DNA of 64,000 bases from Microthyrium microscopicum (Eukaryota; Ascomycota; Dothideomycetes; Microthyriales; Microthyriaceae). The notes beneath the pieces are model-generated. The model worked only from the letters and a program-made list of their open reading frames with translations, made no database searches and had not been told where the DNA came from. This document shows, one piece after another, positions 1 through 64,000 of the stretch. The stretch covers positions 1,208,882 through 1,272,881 of the forward strand of contig MU004240.1 in assembly GCA_010405405.1 (NCBI GenBank). Direction: 5' to 3'. The translations under genes were made by a program, and so were the position numbers. The stretch's first letter is position 1, and every line of letters starts with the position of its first letter.

Positions 1-534
1 TAGGTAGCAGGTAAGACAGGCTCCTCCATCAGATCTCATGTACATTTCCGCCAACTGAGTGATAATACACTGATAGACTTCAATTGGCAATCTCTTGAAT
101 ATTCGAGCTGGCAACTGGGGTAAACCATTTGAACTCTTTCCAGTTGATGGCCTGGGCACTGCCCCCGATTCTTGCCATTGTCTCGCGAATGCGCGTTTCG
201 ATCTATCAGCCTCCCATGGCGTCTTGACCAGTTTTGGGGCAGTATCGAACCGATATTTCTTGGCCGGCTCGTGTTCGCTAGCGATTGTCGCGTAAGAAGT
301 CCTTGAAGAGAGTGATCCATATGAAGCTTTACTGCGAACAGATCTGGTCGAACCCGTTGTAGAAACCGATATTACGCTGTCTCTACATGAGTTGGCTGAC
401 TTTGGTTGCGCGATATAGCTGCTAGGATATCTGATGTTGTTAGCCCCTTTTTAAGCTTTCAATGACATTCTTGACAGCATCACTTACCGTCCAAAATCAC
501 CCGCCATATCTGCTTGTTGTTGCAATGCAATCAT
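1..534 (-). CDS. F-box-like protein, 5' part only (runs off left edge)
   Basis: Two exons on the minus strand: 534-488 and 430 to the window edge, with a 57-bp intron (GTAAGT donor, branch GCTAAC). The ATG at 534 gives MIALQQQADMAGDFGR and then an arginine/serine-rich stretch. Near the edge comes a segment beginning RIFKRLPIEVYQCIITQL and ending in GACLTCYL. That segment resembles the LP-x-E-[VI]-[YL] opening of fungal F-box-like domains, which usually mark substrate adaptors of SCF ubiquitin ligases; the CxxCY follow-on is one I associate with a fungal subgroup. The first 158 codons or so are visible and the rest lies outside the window. The family call rests on one motif, so the function is inferred. 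Confidence 0.6.
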
Positions 535-2388
535 AACCTTCAAAGCCGTATATAGTCAAGGGTAGGAATAGAATCGCGCAAACTTGCCCGAGAAGGAAGT
601 TCAAAAGGCGAGAGATCGCTGCGAGGTTAGGATTCGGGAAGATTGGCGATCAAGTGGGTCCCAATCTAGGCTACCCTGAGGGTCAAAAAGTCTCCTGAGA
701 ACAATGAGAGTAAGTTGAAGATGCGTAGACCTGGAAAAGTCGAGAAGAATAGCGGAACACTCTGAGACAGCTGGAGAAGGGGAAGATTTCAGAAAACGTA
801 GACATTGACGACAAGCACAAGAAGAGGCAAATGCACGATTGACCTCGACAAGCTGCACGATTGAATGTCAGAAACACGACCATGGCTCAAAAGGGATTTG
901 CTAACGCAGCTGGCGTCCTGCAAAGGCTGCAAAGGCGCGCGAACTGTCAAATCCACAGCAATTCTGCTGGAATCTGCTTGTTGGTTGTTCAGCCTGGCGG
1001 CCCGCGCGCCGCGCCAGATCAGCCATCGCCAGCCATCGGTTGATTGAGGCTCGCTGATTGACCACTCACACCTGCCTTTTTATGGTGGAGAACAACCGGG
1101 CCTGCTTGCAATTTTCCGAATTCGGTGAGACCCTGGTTGACGATTGGAAGCTCTGACGCCCCTTTGGGCTGGAGCGCACGCTCGGCTTATCAAGTACGGG
1201 CCTATTAATGATCTGTTTCACGTCCCTTTTCTACGGAAACTGGCGTCGAAGATATCGGGAAACCACTTGACCGCCTGGGGTCTTTGGTTGACAACTTGGC
1301 GCTGTCATGGCAAGGTGTCAAACTCGAGTGGAGTTTAAGCAGACTGACCGTAACAAAAGTTCGGTCACGTTCTTAAGCTTTGGAAACTGGGGGGCCGGCA
1401 CACGACAAATTCTCAGAATTTAGTCTTGCATTAGGTTCGGTAAGGAAAGTATTGGTCTCGTGAATAGGCACAGGTTTTTAGAAACTAAAGGATCTTGGGA
1501 TCTTCGGGAATCGTGGGGTGGACTACCGAAGGCTTGCAGAGCAATTTCTTTCTACGCCAAATATCGGACTATTGATTTCGAACAGGCCACGATACAAGAA
1601 ACTTGGAAGCAGGTCAAATTTCTGTAAGTTTGAACTTGAAGGCGGCTAAAGACTTGTTGAAGTTGTTGTGGATGAAAAAATTGACGCGCGCAGTTGTTGT
1701 GGTAAAAGCGCAATCTGTAGATCATGGGGTTCTGATATTAGGATCTCTGTAGTCTTGACCAGTAAGCCGCCCATGCGCGGCCTTGCCGTTGAAGTTGTGG
1801 CTTTCTTAAACGAGAAGAACAAAAAGAAGATGTTTCTGCGCTGGGACCTGGGCGCAGGGCTGAGACTCAATTCAGAGTGGGATGATGATTCTCGGTTGGG
1901 ATCTTTAATGCCAACAATTTCAGTTGACGAGACAGCATCAGTAAAAAATCAGATCATACGGTATTTTTATACAGGTTTCCCTCTTATTGTCATGCGATGG
2001 TCAAGAATCAATCTGTTTCCCATCTACTTTAAGAATTCCGTATAGACAGTGAACGATATGATAGGATTGGTCTCCTTGTATTGTTGTATATCAACCCATA
2101 TCAAGTCTTCAAACTCGTAGTGAAATGGTACGAGTTTGAAGAACTTTTGAGGTCATACTTGCTTTAGCATTGTTGGTGTGTCGGTTTCAGTAGAAATTAC
2201 AGCAAAACGAGAGGTATGGTTTGGATTCATGTTATTATGCTTATTATTGTTACTACATATACTGACACATTATTGAGCAGGAATCCCAAAGAGCAACCCC
2301 ATTTGAATCAACTATGCATTTACACTAAACTGATCCAATATCAGTATTTCAATTGCGCCTGTATCCCTTCCAAAGTCATCCAGTGAGG
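535..2388. other. gene-free stretch
   Basis: This stretch is 1.85 kb between the start of the F-box-like gene and the 3' end of the MFS gene. Only short open frames occur, the longest being 126 codons on the plus strand at 1668-2045. None has a recognisable motif or a convincing splice partner. I see no repeat in it. It presumably holds the promoter of the gene at 534 and the 3' UTR of the transporter. Confidence 0.5.
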
Positions 2389-4150
2389 CTAGAATTTGAC
2401 AGTTTCGAAAGAGCTCTTTGCTCGAATCTGAGGACCCCACTTGAATAAGACGAATGGAATTGGGATCATGACGAGAGAAAGGAAGCCAAGTAGACTGGAT
2501 GCCCAGCCAATTCCGAGTTTGTTGTACACTGTTGAAGGTCAGAAAAATGTCTACCAGTCCCCAAATATGACTTACTTTGAGTGGTAAACAAAGGGAAAGC
2601 GGCGCCGAGCGCATATCTAGCAAGACTGTTTGCTCCCATTGCTGAGGCACCATTGAGAGGGCCATATACGTCAATGACGTACAATGCAGATGCGCTCTGT
2701 TCTGTGTTAGATTGATTCTGCCATTAGTAGGAGGAATATCAAACGTACGAATATGCAGAGGTTTCCCCAAGCAAATGGGACGACTCCAATCATAGGAACA
2801 ATCCAGTGGATGCTTTCCCTCGATGTCCAGCCAAACCAAAAGAGACCAATAGTAACACCAAAGCTTCCCATCATGGCGGTGTATAGACGTTCTTCTGGCG
2901 GGAGTAGATGCTGCCCTTTTGCTGCAGCAGCACGATGCTTCTTCTGATATACAAAGAAGTCTACCGCAACTGAAGTCGGGACTGCTAGAATATAACCGAT
3001 TGCTAGTGAAAGAAAACTCAAGCCTAGCTGTCCTAGATTGAAGTGGTATACTCCAACGAAGACCACTGGAAAAGCGTCCAAGAAGGCAAAGAGTACACCA
3101 AATGTAAAGGCCGAGTATAAACTAAGGAACAGCACGATTGGCTCGAACAATAACATTCGCATGGGTCTGAATAGGGTGATAGTTAGTATCATTTTGACTC
3201 CCGCAAATCCTGGAGGTAGAATCGATTTTGGTGGCGCGATTCCAAGACGTTTTGATCGTTTCTGCAAGATTGTTTTCTTGTAAGTCTCATCCATGGTTAG
3301 TGAGGAAATGTATATGCCTAGCGAAAGCATGAGGATGGTCCATTGGCTCCACTTCCATCCTTTTGCTTGTACAGCGAAGCCATTCACAAGTGGGCTAGCA
3401 AGAGAATTAGCTATGCGAAAACGAGGACTTTCAGATATCTTACCCTAGTGAAGTACCGAGAAACGGCGCTAACAAAAATGAAATAGTTGCATTCGCTCGT
3501 GATCGTGGCGGGAACAGATCTGCATTCGTACCAGCTCCAACACCAAGCACTGGGGATCCAAACAAGCCAGCAAAGAATCGACAAACTAGGAGCGAACCGA
3601 AATTGGTGCTGAATCCAGCGCCTAGCGTGAAGAGCATACTGATTGGTAGTGAGATCCAATAGACGATACGTCTTCCATAAGTCTCACTCATTGGGGCCGC
3701 AAGGACAGGGCCAAAACCAAGTCCCAGGACATATAAAGTTATTCCAAGGGTGGCAGCTGTTTGGGATACGTGAAAGCTCTTCGCTACATCTTCTACAGCC
3801 GGAGAGAATGCTGAAGACCCAAATGTCCTAGAATGTAGATTAGTTTAGGCTTGGTAGTACATAGAAAAGCTGGTAACTGACACTGCAAGGCCGAACAAAC
3901 CGGGTTGGATTGTATGCCAAATTCTCTTTCCTATGAACCAGTTGTGTGGATTCTCAGGATCATCTGGTCCTGTCCAATCTTGAGCCGTGACGACTCTCGT
4001 AACTGTCCGACTACCAACTCGAGAAGCTTCGATGTCATTTTGATGGGTTTCCTCATCGGATGAGCTCCTCTCAAGATCCAGTTCGATGGCAAGGTGAGGA
4101 TCGCTAGCTTGTAGTTCTTGGCCAAACTCCTTGTCTTTCTCGGGATCCAT
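2389..4150 (-). CDS. MFS multidrug/polyamine-type exporter (DHA1 family)
   Basis: Five exons: 4150-3882, 3827-3444, 3394-2749, 2696-2576 and 2528-2389, giving 519 aa. The hydrophilic N-terminus is followed by DPENPHNWFIGKRIWHT, the usual D-x-x-x-P-x-N-W entry of fungal DHA1 carriers. The first helix pair then carries LGITLYVLGLGFGPVLAAPMSE and YGRR, the family's loop 2-3 signature. The central loop has RSKRLGIAPPK, and the last helices end in IPIPFVLFKWGP. Length and topology fit a complete 12-helix proton antiporter of the plasma membrane. The substrate cannot be read from sequence. The third intron has two possible acceptors, differing by a few residues. No biosynthetic genes lie beside it, so a role in a metabolite cluster is not supported. 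Confidence 0.88.
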
Positions 4151-4944
4151 GTGGATATTGAATTTTGGAGTGTTACTTCCAGTAAAGTTAGTGCCGAATA
4201 ATGGACAATGACAAGATATAGTGTATGGAATGGAACACAGCAGGAAGCCAAGAGATTGTACAACACGCTATATATACCACTACAGCCTTACAATCTGGTT
4301 GTTTAGCATATCATGTAATGAGATACAACTAATCATGAACTGAATGCTGAATCAACAAACAAATTTCTGCAGGTTGACTGGGTATATAATGTTGTAGAAG
4401 CAACTAGGCTTGACGGTGACTACCTGGTCCGCACTGCATCATCCTTCATGATTTGCTGGATTCAGCATTTACAGCTCCAAGAAATGTCCGACAAGCCCGA
4501 GACTTTGGTGCTAACCAAGGAAGGGACATTGATTATGGGTTTATGACATATCTAGCCTGTGTGGATACATCTCTAGTGATCAGTAATCGCTACGTCGCCT
4601 CGGTACCTGACATTTCACACGCATGGCGTGCTTGCAATGCGCGTGGTTGCATATCTGTTTTGTAATTAAGGATGATTCATGAGAGAAAATGTGCTTCTAT
4701 AACTTTTCAAAGATGGAAGTAGAAAGCGATGTCAGATAATAGAGTAAGCCATATATATTTGTAGGGTTGGCAGGGGAAGTAATCCAATCTCGGTGACGAA
4801 TCAGGCTAGCTTGCGCGGGAGTACCCATAGCAAGGATCCTTGCGTGTTTGCTACCAACCTCGATTTGCTACAATTATGCCAATTTCAAGACCACGACGGT
4901 CAAAGCCCCACAACACGCTTGGATCCAAGTGATTCTTGCAGATA
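4151..4944. promoter_or_regulatory. shared divergent upstream region
   Basis: This is 794 bp between the divergently transcribed MFS exporter and ORC4 and must hold both promoters. No gene or repeat is visible in it. I could not identify a specific regulatory site. Confidence 0.4.
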
Positions 4945-7264
4945 ATGTCCGAGGACACACGATCATCCAAACGACGTCGCGTCAGCTCCAAATTAGATCC
5001 CCCAACTCCCACGAAGCAAAGACTAGCAACCCCTCGAAATGCAACTTCATCAGTCAACACAAAACAACGCAAGAGCTCGACGTTAGCGCGAGAAACCAAC
5101 GGGTCCGATGTTGGAAATACACCGCAGAAGCATGCTGCCTTACGCGCCGCGACAGCGTTGAATAGCACCACTGCGAATTCGAAAGAGTTGGAAGCAAGAG
5201 AAGCCAGTGATGAGAGCAATGAAGAATCAGCTGAAGACTCGGATCCAGAACCACGCCGTTCAGGACGTGAGAGAAAACCTAGCGCCAAGTTGAAATGGAT
5301 CTCTGGGGAAGTGGGAAAAGCCGTCAAAGCGGACAATCGCAAAAGTGAGGGTACGACTTCGTCAGCGAAAGGATCGAAAGGAGGTGATCGTCTCTCGGAG
5401 CCAAGGCCTCGCCAGTCCAAAGTCAAACCACCGGCAAACGCAAATACTATTGTGCCAAAGAAACGGGGACGACCTCCCAAGGCTCCAATCTTGCCTGAAC
5501 CAGAGTCTTCCGAAGCAGAACCTCTCGAACCCGACTCACCTATCCAAGACACGCCCCGAAAGCGAGGAAGACCGCCTAAGAAAAGACTCGAACGGGAGAA
5601 TGAAGCAGAGCAACCGAATTCAACAGCAAAGATAGTCCCTAAAGCCACCCCCAAGGAAATCTCGAAAACCAAAACACTGAATGGGTATACCGGGAAGACG
5701 ACGGAGCCAGTCATTGGCGCTACGATTCTGGCCCAAGAAGAGCTGCCTATGCAAAGCAATGAGGCTCAAAATGAGCTTATCAAATCTGCCGTTTCCCTTC
5801 TGAAGTGCTTTCCGGAAGGCCAGTTTCCATTCACAAAGCTCTTGTCACTTGTCACTGAAAAACTTACTCAACGCCGACCAATACCTCTCACTCACCTTGA
5901 GGACGAGTATTCCAAAGTGTACAGCCTTCTCGAGGCGACTGTAACAGCGGGTGAAGGCAACTCTATGCTAGTTGTTGGTGCTAGAGGCAGTGGGAAAAGT
6001 GCTCTTGTCAATAAAGCACTCAAGGAGCTCGCCAAAGATCAGAAGGATCATTTCCACGTGGTCAAGCTAAGCGGCTTTATTCAAACGGATGACAAGATTG
6101 CACTCCGCGAAATCTGGCGCCAACTGGGTAAGGAAATGGAAGTTGATGAAGAGGCAAGCAAGAGTTATGCCGATACATTAACGATGCTGTTGGCACTGCT
6201 ATCCCATCCCGAAGAAATCACTGGAGAAGCTGTGGATGGAGTGGCAAAATCTGTGGTGTTTGTTATGGATGAATTCGACCTATTCGCTACTCATGCACGA
6301 CAAACTCTGCTTTACAACCTCCTGGATATTGCCCAATCACGCAAGGCTCCAATCGCGGTACTGGGTTTGACTACAAAATTCGACGTCACTGAAAGACTTG
6401 AAAAACGTGTGAAAAGTCGATTTAGCCATCGCTATGTCCATTTACCACTACCTAAAAGCCTGTTTGCTTTCAAGGATATCTGCGAGGCTGCACTGACTAT
6501 CCACTCTGAGGAGCTTTCGTTTGATGAACAAGTGGCCATTTCTCAGACCATCCAGACACCTCAGAAACGCAAAAATGGGAATTGGGAAACATCAGATTGT
6601 CTTGCAGCATGGAACGAATCCGTAAAGGTAAGAAACGGGGTACCCTGTCTTGTTGAACATTTACTAACACGTAAAACAGATCTTGATGAGCAGCGGGGAA
6701 TTTATCAATGCTTATATCAAACCCGTCTACCATCTCAGCAAATCCGTTCCAACAGTCTTGAGTTCTCTTGTCATCCCATTGAACACACTGTTCACTCCAG
6801 AAGGCTATTTTAAACCACTTTTCCCTACTGAGCATTTCTTATCATATAAACCCGACATTCCCCTACTTGCACCAACCTCAACATTGGCTCTTCTCTTGCC
6901 ATCGCTATCCGAGTTGCAGCTCTCGCTTCTCATTGCCGCTGCTCGCCTAGACATTATCCACTCAACTGATACATGCTCCTTTGGCATGGCCTACGCTGAA
7001 TATGTCTCCCTAGCCGGTACAGCACGTATGCAAAACTCGGCGGCTGGAGCACTAGCCACTGGTGCAGGCGCACGAGTCTGGGGCCGCGATGTTGCCAAGG
7101 GTGAATGGGAGGCTTTGGTACGGCTGGGGCTTTTGGTGCCCGTAAGTGAGAGCGCGGTTACTAGTGTAGGAGCGCTGGTCAAAATCGATGTCCGGTTGGA
7201 GGAAATTCCGGGGGCTGTGCCTGGGATTTCTAGCATGATGGAGAAGTGGTGTACTCAACTATGA
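4945..7264 (+). CDS. ORC4: origin recognition complex subunit 4 (ORC4) with AT-hooks
   Basis: Two exons, 4945-6627 and 6680-7264 (52-bp intron with a perfect TACTAAC branch), encode 755 aa. The first 260 residues are basic and disordered and contain two AT-hooks, KKRGRPPK near residue 172 and RKRGRPPKK near 204, plus a basic RRSGRERKPSAK stretch. The AAA+ core follows: Walker A GARGSGKS at about 345 and Walker B VVFVMDEFD with D442-E443. Next come LGLTTKFDVTERLEKRVKSRFSHR, typical of Orc4 (sensor and arginine-rich region), and a C-terminal winged-helix region in exon 2. Orc4 acts in the nucleus in the six-subunit ORC that loads MCM helicase. AT-hooks on Orc4 are known from fission yeast, so origin binding through AT-rich DNA is a reasonable inference here. 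Confidence 0.93.
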
Positions 7265-9972
7265 TTACTGTGTTGATATTTTTCTGGAGAACTGGAAGTT
7301 GTATAGTGCTAGGCATCTATCAAAGAGAATACTAGACTAAAGTCGTGAGCCACGGACGCCTTTACCTCGATTTATCATCTAAAGATTTCACCCTGTCAAT
7401 CATTTGCGATTGAATATGCTGTAGTTGACTCAGCATGGTAACTAGTCTAATTGATACACTTCGACTCATGTCTTTCGTCTGGTACTCGATGTCGAGTTTG
7501 TAGGAGAAACTAGATCTTTTTGATCCTGTTAAATGTTCAGCTCATTACCTCACATCATCTCGCTTGGATATATTAAGTATTAGTCAACCTCAGGAATTTG
7601 CGAGTGAAAAGCGTCGTGAGCTAGCCTATTGTCTGGAGGATGGGTCCATAACAGTATGTTACAAACGAATCACAAGCACCTATCCACTAATAATGTTATT
7701 GGTGGCATGATATTCATACAATCAAACATTTTACAAGACTCGGAGCTGGGAATAACAGGTAGCTACAACCAATGTTGAGACGCTGTGCATGCATATATGT
7801 TGTTGGACGGGTAGATTTAAGACCCTTTAGAGTGGAGAATTATGGACATCAGAGAAAAATATACAGTCAAGTGGTAAAGTGCAAGCCGGCTGCTCGGTTA
7901 GGATGCTTGCTTTCAATGAAAAGCAACACGACTAGGAATACCACCCGGGCTCGTGTCTTCAGTCATCTTGTACCTACCGCTGGCGCCGAATAATAGCAAA
8001 CAAACAGATAATGTTGAACCGGTTACGGCGGCTTTCGCGGCCATATTTTCGACGCACGCCTGGTTGGCCAATCTACTAAGCCAAATAATCAAGTCCGTAG
8101 GCCTACGTTCAGCTGCTACTCTCAACGCGCCAGCTTGCAGCCAATGCAAGCTGCAGCTAGCCGTTAAACGAGCTGGTTCATGTCGCTCTGAGTTGGGTTG
8201 GAATTGGATTGGATGTCGTCTTCCAACATGTCAGGAGATACAAAGGGCTACCCCACAAGCAGATATGATCGTCTTCAAGGAGTTTGTCACCGAGAACTCA
8301 AAAGGTGTCAGTTTGAAACGATTGATCTTCGAATTTTTCTCTACAGCAAAAGTGATGGTTGAAGTTAAGGGCGCGGACCGCCGCGGCATGGGACGAGCCA
8401 GTTCCATGTCATGTTTTCCGATGGGATGGTAAGCCTTTGAAACATATTTGGGAATTTTGGGTTAGGTTGGTTCCTTGGTTCCCAAAGTAGAGAGCGCCTT
8501 GAGCGCCTCAAAATTTAGCTATAGCGGTAACTTCAAGCGAGTAGGAGTAGCCTGTATATCACACTCCAGAATATAGGCTCACAGGCTCTTGGTTTTGTTT
8601 GCTATCTTCCAAGTCAATTCTAGACAGATACATGTACGTAAGAGCGAGTTTGGAAGGTCATCCCACCATACATGTAGCTTCGAACTACTAACATTAGTGT
8701 CATTGACTTGAAATGGGAGAAAACTAATCCTTGATCGGCGAAACGGTCCAAAGGCTTGCGCCGAAGGGACTAGGTGATAGCAGACTTGAACAGTGAGCAG
8801 CATGTCGTATTATTTTGTAGATGCAAGGTTGTAATGACTGTGTTTGATGCACGATATGACAGCAATTGTTGGCAATCAACTGCATGTCATTCGACATCTC
8901 AACACCTTCTCCGTTCATTGGCCTTTTTTGGCAGCGCGGCCCAACAGAATGTTGGTGGCAGATGCTCGATTTGTTTGCTATCCATGTTGTGTTGTACTCA
9001 TCAGCCAGCCAAGTGAAAGTTAAATTAGGGTCGGTAACGGGAAGGACAATCTGCGTGAGTTTTTAGTCATTTCTAAATCAAAGCTTTCAAAAACAACCCG
9101 AATCAAGATCTGTAACTAGTCGCCGATTTCCAGGTTCAGGAAATTGCCGAAAAAGCACCCATTTGCTTTGCAGGGAAGGGTTTGTCCCAGCAGTAAGGTC
9201 GCTTTGAGCGGTCGCCGGTAGGTAATCCAGTTTATTTTCCTGCCCAGCCATACGAATCGAGAGGACAGACTAGGTTTCATACACTTCCTTCCCGCACTTT
9301 GCGTCTTTCAAAACGTCCTGTCGGTAACCACGCCTTAAAGGTGGCGCTAGGTGGTGGAGACAGGTGGTGCGCCCATCAATTATTGGGTTGCGCACGAGGT
9401 TCTGTTGGACAAATTCCGAAGATATGGTAAAGATCTCTGATTCCAAAGTAGTATCTGTAGCTTAGCTGGCGCCCTGGTATCCAACTAGCGACGTACTTCA
9501 ACGTGGAGCGTGGGAATAGTGTGATTTCTGAGCCAACCAACAAGTTGTTAGCTCCCGGGTGTTCTTTCTGGTATCTTTCCATGTTGCCTTACAATGATGT
9601 ACTCAGCCTAGAAACGGCAGAAACTCGTGGCAGTTCTCTAGGCTCATTTCAATTCGTAAATTCTGTTTCTTCATGTGAGGCGTCGACAACAGGGTATCTT
9701 ATACCATCATTTGCCCCTTTAACCGGTCAAACATCTTGATGTTACAAGGCTTCAAGAATCAACAGGCTTTGTTCTTCGTCACCGCATTGCCACCAGTAGG
9801 TATTGGCACACAAGCGGCGCGGTGCATTGAATGAACCCAAATTTTCAAGGAAGTACCCCATGCTAGCAGGGCCTACCTCTGCTGTCCGTCAAACAGTATT
9901 TATACGTCGTTCCACTGATCATTTCTCTTCCGTGCTGAGGGCAAATCTTGTCGATAGGTCGGTCTCGGTGTC
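7265..9972. other. gene-free stretch
   Basis: This is 2.7 kb between ORC4 and the methyltransferase. The longest open frame is 160 codons (7953-8432, plus) with no family motif and no conserved-looking composition. I found no tRNA, long inverted repeat or transposase remnant. The part next to 9973 must carry the methyltransferase promoter. Confidence 0.45.
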
Positions 9973-11176
9973 ATGGCCGACGCTGCAGAGGAAGAGTATT
10001 TTGAACTCATCGAAGTCCACGATCGCACTTTCCAGCATTACTCGGTTATAAATAACGTCTATCTCGCTCCTGTTGATGAGGTAAGTTGTTACCCTTGTCC
10101 AAAGCCCGGCTCGCATTATCGATCCTTCAGGCTTTCCAAACGTCATAGCGACCTAACCACGATTTCAGGATGAAGAAGAGAGACTCGTTCTCGAAGCTCG
10201 GATTCTCCTGGAAGTATTCCAAAATCGCCTTTTCCTCGTGCCTTTAGAATATCCTCGGCAGGTCCTAGAGTGCGGGTACGGCCGCGGAGCATGGGCAACG
10301 CAGATGGCCCTTGTTTACGAATGTCAGGTATGGCCCTTGTTACCCATTTAAGCGCAAATTCAACAAAGAATCTTGCTTGATAGCAAGTGCTGGGGGCTTG
10401 TTCGAGTGTGGCTGATCTGTGAAATGTCTAGGTCACCGCTATCGACATTTATCCGGCAGAGCTTTCCGAGGAGCCTGAAAATCTGGTACGAGAGATCTGG
10501 AACCTCAACGATCGACTTCTTCCTACATACCGCGCCGGCCAATATGACCTCGTACACTCTCGTTGCGTTGGGCTGGGCATCAAGAAGTCCCGCTGGCGGA
10601 CTTATGTGAGAGACTTGGGACAATTGACCAGACGAGGAGGCTATGTGCAACTTGCTGAGTTTTACTACAACATACAGTCAGATAATGGACGATTGACTGA
10701 AAATCATGCAATATACAAATGGGGAGTCGCATTCAGGACCGCATTAGATGTTGACAAAGACCCCAGGGCGTACCGGAATTTTGAGAGATATCTCAGAGAC
10801 GCGGGGTTGACAAATGTACAAACAATGTCGGTTCATATTCCCATTGGAGACTGGTCAACAGGTACGTTGCTTGTTTTCGAGCCGTCAATGATGAATTAAC
10901 ACATGGCTGATGTGTGGTCGCAGATCCTAGACAGCAAGCAATCGGTCTGCTGAATCGAGAGAGTATGGAAGAGCTGGTCGAATCCCATGCAATTTATCCG
11001 TTCACGCAGCAACTAGGCTGGACAGTTGACCAAGTATCCGAGTTGACCGATCAAATTCGCGATGAGCTAAATGACAATAGCTTGCATCTTTATCTGCCTT
11101 TGTTAGTCCATACGATAAGAAATGGCTATAGTGCTAACCTGAATGCAGATATATAGCCTGGGGATATCGACGCTGA
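9973..11176 (+). CDS. SAM-dependent methyltransferase (LaeA-like class)
   Basis: Five exons, 9973-10080, 10169-10327, 10432-10861, 10924-11101 and 11149-11176, encode 300 aa. After an acidic start comes the segment FQHYSVINNVYLAPVDEDE. Motif I follows as VLECGYGRGAWATQMA (SAM-binding glycine loop), with the acidic residue after strand 2 in VTAIDIYP. The middle has RGGYVQLAEF, a motif III-like strand, and the protein ends in YIAWGYRR, similar to the aromatic-rich ends of fungal LaeA-like methyltransferases. The fold is clear. The substrate is not, and most proteins of this class are uncharacterised. The last exon is only 28 bp. No oxidoreductase or synthase gene is next to it. Confidence 0.78.
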
Positions 11177-13653
11177 CCTCGACCTGGCACGAAGTGAGAG
11201 AATGGGTTCCAAGCAGGTTGTGATGAAGTGAAGTTGGAAGGGGTGGCGACCCAGACGGCTGGGTTGACTCACGACAATTTGGAGGGTCACGATGTCATGT
11301 CTCACCCTTTTCACACCGACGTCGAAATGTTGCCTTTGATGTGTTGGTCCAAAATATTGCCACACATCGCATCTTCTTCATCAGCAGCGCCGTTCTCATG
11401 GGAGGATGTGTTTGTAGCAACTGCAAGGAGGCGATGACCAATTCGGTGCGGTCGTCAGGCGCACTGCAATTCCAACTGGCAGGTACGCGAGCAAAGAGTG
11501 AGAGATAAAGCTATTACGATGATCATGAATGAAAAGTTCATCAACCTATCCAAATCGGAGATGATCATGAGGCCAGCAACTTGGGGAAACAGACTGAAAG
11601 CGGGTGACGACTGACAAGGGCTCCGCTGGATTGATACGTAGTAACTGCCACTGACTTGGTCAGCCTCTTCCACCTTACAACGCCTAGGAACACATACTCT
11701 CCTGTACGAATCTGATATGCTGGGATGGGCATGGAGGGTTACTAACGGCATGAATATGGACGAGAGCAATGGCTGGATACTGGCGTTGTTCATGATTCTA
11801 TGAAGACAAGATATGTGTCCAGGGCCGTTGAAGCAGGAAAAACTACTCAGAAATCTGATAGGTGTTGGGAAGGGAATTTATCAATCAAGTATAACTCTCC
11901 ACATCCCACGCTCCTGAGTCCTCATCGTCAATTGTTCTCTGCCACATCACACGCGTCCCAAACTGTCGGGTCGAAGGCGCTGAATGAGCCAGTTTTCCAC
12001 ATGACTTTGGTGTCTTCCATAGAAATATCTGGAAGTATCTTCTTGGCCAGCTGCATGATGTGAGCTTTACGCCTTGATAATTGATGCAGAGTTGGGCTGG
12101 CAGATCCTCCAGCAAAGAATAAAGGCAAGACCAGGTGATTACAACAAATCCTATGCTCGTATGCATTTAGAACCATAAACCTGCAATGTGATTGGAACGG
12201 AACTATGGAATTTATTTTATCCCTGTAGAGCTCATTACTACTCTTTGGACTGCAGTAGATATACCTCTCTATCCAATTATCAAGGGTCACCTCTTGAAAT
12301 ATATGGCACATGCTTAAAGGCAAATCTGTACAGCTACTAGTAGGTAGGTAGGAACGTCAGTTCAAACACGAATGTGCACAGAAGAAACCTACAAGCCACA
12401 ACCCTCATAGAGTTATCGTGTAAGATGGATAACTCGCTTCATTCTGATCCATCCAGGTCCCAGTTGCAGCTTGAGCGCCTGTCAGTTTGTAGAACCTTGT
12501 TACGGTTCCACCTGGTACTTGTATAAAGACTTCGAAGCCAAAAAATCCATCTCGGACCCCCAGGCATGGTCAGCCCCCTACCAGGCTTACTGAAGATGGA
12601 GTAATATTGTGCATCTTATTTACTGGTAACGGGATAGATCGCGTCTATGGAAAGATAAAGATCCCAGATATTTGCTGATATGTCACACTGTAGTAGTTCA
12701 TGTTACTCTAGCACGCGCTTAATTGCAAAGCGGTGCGTTACCATTCTGATTATTAGCCTCCCCAGGTCCTTCTTAACCTGCGGTACAACATCTACTGTAT
12801 CGATTCGGTGAAAGCGCGAAGCGCAGCCTGGTTCAGGGGATGTACCTTTTTCGATGCTGTGCCTCTCAAGAGACGCCACCGATGTCCAGGCACTGCAGCT
12901 TGGAAACCTGACTGGCTGGCAGCGCTACTAGCGTTTGACCGCTGCGCTATTGGAAAATCCGAAAACGCTTTAGCGACCCCGTTTTCGATCAAGGACATAA
13001 AAATAGAAGCGCAGACAGACGCAAAGAGGATTGTTGGTAAGGAGACGAATACGAAATGGCAGGTTGGGTTGTTTGTGGAATGTGGTGAAGGAGTATTTGG
13101 TTCGCGATTCTTTAAAGCTCAAGCATGACCGTTGCGGCTAACATCCGTTTGTAACTTAACCGTACTCTCTGGACTCTTCCAAATTTCAAACCTTACCCAT
13201 TGATTCGATGCGAGTCAGGGTATGTCAATCTGATTTGATCTTATTTGTCGTCCAGGTACAGTTCTGTTCCCCACGCCTTCCTAGTGACGATTACTGACCC
13301 CTGAAACCGTCTTTTGCAACTGATCATCATCGACTTGGAAGTGTTCCAAGGTTTTGTGACCCTTGGAGTAGTAGGTGTAACTCGCTACTGCGAACCTGAC
13401 TGCGCTAGCGACCAAGCTTTGCATTGGCCGCAATTTGTGGGAACCCCGGAGCTTGAGGTGATACCGTTTTTACCCTTTCAGTTGGGACATGCTAGCGCGC
13501 TTTTTTTTGCTGGTGGCGCTCTGAGTTTAGGTAGTGACTCGCTATCGCTTACGGACAAACCTCGCCTAAAAACCCGCGCTAGCATGTCCCAACTGAAAGG
13601 GTAAAAACGGTAGGCATTCACCTTGAATCAAGGATCAGCTAAAACATTCAAGT
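11177..13653. other. gene-free stretch containing a MITE
   Basis: This is 2.5 kb between the methyltransferase and the GDSL esterase. Several open frames of 70-130 codons exist on both strands without motifs. The only structured element is the MITE at 13464-13610, which ends 43 bp before the esterase start codon. The segment near 12.8-13.1 kb is open on both strands but has no recognisable product. Confidence 0.45.
13464..13610. mobile_element. 147-bp MITE with perfect 36-bp terminal inverted repeats and TA target duplication
   Basis: The sequence beginning CCGTTTTTACCCTTTCAGTT at 13464 is repeated exactly in reverse complement at the other end (13575-13610). The perfect match covers 36 bp, or 38 bp with the flanking TA on each side (13462-13463 and 13611-13612). 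The interior (13500-13574) is about 75 bp and has no coding capacity. A TA duplication and long perfect ends fit a non-autonomous element mobilised by a Tc1/mariner- or Fot1/pogo-type transposase. Perfect identity of the two ends argues that it is young. It lies in the promoter or 5' UTR of the GDSL esterase. Confidence 0.9.
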
Positions 13654-15241
13654 ATGCCCAACCGGAAGAAACTAGGTAGTTTCCGCTTGGCTACCATCTT
13701 TTCGCAAAATGGTCATCACTCTACCATAAAATCGTATAAGTATCACGAACTGGCTGGAAGGGAAGGCATCAGCATGAATTCCTCTTCGGATAGCCTTCAC
13801 CAGCCACCGAGGAAGACATCTCTATTGTCGTTTGTTGGTCGACGCACTAGGGTAAGAATCTTGTACATGCAACTTACAACATATACTAACGGCTGCAGAC
13901 CATTATTGGGGCTATAGTGGTCACCGTACTGCTTGTTGCGATAATAATCACACTGTCTGCGCTATACGGAACGCAGAGGGACAAGACACACGCAAATTCA
14001 GATTCTTCGCACAAGGCCTGGGAGCTCAAAAACTTCAAGACTCTAGTAGTTTTTGGCGACTCATACTCGGATGAAGGTCGAGGTCTTTACATCAATCAGC
14101 ATGGTACATGGCCTCCAGTTGGTTGGCAAAACCCGGTGGTGAGTCTAATACTAGCGTACGTAATGTTACCAATCTAACATGCTTTCAGACCGACTTATCG
14201 GCCGTCGGAGGTTATGTCTGGCCCAGATGGACTGCTTGGTATTCAGGAGGCGTGAGTGCAATGCACAACTATGCTGTCGGGGGCTCCGTCTGTTCTATCA
14301 CTGTCACTCCTAAGAACGGCATGGCTTACGATATTCAAAACGGCCAAATGTCTGCATTCCTTGCCGATATAAGAAACTCGACAATCGATGTTCCCGCTGA
14401 TGAAACGGTTTACGCGATCTGGATAGGCACCAACGATCTTGGAGTAGTCGGCTTTGTACAAGATGCCCAGGGGCCTGGTCAGACTTTAAACGATTATGTG
14501 GAATGCGTCTTCACCCAATTTGATCGTCTGTATCAAACAGGAGCACGAAAGTTTGTTTTGATGAACAATATTCCCCTCAATCGAGCACCGATGTACGCGC
14601 TCAAGAGCAATGGAGGGCTTCCGGTAGACCAGTACTGGCCAAATAAACCTAACAACTTGACAGCTATCAGCTATCGCATGGCCGAGATTATTCAATCAGT
14701 CAATACTGCTTTCAAGTATCAATCAGCTTATGAGATGGTAATTGGCAATCGATACAAAGGTGCTCAGATGGCATATTTCGATGTTCACAGTCTGGTAAAC
14801 TATTATCTCACTTTTAACCCAGTGGCTGATGACTAACTTTCTTCACTAGTTCATGGATATGTACAACTCGCCAAGTGAATACTTCAATGGCTCACAAGAA
14901 GCAACTGTGACCGTACCATGTCTTACTTGTAAAGATATGAATTATAACAACTGCACGCTAGTAGGCTGCATGGCGTAAGTATGCCCCCCCAAGTCTTCAG
15001 CCACTTTTGTTCGATACGCCGAAGTTTGTTATGCACCATTTGGCAGAACAGGATCTCGGATCAAAACTAGCTGAACAACATTTTTGGTACTTTAACGACA
15101 CCTGACTAATGATGTCCTAGGCCAGATGCTCATATGTGGTATGACGAGCTTCACCCCTCAGAACAATCAAGTCGAATGGTTGCCAAGGAGTTCACGAAGT
15201 TGGTCCAGGGAGATAGTTCATACGCAACATACTGGTCATGA
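13654..15241 (+). CDS. membrane-anchored GDSL/SGNH esterase
   Basis: Five exons, 13654-13851, 13899-14138, 14189-14794, 14850-14974 and 15121-15241, encode 429 aa. Residues 1-66 are polar. Residues 67-89 form one hydrophobic helix (TIIGAIVVTVLLVAIIITL), giving a type II anchor rather than a cleaved signal. Catalytic block I is VVFGDSYSDEG (Ser about 121), a later block is IWIGTNDLG, and block V is DELHPSE near the C-terminus with the Asp and His of the triad. This resembles the CE16-type acetylesterase/GDSL lipase group that deacetylates plant polysaccharides. Cysteines in TVPCLTCKDMNYNNC suggest an extracellular fold. An alternative ATG at 13774 would shorten the cytosolic tail. Substrate unknown. 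Confidence 0.83.
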
Positions 15242-15443
15242 GCTGTCAGAGAACGATTGATGATTACTTGATTATGCTTGCGAGATACCCCAAGCGCGGA
15301 TTACCTTTTTTGGCTGTAGATAGAGACCGCCTTGAATATTTGATGTGCACTGATTTTTCCACTGCGCATAAAACTACTCATAGAGGTATAGAGTCAATAG
15401 TAATAGATAGATCTAGGTAGCAAAGCGCTAGCAAAGCGCACAC

Positions 15444-15654
15444 CCAACCGGGTGACAAAATAGATGGCGCGCTCTTATTAAGTATGATGTCTCCTATTGC
15501 ATCTCTTTAAAGCTACTTCAAATCCCAACAGATTCAGTGAGGAATCGAGTGTTATGCACATTGAAAAGAACATAATATACCTTGGCACAAAACGTAGCAG
15601 ATAGCAGACATCAAACTTGATGGGAGCGTGCCATTTATTTTGTCGCCCAGTTGA
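15444..15654. repeat. decayed MITE-like inverted repeat
   Basis: The left arm, starting at 15444, matches the reverse complement of the right arm, ending at 15654, over roughly 54 bp. The outer part (15444-15474 against 15624-15654) shares GACAAAATA and CGCTC, and its mismatches are nearly all C/T or G/A transitions. The spacer is about 100 bp. The pattern fits a palindromic non-autonomous DNA transposon that has aged by transitions, possibly through RIP. No clear target duplication could be assigned because the arm edges fade. Confidence 0.6.
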
Positions 15655-15924
15655 CACTTGTCTAAGAGAGTACTATTACCCATCATGTTCCTAGGAAAGA
15701 ATTCATTTGAATCCCAAAAATCATGGACACATAAAAGGGGGTATACTTACCTATTCTTGACTGCTGGATCCAAACCGAGTTTATTATTAGTCAACAAGAA
15801 GGATAGGTATATGGCTATTCTAAGAAAGCAGTACACCATCACTGACGGAAAGTGAAGAACAGTCTCAAGTTCTGAAGCGCAAGGCTGAAGTCAAAGCCAA
15901 CGGACCTATAAGGCTTGAATAGAA

Positions 15925-15955
15925 AGGGGTTTAGCGCGCTATTGCGCTAACCCCT
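15925..15955. repeat. short GC-rich hairpin upstream of ArfGAP gene
   Basis: AGGGGTTTAGCGC at 15925-15937 pairs with GCGCTAACCCCT at 15944-15955, with one bulged T and a 6-nt loop. It lies 126 bp before the ArfGAP start codon. It could be a regulatory palindrome or a relic of a transposon end. Confidence 0.5.
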
Positions 15956-16080
15956 GTCGCGCAACTACAGTCCAGTACATCCAAAAAGCCAGGTCTCGCA
16001 GTCCGCCCTGAACACCACCACTATTCTCCGTTCGCAAACTACTTCTATCACTTCCTTTATCTTCTTCTCCCATAGTCATC

Positions 16081-17662
16081 ATGGCTCTCGCTCCAAAGTC
16101 CGAGTCTATTCGTATTTTTGATAAGCTCAAGCAAAAGCCCGCAAACAAGGTTAATCAATCCTCCGAGACCGTTGGGCACCGCAGTACACTAACTAGTCAT
16201 AGATATGCTTCGACTGTGGCGCAAAGAATCCTACCTGGACATCAGTTCCCTTCGGCATCTACCTTTGTCTCGACTGCTCCGCGGTACATCGTAATCTAGG
16301 CGTTCACATTTCCTTTGTGCGCTCAACGAACCTAGATCGTAAGACCTCGGTCAACTTATAACAGCGGTCGTATAACTGATGATTTTCTTAGTTTGGCAAT
16401 GGGAACAGCTTCGAAACTTCAAGGTCGGTGGGAATGAGTCGGCTACAAAATACTTCCAAACACATGGTGGCTCCGCCGCTCTCTCTAGTAAAGACGCCAC
16501 CGTCAAATACACATCCAACGCGGCAAAGAAATATAAAGAGGAGTTACAAAGACGGAGCGCTGTGGACGCCAAAGAATACCCCAACGAAGTTATCCTCGGC
16601 GAATCTGCGGAGGATACCACCAGTGACGCTAACACACCAGCTGGCGAGCCATCAGACGACTTCTTTTCTTCATGGGATAAGCCTACAATCAAGCGCCCTA
16701 GTAATCCACCTTCGAGGACAGGCACTCCTGCTAGCATAGGCCGTACTGCAAGTCCCTTCCTTACCGCTGGCGGCCCTAATGGCAGCCGACCAAAATCTCC
16801 AAATACCGCATCAGAATCCGCGCCTCGACCCACTACAACTTCCTCCGCCATCCGTAAGACGGCCGCTGCCGGCGCTGCGGCCCGCAAACCCAATATCCTC
16901 GGTGCTAAGAAAAATAAGCTGGGCGCAAAGAAAGTAGTGGCCGCGGACGCCGATCTCGACTTTGATGCCGCTGAGCGTAAAGCCAAAGAGGAAGCAGAGC
17001 GCATCGAGAAACTCGGCTACAATCCTGATGATGAAGAAGCGTCCAAGGGTATTAAATCAGCTGCTGCTGTAGAGAAGAACATTGCTAGTCCTACACCAAT
17101 AAGCCCTACACTATCCAGTACAAAGGGTCCCGATCGCGCCAGTGCGGATGTAGAGCGTCTAGGCATGAGTGTGAATCGACTAGGATTTGGTCAAGTGGCG
17201 GCAGCAAAGAAGCCAGCAGCAGCAAAGAAAGCACCAGGCATGGGCTTTGGCTCCACTAGCCGCGCCAAAGAAGGTAAAGAACAAAAGTTCCTTATCTTCA
17301 ATATTCGCTAATTATCTGCAGACGAATCACAGCAATTTGCTCGCCAGAAGTTCGGCACCCAGAAAGGCATCAGCTCCGACGAGTTCTTTGGCCGCGCTGC
17401 TTTTGATCCATCACAACAGGCTGAAGCCAAAGGCCGTCTCCAAGGCTTTGAAGGCGCTACCGCCATCTCAAGCAACGCCTACTTCGGGCGGCCAGAGGAG
17501 GACTTTAACGCCGAAGATTATGGCGACATGGAGACGGCGGCTAAGGATTTCGTGCGTCGATTCGGTCTCACTGCTGGTGAAGATTTAGAAAACTTGACGC
17601 ATTTGATGGGCGAGGGTGCGACAAAGCTGCAGGGAGCTATTCGCAATTACTTGAACGGTTAG
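16081..17662 (+). CDS. GLO3: ADP-ribosylation factor GTPase-activating protein, Glo3/ArfGAP2-3 type
   Basis: Four exons, 16081-16149, 16203-16338, 16392-17273 and 17322-17662, encode 475 aa. The ArfGAP zinc finger is C25-x2-C28-x16-C45-x2-C48, followed by [15 protein letters not shown], which contains the catalytic arginine of the family (R53), and then [15 protein letters not shown] long Ser/Thr/Ala-rich middle follows. The C-terminus contains ISSDEFFGR and YFGRPEED, the kind of conserved repeats seen in Glo3/ArfGAP2-3 proteins (Glo3 motif). The protein stimulates GTP hydrolysis on Arf1 during COPI vesicle formation at the Golgi. The first intron lies just before the zinc finger. Confidence 0.92.
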
Positions 17663-18139
17663 GTTGGTGGGACTATGGTAGATGATGGGATAGGTGCATG
17701 TAATGATGAAGCTGATGAATACAGGCTGTTTTCTGTTTGAATGCAATAGGATGTCTGCACGGCATTAGATATCAGTATTTGTAGTGTTTGTGGGAAACCC
17801 TGTCATTGCATATTAGTATCCGATTGGTGTGAAGTTTGATCCATCTATTCGTTATTTCTACATTGATTCGTAAAGACTACTCGTGGCCGCCATCAGGTCT
17901 TTTTCCTATGCCGAGAAATACACAACCCCATCATATACAACCGCCTCCCAGAGTACACAACAGCAAATAACTTGCTACGCCATAAGAATGTTTAGCTTTG
18001 CTTTGCGGAACGCCAGAGCGGATTTCCGCTGTGCTGTGCCCACAAAGCCATGAGAACAAGGATACCGTAACATCTGCAAAGGAACAAACTCCTAGCCATA
18101 CTCCTTTGGTTGGTGGAAACGACTCGAAATAGACCAATT
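17663..18139. other. convergent 3' intergenic region
   Basis: This is 477 bp between the convergent ArfGAP and cystathionine lyase genes. No gene or repeat is visible. It should contain both 3' UTRs and polyadenylation signals. Confidence 0.5.
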
Positions 18140-19572
18140 CTACGAGCTCGACGAAGCTGCGGCACCAAAGCCAGCACCTTCAGCCTCCCCTACAGTGTGA
18201 CCGTCTTCTATTCTCAGCGCCTGCAGACCATCCAGGGACACCCGCACAGCACCCGCCTGTACCAGCGCACGCTGCAAATCATCAATCAAATCCTCTGCAT
18301 CCTCAATACCGACGCAGAGACGTATTATGTCCTCCGGCATATTGCGTTCCGCGCGCGTCTTGGGATCAATGCTCGCATGACTCATGCGGCATGGCATAGA
18401 AATCAGGCTGTTGACGCAGCCAAATGAGACACTAATAGCCCAGAGTCGGGCGCTCTCCACGATGCGTTCGGACAGCTTGATATCGCCCGTTTCAAAGGCG
18501 AGTACTGCGCCGGCTCCACGGGCCATTTTATGAAAGAGCTCGTACTGTGGGTGTGACTTGAGACCTGGGTAACGAACGCGGAAGCCGTGGGACTCGAGGA
18601 ACTGCGCGATGCGCATGGTATTGGATTGCTGTTTCTCCATGCGGACGGACAGAGTTTTGATGCCACGGAGGAGGAGCCATGAGTCAAAGGGGGATAAGGC
18701 GCAGCCGGAGGCGTTGATGGTAAAGTAGAGGCGTTCGCCGAGGGCAGAATCGTTGACGGCGATTACGCCTGCCATAAGGTCGTGATGGCCGGAGAGATAT
18801 TTGGTGCCAGACTCGTAGTGGATGTCAGCGCCAAGGTCCAATGGGTTTTGGAGCATGGGCGATAGCATAGTGTTGTCAACGGCAATGATCGCGGATGGGT
18901 TTTTGGCGCGGGCGTAGCTGGCAATGGTGGCAATGTCGACGACTTGCATCAAAGGGTTGGTGGGTGTTTCGAGTAAAACCATTGCCGTCTTGTCGGTGAT
19001 AGTATCACGAACACACTCGGCGTTGGTTGTGTCGATGTGGTGGACTATGATCCCGCCATTTTTGCCCAGATATGTTAGGAGTCGGTTTGTACCTCCATAC
19101 ACATCGAGGCCAGTTACGACTTCATCGCCTGGTTTGAGTAAACGAGTGATGACATCCAGAGCTCCCATTCCTGAAGAAACCACTAGAGCTCGCGATGCAT
19201 TCATAATTTTGGCTAGATGCCGCTCCAGGTGGGTTCTGGTCGGGTTACCGGATCGTGTATAATCATACTCCTCTCCGCCACCACTCAGCGTCTGTTTAAA
19301 TGTTGCCGACTAAAATATATCGTTAGCCTCAATTTTGGAAGACTCATAAAGGCTCTCGTAGAGCGTCTGACCTGATAAATCGGAACACTACTGGAGTTAT
19401 ACTGATCATTATGCTCGGTATATACAAGCTCTGTAGCTAGAGCATACTTTCGGCCATTTCGTGGACTTGACGAGGCTGGTGATGGTGGAAGATCATGGCC
19501 ATCAAGATCGAACTTCTGGACAAGCTTTGTCGGGAGACTCGGTCCGCCTTTTGAAGGATCTGGTGAGGCCAT
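18140..19572 (-). CDS. STR3: cystathionine beta-lyase (PLP, Cys/Met metabolism family)
   Basis: Two exons, 19572-19372 and 19309-18140, encode 456 aa. The open frame extends further upstream, but the first ATG is at 19572. The core reads YDYTRSGNPTRTHLERHLA, the hallmark entry of the family. SSGMGA (PLP phosphate loop), AVDNT and the Schiff-base site HYESGTKYLSGH follow, with the lysine at about 237. The C-terminal part has LWAISVSFGCVNSLI and RMSHASI. Cystathionine beta-lyase converts cystathionine to homocysteine, pyruvate and ammonia in methionine synthesis. Gamma-lyase and gamma-synthase are the main alternatives. VSFG with the single-domain length and the N-terminal layout favour the beta-lyase (Str3) group, but the assignment within the family is not certain. 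Confidence 0.85.
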
Positions 19573-20962
19573 TTTATTATGATATGGCACTGTATTCGAG
19601 GTATCGGTACTAAGTACTACTATCTTCTGGTCGGGAGTTGAGAACCCGGCTGTGGATGTCGGAGTGGCCAATTATCGAGCAAAACAGTCGAAGAGCAACG
19701 AATTCGCAAGAGAACAGAGTAGCGAGTATGTTTTGTATTTGTACGGCTCGATCAGAAGTGTTTTTGGGGATTGAAAATGGAGGAAAAGGTAGTGAGACAA
19801 AGTTCTGTGACTGTGTGAGCCGAATTTAAGCTTGCCCACCTGTGATTTAATTGGGTCGTCAAATGGCGTCACCAGACCGCCTAATTTGGCGACGACGACC
19901 CTCAAAGACGAGAAAATATCTTTACTGATATCGATGGTCAGAACAACGTGTCAATCGTCAAACAACCAACTTTTCATCAAGCTGAGAATCAAAATATGAC
20001 TTTAAGCCGCAAATCTCCGAACAACCGCTGTTGGATCTAGGGAGTGGGATTGTGGGGGGTAACACCATGAGCAGTGGAGCACAACCACGGCCAACAGGGT
20101 AACTCCTCCTCAATGCCTGATAGCAGGTAGCTCATGCAGCGATTTAAGCCGCCGGGGTCTTTAATGCGTCTAATTGTTCGATTGAAAGACATGTACTAGG
20201 TTATACTACGCGTCTATAGACGAGGCTACTTCAGTGGGACCAGCAACTACTATGTACATATCAAGCTCTCTATGCATGGTAAGCACTCAAGGCACTCTAC
20301 TCGACCTAATTTGTCGTGAAGTTAACAAGGGGAGACCACGGCAATGCTAACAGGCTCGAAAACATAGGAGATAGCGATCAAATCAAAAGACTGCTCTCTC
20401 TTTGAACTGGCCATTTCCGCTGCATCTCCCCTCATCACCAACTGGACTAGGCCGTCCCCACGAAGTAAAAGTTGAAAACGACTGAGCACATGAGTTTGCA
20501 AATATATTCATTATATCATCATTAACAGCTGGGTATATTGATTTCCGAAAATCCCGCGCCCATCGCCTAGTCAGTAATGTAGCCGAACACACCAACAAAC
20601 ATCCCTCATCATCATGCCAGTTTTGCAACTGTTTCCTTCATCCGTCCTTTCATAAAATGCAATGACCAAAACCAATCATTACAGCCAAAGAAAAATAACA
20701 ATATGATAACCGAATATTCATGATTTGAAAAGGGACCAATGCTTTTTTTCCACTGCCCTCCGAATCGAGACCTGTTTTTTCCTACTCCTTATCATACACC
20801 CAAAAATGCCCGTTATTTCCCAAAAAGGCCCGTTCCGGAGGTATCATTTTTAAATACAGAAAAGGTGCCAAAAAAAAAGATTCAATGCAAGAAAAGATTC
20901 CCCGATATACAACCTTAGAAACCGAAAAATATCAAGGTCAGAAAGGGACCTTCAGATTGCCA
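19573..20962. other. gene-free stretch
   Basis: This is 1.39 kb between the cystathionine lyase start and the 3' end of the C2H2 gene. It holds the lyase promoter and the C2H2 3' UTR. No open frame beyond about 80 codons has support, and no repeats were noticed. Confidence 0.5.
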
Positions 20963-22405
20963 TCAGTGGAAGGAGTTGCCTCCTCGTCGACCACCGGTAC
21001 CAGCTTCTTGGCGGGTTTGGCCGCCACCGGCTGCCCATTTCTGGAGCTTGGCTACGAACTTTTGGGCTTCTTCGTGGTCGAATTTCTCGTAGAGAAAGGT
21101 GTAGAATTCGGGGAGGGAGAAGTTGGAGTTGCGACTTGTTGGACTGCCTCGAAGATGGGTCTTGAAGTGTTCGCGGAGGTTGTCTTTTCTGCCTTGGAAT
21201 CGTTTGCCGCAGTTGGGCGCTGGACAGTAGTAGAAGATTTCACCGCTGTGAGTGTCCATGTGTCGCTTCAGGTGCTCAACTCTCTGGAACTTCTTGCCGC
21301 AGATGTCACCGTCGGAAGTCGTAAAATCGCACTCGTGTCGTTTTGGGGCTGGCATGTTGACATCGATGGGCAGACCTCTGTACTGGGGATGATGCTCTAG
21401 TAGAGAGGCTTGGTTCTCCTTTTGCTTCTTTATCCGCTTTCGCTGGATTCGATGGGCTCGCTTTTCTTCTTGCGAGCGGCGTGTGGGTGTGTAGTTTGCA
21501 GCACTCATGGAGGAATCTGTATGATCAGCTTCGTGGTCCATGATGATTGAAGAGTCGAGGCCATCATCGGCCAAGGTGGAGCTTTGGTAGGAGTGGCTGT
21601 ATGTTTGATGGGATGGACTTCGAAAATGCATTTCTGATCCGGAATCAGTGTCCATCATGGACTTTGCCTCTACCGGATCCATCAACGTCTGTGATGGGAC
21701 GATGGTAGAAGAGCTGTTGAGAGAGTATGAATGGCTGACTGGAGGCCAATGGCTTCCATTCACGCTATGGCCGTATGAAGGAAGAGGTGAGCTGTTGAGG
21801 AGTGGACCGACGAAGGCCGAGTTGGGGTATGAGCCTGATGCTGAGATCTGGGAATTGAATTCATCATCATTCCAGTTCTTTGGAAAAGCTGAATTGAGCC
21901 TGGTGGTATCCTCAGTTCGGGGCAAAAACTGGCTGCCGTAGATGTTTGTGAGTTGCGGCGCCTGAATGGCACTGTGGGTTGAGTAGCTACTTGGTAGCTG
22001 GTCATGGATGTCATGGTCCCGGAAAGATAAACTGGTCCATGCTGGCGTAGAGGTATGCTCTCGTGAGGAATTGAGCATTCGAGAATGCAGAGGACTGGAG
22101 ATCATGTCGATATGATCGAACGGCTTTTCGAGTTCTTGGCTAGGCACCATCATATACGGGCTTACTGGCATCCCATGATATGGTGGAGTTGTTGGCTCCT
22201 GTGACTGAAAAGAGCTTCCACTTGAACCCTGAGAGCTGGAGGCGGAAGACCAAGTCGATGAGAAGTTGGATGTGCGACGAGATGTGGCGGAGAGAGGCGT
22301 TAGAAGCCCGACTGGAGACAGAGGTCTCTTGCTTTCTGTGTCGACGTCTGTGTTCAAACTCAAGAGGCCAGGTCCACTGTATCGTTTTGCTAACGAGACA
22401 GACAT
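20963..22405 (-). CDS. C2H2 zinc-finger transcription factor
   Basis: An uninterrupted frame of 480 aa begins at the ATG at 22405. About 340 Ser/Pro/Gln-rich residues precede a basic stretch (EEKRAHRIQRKRIKKQKE). Two zinc fingers follow: ECDFTTSDGDICGKKF, continuing to HLKRHMDTH (C-x8-C-x12-H-x3-H), and YYCPAPNCGKRF, continuing to NLREHFKTH (C-x4-C-x12-H-x3-H). The TH-S-G-E-type linker between them fits DNA-binding tandem fingers. A short tail after the fingers contains an aromatic segment (LPEFYTFLYEKFDHEEA) and a Gly-rich end. The arrangement is like that of fungal developmental or stress regulators, but I do not recognise a specific orthologue. Confidence 0.82.
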   Translation of the reverse strand: MSVSLAKRYSGPGLLSLNTDVDTESKRPLSPVGLLTPLSATSRRTSNFSSTWSSASSSQGSSGSSFQSQEPTTPPYHGMPVSPYMMVPSQELEKPFDHIDMISSPLHSRMLNSSREHTSTPAWTSLSFRDHDIHDQLPSSYSTHSAIQAPQLTNIYGSQFLPRTEDTTRLNSAFPKNWNDDEFNSQISASGSYPNSAFVGPLLNSSPLPSYGHSVNGSHWPPVSHSYSLNSSSTIVPSQTLMDPVEAKSMMDTDSGSEMHFRSPSHQTYSHSYQSSTLADDGLDSSIIMDHEADHTDSSMSAANYTPTRRSQEEKRAHRIQRKRIKKQKENQASLLEHHPQYRGLPIDVNMPAPKRHECDFTTSDGDICGKKFQRVEHLKRHMDTHSGEIFYYCPAPNCGKRFQGRKDNLREHFKTHLRGSPTSRNSNFSLPEFYTFLYEKFDHEEAQKFVAKLQKWAAGGGQTRQEAGTGGRRGGNSFH

Positions 22406-25153
22406 ATTCTATCGAGTGTGAGTTGCGGAAGGACAAAGGATGGTCCAAATCAGAGACACATTCCAACAGAGTTGAACGTACAGGAGAAAGAGCTTGGGTG
22501 ATGGTTGGTCTGATCGAGAATGGTGAGGCAGAACCCCTTTATGATATGGCTCAGCACTTGCGGGTCAGACTTCAAGTATGAGACTATCGAAGCTGTGAAA
22601 CGGGCCTGAATCTTTTTCAAGATATCCCCAACCTGCAGCTGCCAAATTGCCAAAGACGTAGTCGTTTCTGGCGGAATGAGATGTGGGGCAAAGGCTTTCT
22701 TCACGATCTGTGGATCTGGTATGGGGGAGGGGATAGTCTACTCCAGGTTTTGACGCCACCGACTGAAGGGGGATTTAATCGTCTTGCCTCATAAACCGAT
22801 AGCCTGGACCATGAGCAAGGGGTAGATACTGCGCAGGAACCAACACACTAGGCAGACCAAGGCAGGCAGCAAGAGGAAAGACTAAAAGACTATCACAGGG
22901 CCTTGCAGAGAACTCGTCAAGTTTTATATCGTACAGCACGGTACCTTGCAGTGAACTATTAAACTGGAGGATGGCAGGTAACGTTATTGGGAATGCCGAG
23001 CTACTGTACTGATTGCTCGATATGTCAAATCATTCCTGGAAACATAGACATTGGTGGCTGATACAAAGTCACTCATTACAGCAGAATATTACCACAAAGA
23101 CTGAAATACAGTCCATGCTCAAAGCATGTAAAGCACGCCATGAAGCACACACTCTCAAATGCATGTCATTGAGGCCTGCGTCAACACCAAACGCGATCGA
23201 CCCGCCGTTGATGTACCTAATTCCTTCTCTTTCCTCTATCTTTCAGATTACGAAAAGAACCGTGGGACTACTCAATGGACGACTATCGTTCCAATAAAAT
23301 GCTGTTATCAAGACATTGGGTAGCACAGCCATGTGAAGCTCAGGGTACTCAGCATCCAATGCAGTTGCAGCAGCCTATTGTTTGAACGAGTGAATACTCT
23401 TGCATTTGGTACTCTCCCACGTTGCAGTAGGCCCAGCCGCCGGCTTTCCTCTCCGGATCCCGGACAGGAATGGGGCAAAAACTTCTGGAATACAGAACCA
23501 CTGTCTGTCACTTAAAACTATCCACTGGATTCCAGATTCTTGGTAATTGACAACCTGCCGTCAATTCCGCATTGGGCTAGAGACTTAGCAAACGGCTACT
23601 CGCAGCTGTCAAAGCTGTCAAAGACTTCCAAGCCAATTGTCAAGAGCTATCTGGCACGTTAGCTTCACGAGACTGGACAGTGACCTCGGCCGGTTCAAGT
23701 CCTAGTTCCTTGGCCATTGACCAAACGATAGCTTCTACTATTCTAGAACTATGCTTGAAGATTTTGATCGCGGTGGGAGGCCTTGCCTATGTCGGCCACC
23801 ATAGGTAGTACAACAAGCATTTGCACCTGCATCGTCGCATGGACCTCGAGATGCTCATGGCACTCCAACCACTCTGAACCTTTTGAACCTTTTGAGGGGA
23901 TGGACGGTAAAGGTTAGGTTTCAAAAACTGCTCTGGAATGAGACTGTCAAAGAGCCGTTGTGCGCCCCCATTCCTCTGTATTTTGTGCAAAGACCAGAGC
24001 CGCAAACAGATCTGGTTGCAGTTCTGGGCCCCTAATAATATGAATCTCTAGGCAAGCCACCGGGTGTTTTCAACGCCATGCAGACTTTGAAGAAATCGCG
24101 GCTAATAGCCACAGATTACTGTTAACCGCGTGGGTACAACTGAGAGAGTTGTAGATTTGATACGGGGCCATCTCTTTATCTTGTGCTACCATACGATCTT
24201 GGTTGACGACATCAGAATGAGAAAGTCTTTTTGAGTAGGATCTTTGTGTATCCACAGGCTCACATCTGGAGCACATTTCAATATTGGCCTTGACCAAGTC
24301 ACAAACAGTCTCTGAGCACCTGAATTCTTCATGGCTGTCTGCTCAAGATCGCCATCAAAAACCGCGCTAGCCATGTTCCACGACAACGTCTCTGCGCATT
24401 TTTTAGGCCTTCTGGCATGTGTCGTTCTGCCGTTGTTTTCACGTTCAGGTGTAATATGATCACGGCATCTGATATGCGAGTAAAGTAGGATTGCAGACGT
24501 TGAGCATCTCGTAGTGCAACCAGCAGCCTCTTCTACTCCGTGGGGCCTGGTTTCTCATCACCAGGTTTGAAATAGTTCGCGCTTAAACGCACATTTATTC
24601 CGTTGAAACTTCCGACGCACTTATGGCTTGCAGCTTGGCATCGCTGTATGCTATTTCTTAAGTTAGATTACTCCACACGGCGAACATTCCAACCGACGAC
24701 CGTCCATTATTCTCAGGCAACCAAGTGCGACAATCCAGATTGCGAACGTGGAGAGATAGACACGAAAACTGACGCATCAGAGTACGCCTCTTTCAGTGAT
24801 TGAAGATTGAATTGACTTGCTTAGAAAGGACTTCCACAGCATGCTCTCCACACCACCCTGACATGGGTGAGATATTCTCAGATGGACAAGGTTCACTGAC
24901 ATTTCTTTGTCTGCAGCTCAAGAAAATCCTGGCGCAAACAGGTGTTCGTAGTGAGCTTCCCATGTCACTCACTCAGTTATGACACGTCGAAAACGAAGCA
25001 GTCTTTGTTACCGACACACCAAGATCTTCTTGATCTGCTTCAGTGACTCTTCAGACATATTCTAGTGGCTCATTGTCCATGGCAATGATATAGTTGGAAT
25101 GTTGTGAGCGGCCATTCTTCCTACATTTATCAGCACAGTCCATCAGAAAAACA
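22406..25153. other. gene-free stretch, divergent promoters
   Basis: This is 2.75 kb between the divergent C2H2 gene and the orphan gene at 25154. Several frames of 60-130 codons lie upstream of the C2H2 ATG, but none resembles a protein family. A long 5' leader with upstream ORFs is common for fungal regulators and would fit, but cannot be shown here. Confidence 0.45.
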
Positions 25154-26386
25154 ATGTCCACTACAATCCTGGGGAAACCAGATTCTGCTGGTCGAAAACG
25201 AAGCGCCACAAGACTCGTATCGCGCATCCCTGTTGAGGATATCGTAAGTAGTCTTCACACCTATGGCGCCATTGACGCCAAAGAGACCCATGAGTGCAAC
25301 CTCAAGGGCACAATCCCAGACCTTCTTCAGAGCTGGATCTATGATATTGGCGCGGACCATCCAATTCACAGTCCTATCAGAGACAAGGTTTACAATCTTC
25401 CGAGATACCTTGAAGTCTACGGAAACATGAAGAACATCCTAAAACTAGCAGCAAAGCTGATGTATCACGAGAGTCTCCACCACTTTTGGGTAGCCCTGAT
25501 ATGTGGCAGTAATGGGCCTGAATTGAATCAAGCACAGAGACTCGAGGAATCAAAGGTCTTCCTAGAACAACTGGCTGAGAGGATAAAGATAGGTTTCTTC
25601 CATATACCCTTTGACATGAGTAAATCCGCCACGAAAGTCTTCTGCTTTTCGAGCGCCACAGGTAAGATCGTTAAACGAAAGATCGATATCCCACTCAATC
25701 TACGCTGGTCAACCCCAACCTCTCCCTCTCCCGACAGTACCTCACCACCAGCAGCTTCTCGTCGACGAGCACGCAGTTTCTCCATCACATTACCATCCCA
25801 ACAACGCGTCCAACGACCATCCATCTTCTTCCCCCCACCCTTCCGCCAAACCCTCGACGGCCTATCAGCCCTCCCTCCCGAACACCAACAGCGCTTTGAA
25901 CTGTACTTTGCAGTGTCCCTCGTTTCCGCGCTCGCTGAAGCTACCGTAAAGGTACTCACCGGGCAAGGTAAAGTGCACCAAGGAGAGAACCCCGGCCAAG
26001 CCTGGCAACGCAGTGTGTTCGGCGGAGTGATAATAGAGCAAAACTATGATCCGATAGCATGGCAGTCTGACAAAATTGCCAGCATATTACCTTATGCGTA
26101 CGGTGAAGTAGCTGCCGCAGGATTGATTCTTGACCGATCGATGTGTGCTGACGAGACACCGCTGAGAGATATTAGCACGTTGGCGCTGCTTAGGATGGAT
26201 TGGATATCTTCGTTGCTTCGTGAAGAGACGTGGCAAGATCTGTCCACAGAACAAGGTGCTTCGTCAAAATGCAGTGGCAGCTTTATGGATGGCGCGCTTG
26301 ATGAGGACGTGCGATATGATAGGCTTGTTGGTACAGATCCTAAGTTGGGCACTGGATTCGTTATATGGCCGACTCTCGATCACTAG
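25154..26386 (+). CDS. uncharacterised protein, 410 aa
   Basis: A single exon begins at the first ATG (25154). The frame is open a little upstream, but without an ATG. The N-terminal part (residues 1-180) is predicted mixed alpha/beta with NLPRYLEVYGNMKNILKLAAK. A Ser/Pro/Arg-rich linker of about 60 residues follows (TPTSPSPDSTSPP, then RRRARSFSITLP). The C-terminal part is largely helical and contains ELYFAVSLVSALAEATVKVL. There is no signal peptide or clear membrane helix. Codon use and length argue for a real gene. I do not recognise the family. Confidence 0.7.
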   Translation: MSTTILGKPDSAGRKRSATRLVSRIPVEDIVSSLHTYGAIDAKETHECNLKGTIPDLLQSWIYDIGADHPIHSPIRDKVYNLPRYLEVYGNMKNILKLAAKLMYHESLHHFWVALICGSNGPELNQAQRLEESKVFLEQLAERIKIGFFHIPFDMSKSATKVFCFSSATGKIVKRKIDIPLNLRWSTPTSPSPDSTSPPAASRRRARSFSITLPSQQRVQRPSIFFPPPFRQTLDGLSALPPEHQQRFELYFAVSLVSALAEATVKVLTGQGKVHQGENPGQAWQRSVFGGVIIEQNYDPIAWQSDKIASILPYAYGEVAAAGLILDRSMCADETPLRDISTLALLRMDWISSLLREETWQDLSTEQGASSKCSGSFMDGALDEDVRYDRLVGTDPKLGTGFVIWPTLDH

Positions 26387-26696
26387 AATACATACCTTAG
26401 AGTACATAGAAAACATGAGAGAGCCCGAATGGAGAGGAACTTATTGCCTCCCATCAAAAATGAAGGAAAACCTCTACCTATCACTGGGCATTGAAATCAA
26501 TCTCAAGTCACATGAAGAAGGAACCAAATCAATAGGTAATGAGGATCGATTAACCATGATTCCCTAGACGAAACTACAATAGGAAAACTAGGATTCGCTC
26601 TTTTGTGAAATAATGCCCAGCAAGAAAATACATAGGATTCAATGGAATCGGAAACTAACCCAGCCGTAACACCACAGCCTAGAATCAAAGCCCAAG
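26387..26696. other. convergent 3' intergenic region
   Basis: This is 310 bp between the orphan gene (plus) and the C-terminal extension frame of the DUF1774-like gene (minus). Nothing else is recognised. Confidence 0.4.
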
Positions 26697-26903
26697 CTAA
26701 ATCGTACTTTCTGAAGAATTCGAAGAATCAGATTCGGACGATGGCAGCCGTACATTCTCAGCCGAGACATACTCCTCCGCATCCGCATCCGAATCCCAAG
26801 GAGTTGCAACATGTCTGAGAGCCGATGGCTTACGTACAGGCTGCGACGCACGACTAGCCCCAGTGGCAGTGCGCGACGGAGTACTGGGCTCAGGAGGCGT
26901 ATC
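26697..26903 (-). other. in-frame open extension beyond the stop of the DUF1774-like gene
   Basis: Immediately after the TAG at 26906-26904 the same frame continues for 68 codons to a second TAG at 26699-26697. The stretch reads like a genuine acidic, Ser-rich cytosolic tail: it starts DTPPEPSTPSRTATG and ends SESDSSNSSESTI. It may be a lost part of the upstream gene, a product of stop read-through, or chance. Confidence 0.45.
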
Positions 26904-28201
26904 CTATGCTTCGCCTTGGAGCAGAGGTTCGCGCTCGCGGTCGGCGCTGACGACGTGGCCGCGGCCTAGTTCGACACCAGTGGCATCGGGGAAGGCTACA
27001 ATGACGGAGAGGACGAAGAGGACGGCCATGATGGTGAATGCAAAGATCCATTGTAGGGCAACAATGACAGTGAGGAACTGGGAGACACCAAGAGCTGAAA
27101 TATGTTAGCTGTTGGTCTCAATAGTACACAAAGATAGAGCTTACCGGCTGTGAGAGTAGAAAGTGCAAAGCCAACAGACCAATCCTTGAAGGCTACGAGG
27201 TAGAAACCTCCATATACCAACCAGGACCAGATGAACACGTTGGCCACGACACGGGCTGCGACATGATGGGCATTGGTAGCAGCAGCTCCGACCCAGTAGA
27301 GCGAGACAAAGGACCAGGCGAGTGGACCAGCGAGAACAGCAATGTGCTGGATCTTGGGGCTCTTGGGATAAGCAAAGTAGGAAAATGTCAGGTTGAACCA
27401 GTTGACGATGACTAGGAACAACGCCCAGCCAAAGTAGCTACGGCACCAAAGATGGATGATACCGAAGCCGAGCAAGTTGTTGAGTGTGAATGTTGGTGCC
27501 AGATTTATGGCTGATGCAAGCCTTTCTTTGACAAAGAGTTGATAGATATAACCAGCCTGGAAGATGAAGAGGACAATCCTAGTGAGACGTTAGCATCTGC
27601 TCTCAATACTACTTCTAGCCCGAGTTTGCCCAATTGCATATTCGACAACACAGTCGCTCTAATGTGAACATTTTGTGCACTTTCGGAGAATAACATACCA
27701 GTAAATACTGCCAATGACGGGGTTCAATGAGAATGGTGTGTGTTTAAGATGGTTGATTCCCCAAATGGTGCCCGCAAGGCGATGGTAATGATGATGGCCA
27801 TTGTTGAAGTGTGGAGAGCGGAAGTTGTAGTAGATGCTGGTAACGAAGACTAAGAGCCATGAAATTGGAGCAAGAATTCGCCAGAGAAGGATTTTGCGTG
27901 ATGTGTGTTCACCGTCACCCGAGTGCAGAGCTGAGAGGAGGTTAGCTTCTTGTACATTCTCTCGTATCACGGCAATCGTGAGCCGTCAGTCTCATCCAGC
28001 GACTTGGCTGAACACAGAGTTTAAACCACAACTGGGCAACAACCAAATCATGAATCTGTAGATGTTCGTCTCTACAAACGAAATGTTCAAGTGGGGAAAG
28101 AGCTCAGACAGGAATGACGAAGCCGCAGAATTTCCCAATTTAGACTGGAGAGAGAGCTTACCATCACGAGCTTGGTCAACGACAGAACGTTCAGACTCCA
28201 T
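26904..28201 (-). CDS. multi-pass membrane protein, DUF1774-like
   Basis: Four exons, 28201-28162, 27930-27699, 27578-27145 and 27094-26904, encode 298 aa. The first exon is only 40 bp. About seven hydrophobic segments are visible, including ILAPISWLLVFVTSIYY, WIVLFIFQAGYIYQLF, YFGWALFLVIVNWFNLTFSY and AVLFVLSVIVAFPDATGVEL. The conserved-looking NPVIGSIYW, NLLGFGIIHLWCRSYF and FSYFAYPKSP match what I remember of the fungal DUF1774 family, whose function is unknown. The C-terminus ends DREREPLLQGEA, an acidic dileucine-type sorting signal that would suit an endosomal or vacuolar membrane. An open frame continues past the stop codon (see the separate entry). Confidence 0.75.
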
Positions 28202-29280
28202 GTTGATGGTGGGGGTACTTGGAAGGAATGGAAATAGGGCGTGTTGATGAAGCCGAAGAGGATTGGAGGAAGAAGAGAGAGAAGTCAAACAGAGATATGA
28301 GAGAGTTGTATGAATATGGGCAGGCGGCAAAGGGAAAAAGCTTGACAGGCAGCAGGAGTTAAGAGATTGTATGGATTTACAGCAACAGGTTGAGAACGAT
28401 GTCACAGCAGGCATGCACCACTACTGACCAGCTTCTCTCTGCAAACAACAGCTACCAACCTTGTTCTTTCACGAGAATCGGAGGAAGGGCCAATCAGTCA
28501 ATGGACAGAGCGAGAAGTAAAAGCGGGGAAATGAAGATGATGGCAATTGTTCAAAGCACGAAAAAAACAACATTTGCATGAAACTGACCCCACGACCCTG
28601 TTCAGCCAAACACATCTCGCAGATCAACCCGACGTCATTCCTGGTTGGGGTTTTGCACCACCATGCGCGGGCCTGCAGCCTGCTTGAAAGCTCGCCTACA
28701 ACTCCGCTAACATTTCAGATCACGATGTCTGTATGGAGCTAGAGATCGACCCTTCGTCCGCGTGGTCTACAGAGCAAGGCTGAACTTTTCCCTGGTTGGC
28801 TGACTCTGCTCCAATGTCCTCTTATCAGTTCATCTAATTTGGCTCCAAAAGCACTAGCAATATGGCCTATCTTATCAGGCAATGCGCACTTGACAGTTTA
28901 GCTACTGTCCATATTTCGGCCTTGTGCAAAAGCATGGTATCATATGCGAGCAGTTATGCATGCAAGGAATATTTTTATATCTCCATGACAGACTAGTCTT
29001 GTTGCGCTATAGCCATCAAGCAAAACTCTGGATATTAATGTACTTCCATGCCATGTTCCTGAATCCTCATATTCTGGCCTGCATGACTGGTTGAATTTGC
29101 AAGATCGATTAGATCCAGCAGTTCCTGGCGAGGTATTCCAATCATTCGAATAATTCTCTTCCACCAGCTTGAGCTATGGTCAACGCCATGCAGCTTCCAA
29201 GTTATAATCCTTCATGCCAGAGACCGTATCTTCCCTATACCAAATAATCATATATCATATCATCATCCCATAACCAATCC
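28202..29280. other. gene-free stretch
   Basis: This is 1.08 kb between the start of the DUF1774-like gene and the 3' end of the small membrane-protein gene. The part next to 28201 is rich in CT/GA tracts, as in many fungal promoters. No gene is supported. Confidence 0.45.
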
Positions 29281-29694
29281 TCAACTCCCCTCCCCAGTCA
29301 TCCGTCTCGTTCCCTTTCTCCTCCTCACCTCCTCCCATTCATCACCCTTAATCGCATCCACAACGCCCTCAGCCAGCGGTATGATAGGAGGCTGTTGTCG
29401 TTCCGCGCCATCCGGTCGTTCCGTAAGCGTCGGTGGCCTTGGAGGTTGCCGTCCGCGCGCTCGTCCCCCAATCACTGGTATTTCGTAGGAGATCGAGCGC
29501 CAGAGGTAGAGTAGGACGTCGTAGACTAGTGCGACTATCCAGGGACCGATGAAGAGGATGGCCATGTAGAACTGGGGATGTTAGAGCGGTGCTGGGTGCT
29601 GGCTGGTGGAATGGCTTACGGAGATTGTGGTTACCCAGCTGATTACTGTGGCTAGAAGGCTGCTTATACCAGCGAATGTGTCGGAGAGTGTCAT
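29281..29694 (-). CDS. small membrane protein, 121 aa, uncharacterised
   Basis: Two exons, 29694-29620 and 29571-29281, are joined by a 48-bp intron (GTAAGC donor, CTAAC branch). The protein starts MTLSDTFAGISSLLATVISW. Two hydrophobic helices surround the junction (ATVISWVTTISFYMAILFIG and WIVALVYDVLLYLWRSI). A basic, proline-rich tail follows (GGRARGRQPPRPPTLTERP), then an acidic/basic C-terminus. The frame is open upstream of the ATG to 29874, so an extra 5' exon is possible. No family is recognised. It looks like a conserved fungal two-helix protein of internal membranes. Confidence 0.55.
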
Positions 29695-30184
29695 TGTGGA
29701 GAGGAGATTGGAGGATGTGATCGCATTGGTATCGGGCTTGGAGATGAGTTCGGATGCGGCTCGGATGGTGGTTGAAGGTTTTGGATTATGGTACCAAGTA
29801 ATGGCAGAGACGCCGGTGTTTACGAGGCTGGGAGTAGATAGATCATGGTAGAGAAACTGCAGTTTGCTAGTCAAAAGTATGACTTATTTCGGCAGGCGAG
29901 CTTGTTGCACATGTTTGGTCGGTCGTTTGCTGGAAAGCAGTGAGGTGGGAACGGCAGGCTAGATTGGCAAGAACGCCCGCATTTTAACCATGGTCGCAAG
30001 GCTGAGATAAGTAAACATTGGCAAGCCATGTGGCGCTCAACTCCACCTGCATCGTGACTTTGTATCTTCTTCAATTTCTCTGAGAACGTATGTCTTATCA
30101 CTATTTATAAGCTGGAGGAGTTTCACTGGAAGTTGATGGAATTCTCAGCCACCTCTCGTACTCGTTCTCCATAGAAGACAAAAC
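29695..30184. promoter_or_regulatory. divergent promoter region
   Basis: This is 490 bp between the small membrane-protein gene (minus) and the EBP-like gene (plus). It presumably contains both promoters. No specific element was identified. Confidence 0.35.
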
Positions 30185-31046
30185 ATGTCATCTCACCCCT
30201 ATTACCCACCAGACATTGCTCTCCCAAATTACGTCCCCAATGACAAGCACCCACTACTTTTGATCGCAGTTCTAGCCCTCTGGGCCGTCAGTATCATCTC
30301 TTCAGCATGGTGGATAATCGGTTTTCTTCAACCGACCTTGTCTGTCCGCGACAGACGAATATCTGTCTGGTTTGTAATGTGTATGTCACTGCTAAACTGC
30401 CAGTTCATTTCAAGGCTGATGACATTAACTAGGCGGGATTCTGCATATTGGGTTCGAAGGCTACTATGTTTGCAATGCTCGCACCATAACTAGCCAACAG
30501 ACCATCTGGGCCCAGTTATGGAAGGAGTACTCTCTATCGGATTCACGATATCTTCTTGTTGACTACAAAGTCATTTGCCTGGAAGCAATCACAGTGGTAA
30601 GCGCACTACTCAGATACTCGGTCGTCAATCTTACTTGACGGGACTTCGAGCACCTATTTTATGTCACTAGATCCGCTGCTGACTCTTCCAGCTATTCTGG
30701 GGTCCCCTCTCCCTCCTGACGGCATATTGGACAGTCAAACATGATACTCGCCGGTTGCTTTTGCAAACCGTCGTATGCATCGCTCATATATATGGCTGCA
30801 CGCTGTATTATGCTACTAGTTTAGTGGAGCTGGTAGTCGACGGCCGACTTTATTCTCGTCCAGAGCCGCTGTACTTCTGGGGATACTTTGTTGGCATGAA
30901 CGCACCATTCATAATAATACCCGGATGTGAGTAGCTTGTTAGTTCGCAATGATATGACTGGCTGATGAAGTATAGATCTGCTATATTTGGCTTTTGAGGA
31001 GACAGTGACGGAATCTCGACGTGTTTCTATAACGAAATATACATAA
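30185..31046 (+). CDS. EBP-family (EXPERA) sterol delta8-delta7 isomerase homologue
   Basis: Four exons, 30185-30380, 30433-30596, 30692-30926 and 30976-31046, encode 221 aa with about four or five membrane helices. It aligns by eye with mammalian emopamil-binding protein: HIGFEGYYV carries the H-x3-E pair (H70, E74). IWAQLWKEYSLSDSRYLLVD matches the QLWKEYxxxDSRY block, ICLEAITVLFWGPLSLL carries the second catalytic acid (E116), and MNAPFIIIP keeps the Asn of the LNALW motif, with Phe in place of Trp. EBP proteins move the sterol double bond from C8 to C7 in the ER. Ascomycetes normally use the unrelated Erg2 for this step. The enzyme may therefore act on another sterol or terpenoid, or be redundant. 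Confidence 0.85.
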
Positions 31047-31427
31047 CATGGCCTATCAGCACAGCAACACACTCACAATAACATCTTGTCGACTCTGACA
31101 AAATCATAACTTGATAACTTCTGGGATACTTTCAAAAGCTCTTCTCGGTCGAATCTGTCGCAATATCCGCTCACTTCGCCATATCATCCACCCATACGCA
31201 GCACCAACAGACAGGGAATGAACGAACCGATAAAACCAATCATTCAAATAGATTTCATAGCCACATAACTCATCAAACCACATTCCCAACGCCCCATATT
31301 TTCCATATATATCCCAATGACCCAGGTATATCCACCAAAACTCCCTTAAACACAATCACCCAATCCCCCCTCTTTCCCCATCACCCTCTTTCCCCTAAGT
31401 CCTCCCCATATCCCCATCTTCACCAAC
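31047..31427. other. convergent 3' intergenic region
   Basis: This is 381 bp between the convergent EBP-like and surface-protein genes. The part from about 31350 is C-rich. No gene is visible. Confidence 0.4.
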
Positions 31428-32048
31428 CTACAACAACAAAACCGCAACACCAACAGCCCCAACCAACGCACCAACAGTCGCACCCACCAAATTCAGCTTC
31501 CCCGCCTCACTCTTCGCCTTCTTCCCACCGCTCGGCGTCGGCCCAAGATCTTCATTCCACACACTCTTTGCCGCCTTTTGGTTGACTTCCATAAAGTGCT
31601 TGATGTCCTTGGGCAGGTGCTTGTACCAGTCTGGCGGGGAAGTTTCGAGCGCTTTGTGCACGCTGGAGGGGTTGGTTTTTAGGGCGTCGCGGTAGGTTTC
31701 TGGGACGGCGGTTTTTAGGACGCCGCGCATGGATGTGTAGAGGGGGTCGTTCTGAGGGGCTTTTGTTAGTATGGAGGTGGAAAGAGGTGTCTGGGAAAAG
31801 GGGAAAGGTGGTGAAGAGTTGTGACTTACGCGGACTCTGGAGTGGAGGGATCGCATGTCTGCGTGGTATTTTGACATTTGCTCTGGACTGTATGATGTGG
31901 ATGTCGTGGCTGTTGTTGTGACAGTGTGGTCGGCGCGAGCAGCGAGGCGTGGTGCTGCGCTGGTGTGTGGTGCTTCATCGCCGTCTGGGCCATGGGCGGT
32001 GGTGAGGCTGGCGAGGAGTGCGGTTGTGAGGATTGCTTTGAATTGCAT
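31428..32048 (-). CDS. small secreted, probably GPI-anchored protein
   Basis: Two exons, 32048-31830 and 31751-31428, encode 180 aa. The 78-bp intron has a TACTAAC branch and a length divisible by three, so retaining it would leave an open frame. The N-terminus MQFKAILTTALLASLTTAHG is a typical signal peptide. The mature region has a short Thr/Ala-rich stretch and then a mixed charged helical segment (MRGVLKTAVPETYRDALK, DWYKHLPKDIKHFMEVN). It ends in a hydrophobic run (VGATVGALVGAVGVAVLLL) after a small-residue stretch (SEAGKL), as expected for a GPI attachment signal. Role unknown; cell-wall or membrane surface is inferred. Confidence 0.72.
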   Translation of the reverse strand: MQFKAILTTALLASLTTAHGPDGDEAPHTSAAPRLAARADHTVTTTATTSTSYSPEQMSKYHADMRSLHSRVRVSHNSSPPFPFSQTPLSTSILTKAPQNDPLYTSMRGVLKTAVPETYRDALKTNPSSVHKALETSPPDWYKHLPKDIKHFMEVNQKAAKSVWNEDLGPTPSGGKKAKSEAGKLNLVGATVGALVGAVGVAVLLL

Positions 32049-33605
32049 CGTGTCGATTGGTGGAGAAAGTTGTTATGGTGTTAATGGTGCTTTCCAAGTT
32101 CTGGTTTCTTTTGTTCTGATCTGGTGAAGCGGCGAGCGTAGTTGAGAAGGAAGTTCGTAGAGTATCGAGCGGAGTCGAGCCCCGTAAGGCAAACAAGAGT
32201 TGTTAAAAAGACGATTTGCTGATGGTGGTTATCAGAGTCGTTCTAATGCTATACATGCCACCAACAACTCCAGGCAGAATCGGGGTTTCGACGGTATAGT
32301 TTTTCAGTGTCTTAGATGATGGCTTTAAGACCCTTTCACCAGGTATTGGATATATTCAAGCCCAGTTTCATCATCCAACCCCAAGCTCTTGTTTCTGCCC
32401 TAGCTGAAAGACTAAAGTTCGATAAGCGGCTGGCAGACGGCAATAGCGGTATAAGATAGATTTGTATTCGATTTTGTTTGTTGGCGATATGAAAACCTGT
32501 CAGTGATGAAGGATGGAGATTCACAATGTCGTATGTCAGTGAGGAGGCCACAATCAGTGACCCGCCCTGGCATTCATTCTTAATTCTCCTCGATTAGCAG
32601 GCCTGTTATCCGCTCCAATACCTGGGATTCAAATGTCAAGTGTTGCGTATGGCGAAGCGCATATAAATTAAATAGGGTAGGTCATTGCGCTATTGCACAC
32701 TGCTGTGAGTGGCTACTTTTGAAACGATTATATTCTGCATGCACGAAACATCTATCCGGCGCAGTGGCAACGCATGCTTTTCGATAGTATTGGCCAGTTA
32801 GACGTGCAGCTGGTCAACGTCAATGTTAGATGAAGGCCAGGCTAGATCGACTAGAATGGTAACCCTGGTACTACTGGCTTGATTCCTTTGATTCCATCTG
32901 GCGAGATATTTCCGGTTGGCTAGCAAGAGGATGGCAAAAAAGGTATATTGAAATGACAGAACCCCAGTTCTTAATAATCTAAAGGGCTCGATTTCTTGGC
33001 TGAGATGACCGCCATGGATGCTGTGCAAATTCTGGCTAATCCGAGCTTCTTTGATTGCTTGTACTCCAAAAATCCATCAGACTTTTGGGGTCGTGATCCA
33101 AAACTATTGACCGCACATGCCACGGTGAAGTCAATTACTACGGGCCGCGTACTCTCTTCCACATGGAATATCCAGGTTGTTCCCTTCCAGTAGAGACCCT
33201 GATGTTCTGTAGTAGTAATCGTCATGGCAAAAACGCCAGCATAGGGATATATTCAAGATTCTACAGTAGAATCCATCCATGGCGAGAAATTTTTAGGTAG
33301 AAAGGCTCCATCCATGCATGATATTATCCAGCACACCTCTTCAAAACACTCGCATAGTTACATTTATTACATCTTTCTGTGCTATCAGTTGTTAGTTTGA
33401 GATTTCTTTCAAAGTCGGGGTGAAATCGCCCAACAACCATCGCATTCGACGGCAACCATATCACGTTTAGAAACACTTTCTATGAGAGCCATCGAATGCA
33501 ACGGTATGAACGGCTGGAACCTTACCTGTCTGGAGGGCTACTTGAGTAATGTCATATTCGAGTCGTAATCGTGTCATTTCACATAATGTTCTCCATAAGA
33601 GGCTA
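32049..33605. other. gene-free stretch with one palindromic repeat copy
   Basis: This is 1.56 kb between the start of the surface-protein gene and the 3' end of SSH4. No supported gene is present. A copy of the dispersed palindrome family lies at 33437-33504. Confidence 0.5.
33437..33504. repeat. dispersed palindrome family, copy A
   Basis: The 24-bp left arm at 33437-33460 (CCATCGCATTCGACGGCAAC and on) matches the reverse complement of 33481-33504 at 18 of 24 positions. The loop contains a smaller palindrome, GTTTAGAAAC. It lies just downstream of the SSH4 stop codon. Its core resembles copies B and C in introns. Confidence 0.7.
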
Positions 33606-35136
33606 TCACCTCCTAGGCAATTGCCTGTTCCGACCCTCAGCTATCGCCGCGGCATAGCTAGGAATGGGATATTCAGGGGCTTGTTCAGAGTCCGGTGAGC
33701 TTTTCGGGCTTTCATAGTCTGGAGGTGCATCGTCGTGTTGATGACCATAAGCACTACTTCCTTCCCCACCGTCCTCGGTATGCGAATCGACGAGACTGAG
33801 TTGAGCTAATGAGATATCGGTTGGAGATCTTTGTGGTCCGGGGCTTTGGGGAGGCCTACAATCCGTTAGTATACGACTCGATGAGATCAAGCTATGAAAC
33901 ATCGCATATCCCATCACATTCGATGGCAACCATAGCACTCGAATAGAAACGCCTTCTATGGTAGTAATCTAATGTGATGGCAGATACGATTTTTTGAATC
34001 TCACCTTGTGCCAAGCCGAAGCTGATTGCTGTTCGTTCGTCCATGGCTATAATGGTAGGGACCAGTCAAGACATGTGGCACGCCGCTGTTGCGATCGTTT
34101 TCTCGGCCACCCTCAAGAAGGATGCTCCCTTGCTCACTTCCGTATGGAGGTGGCGGAGCAAGACTTCCTGATGCAGGTGCCAGGCCCCATTTCTTCACGT
34201 TTGCTTCGATAAAAACAAATCCGAGTTGTCCGAAATTGACATGAACTCTGCAAGGTCCATTTGCGCCAACTGTCGGAAAGAAATTTTGCGTCTTTAGACC
34301 GTGAGCAACGTCGTCAAGCTTCTTGCCATTTCGAGTGAAGAAGATGGTGCCAGATCGAGGTCGATAGCCGATTCCAATAACGTCACCTTGGAGAAATTCT
34401 GGTCCATATGGTGTTGGATTAAATGGTTGATTGTGTCTCCGAGCTCCGTCGCAGCCATAAGCTATCGAGTGTTTGTGCATACCTACAGCCTGATTAGCAC
34501 ATTTGTAAGCAGGAATAATGAGGCTCTTTACCAGGCAGTCGAAAAAGGGGATAGGGTTTTGTTGTCAGTCCAACGCTAACCATAGTTGAATCGGGTTTGT
34601 CGTATATCTTCGCCTCCCAGTAATATACTTCGTTTTGTTTCGGTATAGGAAGGTTGCTTTGTACGGTACATTCAGCGTCAAAGAACTCAATCTCGGTCCG
34701 GCCCTCGACAAAACAGTTTGCAATCTCCAGTTCTGGTTCAAATTCCCATGCTGAAACTCCCTTTTCTTGAATTGCGAGGAACTGCGATAGGGATATGTCT
34801 GTCTGGACGGATTCGGGCGGGTTTGCTTGCACAAATGCTGCAAAATAGTTAGTTGACTGATGGAGGTAAGAGCTAGAATATATAGGTACCCTTGGCTCTG
34901 TTGTATTCCATGCGCTGTATGTCGTCCATGACCTCTAAGGCTTCCGCTTCTTCGCGGAGGAACGCTTGCTCGTCGTCATATTCGCCTGGGCGACCGATCC
35001 GATCCAGAAATATGCGACCAGTGGGAGTGTATTGGAAGAACCATACGGCAACGAGTATTATCGCGACAACTCCAGCAGATCCGAAGGCAGATAACAATCC
35101 AATTAGGATGCCCTTGGCCGTTGAATCGTCAGCCAT
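33606..35136 (-). CDS. SSH4: SPRY-domain membrane adaptor, SSH4/EAR1 type
   Basis: Four exons, 35136-34890, 34837-34532, 34482-34005 and 33855-33606, encode 426 aa. One membrane helix sits near the N-terminus (IGLLSAFGSAGVVAIILVAVW, about residues 12-32). The SPRY domain (about 110-270) carries EVYYWEAKIYD, VSVGLTTKPYP, SIAYGCDGARRHN, GDVIGIGYRPRSGTIFFTRNG and NFFPTVGA. Two PY-type motifs follow, PPPPYGSE and APPDYESP, which bind WW domains of Nedd4/Rsp5 ubiquitin ligase. Yeast Ssh4/Ear1 recruit Rsp5 to cargo on endosome and vacuole membranes. The domain order here is the same, so the function is well supported by family. The third intron (149 bp) is long because it carries a palindromic repeat. 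Confidence 0.9.
33911..33980. repeat. dispersed palindrome family, copy B, inside SSH4 intron 3
   Basis: The arm at 33911-33934 (CCATCACATTCGATGGCAAC and on to CATA) matches the reverse complement of 33957-33980 at 20 of 24 positions, leaving a 22-nt loop. The palindrome occupies nearly half of the intron (34004-33856), whose splice sites and TACTAAC branch lie outside it. Confidence 0.8.
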
Positions 35137-37053
35137 GGTAGTGTTTGCGGGGATATCTAGGGACAAAGCGATGGAGATGGCGGCGCTAATGGAGGGTTGG
35201 AGGGTATGAGGATAGGCGGATGATGGTAGGTGGTCACGTTGGGTGGTGAAATTAAGATGGAAGGAGTAGTGGGTGAGCGGGACCAAAGTTGTGGTCTCAG
35301 GATGCGAGGCGAGGGCCAAAGGGCTATGATGCTGGCTGTTCTGGCGTCAAAATAAGCGACCCCATTTTGAACCATACTCCCATCAGATGCGTTGCCTACC
35401 ATCGCACTTCTCTTTAAAACGAGTGCTCTGGTTCCCATCGAGTGCGTTAAATATTTTTGATATCCGCAGATACAAAACACTCGACCTTCAGTTTGAACAT
35501 TACTCCCTTCAACTACGATATCTACCATAGCACTTCTTGAAGAACGTTGCTTTGGGCTACACCGAGTAAGTTAAATGTGTCTTATCATTGGATAGGATGA
35601 AGATTGAGACTCTTCAGGTATCTACAATCGAAGTTTTCTAGCATCAAAGAAAGTGTTATGTCAGATCGAAGCCTTGGGTATTCGCCACGTCGGCGTCAAC
35701 ATAAGCAAGCAATGTCGGATGCTTTCTCTCAGCACTATGATGTCTACCACATGATGCGCTAATAATCGAGCGCTTTGAGCTCCATCAACTACTTAAAAAG
35801 ACTCTCAAGGCTATGGAATACAATATGAACTCAGAGTTTACCCAATTTTGAAGTGTTACAATCGATATTGTAGGTAGTTAACTAGAGTGTAGCACTTTAA
35901 AGTACTCTGTTACTTGTAACCAAGTGGCTCGCTTATTTTGACGTGCTGGAGGCAGCTTTGAGGTCGATGCATGCGACCTGCCCTGGCCAACGGATGGGTT
36001 GGTTGGTTTGAATGGTTTGGAGAAGCAATATCTCTCAGTCCACCTCCTTCCCGATGCTCATCAATGAGCCATTATGGATGCAGTGTGTGCAAGCAAGAGT
36101 GCTTTATTAGTGGGAGACTTGGAAAGTTGGGATGGAGCAATTCCAAGGCGGGCAAGCATCGCAAGCAACAGAAACAAGGAAGAGTCAAGAGGCAGGCTCA
36201 GACCGCTCAGTGAAACTTGATTCTTGCTTAGCATTACTTTTTGTCCCACTGGCCGAGCCCACGGTTTGTAGGCTTTGTAGCTCACGAGCTTCGTAGTTGT
36301 CATATGAATTTCTATATCATTTTCCTGTTCGTGACTCTCTCCTTCTTTTGTCATGTTGGAACAGCAACCGAAAATCATAGTCGCACCAAAAGGGGGAAAG
36401 GCAACCTGATTGATCAAAGTGCTGTGTCAGAACATGAAACCATTATTTGAAATGGCCATGCCGCCTTTCACGATGCGCTGTTTAGACGCGCTGAAACAAG
36501 ATACAAAATCGTGATCCAGCCATTCCTTACATTGTAACGAAGGCAGCTCTCGTGCCAATACGCCCAACTCGACGTATGCGGAGATGCTTCTAGAAAGTGT
36601 TTTGGTCTCTCAATACGACGAACATCATCATAACGTCAAAAAGATGTCATCTCTTCTGTACTCGACATTATGCCATACTTTTGAGAACCTGGAGCAGAGC
36701 ATTTACTCCAGAGTGCATATCGTACAAGCACAAGGCTCACTGGCTGAGCGAAATGAGCTCTAATGCCCCCTCACTTGAGTATTGTGTAGCCCCCTCCCAG
36801 ATCTTGACCTAACTTCATCACCTTGAAGGTTGTGACCTCAACTGGATGCTTTCACCTGGAACAGTCAACAAATAGAGGCTCAGGGCGTCCCAACACTTTT
36901 TATTTGCCCCTACTCCTCTATCCGCGGCCTCAAACCCCAGCCACTACCTCAACACGCCATTTCCAGTACATCTAAACGATTATCTTACAAACCGCATCCT
37001 CTCCAGAGTCATCCACCAACACTTAGAGAGATTCTTTATAACCGACCGCCATC
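35137..37053. other. intergenic region with clustered palindrome copies, divergent promoters
   Basis: This is 1.9 kb between SSH4 (minus) and TAF13 (plus). A cluster of family repeats fills about 35377-35793. The rest has no supported gene. The 100-200 bp before TAF13 are C- and A-rich, like other fungal promoters. Confidence 0.5.
35377..35793. repeat. dispersed palindrome family, clustered copies F, G and H
   Basis: Copy F starts at 35377 and copy G at 35503, an offset of 126 bp in the same orientation. Both begin CTCCC and run to GCACTTCT over 35 bp. Both are followed by a partial reverse complement (around 35417-35450 and 35540-35575). Copy H, 35731-35793, resembles the second palindrome of copy E at 42656. 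The 35 bp of copy G agree with those at 42557-42591 at 31 positions, three of the four differences being G to A. Confidence 0.75.
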
Positions 37054-37713
37054 ATGCCTGGAGTATGTTCTTTCCGCCATTTCAAGGGCTCTATCGTCGC
37101 AATATCCCATACTAACCACAACCAAAGATGGAACCACGCATGCGCCCACGCATTCCCGGCCCGCAATTCAACACACAAGACCGTACTGTTCTCCACCCAT
37201 CGCCTCCACCTCACAACTAACATCACCTTAGTATCAGTTTTCCTGACCGGCTTTGGCGACGACATGAACCCCCTCCCCTCCACAATCCGCATCCTCGACG
37301 AAATCGCCACCGACTATGTAATAGAAATGTGCCACGAAGCCGAAATGCACGCCCGCTACGCTGGCCGCGCAAAGATAAAAGTTGACGATTTCAATTTCGC
37401 ACTCCGCCACGACTCTGTCAAACTCGGCCGTTCAACGGAGCTGCTGAATACGGACAAGCATTTAAAGGCGCAGCGAAGACAGTTTGAGCTGCCACCGGAA
37501 GCACTTGCGACAAAAAAGGTTATGGATGATGATGCGGGTGGCAAGGGTGCTGGGAAAGGGGGGAAGGGTAGGAAGCGAGCGAGAATAGAAGTGGGGGAAG
37601 ACGATATTGATGTCAATGGAATGGATGATGTGTTGAGCAACGATGGCTCTCAAAAGAGTTCAAATTCGAAGCGGGTCAAGTCTGAGGCCGGTTCGCAGGT
37701 TTCGGCGACCTGA
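37054..37713 (+). CDS. TAF13: TFIID subunit TAF13
   Basis: Three exons, 37054-37062, 37128-37182 and 37232-37713, encode 181 aa. The first coding exon is only 9 bp (Met-Pro-Gly). Both introns have ACTAAC branch sites. The histone fold is [20 protein letters not shown], followed by [20 protein letters not shown] and then [14 protein letters not shown]. The GFGDD start and K-x-DDF-x-FALR end are characteristic of TAF13. A short [18 protein letters not shown] helix follows, and the tail is Gly/Lys-rich with a likely nuclear signal ([10 protein letters not shown]). TAF13 pairs with TAF11 in TFIID and helps recruit TBP to core promoters. Confidence 0.9.
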
Positions 37714-37886
37714 AGTGAGAAAATTGTGCATAGCGTGGATTATGGGCGTTGACGGTTATGATACCCTTTGATATTTGTTTGTGGTGGAAGGACTTGGTAT
37801 TCTCAAGCTTTAATATATACATAACAGGATGCAGAAGTGTGCCTAATTTGTGTGTTATTCCGCCCCTTTGGTATACTGGAAACTCC

Positions 37887-38785
37887 TTACTTCCTATACC
37901 ACATCCGTGTAATCTACCAACACGGTTAGCAAGTAGCCTACACATAGTTTTGCGCAGTGGACTAACCTTTGTATGTCTCATCTTCTTCTGAAGTTGAAAA
38001 ATGCCAAACATGAGCGCCTCACTTGTTGGTGGACAACCCGGTACGTAAACATCCACCGGTACAATTCGATCGCATCCGCGCGTCACTGAATAGCTGTAAT
38101 GGTAATATCCACCACCATTTGCACAGCTACCCATAGAAATCACCCATCGTGGATCTGGCATCTGATCATAAACCTGCCGCAATGCCGGCGCCATCTTGTT
38201 GGTCAGCGTGCCCGCTACAATCATCACGTCCGACTGTCTTGGAGATGCACGGAAAATGATTCCTAGTCTGTCTTGATCGTATCGCGGTGTCGAGAGATGC
38301 ATCATTTCGATAGCACAGCAGGCCAGTCCAAAGGTCATGGGCCAGAGAGAGCCTGTCCTTCGTTAGCTTTTCCACCGTCAGAGCAGAGATATTGGCGGAA
38401 TGTGTACCTTGACGAGCCCAATTGGCGACTTGATCGAGTGTCGTTCTAGAAAGTATTAGTACTAAAGTGATTGAAAAGCACTATGGCATACAAGGCGTAT
38501 TGGATAGCGCTCTTAGGTTGTTCTTGGCTGGGAAGAGGCACTTCGGCGCGGTTTTTCCGTAGAGCGGTCGAGGAACTGGGCTCAATAGCGTGAGCTTCGG
38601 CGTGTTTGTGAGATGTATTTGATATAAAAGCAACGGAAGGTATTCTGAAGGATATGAGGGCTCTGGCGGTCGGTCGAGCTTTATCTTTGGCGTTAGATGT
38701 GTGCTTGTTTGAAGGGGCGATTGGTGGTGGTCTGAGGCTTACCGCGCAGCGCCATTGAGGCTGTTGACCGAACAGGTCCTAGCAT
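37887..38785 (-). CDS. NADH:ubiquinone oxidoreductase PSST/20 kDa subunit (NDUFS7/NuoB)
   Basis: Five exons, 38785-38743, 38684-38492, 38445-38408, 38352-37967 and 37913-37887, encode 228 aa. The first 70 residues are basic with almost no acidic residues, as in mitochondrial presequences. The core holds the four ligands of iron-sulfur cluster N2: the CC pair in [11 protein letters not shown], one Cys in [12 protein letters not shown] and one in [31 protein letters not shown] and [13 protein letters not shown] are also near-invariant. N2 passes electrons to ubiquinone in complex I. Exons 3 (38 bp) and 5 (27 bp, ending RMWYRK) are very small. The gene is convergent with TAF13, 173 bp apart. Confidence 0.96.
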
Positions 38786-39052
38786 CTTGAATATGAATCT
38801 ATGATTTCGGCCTGAGAAGATTGACAAAGAAAAGGAGCGGAGAGTGTGTGTGGCGAACAGCGTTGTGGGGGAGACTTTTGAGATGTCGTTGACGATTGAC
38901 CGCCAAGACTTTGTGCTCGTCAAAGCTCTCTCACCAATAAGCGTCTCTCCAACTCCAATTCCTATGACCCGCGAGATCGGTCATCAAACAGCATTGTTTG
39001 GACTTGCAAAGGTGTCGAATGAATTTATGAAGCCTCTTAAATCATCATAAAA
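38786..39052. promoter_or_regulatory. compact bidirectional promoter (complex I PSST / TRAPPC2L)
   Basis: Only 267 bp separate the two divergent start codons, so the 5' UTRs and promoter elements of both genes must share this space. No motif is called. Confidence 0.5.
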
Positions 39053-39672
39053 ATGGCAAGCAGACTACCCGGCATCGCATGCATTTCAGTCATCGGCAAG
39101 CAGGTCTGTTCACCACTCAGGGGCTTTCAAGGCCCGCAGGCTCACAGTTACATAGAATAATCCTCTACTCATCTCACTATTTCCACAAGAGCAAAGAGAC
39201 CCATTGGAGTTTTCGTTCTTGCTCTCATCATGTCTCGACATTTTCGAGACGCGAGCGCCTTTCAAGACTGCCGACCAAGATTTTGGATTACTCCAAGCAG
39301 TCGACGAGCGGCTTGCCATGTACGGGTGGCAGACCAACACGCGCGTCAAGTTCGTAATTGTTGTTGATATGGCGGCTCGAGTCTCTCGAGATACGAAAGC
39401 GAACGTCGCTGCAGGAATTCGCGATGCCGACTTGAAGCCAGTATGTTGGTCTCATCATATTTGCGGCCATGACATCTAACGACTCGAAGGCATTCCGAGC
39501 TATTCAAGCAGCTTACATCAATTTATTACGAAACCCATTCTACACTCCTGATGAGCCGGTTGCTCCTGGATCAGAGCAGAAGGTTCCCTCTGCTCAGATC
39601 ACCAGCCCAGCCTTTGTCAAAGAGATCAGGAGAATTGCAGAGGTCTGGGTGCCTGGAATTGCCGCCATTTGA
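39053..39672 (+). CDS. TCA17: TRAPP complex subunit, TRAPPC2L/Tca17 (sedlin family)
   Basis: Three exons, 39053-39103, 39156-39440 and 39490-39672, encode 172 aa. The start MASRLPGIACISVIGKQ joins NNPLLISLFP, the family's opening strand with N-x-P-L. YGWQTNTRVKFVIVVDMA matches the longin-fold core of TRAPPC2L, followed by DLKPAFRAIQAAYINLLRNP, whose F-R-x-[IL]-x-x-x-Y-x-x-x-x-x-NPF pattern is strongly conserved in sedlin relatives. The C-terminus has a fungal extension (PGSEQKVPSAQITSPAF). Tca17 helps assemble TRAPP II, the Golgi exchange factor for Ypt/Rab GTPases. Confidence 0.9.
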
Positions 39673-40482
39673 TAACCTCGCATTTCCTTGTTGCAGTCAC
39701 CTTAGAAGTTATCTGGGTTCAGAAGCCGAGCCCTATATTCGCTGATTCAGTAGATGTTCAGGCTCTTGAGCTCACTAATATCAGCTGGCAGCTGATAACA
39801 TTTCGATAGCCTGGAGCTAGTGCCACTTCAGCCTTCAAGTAGCCACTAATCGATTCAATTGCTAGCTGTGTGACAAAAACAAACTTCGGGCAAACAGGAG
39901 AAACATGTTCCGGATACTACAAGACTGCCGGTAGATCTCTGGAAAACACAAAGAAAGCCCACAGGGCTGTCAAAGTCTTCATTCACTGTTGGTCTTAAAT
40001 TCAAGACTACATTGCACCTTACACCGCGAGATCATTTCTGGACACATACAAAGTTATGACGGACCCTTACCGAAAAAAAGGATATGGTATCACTGAATGG
40101 GACCTATAAGAGCTCTTATCCATATTTCGAAGGACGCACACAACACCACATGTCTTGACGTACCATTAATTTGATACCATACCCAACAACTTCGCTGGCT
40201 TCCATATGCTTCGTTCTATTATCGAGTGCTTTCTTTCCCAGAGACGGTCTTGAGTTCCTGCCATTGTATCAAATACGATGGGATATAAATCATCTCTTCT
40301 TTTTCTTTAGTGGCCTCAATGGGAGCTATCGCCGTTGGTGAGAGTGTGGCATTCATTCTGTCGGTCCGATGGATGGGTCTTTAACAGCAAGGACGCCTTG
40401 AAGATGGCGTACCAGCTCTTCTATCTGTGATCTGGCTTGAACTTGATTGCTTTTATAGTCGCTCTTTCCGCCATCTCATCTC
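39673..40482. other. intergenic region
   Basis: This is 810 bp between TRAPPC2L and the amino-acid transporter. There are no supported genes and no clear repeat. It includes the transporter promoter. Confidence 0.45.
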
Positions 40483-42467
40483 ATGGCTCCCACCGCGTCT
40501 TCTCTCCATCAGCAGAATCCTACGATGTCGACTACCCAGGATGACGCAGAGAAGTCTGCCCAGTTTCAAACCCTTCAGCAGAAATCTACAATGTCGACTA
40601 CTCCCGATGACGTCGAGAAATCGAAGCCGGACGCCCCAACGGACGCTTTCGGCGACGAACAGAATGCCGAAATCCAATACAAGACCATGAACTGGTGGCA
40701 TCTGAGCTTGCGTATGTTTCCCGTTCAAAACATATATCTCCCATCGAGTTTGATGGCTACCATAGATCGCGTTTCTGATTGACTGCTATGGTTGCCATCG
40801 ACGGCGATGGGGATTTTACGGTTTCACCACGATAAGGCAATTTAGTCTTTCAGCACGGTAATTTTCTAATTCGGAAACACAGTCATGCTGGCCGAGACAA
40901 TTTCTCTTGGTATCCTGTCTCTTCCCTGGGCAGTATCGAAAATTGGCTTAGTCCCAGGAGTTATACTTATCCTCGTTTTCGGTTTGTTGGCATGCTACAC
41001 TGGTACTGTCTATGGACAGTACAAGCTTGCCAATCCTCAAATTGTCAGCATCGCGGATGCTGGAGGTATTCTTTTCGGTCGTCTAGGCCCTCGTTGGGCT
41101 CGATTTGGACATGAGTTCTTTGGTACTGCCGCCATGCTCGTTCTCGTCTTCATCATGGCTGCTCACGTCATCGGATTTTGCCTTATGATGGACGTCCTTG
41201 CCCCTGGAAAAGCCTGCCTTATTTGGTGGGCAGTACTTGGGACCGTCATTCAGCTGATACTTACATTACCTCGCACGATGAAAGCCACGTCGTATATCGC
41301 CATACTGTCCTCACTTTCAGTCCTCATCTCGGTTATCATTGTGATGAACGATGTCACTCGCAAGAACAAAGGCGACAAGATGGTAGAAGACCCTATCAAT
41401 GGTGCCAGCGGTACTCCGTTCTCGACGGCTTTCACGGCAGTGCTCAATATCTGCATCAGTTACGCTGGACATGTCGCGTATTTCTCATTTGCTGCTGAAC
41501 TCAAAAACCCGAACCATTTTAAATACGCTTTGTGGCTACAGCTCTCGATCGCGACCTTGCTCTATACCGTAGTTGGTGTAAGTTATCCACAATCTCGTCT
41601 GCTAACCGGTAGACAATATGACTGGCGGGTTCCCATTGACTCTGATGGCTCCCACACGGAAGCTTTGCTATCGAGCTCTTTATTTCCCATTCAGGGCGTT
41701 CAGACTGGGACATTCTATCGAATGCAATGGCAAATATAGAACTTGTTGTTCAGCACCGTTCGTGGAAGCCAGCGAAACTGATCGGGGCGCGCGCCTAATT
41801 TTGTCCATCGGTTGACCTGCTTGAAAGTTATATACTAATCAAGTGATTGCAGGGCTTTATATACTACTACGTAGGAAACAACGTCCAGGCACCCGCTCTC
41901 GGTTCGGCATCTCCAAAGGTCAAAAAAATTGCTTATGGAATCGCATCCCTAACCATCATTGTTGCCGGAGTCGTGAACGGGCACGTATTCTGCAAGTACT
42001 TCTACGTACGATTTTTCAGCAAATCCATGCATTCCAAGTCATGGAAGTCGTGGGGTATCTGGGTAAGATTTCTCCTGCCTTATTTGTCCCCGTTCGACTC
42101 CTCCGACTGCTTAAATTGGTACTAATATTAGAAACTTTAGGCCTCAATCGTCACCGGAGCCTGGTTTGTAGCGTGGTTGTTGTCTGAGCTAGTCCCTTCC
42201 TTCCAACATATGCTTGCTTTAGTAAGCGCGCTCTTCAGCGCGTGGTTCACCTACGGGGCAAGTAGTTTCTTCTGGTTCGACATGAACCGCGGAAAGGTCT
42301 TTTCTTCTCCTAGCAAGATCTTCATGGCTCTTTTCAATTTCTTCATCATCGTCCTAGGAGCCATACTTTCCTTTACAGGCATCTATGCAGTAGCAGCGGA
42401 AATGAAGAACGGACTATCAGGCAAGATCTTCAGCTGCACAGTTCCTGGTTCAGGGGATTCGACATAG
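40483..42467 (+). CDS. amino-acid transporter, AAAP/AVT-like family
   Basis: Four exons, 40483-40711, 40883-41577, 41853-42062 and 42141-42467, encode 486 aa. The hydrophilic N-terminus contains an imperfect 17-residue duplication (QQNPTMSTTQDDAEKS and QQKSTMSTTPDDVEKS, 22 residues apart). About eleven membrane helices follow, beginning LMLAETISLGILSLPWAVSK, the AAAP helix-1 signature. VYGQYKLANPQIVSIADAGG and the helix-6 segment ISYAGHVAYFSFAAELKNP come next, then ALGSASPKVKKIAYGIASL. This family of fungal carriers sits in the plasma or vacuolar membrane and moves neutral amino acids by proton coupling; the substrate is not predictable. Introns 1 and 2 (171 and 275 bp) are unusually long for this window, and each carries a palindromic repeat. 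Confidence 0.88.
40741..40810. repeat. dispersed palindrome family, copy C, inside transporter intron 1
   Basis: The arm 40741-40764 (CCATCGAGTTTGATGGCTAC and on to CATA) matches the reverse complement of 40787-40810 at 19 of 24 positions. Spacing and total length (70 bp) equal those of copy B. Confidence 0.8.
41633..41730. repeat. dispersed palindrome family, copy D (decayed), inside transporter intron 2
   Basis: The outer ends CCATTGACTCTGATGG (41633) and the reverse complement of 41716-41730 (CCATTGCATTCGATA) still match at about 11 of 15 positions. The interior is more divergent but keeps GCTATCGAGC, seen also in copies E and H. Confidence 0.55.
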
Positions 42468-43840
42468 CTGAAAGTAGTCGCAACCTCCTATAGTATCTGC
42501 ACCTTGCCTATTCTTATTCTTCTTCACAATTCGCAAGTTTCCATCTACTACAGTGTCTCCCATCGACTGCGATGTCTACCATAGCACTTCTAAATGAGAG
42601 ATCACATTTTCGCAATTTTGACATAAACCTAAGCGAGCCATGCTTAATATTTAGTCCCATCAAGTACGTTGCCTCCCATGTGATGCCCTATTTATCGAGT
42701 GTGATGGGAGCCATCGAATGTAGAAAAAAATCGCAAGATTCTGGAAGGCGATGTGGAATTGAAGCTTTTGACGATCTTGTTCAATCTTGGTCGTTTAGTA
42801 ATACGAAGTGCGCAGATTTTGTCCCGCGGTTTATTCCTTCTTGGGTCGTGATATAAATTCTCCATTTGCATATAGGCGTTTCCGCAAACTTAATTATCCG
42901 TCTCACGGAAAATACCCTAAGCTTTCGCCACGAACCGTTGGATCTACTCTACGTAAACATGCCAGCAACTATACATAGATGCGCGGCCTACAGTGTTCAA
43001 AAATCATTCCCTAAGAGTCCAGGAAAAATCGCGAAAATGGGAGAAGAACACGGATAATTCGACCTTCAACGAAGCGAGTAGAGTAAGCACCTCTATGTAG
43101 GTCTTGACTCTTGGAAATACTCAATACGTACCTTGGACATGCACTTTGCGTTAGGTGGTCATAATATTACGATCATTGGCCCTGACGGGGATCTACGGCG
43201 CGGGTAATTGGTGGGTAAATATATTAAATGTTAGATCCGGGCTTCATTACTGCTCTCAAGAACTTCCGAGTTTGCGCTGCGTGTTTATGATTATATTGAT
43301 ATTTCCGTAGCCGTGGAGGCCGACACTAATACAACCTGGACTGCCGATAAGTTCATTGGTTGGCTTGATTCCATTTCGAAGTATTCTAGAAAATGCCCCT
43401 TGATCTCACTGGTGTATGATCTTCGCACCTACCTCAACTTCGTCGTTACCCAGCATTCCATCCTCATCCTTTGCCAATTCTCTTTTCGAAGCTTCCAAAT
43501 CACGCCGGACGGTGAAGAGAGCTATTCTCGACCTTCAGGTTACAACGTCGTGCACTTAAGCCCAGTTCCATTTATCTTGCCTTCTCTGGATCAGCATGCG
43601 AAACCGGGGCGCCGACATCTCTCAGATCTCAGGAACCTACAACAGGACTTCGGTATCAGCCTAGTCGTAGATTTTCAGAAATCCTGAGCCTCTTGCAGAG
43701 TGAGCGACAACAAGAGTCATCTCCAAACTATCGGCCTGGGGCATTTCTTGCTGAATCTTACGCCGCGCCCGAGACCAGCCTCGGCGATATTCAAGCCAGT
43801 TGTAGGAAATAGGCCGGGACTTGCCGATGCGTCACATATC
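42468..43840. other. intergenic region with palindrome copies
   Basis: This is 1.37 kb between the transporter and the QutR-like gene. Palindrome copies occupy 42557-42723. A 125-codon frame at 43313-43687 lies upstream of the QutR-like ATG. It has no recognisable motif, and I could not join it convincingly to the downstream frame, but the true 5' end of that gene may lie here. Confidence 0.45.
42557..42723. repeat. dispersed palindrome family, copies E1 and E2
   Basis: E1 (42557-42591) carries the best-preserved core, CTCCCATCGACTGCGATGTC followed by TACCATAGCACTTCT. E2 (42656-42723) is a second palindrome: GCCTCCCATGTGATG on the left pairs with its approximate reverse complement around 42700-42720. 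Confidence 0.7.
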
Positions 43841-45871
43841 ATGGCTACAAGCACAGAAATCAGAACGGAGACCCGCTTGAGACCCAATGGCGCAATAAAC
43901 GCCATCCGGAAGAAAAGAAGCATAATTGAAATCCAAGCTTTACTCAATTCCGAGCAGCCCGCACTTCTTGTCGTTTATGGTTCAGAACAAGAGGAGTTTG
44001 TGAACATTGTGGGCGATGTCCTCGGACAGGCTTCCTGTCTCCTATCAGGTCGCGATGATATTCACAGACAAGACCTTTCAACCATCGTCGGAATCCCGGT
44101 TTCCGACTTTGTCCACCAGTGGAACTCTAAAGACTCAGAACGTGTTGTAGTCTACGCTCACAACGTAGACGGCCCCTATCCTCCCGACAATGCGATTACC
44201 TCTCTTTGTCACTACGAATACCTTTACAGATCATCCCCATTTGATAGACGAGATCTATCCAGATACCTTTCATTCATATTAGGCCAAATCAGTCCTCACA
44301 GAGACCTTGCCAAGAAGGAACGAACGTCATTCATATCCACAACTTTTCCAGACGTGAATGCCGCTCTACCAAACCTTGAAATCTTATCCGTTGGCGCCGA
44401 CGCGATTGAACTTCGAGTTGACCTATTAAAAGAACCCTTACCGGATGGTTCCTTTCGCAAGATACCCAGTCTAGAATACGTTGGTGAGCAAGTCATGACC
44501 TTAAGACAACGCACAGAGCTTCCAATCATTTACACCACGAGATGCACAAACGAGAATGGTCGGTTCCCAATGGATGATCCTACTTTATTTTACGACTATC
44601 TGTACAAGGCAATACAATGGGGTTGCGAATACATTGATGTGGAATTGTGGTTGCCTGCAGAAATTCGACGAGCGCTCTCGGAACGCAAAGGAGCAACGAA
44701 AATCATATCTGCCTTCCATGACTTTTCCGGAAATTTCAAATGGACAGCCCCCGAGGCACGGGAACTGTTTCGCGCTGGCGCAGTCTACGGAGATGTGGTG
44801 AAAATGATCGTAGTCGTGAGTACGATGCAAGAGAATTATGAATTGGAATATTTCAGATCCATGATTCAAGCCGAGTACTCCCACCCGCCTCTATCTGGAC
44901 TCAACATGAATCGGGCTGGTCAAATATCAAGATGCTTCAACAAGATATTTACCCCTATCACTCATCCCCTTTTACCAATGATTGCGGCCCCTGGACAACT
45001 CAGTGCAGCGGAGATCAACAGCTCACTTCACAGCATGGGAGAACTTCCAAAACTAGACTTCTATGGTATTGGAAGTGTGAGCCCTCAGTCACAGTCCACT
45101 TTCTTTGAGAAATGCTTCAATGAACTCAGCCTTCCTCATTTGGTCATTTCAATGGAGCAAGCACCATACATAGATGCTCTCATTAAGCAACCGAGATTTG
45201 GTGGTGCATACCTGAATCCTCCTGTACCAACATCCAGAGCCTCTTCAATCCATCTTTCGAGCTCATCCCGGGCCACTGGATTGGTCGATACTATAGTCGT
45301 ACGGTCCGATGGGCTTCGACAGTCTTTCATGGGAGAAAATGCAATCTGGAAGGGGATTAGAGCTACTTTAACTCGCGACTTTCTTCCATCCGCTTATAGC
45401 AGTAGAGCAGCTCTTGTTCTTGCTAGCTCCGAAAATGACGCTGCTTCAGCAGTCTTTGCTCTGAAAAGTCTGCAGATCGGGCCAATCTACACTATCGGAT
45501 TCAAGCCCAGAGGAACATTGTCTGCAGATGTAACGCCAGTAACAGCCATTGAAGACTTGAGACACTTTGAGCATCCATTTGTCATCATTAGTGCCTTACC
45601 CGGGGACAAGAGCCTTCTTGTAGGACCATTGTTGAAGCACTATAGCTCCAGTGGTCGGCAACCAGGAGTCACAGCGGGTAAAGTGTTTCTAGATCTCACA
45701 GAAGGCCCAAAAAGAGGAGATCCACTTGCAATAGCATCGAGCCTCGGATGGACGGCATACAGCATAGACGATGTGAGCGCCTGGACGACAGTAGAAACAA
45801 TTCGGCTTTTGGTTGGCCAGAATGTTCCTTATGATTTTGTACGGCTTGCGTGTGGGCGTGCTTCATTTTGA
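43841..45871 (+). CDS. QutR/qa-1S-like quinate repressor (AROM-derived)
   Basis: A single exon from the ATG at 43841 encodes 676 aa. The frame is open upstream to 43688 without an ATG. The layout follows the C-terminal half of the AROM protein. Residues 30-180 are a degenerate shikimate-kinase-like region with no P-loop. A type I dehydroquinase-like part follows (GADAIELRVDLL, IYTTRCTNENGRFP, EYIDVELW, IISAFHDFSG, GDVVKMIV). The last part is like shikimate dehydrogenase (LDFYGIGSVSPQSQSTFFEKCF, FGGAYLNPP). In active shikimate dehydrogenases that last motif is SVTIPLK; here the lysine is absent. Fungal quinate repressors arose this way and bind quinate-pathway signals and the activator. At 676 aa it is shorter than typical QutR (about 900 aa). 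An alternative is an uncharacterised AROM-like paralogue. Confidence 0.8.
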   Translation: MATSTEIRTETRLRPNGAINAIRKKRSIIEIQALLNSEQPALLVVYGSEQEEFVNIVGDVLGQASCLLSGRDDIHRQDLSTIVGIPVSDFVHQWNSKDSERVVVYAHNVDGPYPPDNAITSLCHYEYLYRSSPFDRRDLSRYLSFILGQISPHRDLAKKERTSFISTTFPDVNAALPNLEILSVGADAIELRVDLLKEPLPDGSFRKIPSLEYVGEQVMTLRQRTELPIIYTTRCTNENGRFPMDDPTLFYDYLYKAIQWGCEYIDVELWLPAEIRRALSERKGATKIISAFHDFSGNFKWTAPEARELFRAGAVYGDVVKMIVVVSTMQENYELEYFRSMIQAEYSHPPLSGLNMNRAGQISRCFNKIFTPITHPLLPMIAAPGQLSAAEINSSLHSMGELPKLDFYGIGSVSPQSQSTFFEKCFNELSLPHLVISMEQAPYIDALIKQPRFGGAYLNPPVPTSRASSIHLSSSSRATGLVDTIVVRSDGLRQSFMGENAIWKGIRATLTRDFLPSAYSSRAALVLASSENDAASAVFALKSLQIGPIYTIGFKPRGTLSADVTPVTAIEDLRHFEHPFVIISALPGDKSLLVGPLLKHYSSSGRQPGVTAGKVFLDLTEGPKRGDPLAIASSLGWTAYSIDDVSAWTTVETIRLLVGQNVPYDFVRLACGRASF

Positions 45872-47560
45872 GGCGGGCATGACTGGCAATATACCGACGC
45901 ACGGCGATCGTGTTGCATGATGGCTTGTCGAAGCTATTGATCTTGCATTCGAACTATATATCAGACATCTTTTTCACAGCATTCAAAGTCTAGGTTGATC
46001 GCTATGTAGAACAATGCCACCTTGTCGTACGACAGCAAGATCTAAACTACAAGCATAGCGTGCTTCGGCCACGGCGGTTTTACCAAAGTAGAAGAGGAGA
46101 GTGGCAGCGAAACGAGCCGAGCTCATTTAGGCAACTTTCCGGGTTGATTTCTATCAATTAATCTAATCCCCAAAGCCGAGTGTCTATACAGCATCTGGAC
46201 GTAATGCCTTAGGGTTCCACCTAGCTCGAGCTTTCAGGCTTTGTCCGTACATCCCATGACCAAGAATAGTTAAACTTAGATTACCACTTTGGATTTCTTT
46301 CCTATGGAAGCATAATGCGGGTTTAGCGTCGCTGTCCGAGGCCGACGTACATCTATATTGGACCTTATTGGCTGTTAACATCACTAAACTACTATTTCAA
46401 ACTTTCCAACGACAGGGCATTGATGGACGAATGGTCACAATCCGCATAGATGCTGTAGGACTTGAAACGAAAGTTATCACTTGTTGGGATATAAACCGTC
46501 CTGCATAGATTGTTGAAGAAATCCGGGTCTTCTGTCGTTCATTGAACACCAGTGGGCTCGGTAGTCCCGGCAGGTCTAACCCTTTCCACGGTGCCGGTAA
46601 ATCAACGTGGAGAACACAGAGGAAAGTCGGCCCTGAAGCCGTACCTTGACAGCATTAGGGTCAGATCTAGTTTGGAGATCCCGCATTATTACTACAGATG
46701 TTCTTCGAAGACATAGCGGAAATCAAGTCCAAGTGTGTCCAAGTGTACCTAGCTGTACAGTGGCGAATGCTTGCTGAAGCTAATCCATGAGAACATCCCC
46801 TATACACGTTGTATCTCGACCTTGTGTTCATTGGGGCACTACGCATAAAAACGTATAGCAGCCAGCGGTGGCCAGCACATCATTCATTCTGCATACTACT
46901 CTTACCCGTCACTGCTCTTGCCCCACTCCTCATAGCAGCAAAATTGTCCAACCCCCTTTCTATCCATGTTTTTCTGACAGGTGCATGCAAACGAAACAAA
47001 ATTACCCGGTAGTAAGTTGAAGCGGTCCTGGCTTGGGCTTGTTCTGTATGGTTTAGACAGGGCGATGTTCAAAGGTTGCAAGAATCAAACTTGTTGATCC
47101 ACCGCTGCATGTAGCTCGCGATCTACATTTGAAGGATCAAGGACTGCCAGCGGCTCATCGTTTAAGGATATTTCGAAGCTTCGGTGGTACATATTGGCCT
47201 GCTTGGTGTAGTAACAAGACATAGTCAGCCCAGTAAGATATCCTTTGTCGGCTGTCCGCGCGCCAGCACTGTCGCAGCGAATACTGGTAATAACCTATTT
47301 CCAATGAACAGGGCGTCCTGGTCGATCCCATATACCTCGTGCTCAAGCTCGGATGATGACCAGGGAGTCGCGAGTATCCGAAGTCCCTGCATAGTCTAAC
47401 TTGTTGGCCCATGTTTACTGGAAGGCCAGCTTAATGTCGCTGCTTGGCCATCTCTAAACATATCCAACAGTCCGACATCAGTCTCTGTCTACACACCCGA
47501 ATAATACTTCTCATTTGCCGTGGAAACGAAGTGCCATGCCCACAAGGGCTGCCAGAACCA
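45872..47560. other. gene-free stretch
   Basis: This is 1.69 kb between the QutR-like gene and the Zn2Cys6 activator. Only short frames are present, and none is convincing. It contains the activator promoter. No repeat was noticed. Confidence 0.45.
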
Positions 47561-50344
47561 ATGTTGATGATGGCCTCAATTCCCCCGACTCGGCCACAAA
47601 TCGGTATCGATCGCCTAACCCCTCGCAGAGTGGCCACTGAGCCGAGGGAACTGATGAATTGTAAAAGCTGTCGCAAGCGCAAGGTATGACTCTGCGACTT
47701 TCGCTCAGAGTTCAATAGCTTACAAATAATAGATCAAGTGCAATCGTCTTCGACCGTCTTGTGAGGCTTGCCAAGTCTTCGCTGTTCCTTGTATATACGG
47801 TATGTTCGATTGTAGAGTCTCAGATGAAAATTTGGAAGCTGAACCGGACATAGATGCAGTTCCAAAGAAACGCGGGCCCAAAACAGACGTACTTGAAGCA
47901 TTATTGAAAAGAATAGATGGGCTAGAGAAACAATTAAAACCAGAAGATAGGAAAACAGCCAGTTCGAGAGCAGATGCCTCGAGACTTGCTATCCAGACCT
48001 CAGGGGATATTTCATCAAACGGACAATCTTCTACCTTAAACACTCCAGTCTCTGACGCTGTATCTGACATAACAACTCCAACATCAGCATCAACAATTAC
48101 CCACTCTATTCCTCCCATCAATCGATTACGGTATGACTATCATTGCATATTTATGGCGTCTACTAACAAACAGCAGACAAATAAAGGAAACACCAGCTGA
48201 TGGAATTAACGAATTAAACGAACATCTCATAAACTCTTACTTTTCACGAATTCACGGAAAGCCATTTTACATCTGTGATGAAGCTTGCTTTCGACGAAAA
48301 TGGCGAAACGGCTCTATCGATGCCCATCAACTTCTTGCACTTTACGCATTGGGCTCTCGGTAAGTGGTTCTTTGGTTTGCGTTGATCGATGCTTATGTTT
48401 ATGCAGAACCTCGAACCTTTTTGCGGATCATGATCAAGCTGTGACCGCCAGCGAGCATTATGCTCAGCAGGCTAGGCAGTCACTTGACATTGATGAGCCA
48501 CAAATGTCAAGTTTAGTCACACTCTTGTTGCTCTCTCAGCACGCTTTTCAATCTGGTCGCGGAAAGAAAGCATACATGTATCTCTGTAAGTTTGGAACAT
48601 GTAGTTTTCATGCTCGTCTAACAAATAAAAGCTACCGCAATCACTATGGCATACGCATTGAACCTACATCGGGAATTACCCGGACACATTCAAATTTCCA
48701 CCAAGGAGCGGGACACACGACGTCGAGCGTTCTGGACCTGCTACCTCCTAGACCGATTTTATGCTTGCGGGTCAAAACGACCGTGCCTAATACCAGACGA
48801 GTGTATCATTCTTCGACTACCATGCGTTACCGGTGTTCACGGCATGCTGACTGAAAGTAATTATTTCTCTGGAGCTTCTAGTTTGCAGCATATGGGAGGT
48901 CTGAAATCCAACCAAGATGCCGTAGGAATGTTTATCGAAGCAGTTCGAATTCTTGGACTCACAAATCGCTACCTGGCGGCGGGTGGTCCAAAGGCAGACT
49001 CCCATTTTCCCTGGCATGCGATGTCTATGCTTTCGAAAATTCGACAGGAACTAGATGTTTGGGCTACTGAAACGCGAGAAATATTCCAGTCACTGGAACT
49101 TCTATTTGGACACAGCGATAGCACAGTTCTGGTGCTGAGCAAACTCATCTACCATTTGATCCACTGTCTGATATATCGGCCTTTCTTGCCAGTGGACCTT
49201 TTCGAACTGTCGGGAACTTCACAAAACCAATCTTGGAGGATCGAGGCTACAAATATGTGCTTTCTTCACGCGAACGCCATCGCTGAATTGGTGGAATACT
49301 GGAAGAGTCGAAGCAACGTCAGAGAGTGGCCAGCCTTTGTGGGCTATTGTATCTGCACAGCAGGAACAATTCACGTACATGGATCATTCTACAGAGGCGG
49401 TGAAGGCCAAGTGTTTTCACAGAGTCAGGAATTCTTCTCTCTGGAGTTACGGCAACTTGCAGATTTGCGGTTCATTTACACGGGGGCTCAGCATCAACTA
49501 GATACACTACAGTCTATCTATGTTGCACACTCCGAATTGGCACGGTCTTTCGCCTCGAATGCTGCTAGGGTCCCTCCCGTTGTCAATTATGATGACTTCT
49601 TTGATCGATATCAAGGACAAGTCTTCGATGGTGCGTTTTTGGTGCTGGCCAATATTACTTTGGGCTCAGAGATTAGTGTGTAGGTAGAACCTCATCATAA
49701 TATGTAAATATGAGCTGACCAGTCACAGGATACAATCTCGACATGCAAGCCAGGACACTCAGAACGGTTATTATGCCTCGAGTTATACCAAACCTCCAAT
49801 GTATCCGCCATATGATGGCGTTGAGGATTCGACTATAACACTGGCATCGAGTCACGGCGACAGACCACGAAAACGTCGAGCCACTAATCAAGGTGTCTTC
49901 CCTAAGGTCAATGGGGACCATTTACGAAATCACAACCAATCTCCAATATCACCTGGCCCGGCGCCAGCAACAGATCCACTTCCTCAGCAAGCTTTTCCAA
50001 ACCATCATGAGGGCAGCGAGCCGAGTGCAAACCACTATAGCTTCACCCCAGGATTGAGCTACGCTACTAGTCCCACAAGCGGATCTGAACCTCAAAGTAC
50101 ATTCGATCCCATGTTCACAATGCCCACACACTTCGACGCAAGTCCATCAGCGACGCCAAAGTTGCAACCCCCTGAAAGCAAAATCTTAACATCAGATTTA
50201 ACTCCAGCTATATCAATGGCTTCTGCAGTGTCCGAAGCTGATGGCGAAAATGATCCGTTCTTGAGCCTTTTGGAACAATTGGCCGAGAATGAGCATAGTA
50301 GAGGTGGCCCAAGCGAACTCGATTTCTTGCTATCGTCCACCTAA
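47561..50344 (+). CDS. Zn2Cys6 transcription factor with fungal_trans domain
   Basis: Six exons, 47561-47683, 47733-48130, 48177-48359, 48407-48585, 48632-49679 and 49729-50344, encode 848 aa. The binuclear cluster is complete: C34-x2-C37-x6-C44-x6-C51-x2-C54-x6-C61. An intron falls inside it after K41, common in this family. A linker (KKRGPKTD) and coiled coil ([16 protein letters not shown]) for dimerisation follow. The middle homology region begins near [22 protein letters not shown] and includes [26 protein letters not shown], typical of the fungal_trans domain. The C-terminus is acidic and Ser/Pro-rich with [15 protein letters not shown] as a possible activation segment. The linker differs from the QutA linker as I remember it, so its place next to the QutR-like gene may be chance. 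Confidence 0.9.
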
Positions 50345-51055
50345 CCTAAAGAAAGAGTAATAACAGAATTGAAGAAATACCAAAACTCTGATTGGATGAG
50401 CAGATGCAGATACATTCTCTTTATTCGATTCTTCTCAGTTATTCGGGCTGAGAGTGGTCCTTTAAGATGTGAAACATAAGCATAGTTGAGCGAGACCGAG
50501 ATTTGATGAAGACGACTAACTCAAAAATACCTTGAAACAGTGCTTTCAAAATTAATGTTGCATATTCATGTTACATGGAACGAAAGCAAGAAAGTCTTGG
50601 GATAAATGTATAATAGTACAGTTCTCACATGGCAATGAATAGCGTCAAAAACGCTTCAAAGAACTGACATGCTTTTGGGAATTGTTATGAAAGGCTCATG
50701 TACGTCCGCTTTCGACACGGAAGACTGGATCCAACCAAGCATCTGGAGGCCCTGCACATTGATGAAAGCCCTGAGCAACTGAAGTATGGCTACTAAGCTT
50801 TCAATGTGCGTATGGCCTTGATCCCACCCTCTTCGGGGGTGCCGACGTCCTTCATGTTGCGCTTATCAGTGTGCCAATTGATTGATAGCTTTTGGTTCTC
50901 TTACGATTATCACATGTGGCCAATAACCACTTTCGTAATAGAATGCCCAAATGTTTACAATATAAACCCGATTGCGTGAAAGCTAATGGATTATGAAGTG
51001 TAGCTTGAGATCAAACAGCTGACTGGGAGTGATCTTGCAACGAAAGACATGGCGT

Positions 51056-51150
51056 AAGTACTACCTAGTAGCTACCTACCTACTCATAGAGGTTGTTTTA
51101 ATGGTAAATCTTATCATTTGTAAGATACAAGTACTACCTAGGTAGGTAGT
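51056..51150. repeat. CTACCTAC/GTAGGTAG repeat pair
   Basis: AAGTACTACCTAG occurs at 51056-51068 and again at 51129-51141 in the same orientation. The inner sides, GCTACCTACCTACT and AGGTAGGTAGT, are inverted relative to each other. Similar GTAGGTAG tracts also occur near 12340 and 53860. This looks like a low-complexity or small palindromic repeat. Confidence 0.5.
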
Positions 51151-51519
51151 GGTGACCTAGACGAGAGTTTCTACACTTACTTCCAACATTCCTAATATCT
51201 AGAGGTCCTTGTATCGTTAACAGAGATGAGTAAAGTGAGATGATAAGATTCGAACTGTCGAGAATGCTTTAGCATCGCGCCCAACCTCATCTGATTGCTG
51301 TAGAGTCTATAAAAGCGCACGCAGTAGTGACATGTATCCTGAAAGCATGGGTAGTATATTTTGAGAGTACCAGACAGTAGGAAACTCATTTTCGAATACC
51401 ATAAGCATTAATTAACAATACTGTTCCCATTTCGGGATCAAATAGTTCTATTCGAAAAACTTCGTGGGAGCTACTTGCAGTAGTGATTTATATACAATTT
51501 ATGCGAAAATGGTTGCAAA

Positions 51520-51657
51520 GCTTCCTTAGCTCAGTTGGTAGAGCGGTAAGGACGATCTTTCTTCTTCAAGCTAGCGGTTGACTAACCCATTATAGCTTGA
51601 CTAGTACAGTCTATGATTGTTATCAAGAAGTCACTCGTTCAAATCGGGTAGGAAGCA
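51520..51657 (+). tRNA. tRNA-like gene with about 65-nt insert; anticodon not assignable
   Basis: The acceptor stem is perfect: GCTTCCT (51520-51526) pairs with AGGAAGC (51650-51656), followed by A. The D arm is GCTCAGTTGGTAGAGC with 4 bp. The T arm is ACTCG-TTCAAAT-CGGGT with 5 pairs, including one G-T. TAGCTCAGTTGG is a good Pol III A box and GTTCAAATC a good B box. Between D and T arms lie about 87 nt instead of the usual 22, so an intron or insertion of about 65 nt is present. The insert contains an 8-bp hairpin (TCAAGCTA/TAGCTTGA). I could not fit a normal 5+7 anticodon arm with U33, so it may be a pseudogene or have an unusual intron. Confidence 0.6.
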
Positions 51658-51701
51658 ACTTCTACATTTGAAACTGTCCAATTCATCTTGGAACAAGAGT
51701 G

Positions 51702-51709
51702 TTTTTTTT
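51702..51709 (+). terminator. probable Pol III terminator (T8)
   Basis: A run of eight T residues lies 45 bp after the end of the tRNA-like gene. Runs of four or more T terminate Pol III in fungi, so it is a plausible stop for that transcript. Confidence 0.45.
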
Positions 51710-52532
51710 GAGTTTTGAATACCGGTATATTACCATTTTTTGGCTGCAATACACACAGAGGTAACCTGAATTTTTCACAATGAGCTGGGTCTTGTAACTC
51801 AGTATCGAGGTACCTGATAAGCCGTCGAACAGAGCGTTATTTTGTCATTTACTACAGCTGAGATCGCATTCTTGTGAATACTTTCACAATTCCCCCATGT
51901 GTTTTCTTCCCTCACGAAGCTTCGTCAGCAGAATGAGCTCGTTCGTGAGATCATAGTGGTCAATCACTTTGCTGAACAGTAGCTTTCGGTTTCAACGTGT
52001 TGACCCTTAGTCCAAGTTTTCGTTCATATACTGGAATAAGATGTATATCTGGCCAGAACGAAATAGCAATACGGCGCGTTCGTACAAAATTCGTACTCAG
52101 CCGCGGAAATATCATGGTACTTTCTGCTTCTTTTTTCAACTCCCAACAAGCATCTTAAGACTTGTACGATGATTCGTACTCATTGACTCGCTTTTTGTTA
52201 GGGGTAGATAGTTCCTAAAGAAATTTGGAGTTGGCGAATACCCTGACGAGGCTTGCACAAAGCTTACAAATACTCCACCAAATACAGGTAGCGTCTACCA
52301 CTTGTAGCTCCATACAAGGAAGTTATGTAGTCATTGCACTGGTTTGTAATAATGCGGATGATGTATATTCGTATTTCCGATCTTCCTCCGCTTTGTATGC
52401 GTTCGTCTAAAGCCCGAGTTGCCTGCTAAAGAACTACGACGTCCATAAAGTTCAAGGTTGGTGTCACGAATCACGATCATAAGATCACGAAGCACCAAAC
52501 CTCGGCAACTCTTTCATACTTCACGAGTGATT

Positions 52533-53702
52533 ATGTCTACACCCATCCCAAAATCTCACAAGCGCGTGGTAGCTATCGCAAAACGTGCTCCACTTGAGCT
52601 TCATACCGTCCCCACCAAAGCACCCGAGGCCAACGAGGTTCTCGTTCGAGTATCTTATGCTGCATCTAGTCCACTTAACCTACACGTTGCGGATGGCAAT
52701 CTTCTTGGTGGCCTACCCAACGTTGGCTGGAATGGCGCCTTTGCTGGCTCGGTAGCTGCACTGGGCCCGGAAACTCAAACTGGGCTGAAAATCGGAGATC
52801 CTGTCTTTGGCTTCACTTGGCGTGACAACAAGGAAAAATCTGGTCAGGAGTACCTGACTGCGCCTGAGACGATGATGGGTCGCATACCCGACGGAGCAGA
52901 TGAACGAGCTTACGCAACTGTGCCGGATAGCTTTGTCACTGCGTGGCATACATTGCGGACAGAGCTGGGGATGAAGCTTCCTTGGCCGAAACCTGATGGC
53001 TGGAAACCTCGGAACGTGGATACGCCAGTGCTGGTCTGGGGTGCGAGTAGTAGTGTTGGCTGGTTCGCTTTGCCTCTGCTGAAATGGGCGGGCTATACCA
53101 ATGTTGTGGCCACAGCTGGAATGAAACATCACGAGCGATTGAAGCAGTTAGGTGCGACTAAAGCATTCGACTACAGGGACGGAGATGTCGTTGAGAAATT
53201 GAGGGACGCGGCTGGACCACCGGGCTTCAGATATTTTGTGGATTGTATTGGTTCTCTGGAAGGATCAGTCAGGCCAATTGCTCAAATCGCTGGACCTGGA
53301 TCCACCATTGCAATCATGCTGCCGGTCATTGTTCGAACTGCAACAGAAACCGTCGAGCCAATCTACTCGATGGATGTGAAAGATCCCGAAATACACGTGG
53401 ACTGGAAAGATGGATCAAATCCTGTTGGAGTGAGGACTCATTTTTATACCAAGGTTGGTGATGTTTCCGGATCCTACAGTCTACCTGCGACGTTGTTGCC
53501 ACTAACAATCTGACAGGACGAGTTTGCTGCCAATAACTTACAACCAGTCGTTATGCCAGCCTTGCTACAATCCGGAGACATAGAACCGGCTTCTTACAGA
53601 ATAATGGAAGGAAAGGATATGCTCGAAAGGGCTGAGAAAGCGTTGAGCCTTTTCCGGTCAGGGGCAGTTTCTGGTGAGCGACTGATCTGGTCAACAAGTT
53701 AG
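52533..53702 (+). CDS. zinc-independent MDR oxidoreductase (enoyl/quinone reductase-like)
   Basis: Two exons, 52533-53453 and 53517-53702, encode 368 aa. The GroES-like N-terminal part has APEANEVLVRVSYAASSPLN. The residues that bind catalytic or structural zinc in alcohol dehydrogenases are absent. The cofactor-binding fold is VLVWGASSSVGWFALPLLKW, a nucleotide-binding loop expected to take NADPH, followed by FDYRDGDVVEKLRDAA. The C-terminus ends in a standard ALSLFRSGAVSGERLIWS. Relatives include ToxD-like trans-enoyl reductases and quinone reductases, many of them in secondary-metabolite clusters. No polyketide synthase is nearby, so a stand-alone detoxifying or metabolic reductase is equally likely. 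Confidence 0.85.
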
Positions 53703-54181
53703 TCAGAGCCTGAGATGAGCCATACTGTAACACTGCCTTATACAGCTTCAAGAAATAATAACCTTGAATGTACCATGCTGCGTCTTCAATCAATATGCTT
53801 CCTGAGAGTCGAGACGGACTGGGGAAGTGGATCCAACTAAGTCGATTTCGAGGCCTTACCTACCTATATGAGTACAATCTTGAGCGGTATGAGCATTTGT
53901 AGTGATACCTTGTCTTGTTTTTCCAGGGCATGCAAGGCTCCCTGGTCTCAATCTGATTCTAGAGATAGAACCATTAGGCGATCCATCCAGAAGTTTCTAA
54001 TTTTAGCAAGATCTTGCAGAAGATCAATCGAAGGTCTCCTACACTGCATAACATGGTGTCTCAGCCAGAGTCCTCTTCAATTGCTAACCCGCGACAAGGA
54101 CAATGCTTATCCGTCTCTCATGAGCATTGTTATTCCAGGATCACTATTATAACAGAAGCACATTACTTCCACAGCGCAACC
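53703..54181. other. short intergenic region
   Basis: This is 479 bp between the MDR reductase and the small orphan gene. The frame of the orphan is open upstream to 54014, but without support for translation there. Nothing else is seen. Confidence 0.4.
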
Positions 54182-54676
54182 ATGTCAAATGCCAGGAACT
54201 ACTTCTTCCTAAAGGTCAAAGCCTGCACGAACAGTGCATATGTCGGCCAATATCTGCGCTACACTTCAGGCGGCCATGCCGACATAGTCATAACCCCAGA
54301 ACCGCCAAAGTTCATCAAGTTCTTTCAGGAAGATGGGAAGCTGTTGGCTGGGTTTGATACACGAGTATGGGGCATGTGTATGAGCACAGAAGGCGCAGAG
54401 ATCCATTCCGGTACGGAACTAGAGAAGGCAGAGATATTTGAAAATCGCGGTGACACTGGCTTCTTCTTTGACGACACGGACGGGCTGTTGAAGTGGGCTC
54501 CTGGTGAAGGTTTTCAGACTGGAGAACCCATTTCATGGAAGGGCTGGGTATTGCGAGAGAACACGCCTGATGTGTACAAAGGCTTTCCGCAGCTGTTTTG
54601 GCTCGGACAAGCCGTGTCGAGAGAAAAATTACCAAAGGGCGTCGAGAATCTCGAGATAGTTGCTGAATATTTTTGA
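54182..54676 (+). CDS. uncharacterised protein, 164 aa
   Basis: A single exon starts at the ATG at 54182 (MSNARNYFFLKVKACTNSAY). The sequence alternates short predicted strands (FLKVKA, HADIVITPEPPKFIKFF, WKGWVLREN) with glycine/aspartate turns (RGDTGFFFDDTDGLLKWAPG), suggesting an all-beta fold. There is no signal peptide, membrane helix or metal motif. A start 168 bp further upstream is open but lacks support. It may belong to one of the small fungal DUF families of beta-rich proteins, but I cannot name it. Confidence 0.6.
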   Translation: MSNARNYFFLKVKACTNSAYVGQYLRYTSGGHADIVITPEPPKFIKFFQEDGKLLAGFDTRVWGMCMSTEGAEIHSGTELEKAEIFENRGDTGFFFDDTDGLLKWAPGEGFQTGEPISWKGWVLRENTPDVYKGFPQLFWLGQAVSREKLPKGVENLEIVAEYF

Positions 54677-55735
54677 GCATTGTTGGCCAAATGAACATTT
54701 GACCTGTTTCGTCATTCAGATGCTGGGTAGGCAAACTCAATGCCTCGAAATGCCTATAATATAATTAAGCTCTCTGATAAAGTACAAGACCGCAAGAATC
54801 AAGTTGTATGCTTCAAACATGAGGTCATTTGGATATGCCCAAACACTTGTTCTTACTGATCAGCTGTTCAGCAGCACTCGAAATCGATGAAGTAATTATG
54901 ATAGCCTGACTAGGTCTGGTAGCACTTGTGCATCGGGCTTCTCTCTCAGTGGATTCAAAAGCGAGTAGTATCGGCCAGAGCGGACTGTAGTTACGTAGTA
55001 GTAGTAGCTCCATAGAGATAGATAGTAGGAGGATTTGTCTCATAGATGAGTAAATGGTGACGTGCGGCTTGATTTGATAGAATTGGTAAGTCCATCAGTG
55101 AGATTGGACTGGAAAAGGGGCAGTGTTGGCATCACCTCTTTAGAGTACAACCAGTCGTTCAGTGCAATGGATAATCCCGAAACCACGGATGACATGGAGC
55201 TAATACGAGGACCCAGCACATTTACGCAAGAATTTTGACGTATCGCAGGACTTGCTAAGGTGAGGCGAAGAACAGGATTACGGAACAGGGTCGGACGAGA
55301 AGAGCAGCGCAGAACAAGAGTGGAGAGGAATACTCTTAGGTACATCGCCGTCGCTGGAGTGGGTGTTGGATAAAAAGAGGCGGGTGCTGAGAAGGGCTCC
55401 CAACTTTGAGAAATTGTAGCCTCGCCGCCAGAAGATTTAGGGAATTGAATTATTGGTACAATCAATGTTTAATATCTGCAGATTGTTATCTTTATTTTAC
55501 AAGTTACTCTACTTGCTGGTTGGAGAGAAATTGCAGCTCGACGCGGCAGGAGGTCCTAGACCGCCACAACTAGATCTTACAGAGGAAAGAGGCGTTTACA
55601 AAAAGTCCAACATCTATCGCCTTGATTGCTCGGCTCCATCCGTCGTCGCCCTCTTGTTTTCTTCATCTCTCCCATCTTGCTGAATTGATCTTTCATTCAT
55701 CTCAATTTCTAACCTCGATTCCAACGCAATTCATC
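54677..55735. other. intergenic region with one doubtful small ORF
   Basis: This is 1.06 kb between the small orphan gene and DOT5. On the minus strand a 101-codon frame (55345-55040) starts with a presequence-like stretch. Nothing else is recognised. Confidence 0.45.
55040..55345 (-). CDS. doubtful small ORF with mitochondrial-presequence-like N-terminus
   Basis: The frame starts MYLRVFLSTLVLRCSSRPTL and continues with Arg, Ser and Leu but no acidic residues for some 55 positions, as matrix-targeting peptides do. The rest (to 101 aa) matches nothing I know. A GTAAAT after SC could be a splice donor, but no partner exon was found. It could be a small novel gene, the relic of a duplicated mitochondrial gene, or chance. 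Confidence 0.25.
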   Translation of the reverse strand: MYLRVFLSTLVLRCSSRPTLFRNPVLRLTLASPAIRQNSCVNVLGPRISSMSSVVSGLSIALNDWLYSKEVMPTLPLFQSNLTDGLTNSIKSSRTSPFTHL

Positions 55736-56544
55736 ATGGTGGAGCTTAGAAAACGCCCTGCTCGTGCCCCGCCAGCCGAAACGCGACCAGCTAAGAAAAA
55801 GGCTGCTGCTAAACCTACTCCTGCGCCAAAAAAGGCAGCAAAGGCAAAGGCCGCGGCCCCAGCTGCTGCTGCTGCTCTCGGAGAGGCATCTGAACCAAAA
55901 GAGGAGGAAGATAAAGCGCCCGCTAAGGTCGAGAAGCCTGATGCTGAACCCAGCAAGCCTGATGTCGAGCCCAGCAAGCAAGGACCGCCAGCTGTAGGCG
56001 ACACCATCGACCTGGAGGGCTTTGGCGGCGAGCTCGAGACGCAAGACGGAAAGAAGGTGACGCTGAAGAAGCTCGTAGACGAAAGCAAAGCAGGCGTGGT
56101 GCTGTTCACATACCCAAAAGCCAATACTCCAGGATGTAAGTTCACAAACATCTGGAAACTCAAAGCTCGAGCTCGAGCTCCACCATTTCTATAACTACAA
56201 GCTAACCACATTTCTCTCCATTAGGCACTGTACAAGCATGCGCATTCCGCGATGGTAGCGAATACCTCCATTCCAAGGGGCTCGTCATCTATGGCCTCTC
56301 AGGTGACTCTCCAAAGTCAAACACTACCTTCAAAACCAAGCAAAACCTCCAGTACGACCTTCTCTGCAACTCGGCGTATACTCTCATTGGTGCGATCGGT
56401 ATGCAGCAAGGCACAGCTCACAAGACAAAGCGTGGTGTCTTTGCGGTAGACAAGAGTGGCAAAGTGTTACTCTCGTTTGCTGGTGGTCCGAAGCCTACAG
56501 TGGATGCCGTTAAGAAGCTCGTCGACGAGATGGATAAGGTATAA
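55736..56544 (+). CDS. DOT5: nuclear thiol peroxidase, PrxQ/BCP type (Dot5-like)
   Basis: Two exons, 55736-56135 and 56225-56544, encode 239 aa. The first 85 residues are Lys/Ala/Pro-rich with acidic patches (KKKAAAKPTPAPKKAAK), a typical nuclear or DNA-associated tail. The peroxiredoxin domain has FTYPKANTPGCTVQACAFRD. The peroxidatic cysteine (C134) and the resolving one (C139) are five residues apart, the atypical 2-Cys PrxQ pattern. YGLSGDSPKSNTTFKTKQNL and KRGVFAVDKSGKVLLSF follow as in Dot5. The splice junction falls within the peroxidatic Cys codon. The yeast orthologue reduces alkyl hydroperoxides in the nucleus and affects telomeric silencing. Confidence 0.92.
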
Positions 56545-56911
56545 GATGTTATGAGAGGCGACGACGTTGAGTAATCATTGGCGTTGGGTTATGGTGCGGC
56601 TGGCGCGGAGTCCGGTTTATTGACATTCGAGACATTTTCTTGAAAAGATATTGTGGATAAGCTATATGAGCAAGGCAATACCTACACAGACTTGGCTTGG
56701 CTTGACTTTGCTAGACGACGAGAAGCCGGGATATTGATACCATTCACATGCAATATATGAGTCGAGTACGATGCAGATGCTTCTTCTAATTTTGTGATGT
56801 AGTTGAGCCACCATGCTGCAGGTCACCAAACTCTTGGACTGGCACTGTTCAAAGGATGATTTCATTCGTCGTGTACTCATCAGCAATCTACAGGAGAATT
56901 ACATTGCTATA
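56545..56911. other. convergent 3' intergenic region
   Basis: This is 367 bp between the convergent DOT5 and ADCK2-like genes. No feature is recognised. Confidence 0.4.
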
Positions 56912-59120
56912 TTACACATTCGGCGACAGCAAGTCGTACTTGACGCAACGTTCCACCTAGACATTCATTAGAAAAGCGATTGGAGGGATATGTCAAACTT
57001 ACACTTTCAATCGAAGCTTGCAACCAGCTTCGTATTTCTAGTCCGCCCCAGACCTTAAGCATTGAAAGATCGCCTCCACGAATCATTCCTGATCCACCTT
57101 GCGCGCCCAGCTGGCGAAGGATTGGTAAAGCACTACAGTTCTATGTTAGTGATGACACTATCAGAACGTTCAAGTTCACCTACCCAGCAAATAGATCAAG
57201 ATCCGGATCCAAGGCGCGCCCGATACCTTCCAGCAGCAGAATACTCAAGACAACATTGACAAAGTCTCCTTCAAGTCTGACATGATGCATTCTCACCATA
57301 CTCAGAACCTCATTCAAAATATCGCCAATCTTGATGTTTCCCAACGCAAATGTCTGACTCTTTACGCCGAGGACGAGATGTTGCATCCGTAGAGCAAACA
57401 CTTCCGGATCAATGACCTCATCCGGTGAACGACAGCGCTCGACCATCAGTCGACCAGACTTGTACCCGTCGAATTCTGCAACGGACTTGAAAAGATCCAA
57501 GAAGTTTTTACGGTTCAACTCGTTTAGTTCTGTCACTAATCCAGTGTCGATGAAAATTATCTGCGGTCTGTAGCCTTCAGTGTCGATTTGTTTGAGTTGT
57601 GCTATCCATTCTTCGTGCTTGCCCCTGCAAGGTCGAAGTCTCGAGAGGACTTCTTCCGTCACGTCGGTAGATTCTTTCAGCGTTTTCATAGCATCTTTGC
57701 TCTTGCCTCGCCAAGAGGGTACTCCTAGATTCTTGGGTTTGTAGAAGCGGACCATGATGTTTCCGGGATGTAAGTCGGCATGGATAAAGTTGTCGATGAG
57801 CAACATGCGCATGAAAGCATCTAGACCTTCATCTGCAATCTCTTTCTGAAAAGCACCACCTCCGTTTTCCAGAAAATCGGCTAGTGGAATGCCTTGTGCA
57901 AACTCCTCGATCAATACGTTGCGAGTTGTGTAGTCTGTGTATGGGAATGGGAACCAAGCTGTACTTCGCTCAGCAAAGTTTTGGCGGAATCGAGTGAGAT
58001 TTGCAGACTCAATTCGCAGATCCAGTTGTAGCTTCATCATCTCTCCAAATTGGACTACCTCGTCTGGAAAGGAGAGCCATTGCATGGTAGGGATAAGGTT
58101 TATGATACTGGCAAAGAAGCCCATTATGCGAAGATCGCGCTGGACGATGCGATCAACGCCCGGATGAAGTACTTTTATAGCCACGTATGTAGACGGCACT
58201 CGCTGCGGTGTGCTTTTCAGTGCTGTGTCGACACCCTCTTTTAAGGTCTGGGTGATGCTCTGTGGCTTTTGTATATCGATATCGCCCGGAACAGCAAGGT
58301 CGGGACTGAGTTTTGCCTTGTAGACTTGGGCAATGGCACCAACGCCTAATGGTTTCTCCTGAAACTCCTCAAAGATGTCTTTAAAATCTCGATCAAAGGC
58401 GTGCTCAATGATCTTCTTGCTTGCTGCGAGAGAGTGTGGTGGAGCATTGGAGTGCAGACTTGACATTATCTTGCACATCTCGGTAGGAAATATGTCTGAT
58501 CGTGAAGCCGCCCATTGACCCAGCTATCGACGACTTAGTCAACCGCTTTCCAGAGTCTAATTCTATGCAGAACTTACCTTTATGAACGCAGCCCCAGCTC
58601 TTTCCATAGACCGAACCAAAAACCCATACCACCATAATGTTCCCCACCTCTCATTATCTCTGGCGGGTACCGTTTCCCCAATCCATATTATTGGGATAGT
58701 CACAATGACGGGCACAAAGATAACGGCTAGGTGTACGAAGCGCAATGCGGTACATAATGGCTCCCAGATATACAAGTCCAAGAAGAAGTATACGCCTCGC
58801 CGTATCTTTGTCGAGTTCTCAAGGACTCTTGGGACATGGTCTGCGAGTTCAGCGCGCGACTGCTCTAGCATGCGCTCCTCGCCCGTCTTGCCATCATCAT
58901 TGTCCTCATTGCTCAGCTGTATGAACGCGGCCGGCGCAAGAATGGTAGCGGATGCTAGAAGTACACCCTTTCGTTGCCGCGGTGGAGATCCGGCGAAATT
59001 TGGGGCTGTAAATTGTCGAGATTGGACTCGGAAAGAACTGATGCGCGAGGGGATTCGAGGCGCGTGTTGGAGGGGCGATTGACGAAAACACAGGCGACCT
59101 GTGGCCAAAAGCCGGCTCAT
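56912..59120 (-). CDS. mitochondrial ABC1/ADCK (UbiB) family atypical kinase, ADCK2/Cqd1 type
   Basis: Four exons, 59120-58578, 58523-57184, 57132-57003 and 56956-56912, encode 685 aa. The first 45 residues are Arg/Ser-rich (MSRLLATGRLCFRQSPLQ), a likely mitochondrial presequence, and two membrane segments follow (LLASATILAPAAFIQL and LAVIFVPVIVTIPIIWIG). The UbiB signature KLGQWAASR (K181-x-G-Q) spans the first splice junction. The kinase-like core has PLGVGAIAQVYKA, VAIKVLHPGV, the catalytic-loop equivalent FIHADLHPGN (H429) and IFIDTGLV in place of DFG. The C-terminal GRALDPDLDLF is typical of ADCK2. Cqd1/ADCK2 act in the inner mitochondrial membrane on coenzyme Q and phospholipid balance. 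The last two small exons are less certain than the core. Confidence 0.88.
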
Positions 59121-59957
59121 AATAGCCCGGAGAGGGAGAGGTGCATTAGACTTGGGAATATTTCGCGAGAGAATCTGTAGAGCAAAGGGCGAATGTCATG
59201 GTGTTGATGGAGGAGGTACCGGGATCTCTCACATGGGACGGAAGCTGGTCAGATCTTCAACGTCATCATCGCAACCTCACCTCTATTCGTCCTTCTCAAC
59301 TCCCACCGCCGTCTTCATCAGACATCTGATTTATATCTATTGAGGCTTTGCCTTGAATGGTCTACAGCAACCGGAGCCATTAAGCCATTCATTGGGTAAT
59401 CAATCCGCTGCTTATATCGCGTCGCTTTCACCTACCATCGCCATCAGCGCAAAGCATACTAGTCTTCAACTTTACGTCTCGCATAGCACTTTTTAGCATC
59501 TGAGTATCTTGACCAAGTCTTATCGCATACCTTGTGACGCGGTTTTGACGCTACGACTTAAATTGACAGCTTGGTGTTATGCTGAGTTTTCCTTTCCTTC
59601 TTTAATCTCCATCTCTTTCTCTCAAATGTTCTTTCAATGCACTTTTCGCTAGCGTAACTTGAAACTTCACGTATCACTGATTGTAGTAAAATTTTGAGAA
59701 TTCGTATGCATTCTCATCATTATCTGAAGTTCTATACAACTTCACACAAGCCTATCTGGCAAGTGAAACAACAGGTATACAACCTGAACATGACTGACCC
59801 CCATAGAAAAGGCCTTAATCTGGTATGCTAATCAACAACACAAAGATTTGCAGTGACCGATATAGGCAAAATGCATAACTACACACATCAACATGATAAG
59901 CGCCCCGCAACAACATGCTAGAGGCGAATCATCAGCAAATCCAACCAACCAACACCA
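59121..59957. other. intergenic region
   Basis: This is 837 bp between the ADCK2-like start and the 3' end of the SAP protein gene. It contains the ADCK2-like promoter. No gene or repeat is supported. Confidence 0.45.
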
Positions 59958-62093
59958 CTACTTCTGAAGAGAATCGCGACCGAGCATGCTAAAGTCAATC
60001 TTGCGCACTGGGCCAGCAGGAGTAAGGTCAGAGCGACCACGCTTGGTAGGAGAGGTGATACCGTCTTCGTATTCGTCCTCTGGGGTACGGGCACGCTTGA
60101 CGGACGCTGGAGAGGGCTGCATGAGATTGCCCATTCCGTGCGGCAAGTTCTCCAGAGGCGAATCGAGCTCCTCGGGAGTGACGGTGGACAACATCTTACC
60201 CCATTCGGAGTTGGCAAGGTCGTACTGAACAAGTCGTGCAATGAGCTCGTCTTTGGAACCGTCGACTTCGAGTGAGCGCTTCTCCATCATCGTCTGGAGC
60301 TCCTCGATGGACATGGCGGCATCGCTATCGGCGAGGCGTTTGCAGATTGCAGCCTTTTGGCCGGTGGAGACGAGATTGCGAGATTGACAGAGCTTGGTGA
60401 TCTCATACTGCTTGAGTTTGCTACGAGGATCGTCACCCTTGGCCAAGCCATAAGTACGCTTTGTGCTGTAGAAGCTCGAAGTCTTCTTGGACTTTGGACA
60501 TGGAGTCTCTGGTGCGACGATCTCGCCGGCCTCTTCGTCCATTTCGTCTCCAGAGTTGCCACTACGAGTCATCTGTCCGTTGACTGGAGAGAACAGCGCG
60601 TCTTGAGATGGTGAAGTGGCTGGTTGAGCAGATGAGCTCTGAGGTCCGACCAATTTGGCAGCCTTTGCATGAAGATCAGTAAGCATGCCTGTCTTCTTGT
60701 CCACAGTCTTTTCCAACTTGGCAATTTGGGCCGCAAGTCTACGCGCCTTGTCCTCCTTCTTTTTAGCTTTCTCCAGCTCCTTTTCCTGGTGTGCTTTCTT
60801 TGCTGCAGCATGATTGGCAGCACGGGTAGCCTCCTCTTGTAGAACACGAGCCTGTCGCTCCTCAGCAGTCTCCACCACATCATCACCCTGCGAATCATCT
60901 GATGTACGTCCGGCCTGAAGATCCTCCAAACGCTGCTTCACGTCTGCAGCCTTGAGCTTTTTGTCATCACCAAACTGGGCATTCATCATATCAGCAATCT
61001 TTTGGTTGCGGGCCTCTTTCAGTCGAGCCATTTTTTCCGCGTTTTGTAGATTCACAGTTGGGACTGCTTCATCCTGGAGATATTGGTCCTATTCAGAGTT
61101 AGAACCTATCCAACGGGAGCCTGGAGCCAGGGAACAACTTACCATCTCAGCGGTGAACACAAACGGAGCTGGATCCTCCAGGCGTGCATCCCACTCGCGC
61201 TGTTTCTGACACAGTCGAAGGAATCGCGTACCGATAGTCTTGGCGCTGTACGGCTTAGCGTTAGGTGGTAGCATTGGATTAACGACATCCCGAACAACTT
61301 CGTTCTTTTCGCCGGCGTGCTTCATTATCCAGATGGTCTGATCGATATCGTCGCGTATATGAGAAATAGGACGAGGTGCGGCGTTGTTTTTGCGACCCGA
61401 AGAATCTTTGACGGTACGTTTGGCCTTACCCGTTCCGGTTGCAGCGGTCGAGTCGCCAGTATTTGGAGTGAATGGATTAGTAGAAGCTAGGTCATTGCGA
61501 CGCGGAGTGACCGGAGTGACCAGAGGGACAGCGTTTGCGGTGTGAGCCGGAGCGGCGAGAGGAGGCTAACAAATTAGTAGGTTTATATGATATCGGAATG
61601 ATAAACTTACCGTATTTGCGGCTGGACTACTACGGAGGGGAATGTCATGGGTACGATTTGCGTAATGTTGAGCGCCGGAGTAATTGCGTGTGTGCGAATA
61701 CGGAGCGTGCGTATGGCTAGGAGATGCGAAATGATAGCCAGAAGGCATATGCGAATATGGTGGTGGTCCCTGGTTGGGATTGGGTGGATGGGCATATGGC
61801 GACGACATAGCTTCAAATTATTTCATTAGCTGTGGTCAAGAGCTTGGGAGACGGGAAGACTTACCATTTGAGGCGCCGGCAATGGCCTGAGGAGACTGCT
61901 CCCATTGACGCACAAGACTCGATGGAATATTGCGTTTTGGTGCGGGAGTTAAGATAGTGGCTTGGGAATCGTCGCTATCAGGCTCATCCCCATGATTTGA
62001 AGCGCCTTGATTCTTCAACATGTCGGAGGGGTAAGCTTCAGGAGGAGTATAGGAACGTTGTACATGGGACGACATAGTGTCGTTAGGGGTCAT
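59958..62093 (-). CDS. SAP-domain protein with coiled coil, uncharacterised
   Basis: Four exons, 62093-61865, 61810-61611, 61565-61143 and 61088-59958, encode 660 aa. The first 240 residues are disordered and Pro/Ser/His-rich (YAHPPNPNQGPPPYSHMPSG). A conserved-looking domain follows: RDDIDQTIWIMKHAGEKNEV, then NAKPYSAKTIGTRFLRLCQK. Next is a long charged coiled coil with AAAKKAHQEKELEKAKKKED at about 370-430. A SAP-like motif (LKQYEITKLCQSRNLVSTGQ, continuing KAAICKRL) lies near 510-540. SAP motifs bind AT-rich DNA, often in chromatin or RNA-processing proteins. The C-terminus has KRARTPEDEYED and TKRGRSDLTP, likely nuclear signals. I believe this is a conserved fungal family without assigned function; a nuclear role is inferred. 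Confidence 0.75.
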
Positions 62094-64000
62094 CGGGAGT
62101 CCTATGACCTGTTGAAGCTTGTGTTAACGATGGTCTCGAGTACAGAGGAGCAGCAAGATTTTGATGGTGTGGGTGGGATGACAGTTTTGGGTTATTGGGA
62201 GACTCAAGCAGCGGAAGTGATGAGTTGAACAGACGAGTCTAAGACTTCCCAGAAGCTTGACGTCGAACTACAAGAAGAAACTTGGTGGGAACAATATGTC
62301 TGTGGGAGAGTGCGAAGTGGGTTGTGGGGAGTTGATGGTGATGGGAGGAAAGATCAACAGCCTTGCTGAGATTCCAAACAAATGTTGCCTTGGTTGACCA
62401 AACAACAGAGAAGAGCTTGGAAGAGGCAATGGGTGTGGTTAAACCGTGTAGAAGTACGTGTAGGAGGTGTTTGAGTGGGGTAAGGTCATTAAAGCCATTC
62501 GAGAGGATTTCGAGGTGGTTTGGATATCGCGATAAACTTACCACACTATTTGGACCGGGTTCCACAATGGATCTCTGACCCTTTGAGGCCAGGCTTTTGG
62601 TATCGATGACAAGGCTCTTATGAACCTGGATAGTAACGGATTGTCGAGTAGGGGTGTTTGAGAAGAAGTTCAAGAGGATCTAGAGAGACTGATAGCGAGT
62701 GCTCAGCAGACAAACGAACTGGTGGTAATGTGATGGGGGAAAGGTTCGAGAGTAGGCTGTAGGAGGGCGGCCTTTTATGAGGACAAAAAAATATGCCCCT
62801 TCCGAAGCTGGACAGGCCGTGCGCTTACAGGATACAAGAAAGTCACCGCGCTCAATGGCCATTGGATTGTGATCAGAGGCGCTGAAGGTGATCAAGATCA
62901 AATAGGCCAGGGTGATGGCTGTTTGAAGGAGGAGCACGATGATGTGTGGGTCTAGGTGAACAGGTCTGGAAGAGCAGCTGGGGAGAAGCGGATTGGGTAT
63001 AACAACTATGCATCGTGAATTCCTAATAAGGGATGTGGCGAAAGAGCTGAAGATTTCTTATGCTCCCGCGTCTTTGAAGATTGGGAGCGATATTGGGAGA
63101 GATATTGAACGGGAGCAATGCTTCTCTCAAGTCTGACATCCTTCCAGATCTTACCAAACCTCTGATCAGGGTTTATTTTACGGATTGCTGAGCGTATGAG
63201 TCTAGACGAGTTATAAAACTGGTAATGCTATATTCTACGTCGAGAACGAACTACGATAATACTTTTATGTTCAATGGGAGTAGTAGAGATATGAAGGCCA
63301 ATGAAGAGACGTTAGTTTTAGCGCAGATATGCTTGGCCAAATGAGGAAGGAAGCTTGGGTGCTAACATATGGGCATAGGTGGTAGGTAGCACGGCACACG
63401 TGGGTATACAGGGAAGGAGCATTTTGACTGGCGCTACTTCACAATTAGATATAGAAACAGCAATGCTTGACAATGGGTATGACTCCTCATTGTGAGCTCT
63501 TTGTGGCCTCATTGAATACTCATTGTAAATCAAATCGGCCCATAAGTTATGGTACTTTTTGAGGTCGACTCCATATCTGCTGATACCAAGGTCCGAGTTA
63601 CATACCAGGTTCCGTCGAATACGATTATCCGCTAAATAAAAAGTTAATTTATTGCTTAGTTACATGTTTGCTGCAGATCGTAAGACGTTGTGATTGATAA
63701 GCAGAAGGTGATAGGTTTTCTGGGCCGTGACATTGGGCTTTGGACTCTCGATATGCATATATTGGATCATCCTGCCAGTATAACGCTGAGAATTCCCGCA
63801 AGCTCCATTCATACGTCGGATTGCCAGCTCCTCTAGACCGATAGTGCATCGTTCATGCTCATACTTGATCAGAAATGCTACCATATATGCCTGACAGTGA
63901 CGCAGAATTACCAATCGTATGTGTCTTCCTCTACATAAGTGTCGACCTTTCGTTTTGCGTTAGCATATGAACATGAGAGGAGATTGAGAAAAAACAGGAA
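62094..64000. other. gene-free right edge
   Basis: This is 1.9 kb upstream of the SAP-domain gene. Open frames of 60-145 codons occur on the minus strand (62239-62937) but have low-complexity composition and no motif. They are probably 5' leader or promoter sequence. No gene can be supported up to the window end. Confidence 0.4.

Follow-up and report, generated by a model that had tools for sequence, protein, structure and literature searches.

A genuine repeat family of about ten diverged copies surrounds two genes in a 64-kb stretch of Microthyrium microscopicum contig MU004240.1 (the whole stretch that was analysed, 64,000 nucleotides, is called the window here). We lean towards regarding it as an old, non-autonomous and non-coding family of the MITE or fold-back type, with elements of about 105-125 bp, some copies of which enlarged or became introns. 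The family falls into two subfamilies, namely copies A, B and F, which lie in predicted introns, and copies C, D, E, H and I, which lie outside predicted introns.

A family of diverged copies around two genes

The copies occupy both strands. On the reverse strand, A (33437-33504, profile match 33412-33515) and B (33911-33980, profile match 33886-34000) belong to a gene encoding a SPRY-domain protein. On the forward strand are the intergenic copies C (35343-35463), D (35466-35590; in tandem with C and 72% identical to it over 106 columns) and E (35692-35812), followed by J (40169-40252), which lies upstream of an amino-acid-transporter gene, by F (40741-40810, profile match 40724-40835) and G (41631-41730) within that gene, and by H (42530-42600), which retains the left arm only, and I (42616-42733), both downstream of the transporter stop codon.

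Chance similarity between these copies was ruled out by leave-one-out searches against shuffled windows and by profiles that predict the members of the other subfamily. When left out of the model, the copies scored 30.9 (A), 49.8 (B), 58.2 (C), 28.6 (D), 30.0 (E), 54.6 (F), 25.2 (H) and 43.6 bits (I), and the top score among 60 shuffled windows per model never exceeded 12.2 bits. A profile built from A, B and F only recovered C (E 2.4e-5), I (E 3.6e-4) and H (E 1.4e-3) and did not recover D, E, G and J (E 1.3 to 2.9), while a profile built from C, D, E, H and I only recovered F (E 1.1e-9), B (E 2.2e-7), J (E 0.003) and A (E 0.008) and did not recover G (E 3.7); the best of nine control sequences in both searches reached E 0.36.

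All nine places listed in a preliminary description of this DNA do hold family sequence, although that list included a marginal copy, missed J and left out a doubtful distant member, Z, at 15445-15653 on the forward strand. The marginal copy is the degenerate G, which scored 12.4 bits over 41631-41704, above all 60 shuffles, and was absent from the matches up to E 10 in a covariance-model search of the window. Copy J scored 19.5 bits when it took no part in building the model, and the highest of 60 shuffles gave 10.0; in the covariance-model search it attained only E 1.3. Z is a 209-bp element with inverted ends of 53 bases at 83% identity (E 4e-10 for the inverted repeat), and its family score is only 10.0 bits, equalled by one of 60 shuffles, with a covariance-model E of 1.9. 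Another covariance-model match, at 17578-17671 (E 0.03), was counted as false, as it shows no fold (z -0.5) and looks coding by eye.

The reported agreement of the sequences at 35503 and 42557 at 31 of 35 bases (89%) holds, and the core said to be shared by the copies is exact in only two of them, with at most one mismatch in a third. If up to three mismatches are allowed, this 16-base core has four occurrences in the window where 0.39 would be expected, and one of them (59478, three mismatches) falls outside the repeat family. Pairwise identity among seven aligned copies is 40-68%, and 66-68% among A, B and F. As 19 of the 21 copy pairs have more transversions than transitions, there is no sign of RIP mutation, and the idea of a RIP-mutated repeat was dropped. 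A viral-contig match (L001) to an 18-base pattern was taken as chance, as the family profile extended it to only 20 nt; a 17-base pattern gave no match in the viral contigs.

Copies within predicted introns

Four of the ten copies (A, B, F and G) lie within predicted introns in sense orientation, and no other copy is flanked by donor, branch-site and acceptor signals, which in these four occur solely in the sense direction; when copies were placed at random 3000 times, 3.2% of the trials reached this number. A separate estimate of the enrichment of copies in introns was set aside, since the elements themselves contribute to the intron lengths and the limits of other genes were approximate. The preliminary description was silent on the intron placement of B, F, G and possibly A. 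In the SPRY-domain gene, B is held by the last predicted coding intron (33856-34004, reverse strand, 149 nt) and A by a putative 3'-UTR intron after the stop codon (33382-33525, reverse strand, 144 nt; GTAAGG donor, CTAAC branch site, TAG acceptor). In the transporter gene, F and G are held by the first (40712-40882, forward strand, 171 nt) and second (41578-41852, forward strand, 275 nt) predicted coding introns. Predicted removal of the intron with B leaves an open frame of 426 aa that encodes the SPRY domain in full, and the spliced transporter model gives an open 486-aa protein that matches positions 2-408 of the 410 of Aa_trans. In both gene models the coding exons are clear of all ten copies. 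A paralogue of either gene was not found in the window, and a candidate second transporter gene near 19.4 kb, suggested by a 27-base match, proved not to be a transporter gene.

Introns of these genes that lack a copy measure 52, 49 and 78 nt, and by simple arithmetic the introns of A, B and F would be left with about 40-60 nt if some 100-110 nt of homologous sequence were removed. Within introns the element follows the 5' splice site and precedes the branch site, and the hairpin of A, B and F is internal, 21-29 nt from the start and 55-72 nt before the end of the intron.

Such placement, like the suggestion of introner-like elements in the preliminary description, raises the possibility that the A, B and F subfamily spreads as introns, each landing creating a new intron by bringing a 5' splice site and a hairpin, with the non-intron copies being failed or decayed insertions. 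For A, B and F, all of them sense-oriented and hairpin-forming, this is plausible, and the homology between F and its two relatives begins near the donor: B and F align over 89 nt at 79% (E 2e-15, BLAST), F-B homology starts 7-13 nt into the intron, the 5' side is alike in F and B (P 0.002) and in F and A (P 0.03), and TTC stands at intron positions 7-9 in all three. F-B and F-A homology also continues 17-22 nt beyond the hairpin, yet it stops short of the 3' splice site, and the last 25 nt of the introns are not significantly alike (F-B P 0.20, F-A P 0.36, B-A P 0.22; F-G P 0.39). The last 25 nt of G do resemble those of B (P 0.008) and A (P 0.011), which would favour spread as introns, although this may reflect a common branch-site signal. 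Against such spread, donor hexamers differ, A and B have no detectable likeness between donor and hairpin, and six of the ten copies lie outside predicted introns. As such, we consider spread as introns to be a credible but unlikely account of the family.

Hairpins and RNA structure

Most copies had been thought to fold into hairpins, but only three of the ten do so strongly in RNA folding, namely A (z -7.5), B (z -5.0) and F (z -4.8), and the other seven form no significant hairpin (C and G each z -1.5). When folded in full or almost in full, the introns that hold A, B and F give z -3.4 to -4.2. The consensus hairpin of these three copies is continuous, with a stem of 17 plus 7 pairs. Members of the other subfamily (C, D, E, H and I) have lost complementarity in the outer right arm.

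As strong hairpins occur only in copies within predicted introns, one could think of a structured RNA or cis-regulatory element under selection in the transcripts of both genes. This we hold to be highly improbable, given that the fold is missing in seven of ten copies, that Rfam gave no match up to E 1 in 33000-43200, and that covariation was not clearly above that of shuffles: on five measures 35 to 224 of 500 shuffles did as well, in a second run 115 to 447 of 500 did so, and the permutation P was 0.18, or 0.05 without G-U pairs. Selection on a structural RNA was rejected on the covariation result.

Ends of the elements and clustering

The element ends are poorly delimited. By eye, the two arms at first seemed to share an outer terminal motif, but this was discarded, the left ends and inverted right ends being mostly not significantly alike (in 24 comparisons, one P of 0.047 and two more below 0.1). 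At either limit of the stretch of C, D and E (35345-35943) stands one arm of an 18-base inverted repeat (35345-35362, 35926-35943) with 17 of 18 bases matching (E 0.12), and the 17-base motif has three matches, against 0.18 expected. In agreement with the preliminary description, no target-site duplication was detected in the elements tested, namely A, B, C, D, F and the unit that runs from C to E; the best flank matches spanned 2-4 bases, and 100 to 498 of 500 random positions did as well. In old copies such duplications may have been lost.

The clustering of the copies is real, with seven of eight units within 9.2 kb, an arrangement reached by 0.036% of 200000 random placements, with the units counted after the data had been seen. 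Together with the tandem arrangement of C and D and the missing target duplications at the tested elements, it speaks for local amplification, in which the repair of breaks or a switch of template, with no transposase involved, would have copied an initial palindrome to neighbouring positions, all within this locus. However, the copies lie on both strands and around two genes that are separated by unrelated genes (with TFIID-18kDa and Oxidored_q6 matches) in which no copy was detected, a possible member lies at 15.4 kb, and the post hoc counting of units weakens the clustering argument. The part of the earlier proposal that stands is the clustering itself, and as an explanation of the family we regard local amplification as quite improbable.

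Discussion

MITEs and fold-back elements are short, non-coding inverted-repeat elements dispersed in non-coding DNA. The family described here resembles them in each of these respects: its inverted-repeat elements are dispersed and lack the length to encode a mobility protein. This much of the earlier MITE proposal is borne out, and copies outside introns are also expected of a MITE. In contrast to MITEs and fold-back elements, target duplications (at the tested elements) and clear terminal ends were not found; strong hairpins are confined to A, B and F, the outer ends of the arms are mostly not inverted copies of each other, and an element that moves freely would not usually cluster in this way. 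Under the MITE-like interpretation, the elements might have been mobilised by an enzyme encoded elsewhere, landed repeatedly around the two genes and then diverged. An intron that received an element could have stayed spliceable because the hairpin loops out the added length.

Introner-like elements of other Dothideomycetes (Fulvia, Dothistroma, Zymoseptoria) share with this family related introns in unrelated genes, here B and F plus the putative intron of A and the marginal G, as well as strong predicted structure and no reported target duplication. The introns of A, B and F have both predicted structure and greater length (144-171 nt against 49-78 nt). PMC8469720 characterises fungal introner-like elements as structured or symmetrical, and in PMC4457414 introns that exceed the regular 50-55 bp are regarded as possible degenerate introner-like elements. 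However, the Dothideomycetes families comprise hundreds of near-identical copies (PMC4457414), and here there are three intronic copies at 66-68% identity plus a degenerate fourth. In addition, A, B and F lack a common 3' end, so that homology over the whole intron with both splice sites is not seen, and they have relatives outside introns. Introner families of the same fungal group are reported (PMC9860276) to be without inverted repeats and target duplications. The symmetrical sister stwintrons and cropped sister introns of Hypoxylaceae and Xylariaceae, as presented in PMC8469720, are similar in having long internal inverted repeats in introns, in acting on the coding strand, in losing symmetry in diverged copies and in showing no target duplication, but their symmetry is terminal, at the intron ends, and the hairpin of A, B and F is internal.

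The origin of new introns is an open question. For fungal intron gain, reverse splicing of RNA is favoured, and introners elsewhere mostly resemble DNA transposons, according to PMC9860276 and PMC8469720; hairpin-bearing intron copies with intergenic relatives could help to decide the matter, provided that their order of origin becomes apparent across the genome. If the family is only an old MITE inserted into introns that were already there, it would be ordinary. We see a rather low probability that the element is both free between genes and intronic, supplying the 5' splice site and hairpin itself and using the branch site and 3' splice site of the host; if this were true, however, it would visibly link MITEs with the introner-like elements of fungi.

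Results

A dispersed family of diverged repeats, as proposed in the preliminary description, was borne out within the 64-kb window by BLAST, by cross-predicting profiles and by leave-one-out scoring against shuffled windows, although these statistics represent confirmation rather than discovery, because the copies were first picked by eye. When the copies were compared with the window by BLAST, B (33911-33980, minus strand) matched F (40741-40810, plus strand) over 89 nt at 79% (E 2e-15) and A (33437-33504, minus strand) matched F over 84 nt at 73% (E 8e-8); likewise, D (35466-35590) matched C (35343-35463) over 106 columns at 72% and H (42530-42600) over 35 nt at 89% (E 4e-7 each). A profile built only from A, B and F recovered C (E 2.4e-5), I (42616-42733; 3.6e-4) and H (1.4e-3) in the window, with D, E (35692-35812), G (41631-41730) and J (40169-40252) below significance (E 1.3 to 2.9). 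The profile of C, D, E, H and I alone recovered F (1.1e-9), B (2.2e-7), J (0.003) and A (0.008) and missed G (E 3.7); for each profile, the best match in one reversed and eight shuffled control windows had an E of 0.36. In leave-one-out scoring, the eight core copies (all except G and J) reached 25 to 58 bits, with at most 12.2 bits in 60 shuffled windows per model; under a model trained on neither, G scored 12.4 and J 19.5 bits, both above all 60 shuffles. Beyond these copies and the site Z described next, the eight-copy profile found no window site at 8 bits or more.

A possible distant member, Z (15445-15653, 209 bp), scored 10.0 bits, equalled by 1 of 60 shuffles. It has 53-base inverted ends (83%) and an inner part resembling the family, with 21 bases matching 40738-40758 at 90%; ACAC near both ends is not above chance. 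Covariance model scores were weak for J (E 1.3) and Z (E 1.9), and G was absent from matches up to E 10. Local amplification would account for the clustering of seven of eight units within 9.2 kb, reached in 0.036% of 200000 random placements with units counted post hoc and the weak Z included, and we regard this origin as improbable.

The expectation that most copies fold into hairpins held for A, B and F (z -7.5, -5.0 and -4.8, each matched by none of 200 shuffles) and failed for C, D, E, G, H, I and J, which reached only -1.5 to -0.3 against shuffles. The A/B/F consensus folds at -53.9 kcal/mol with an outer stem of 17 pairs and an inner stem of 7, a hairpin that the C/D/E/I consensus does not form; the family thus comprises two subfamilies. 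Arm pairing within copies hardly exceeds pairing between copies (permutation P 0.18; 0.05 without G-U), and covariation shows no clear excess over shuffles, suggesting that the hairpins may have been retained through descent rather than selection.

Pfam matches in the window include TFIID-18kDa, NADH dehydrogenase 20 kDa subunit, type I 3-dehydroquinase, SPRY and Aa_trans. The SPRY-domain and transporter genes, which we take to resemble SSH4-type and Neurospora mtr-type genes, respectively, both have short predicted introns. Together these features look fungal, and in our judgement the source is a filamentous ascomycete. Splicing out three from the SPRY gene (minus strand; 34889-34838, 52 nt, and 34531-34483, 49 nt, both without a copy; 34004-33856, 149 nt, containing B) yields an uninterrupted 426-aa protein whose SPRY domain is complete, and splicing out three from the transporter gene (plus strand; 40712-40882, 171 nt, containing F; 41578-41852, 275 nt, containing G; 42063-42140, 78 nt, without a copy) gives an open 486-aa protein covering Aa_trans positions 2-408 of 410. 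Copy A lies in a putative minus-strand intron with good splice signals (33525-33382, 144 nt), which is at most a 3'-UTR intron of the SPRY gene, as it is 3' of the stop codon. In a scan of all ten copies, donor, branch site and acceptor signals were present in sense orientation around A, B, F and G, with none around the other six and none antisense for any copy; such signals flanked 3.2% of 3000 random placements, the donor pattern having been drawn up after seeing the four introns.

By BLAST, the F-B match extends 17-18 nt beyond the hairpin on the donor side and the F-A match 22 nt on the side away from the donor. With the hairpin excluded, the donor-to-hairpin segment is alike in F and B (P 0.002), more weakly so in F and A (P 0.03) and not similar in B and A; 3' of the hairpin, F and A are alike (P 0.01), and F-B and B-A are not. 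The last 25 nt of the F, B and A introns are not mutually similar (P 0.20-0.36). The A/B/F element therefore starts near the donor and ends before the branch site. The last 25 nt of the G intron resemble those of B (P 0.008) and A (P 0.011), which may be merely the branch-site signal. The A, B and F introns share TTC at positions 7-9, preceded by differing donor hexamers, a pattern that hints, without proving it, that the element would supply the donor.

Other repeats were observed in the window. The 151-bp element at 13462-13612, with 45-base inverted ends (96% complementary) and TA at both ends (TACCG...CGGTA), is from its sequence a good candidate for a TA-duplicating-type MITE; it does not resemble the present family and has a partial relative at 24349-24380 (84%, E 0.035). 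Within the transporter gene, the coding sequence for the N-terminal region contains two 51-nt direct repeats (40506-40622; 80% alike, spaced 66 nt). Copies C, D and E fall within a 599-bp stretch (35345-35943) whose two ends form an 18-base inverted repeat (E 0.12); this stretch may be a single composite element.

Discussion

The family was not found in papers searched by text rather than by sequence. Fungal introner-like elements are described as structured or symmetrical and seamlessly inserted, and Hypoxylon symmetrical introns as functional on the coding strand only (PMC8469720); introns with inverted repeats are described in two papers (PMC8469720, PMC12403724), and another terms ascomycete introner families outliers, without inverted repeats or target duplications (PMC9860276). 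Our family has several features in common with described fungal introner-like elements, but it is not classed as one, because the intronic copies A, B and F do not share homology over the whole intron. An introner-like origin, which we consider possible but rather unlikely, would account for the orientation, position and structure of the intronic copies, and the 3'-end likeness of G falls on its side; however, it leaves unexplained why copies also occur outside introns and why the A, B and F introns lack a common 3' end.

The most likely reading, which we favour by a modest degree of confidence, is a non-autonomous inverted-repeat element. Target duplications were not found at the element ends tested and those ends are blurred, both of which count against a mobile element, although age may explain them. 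Here we propose that the element would be moved by a transposase encoded elsewhere, and that its intronic copies might be tolerated because the hairpin loops out.
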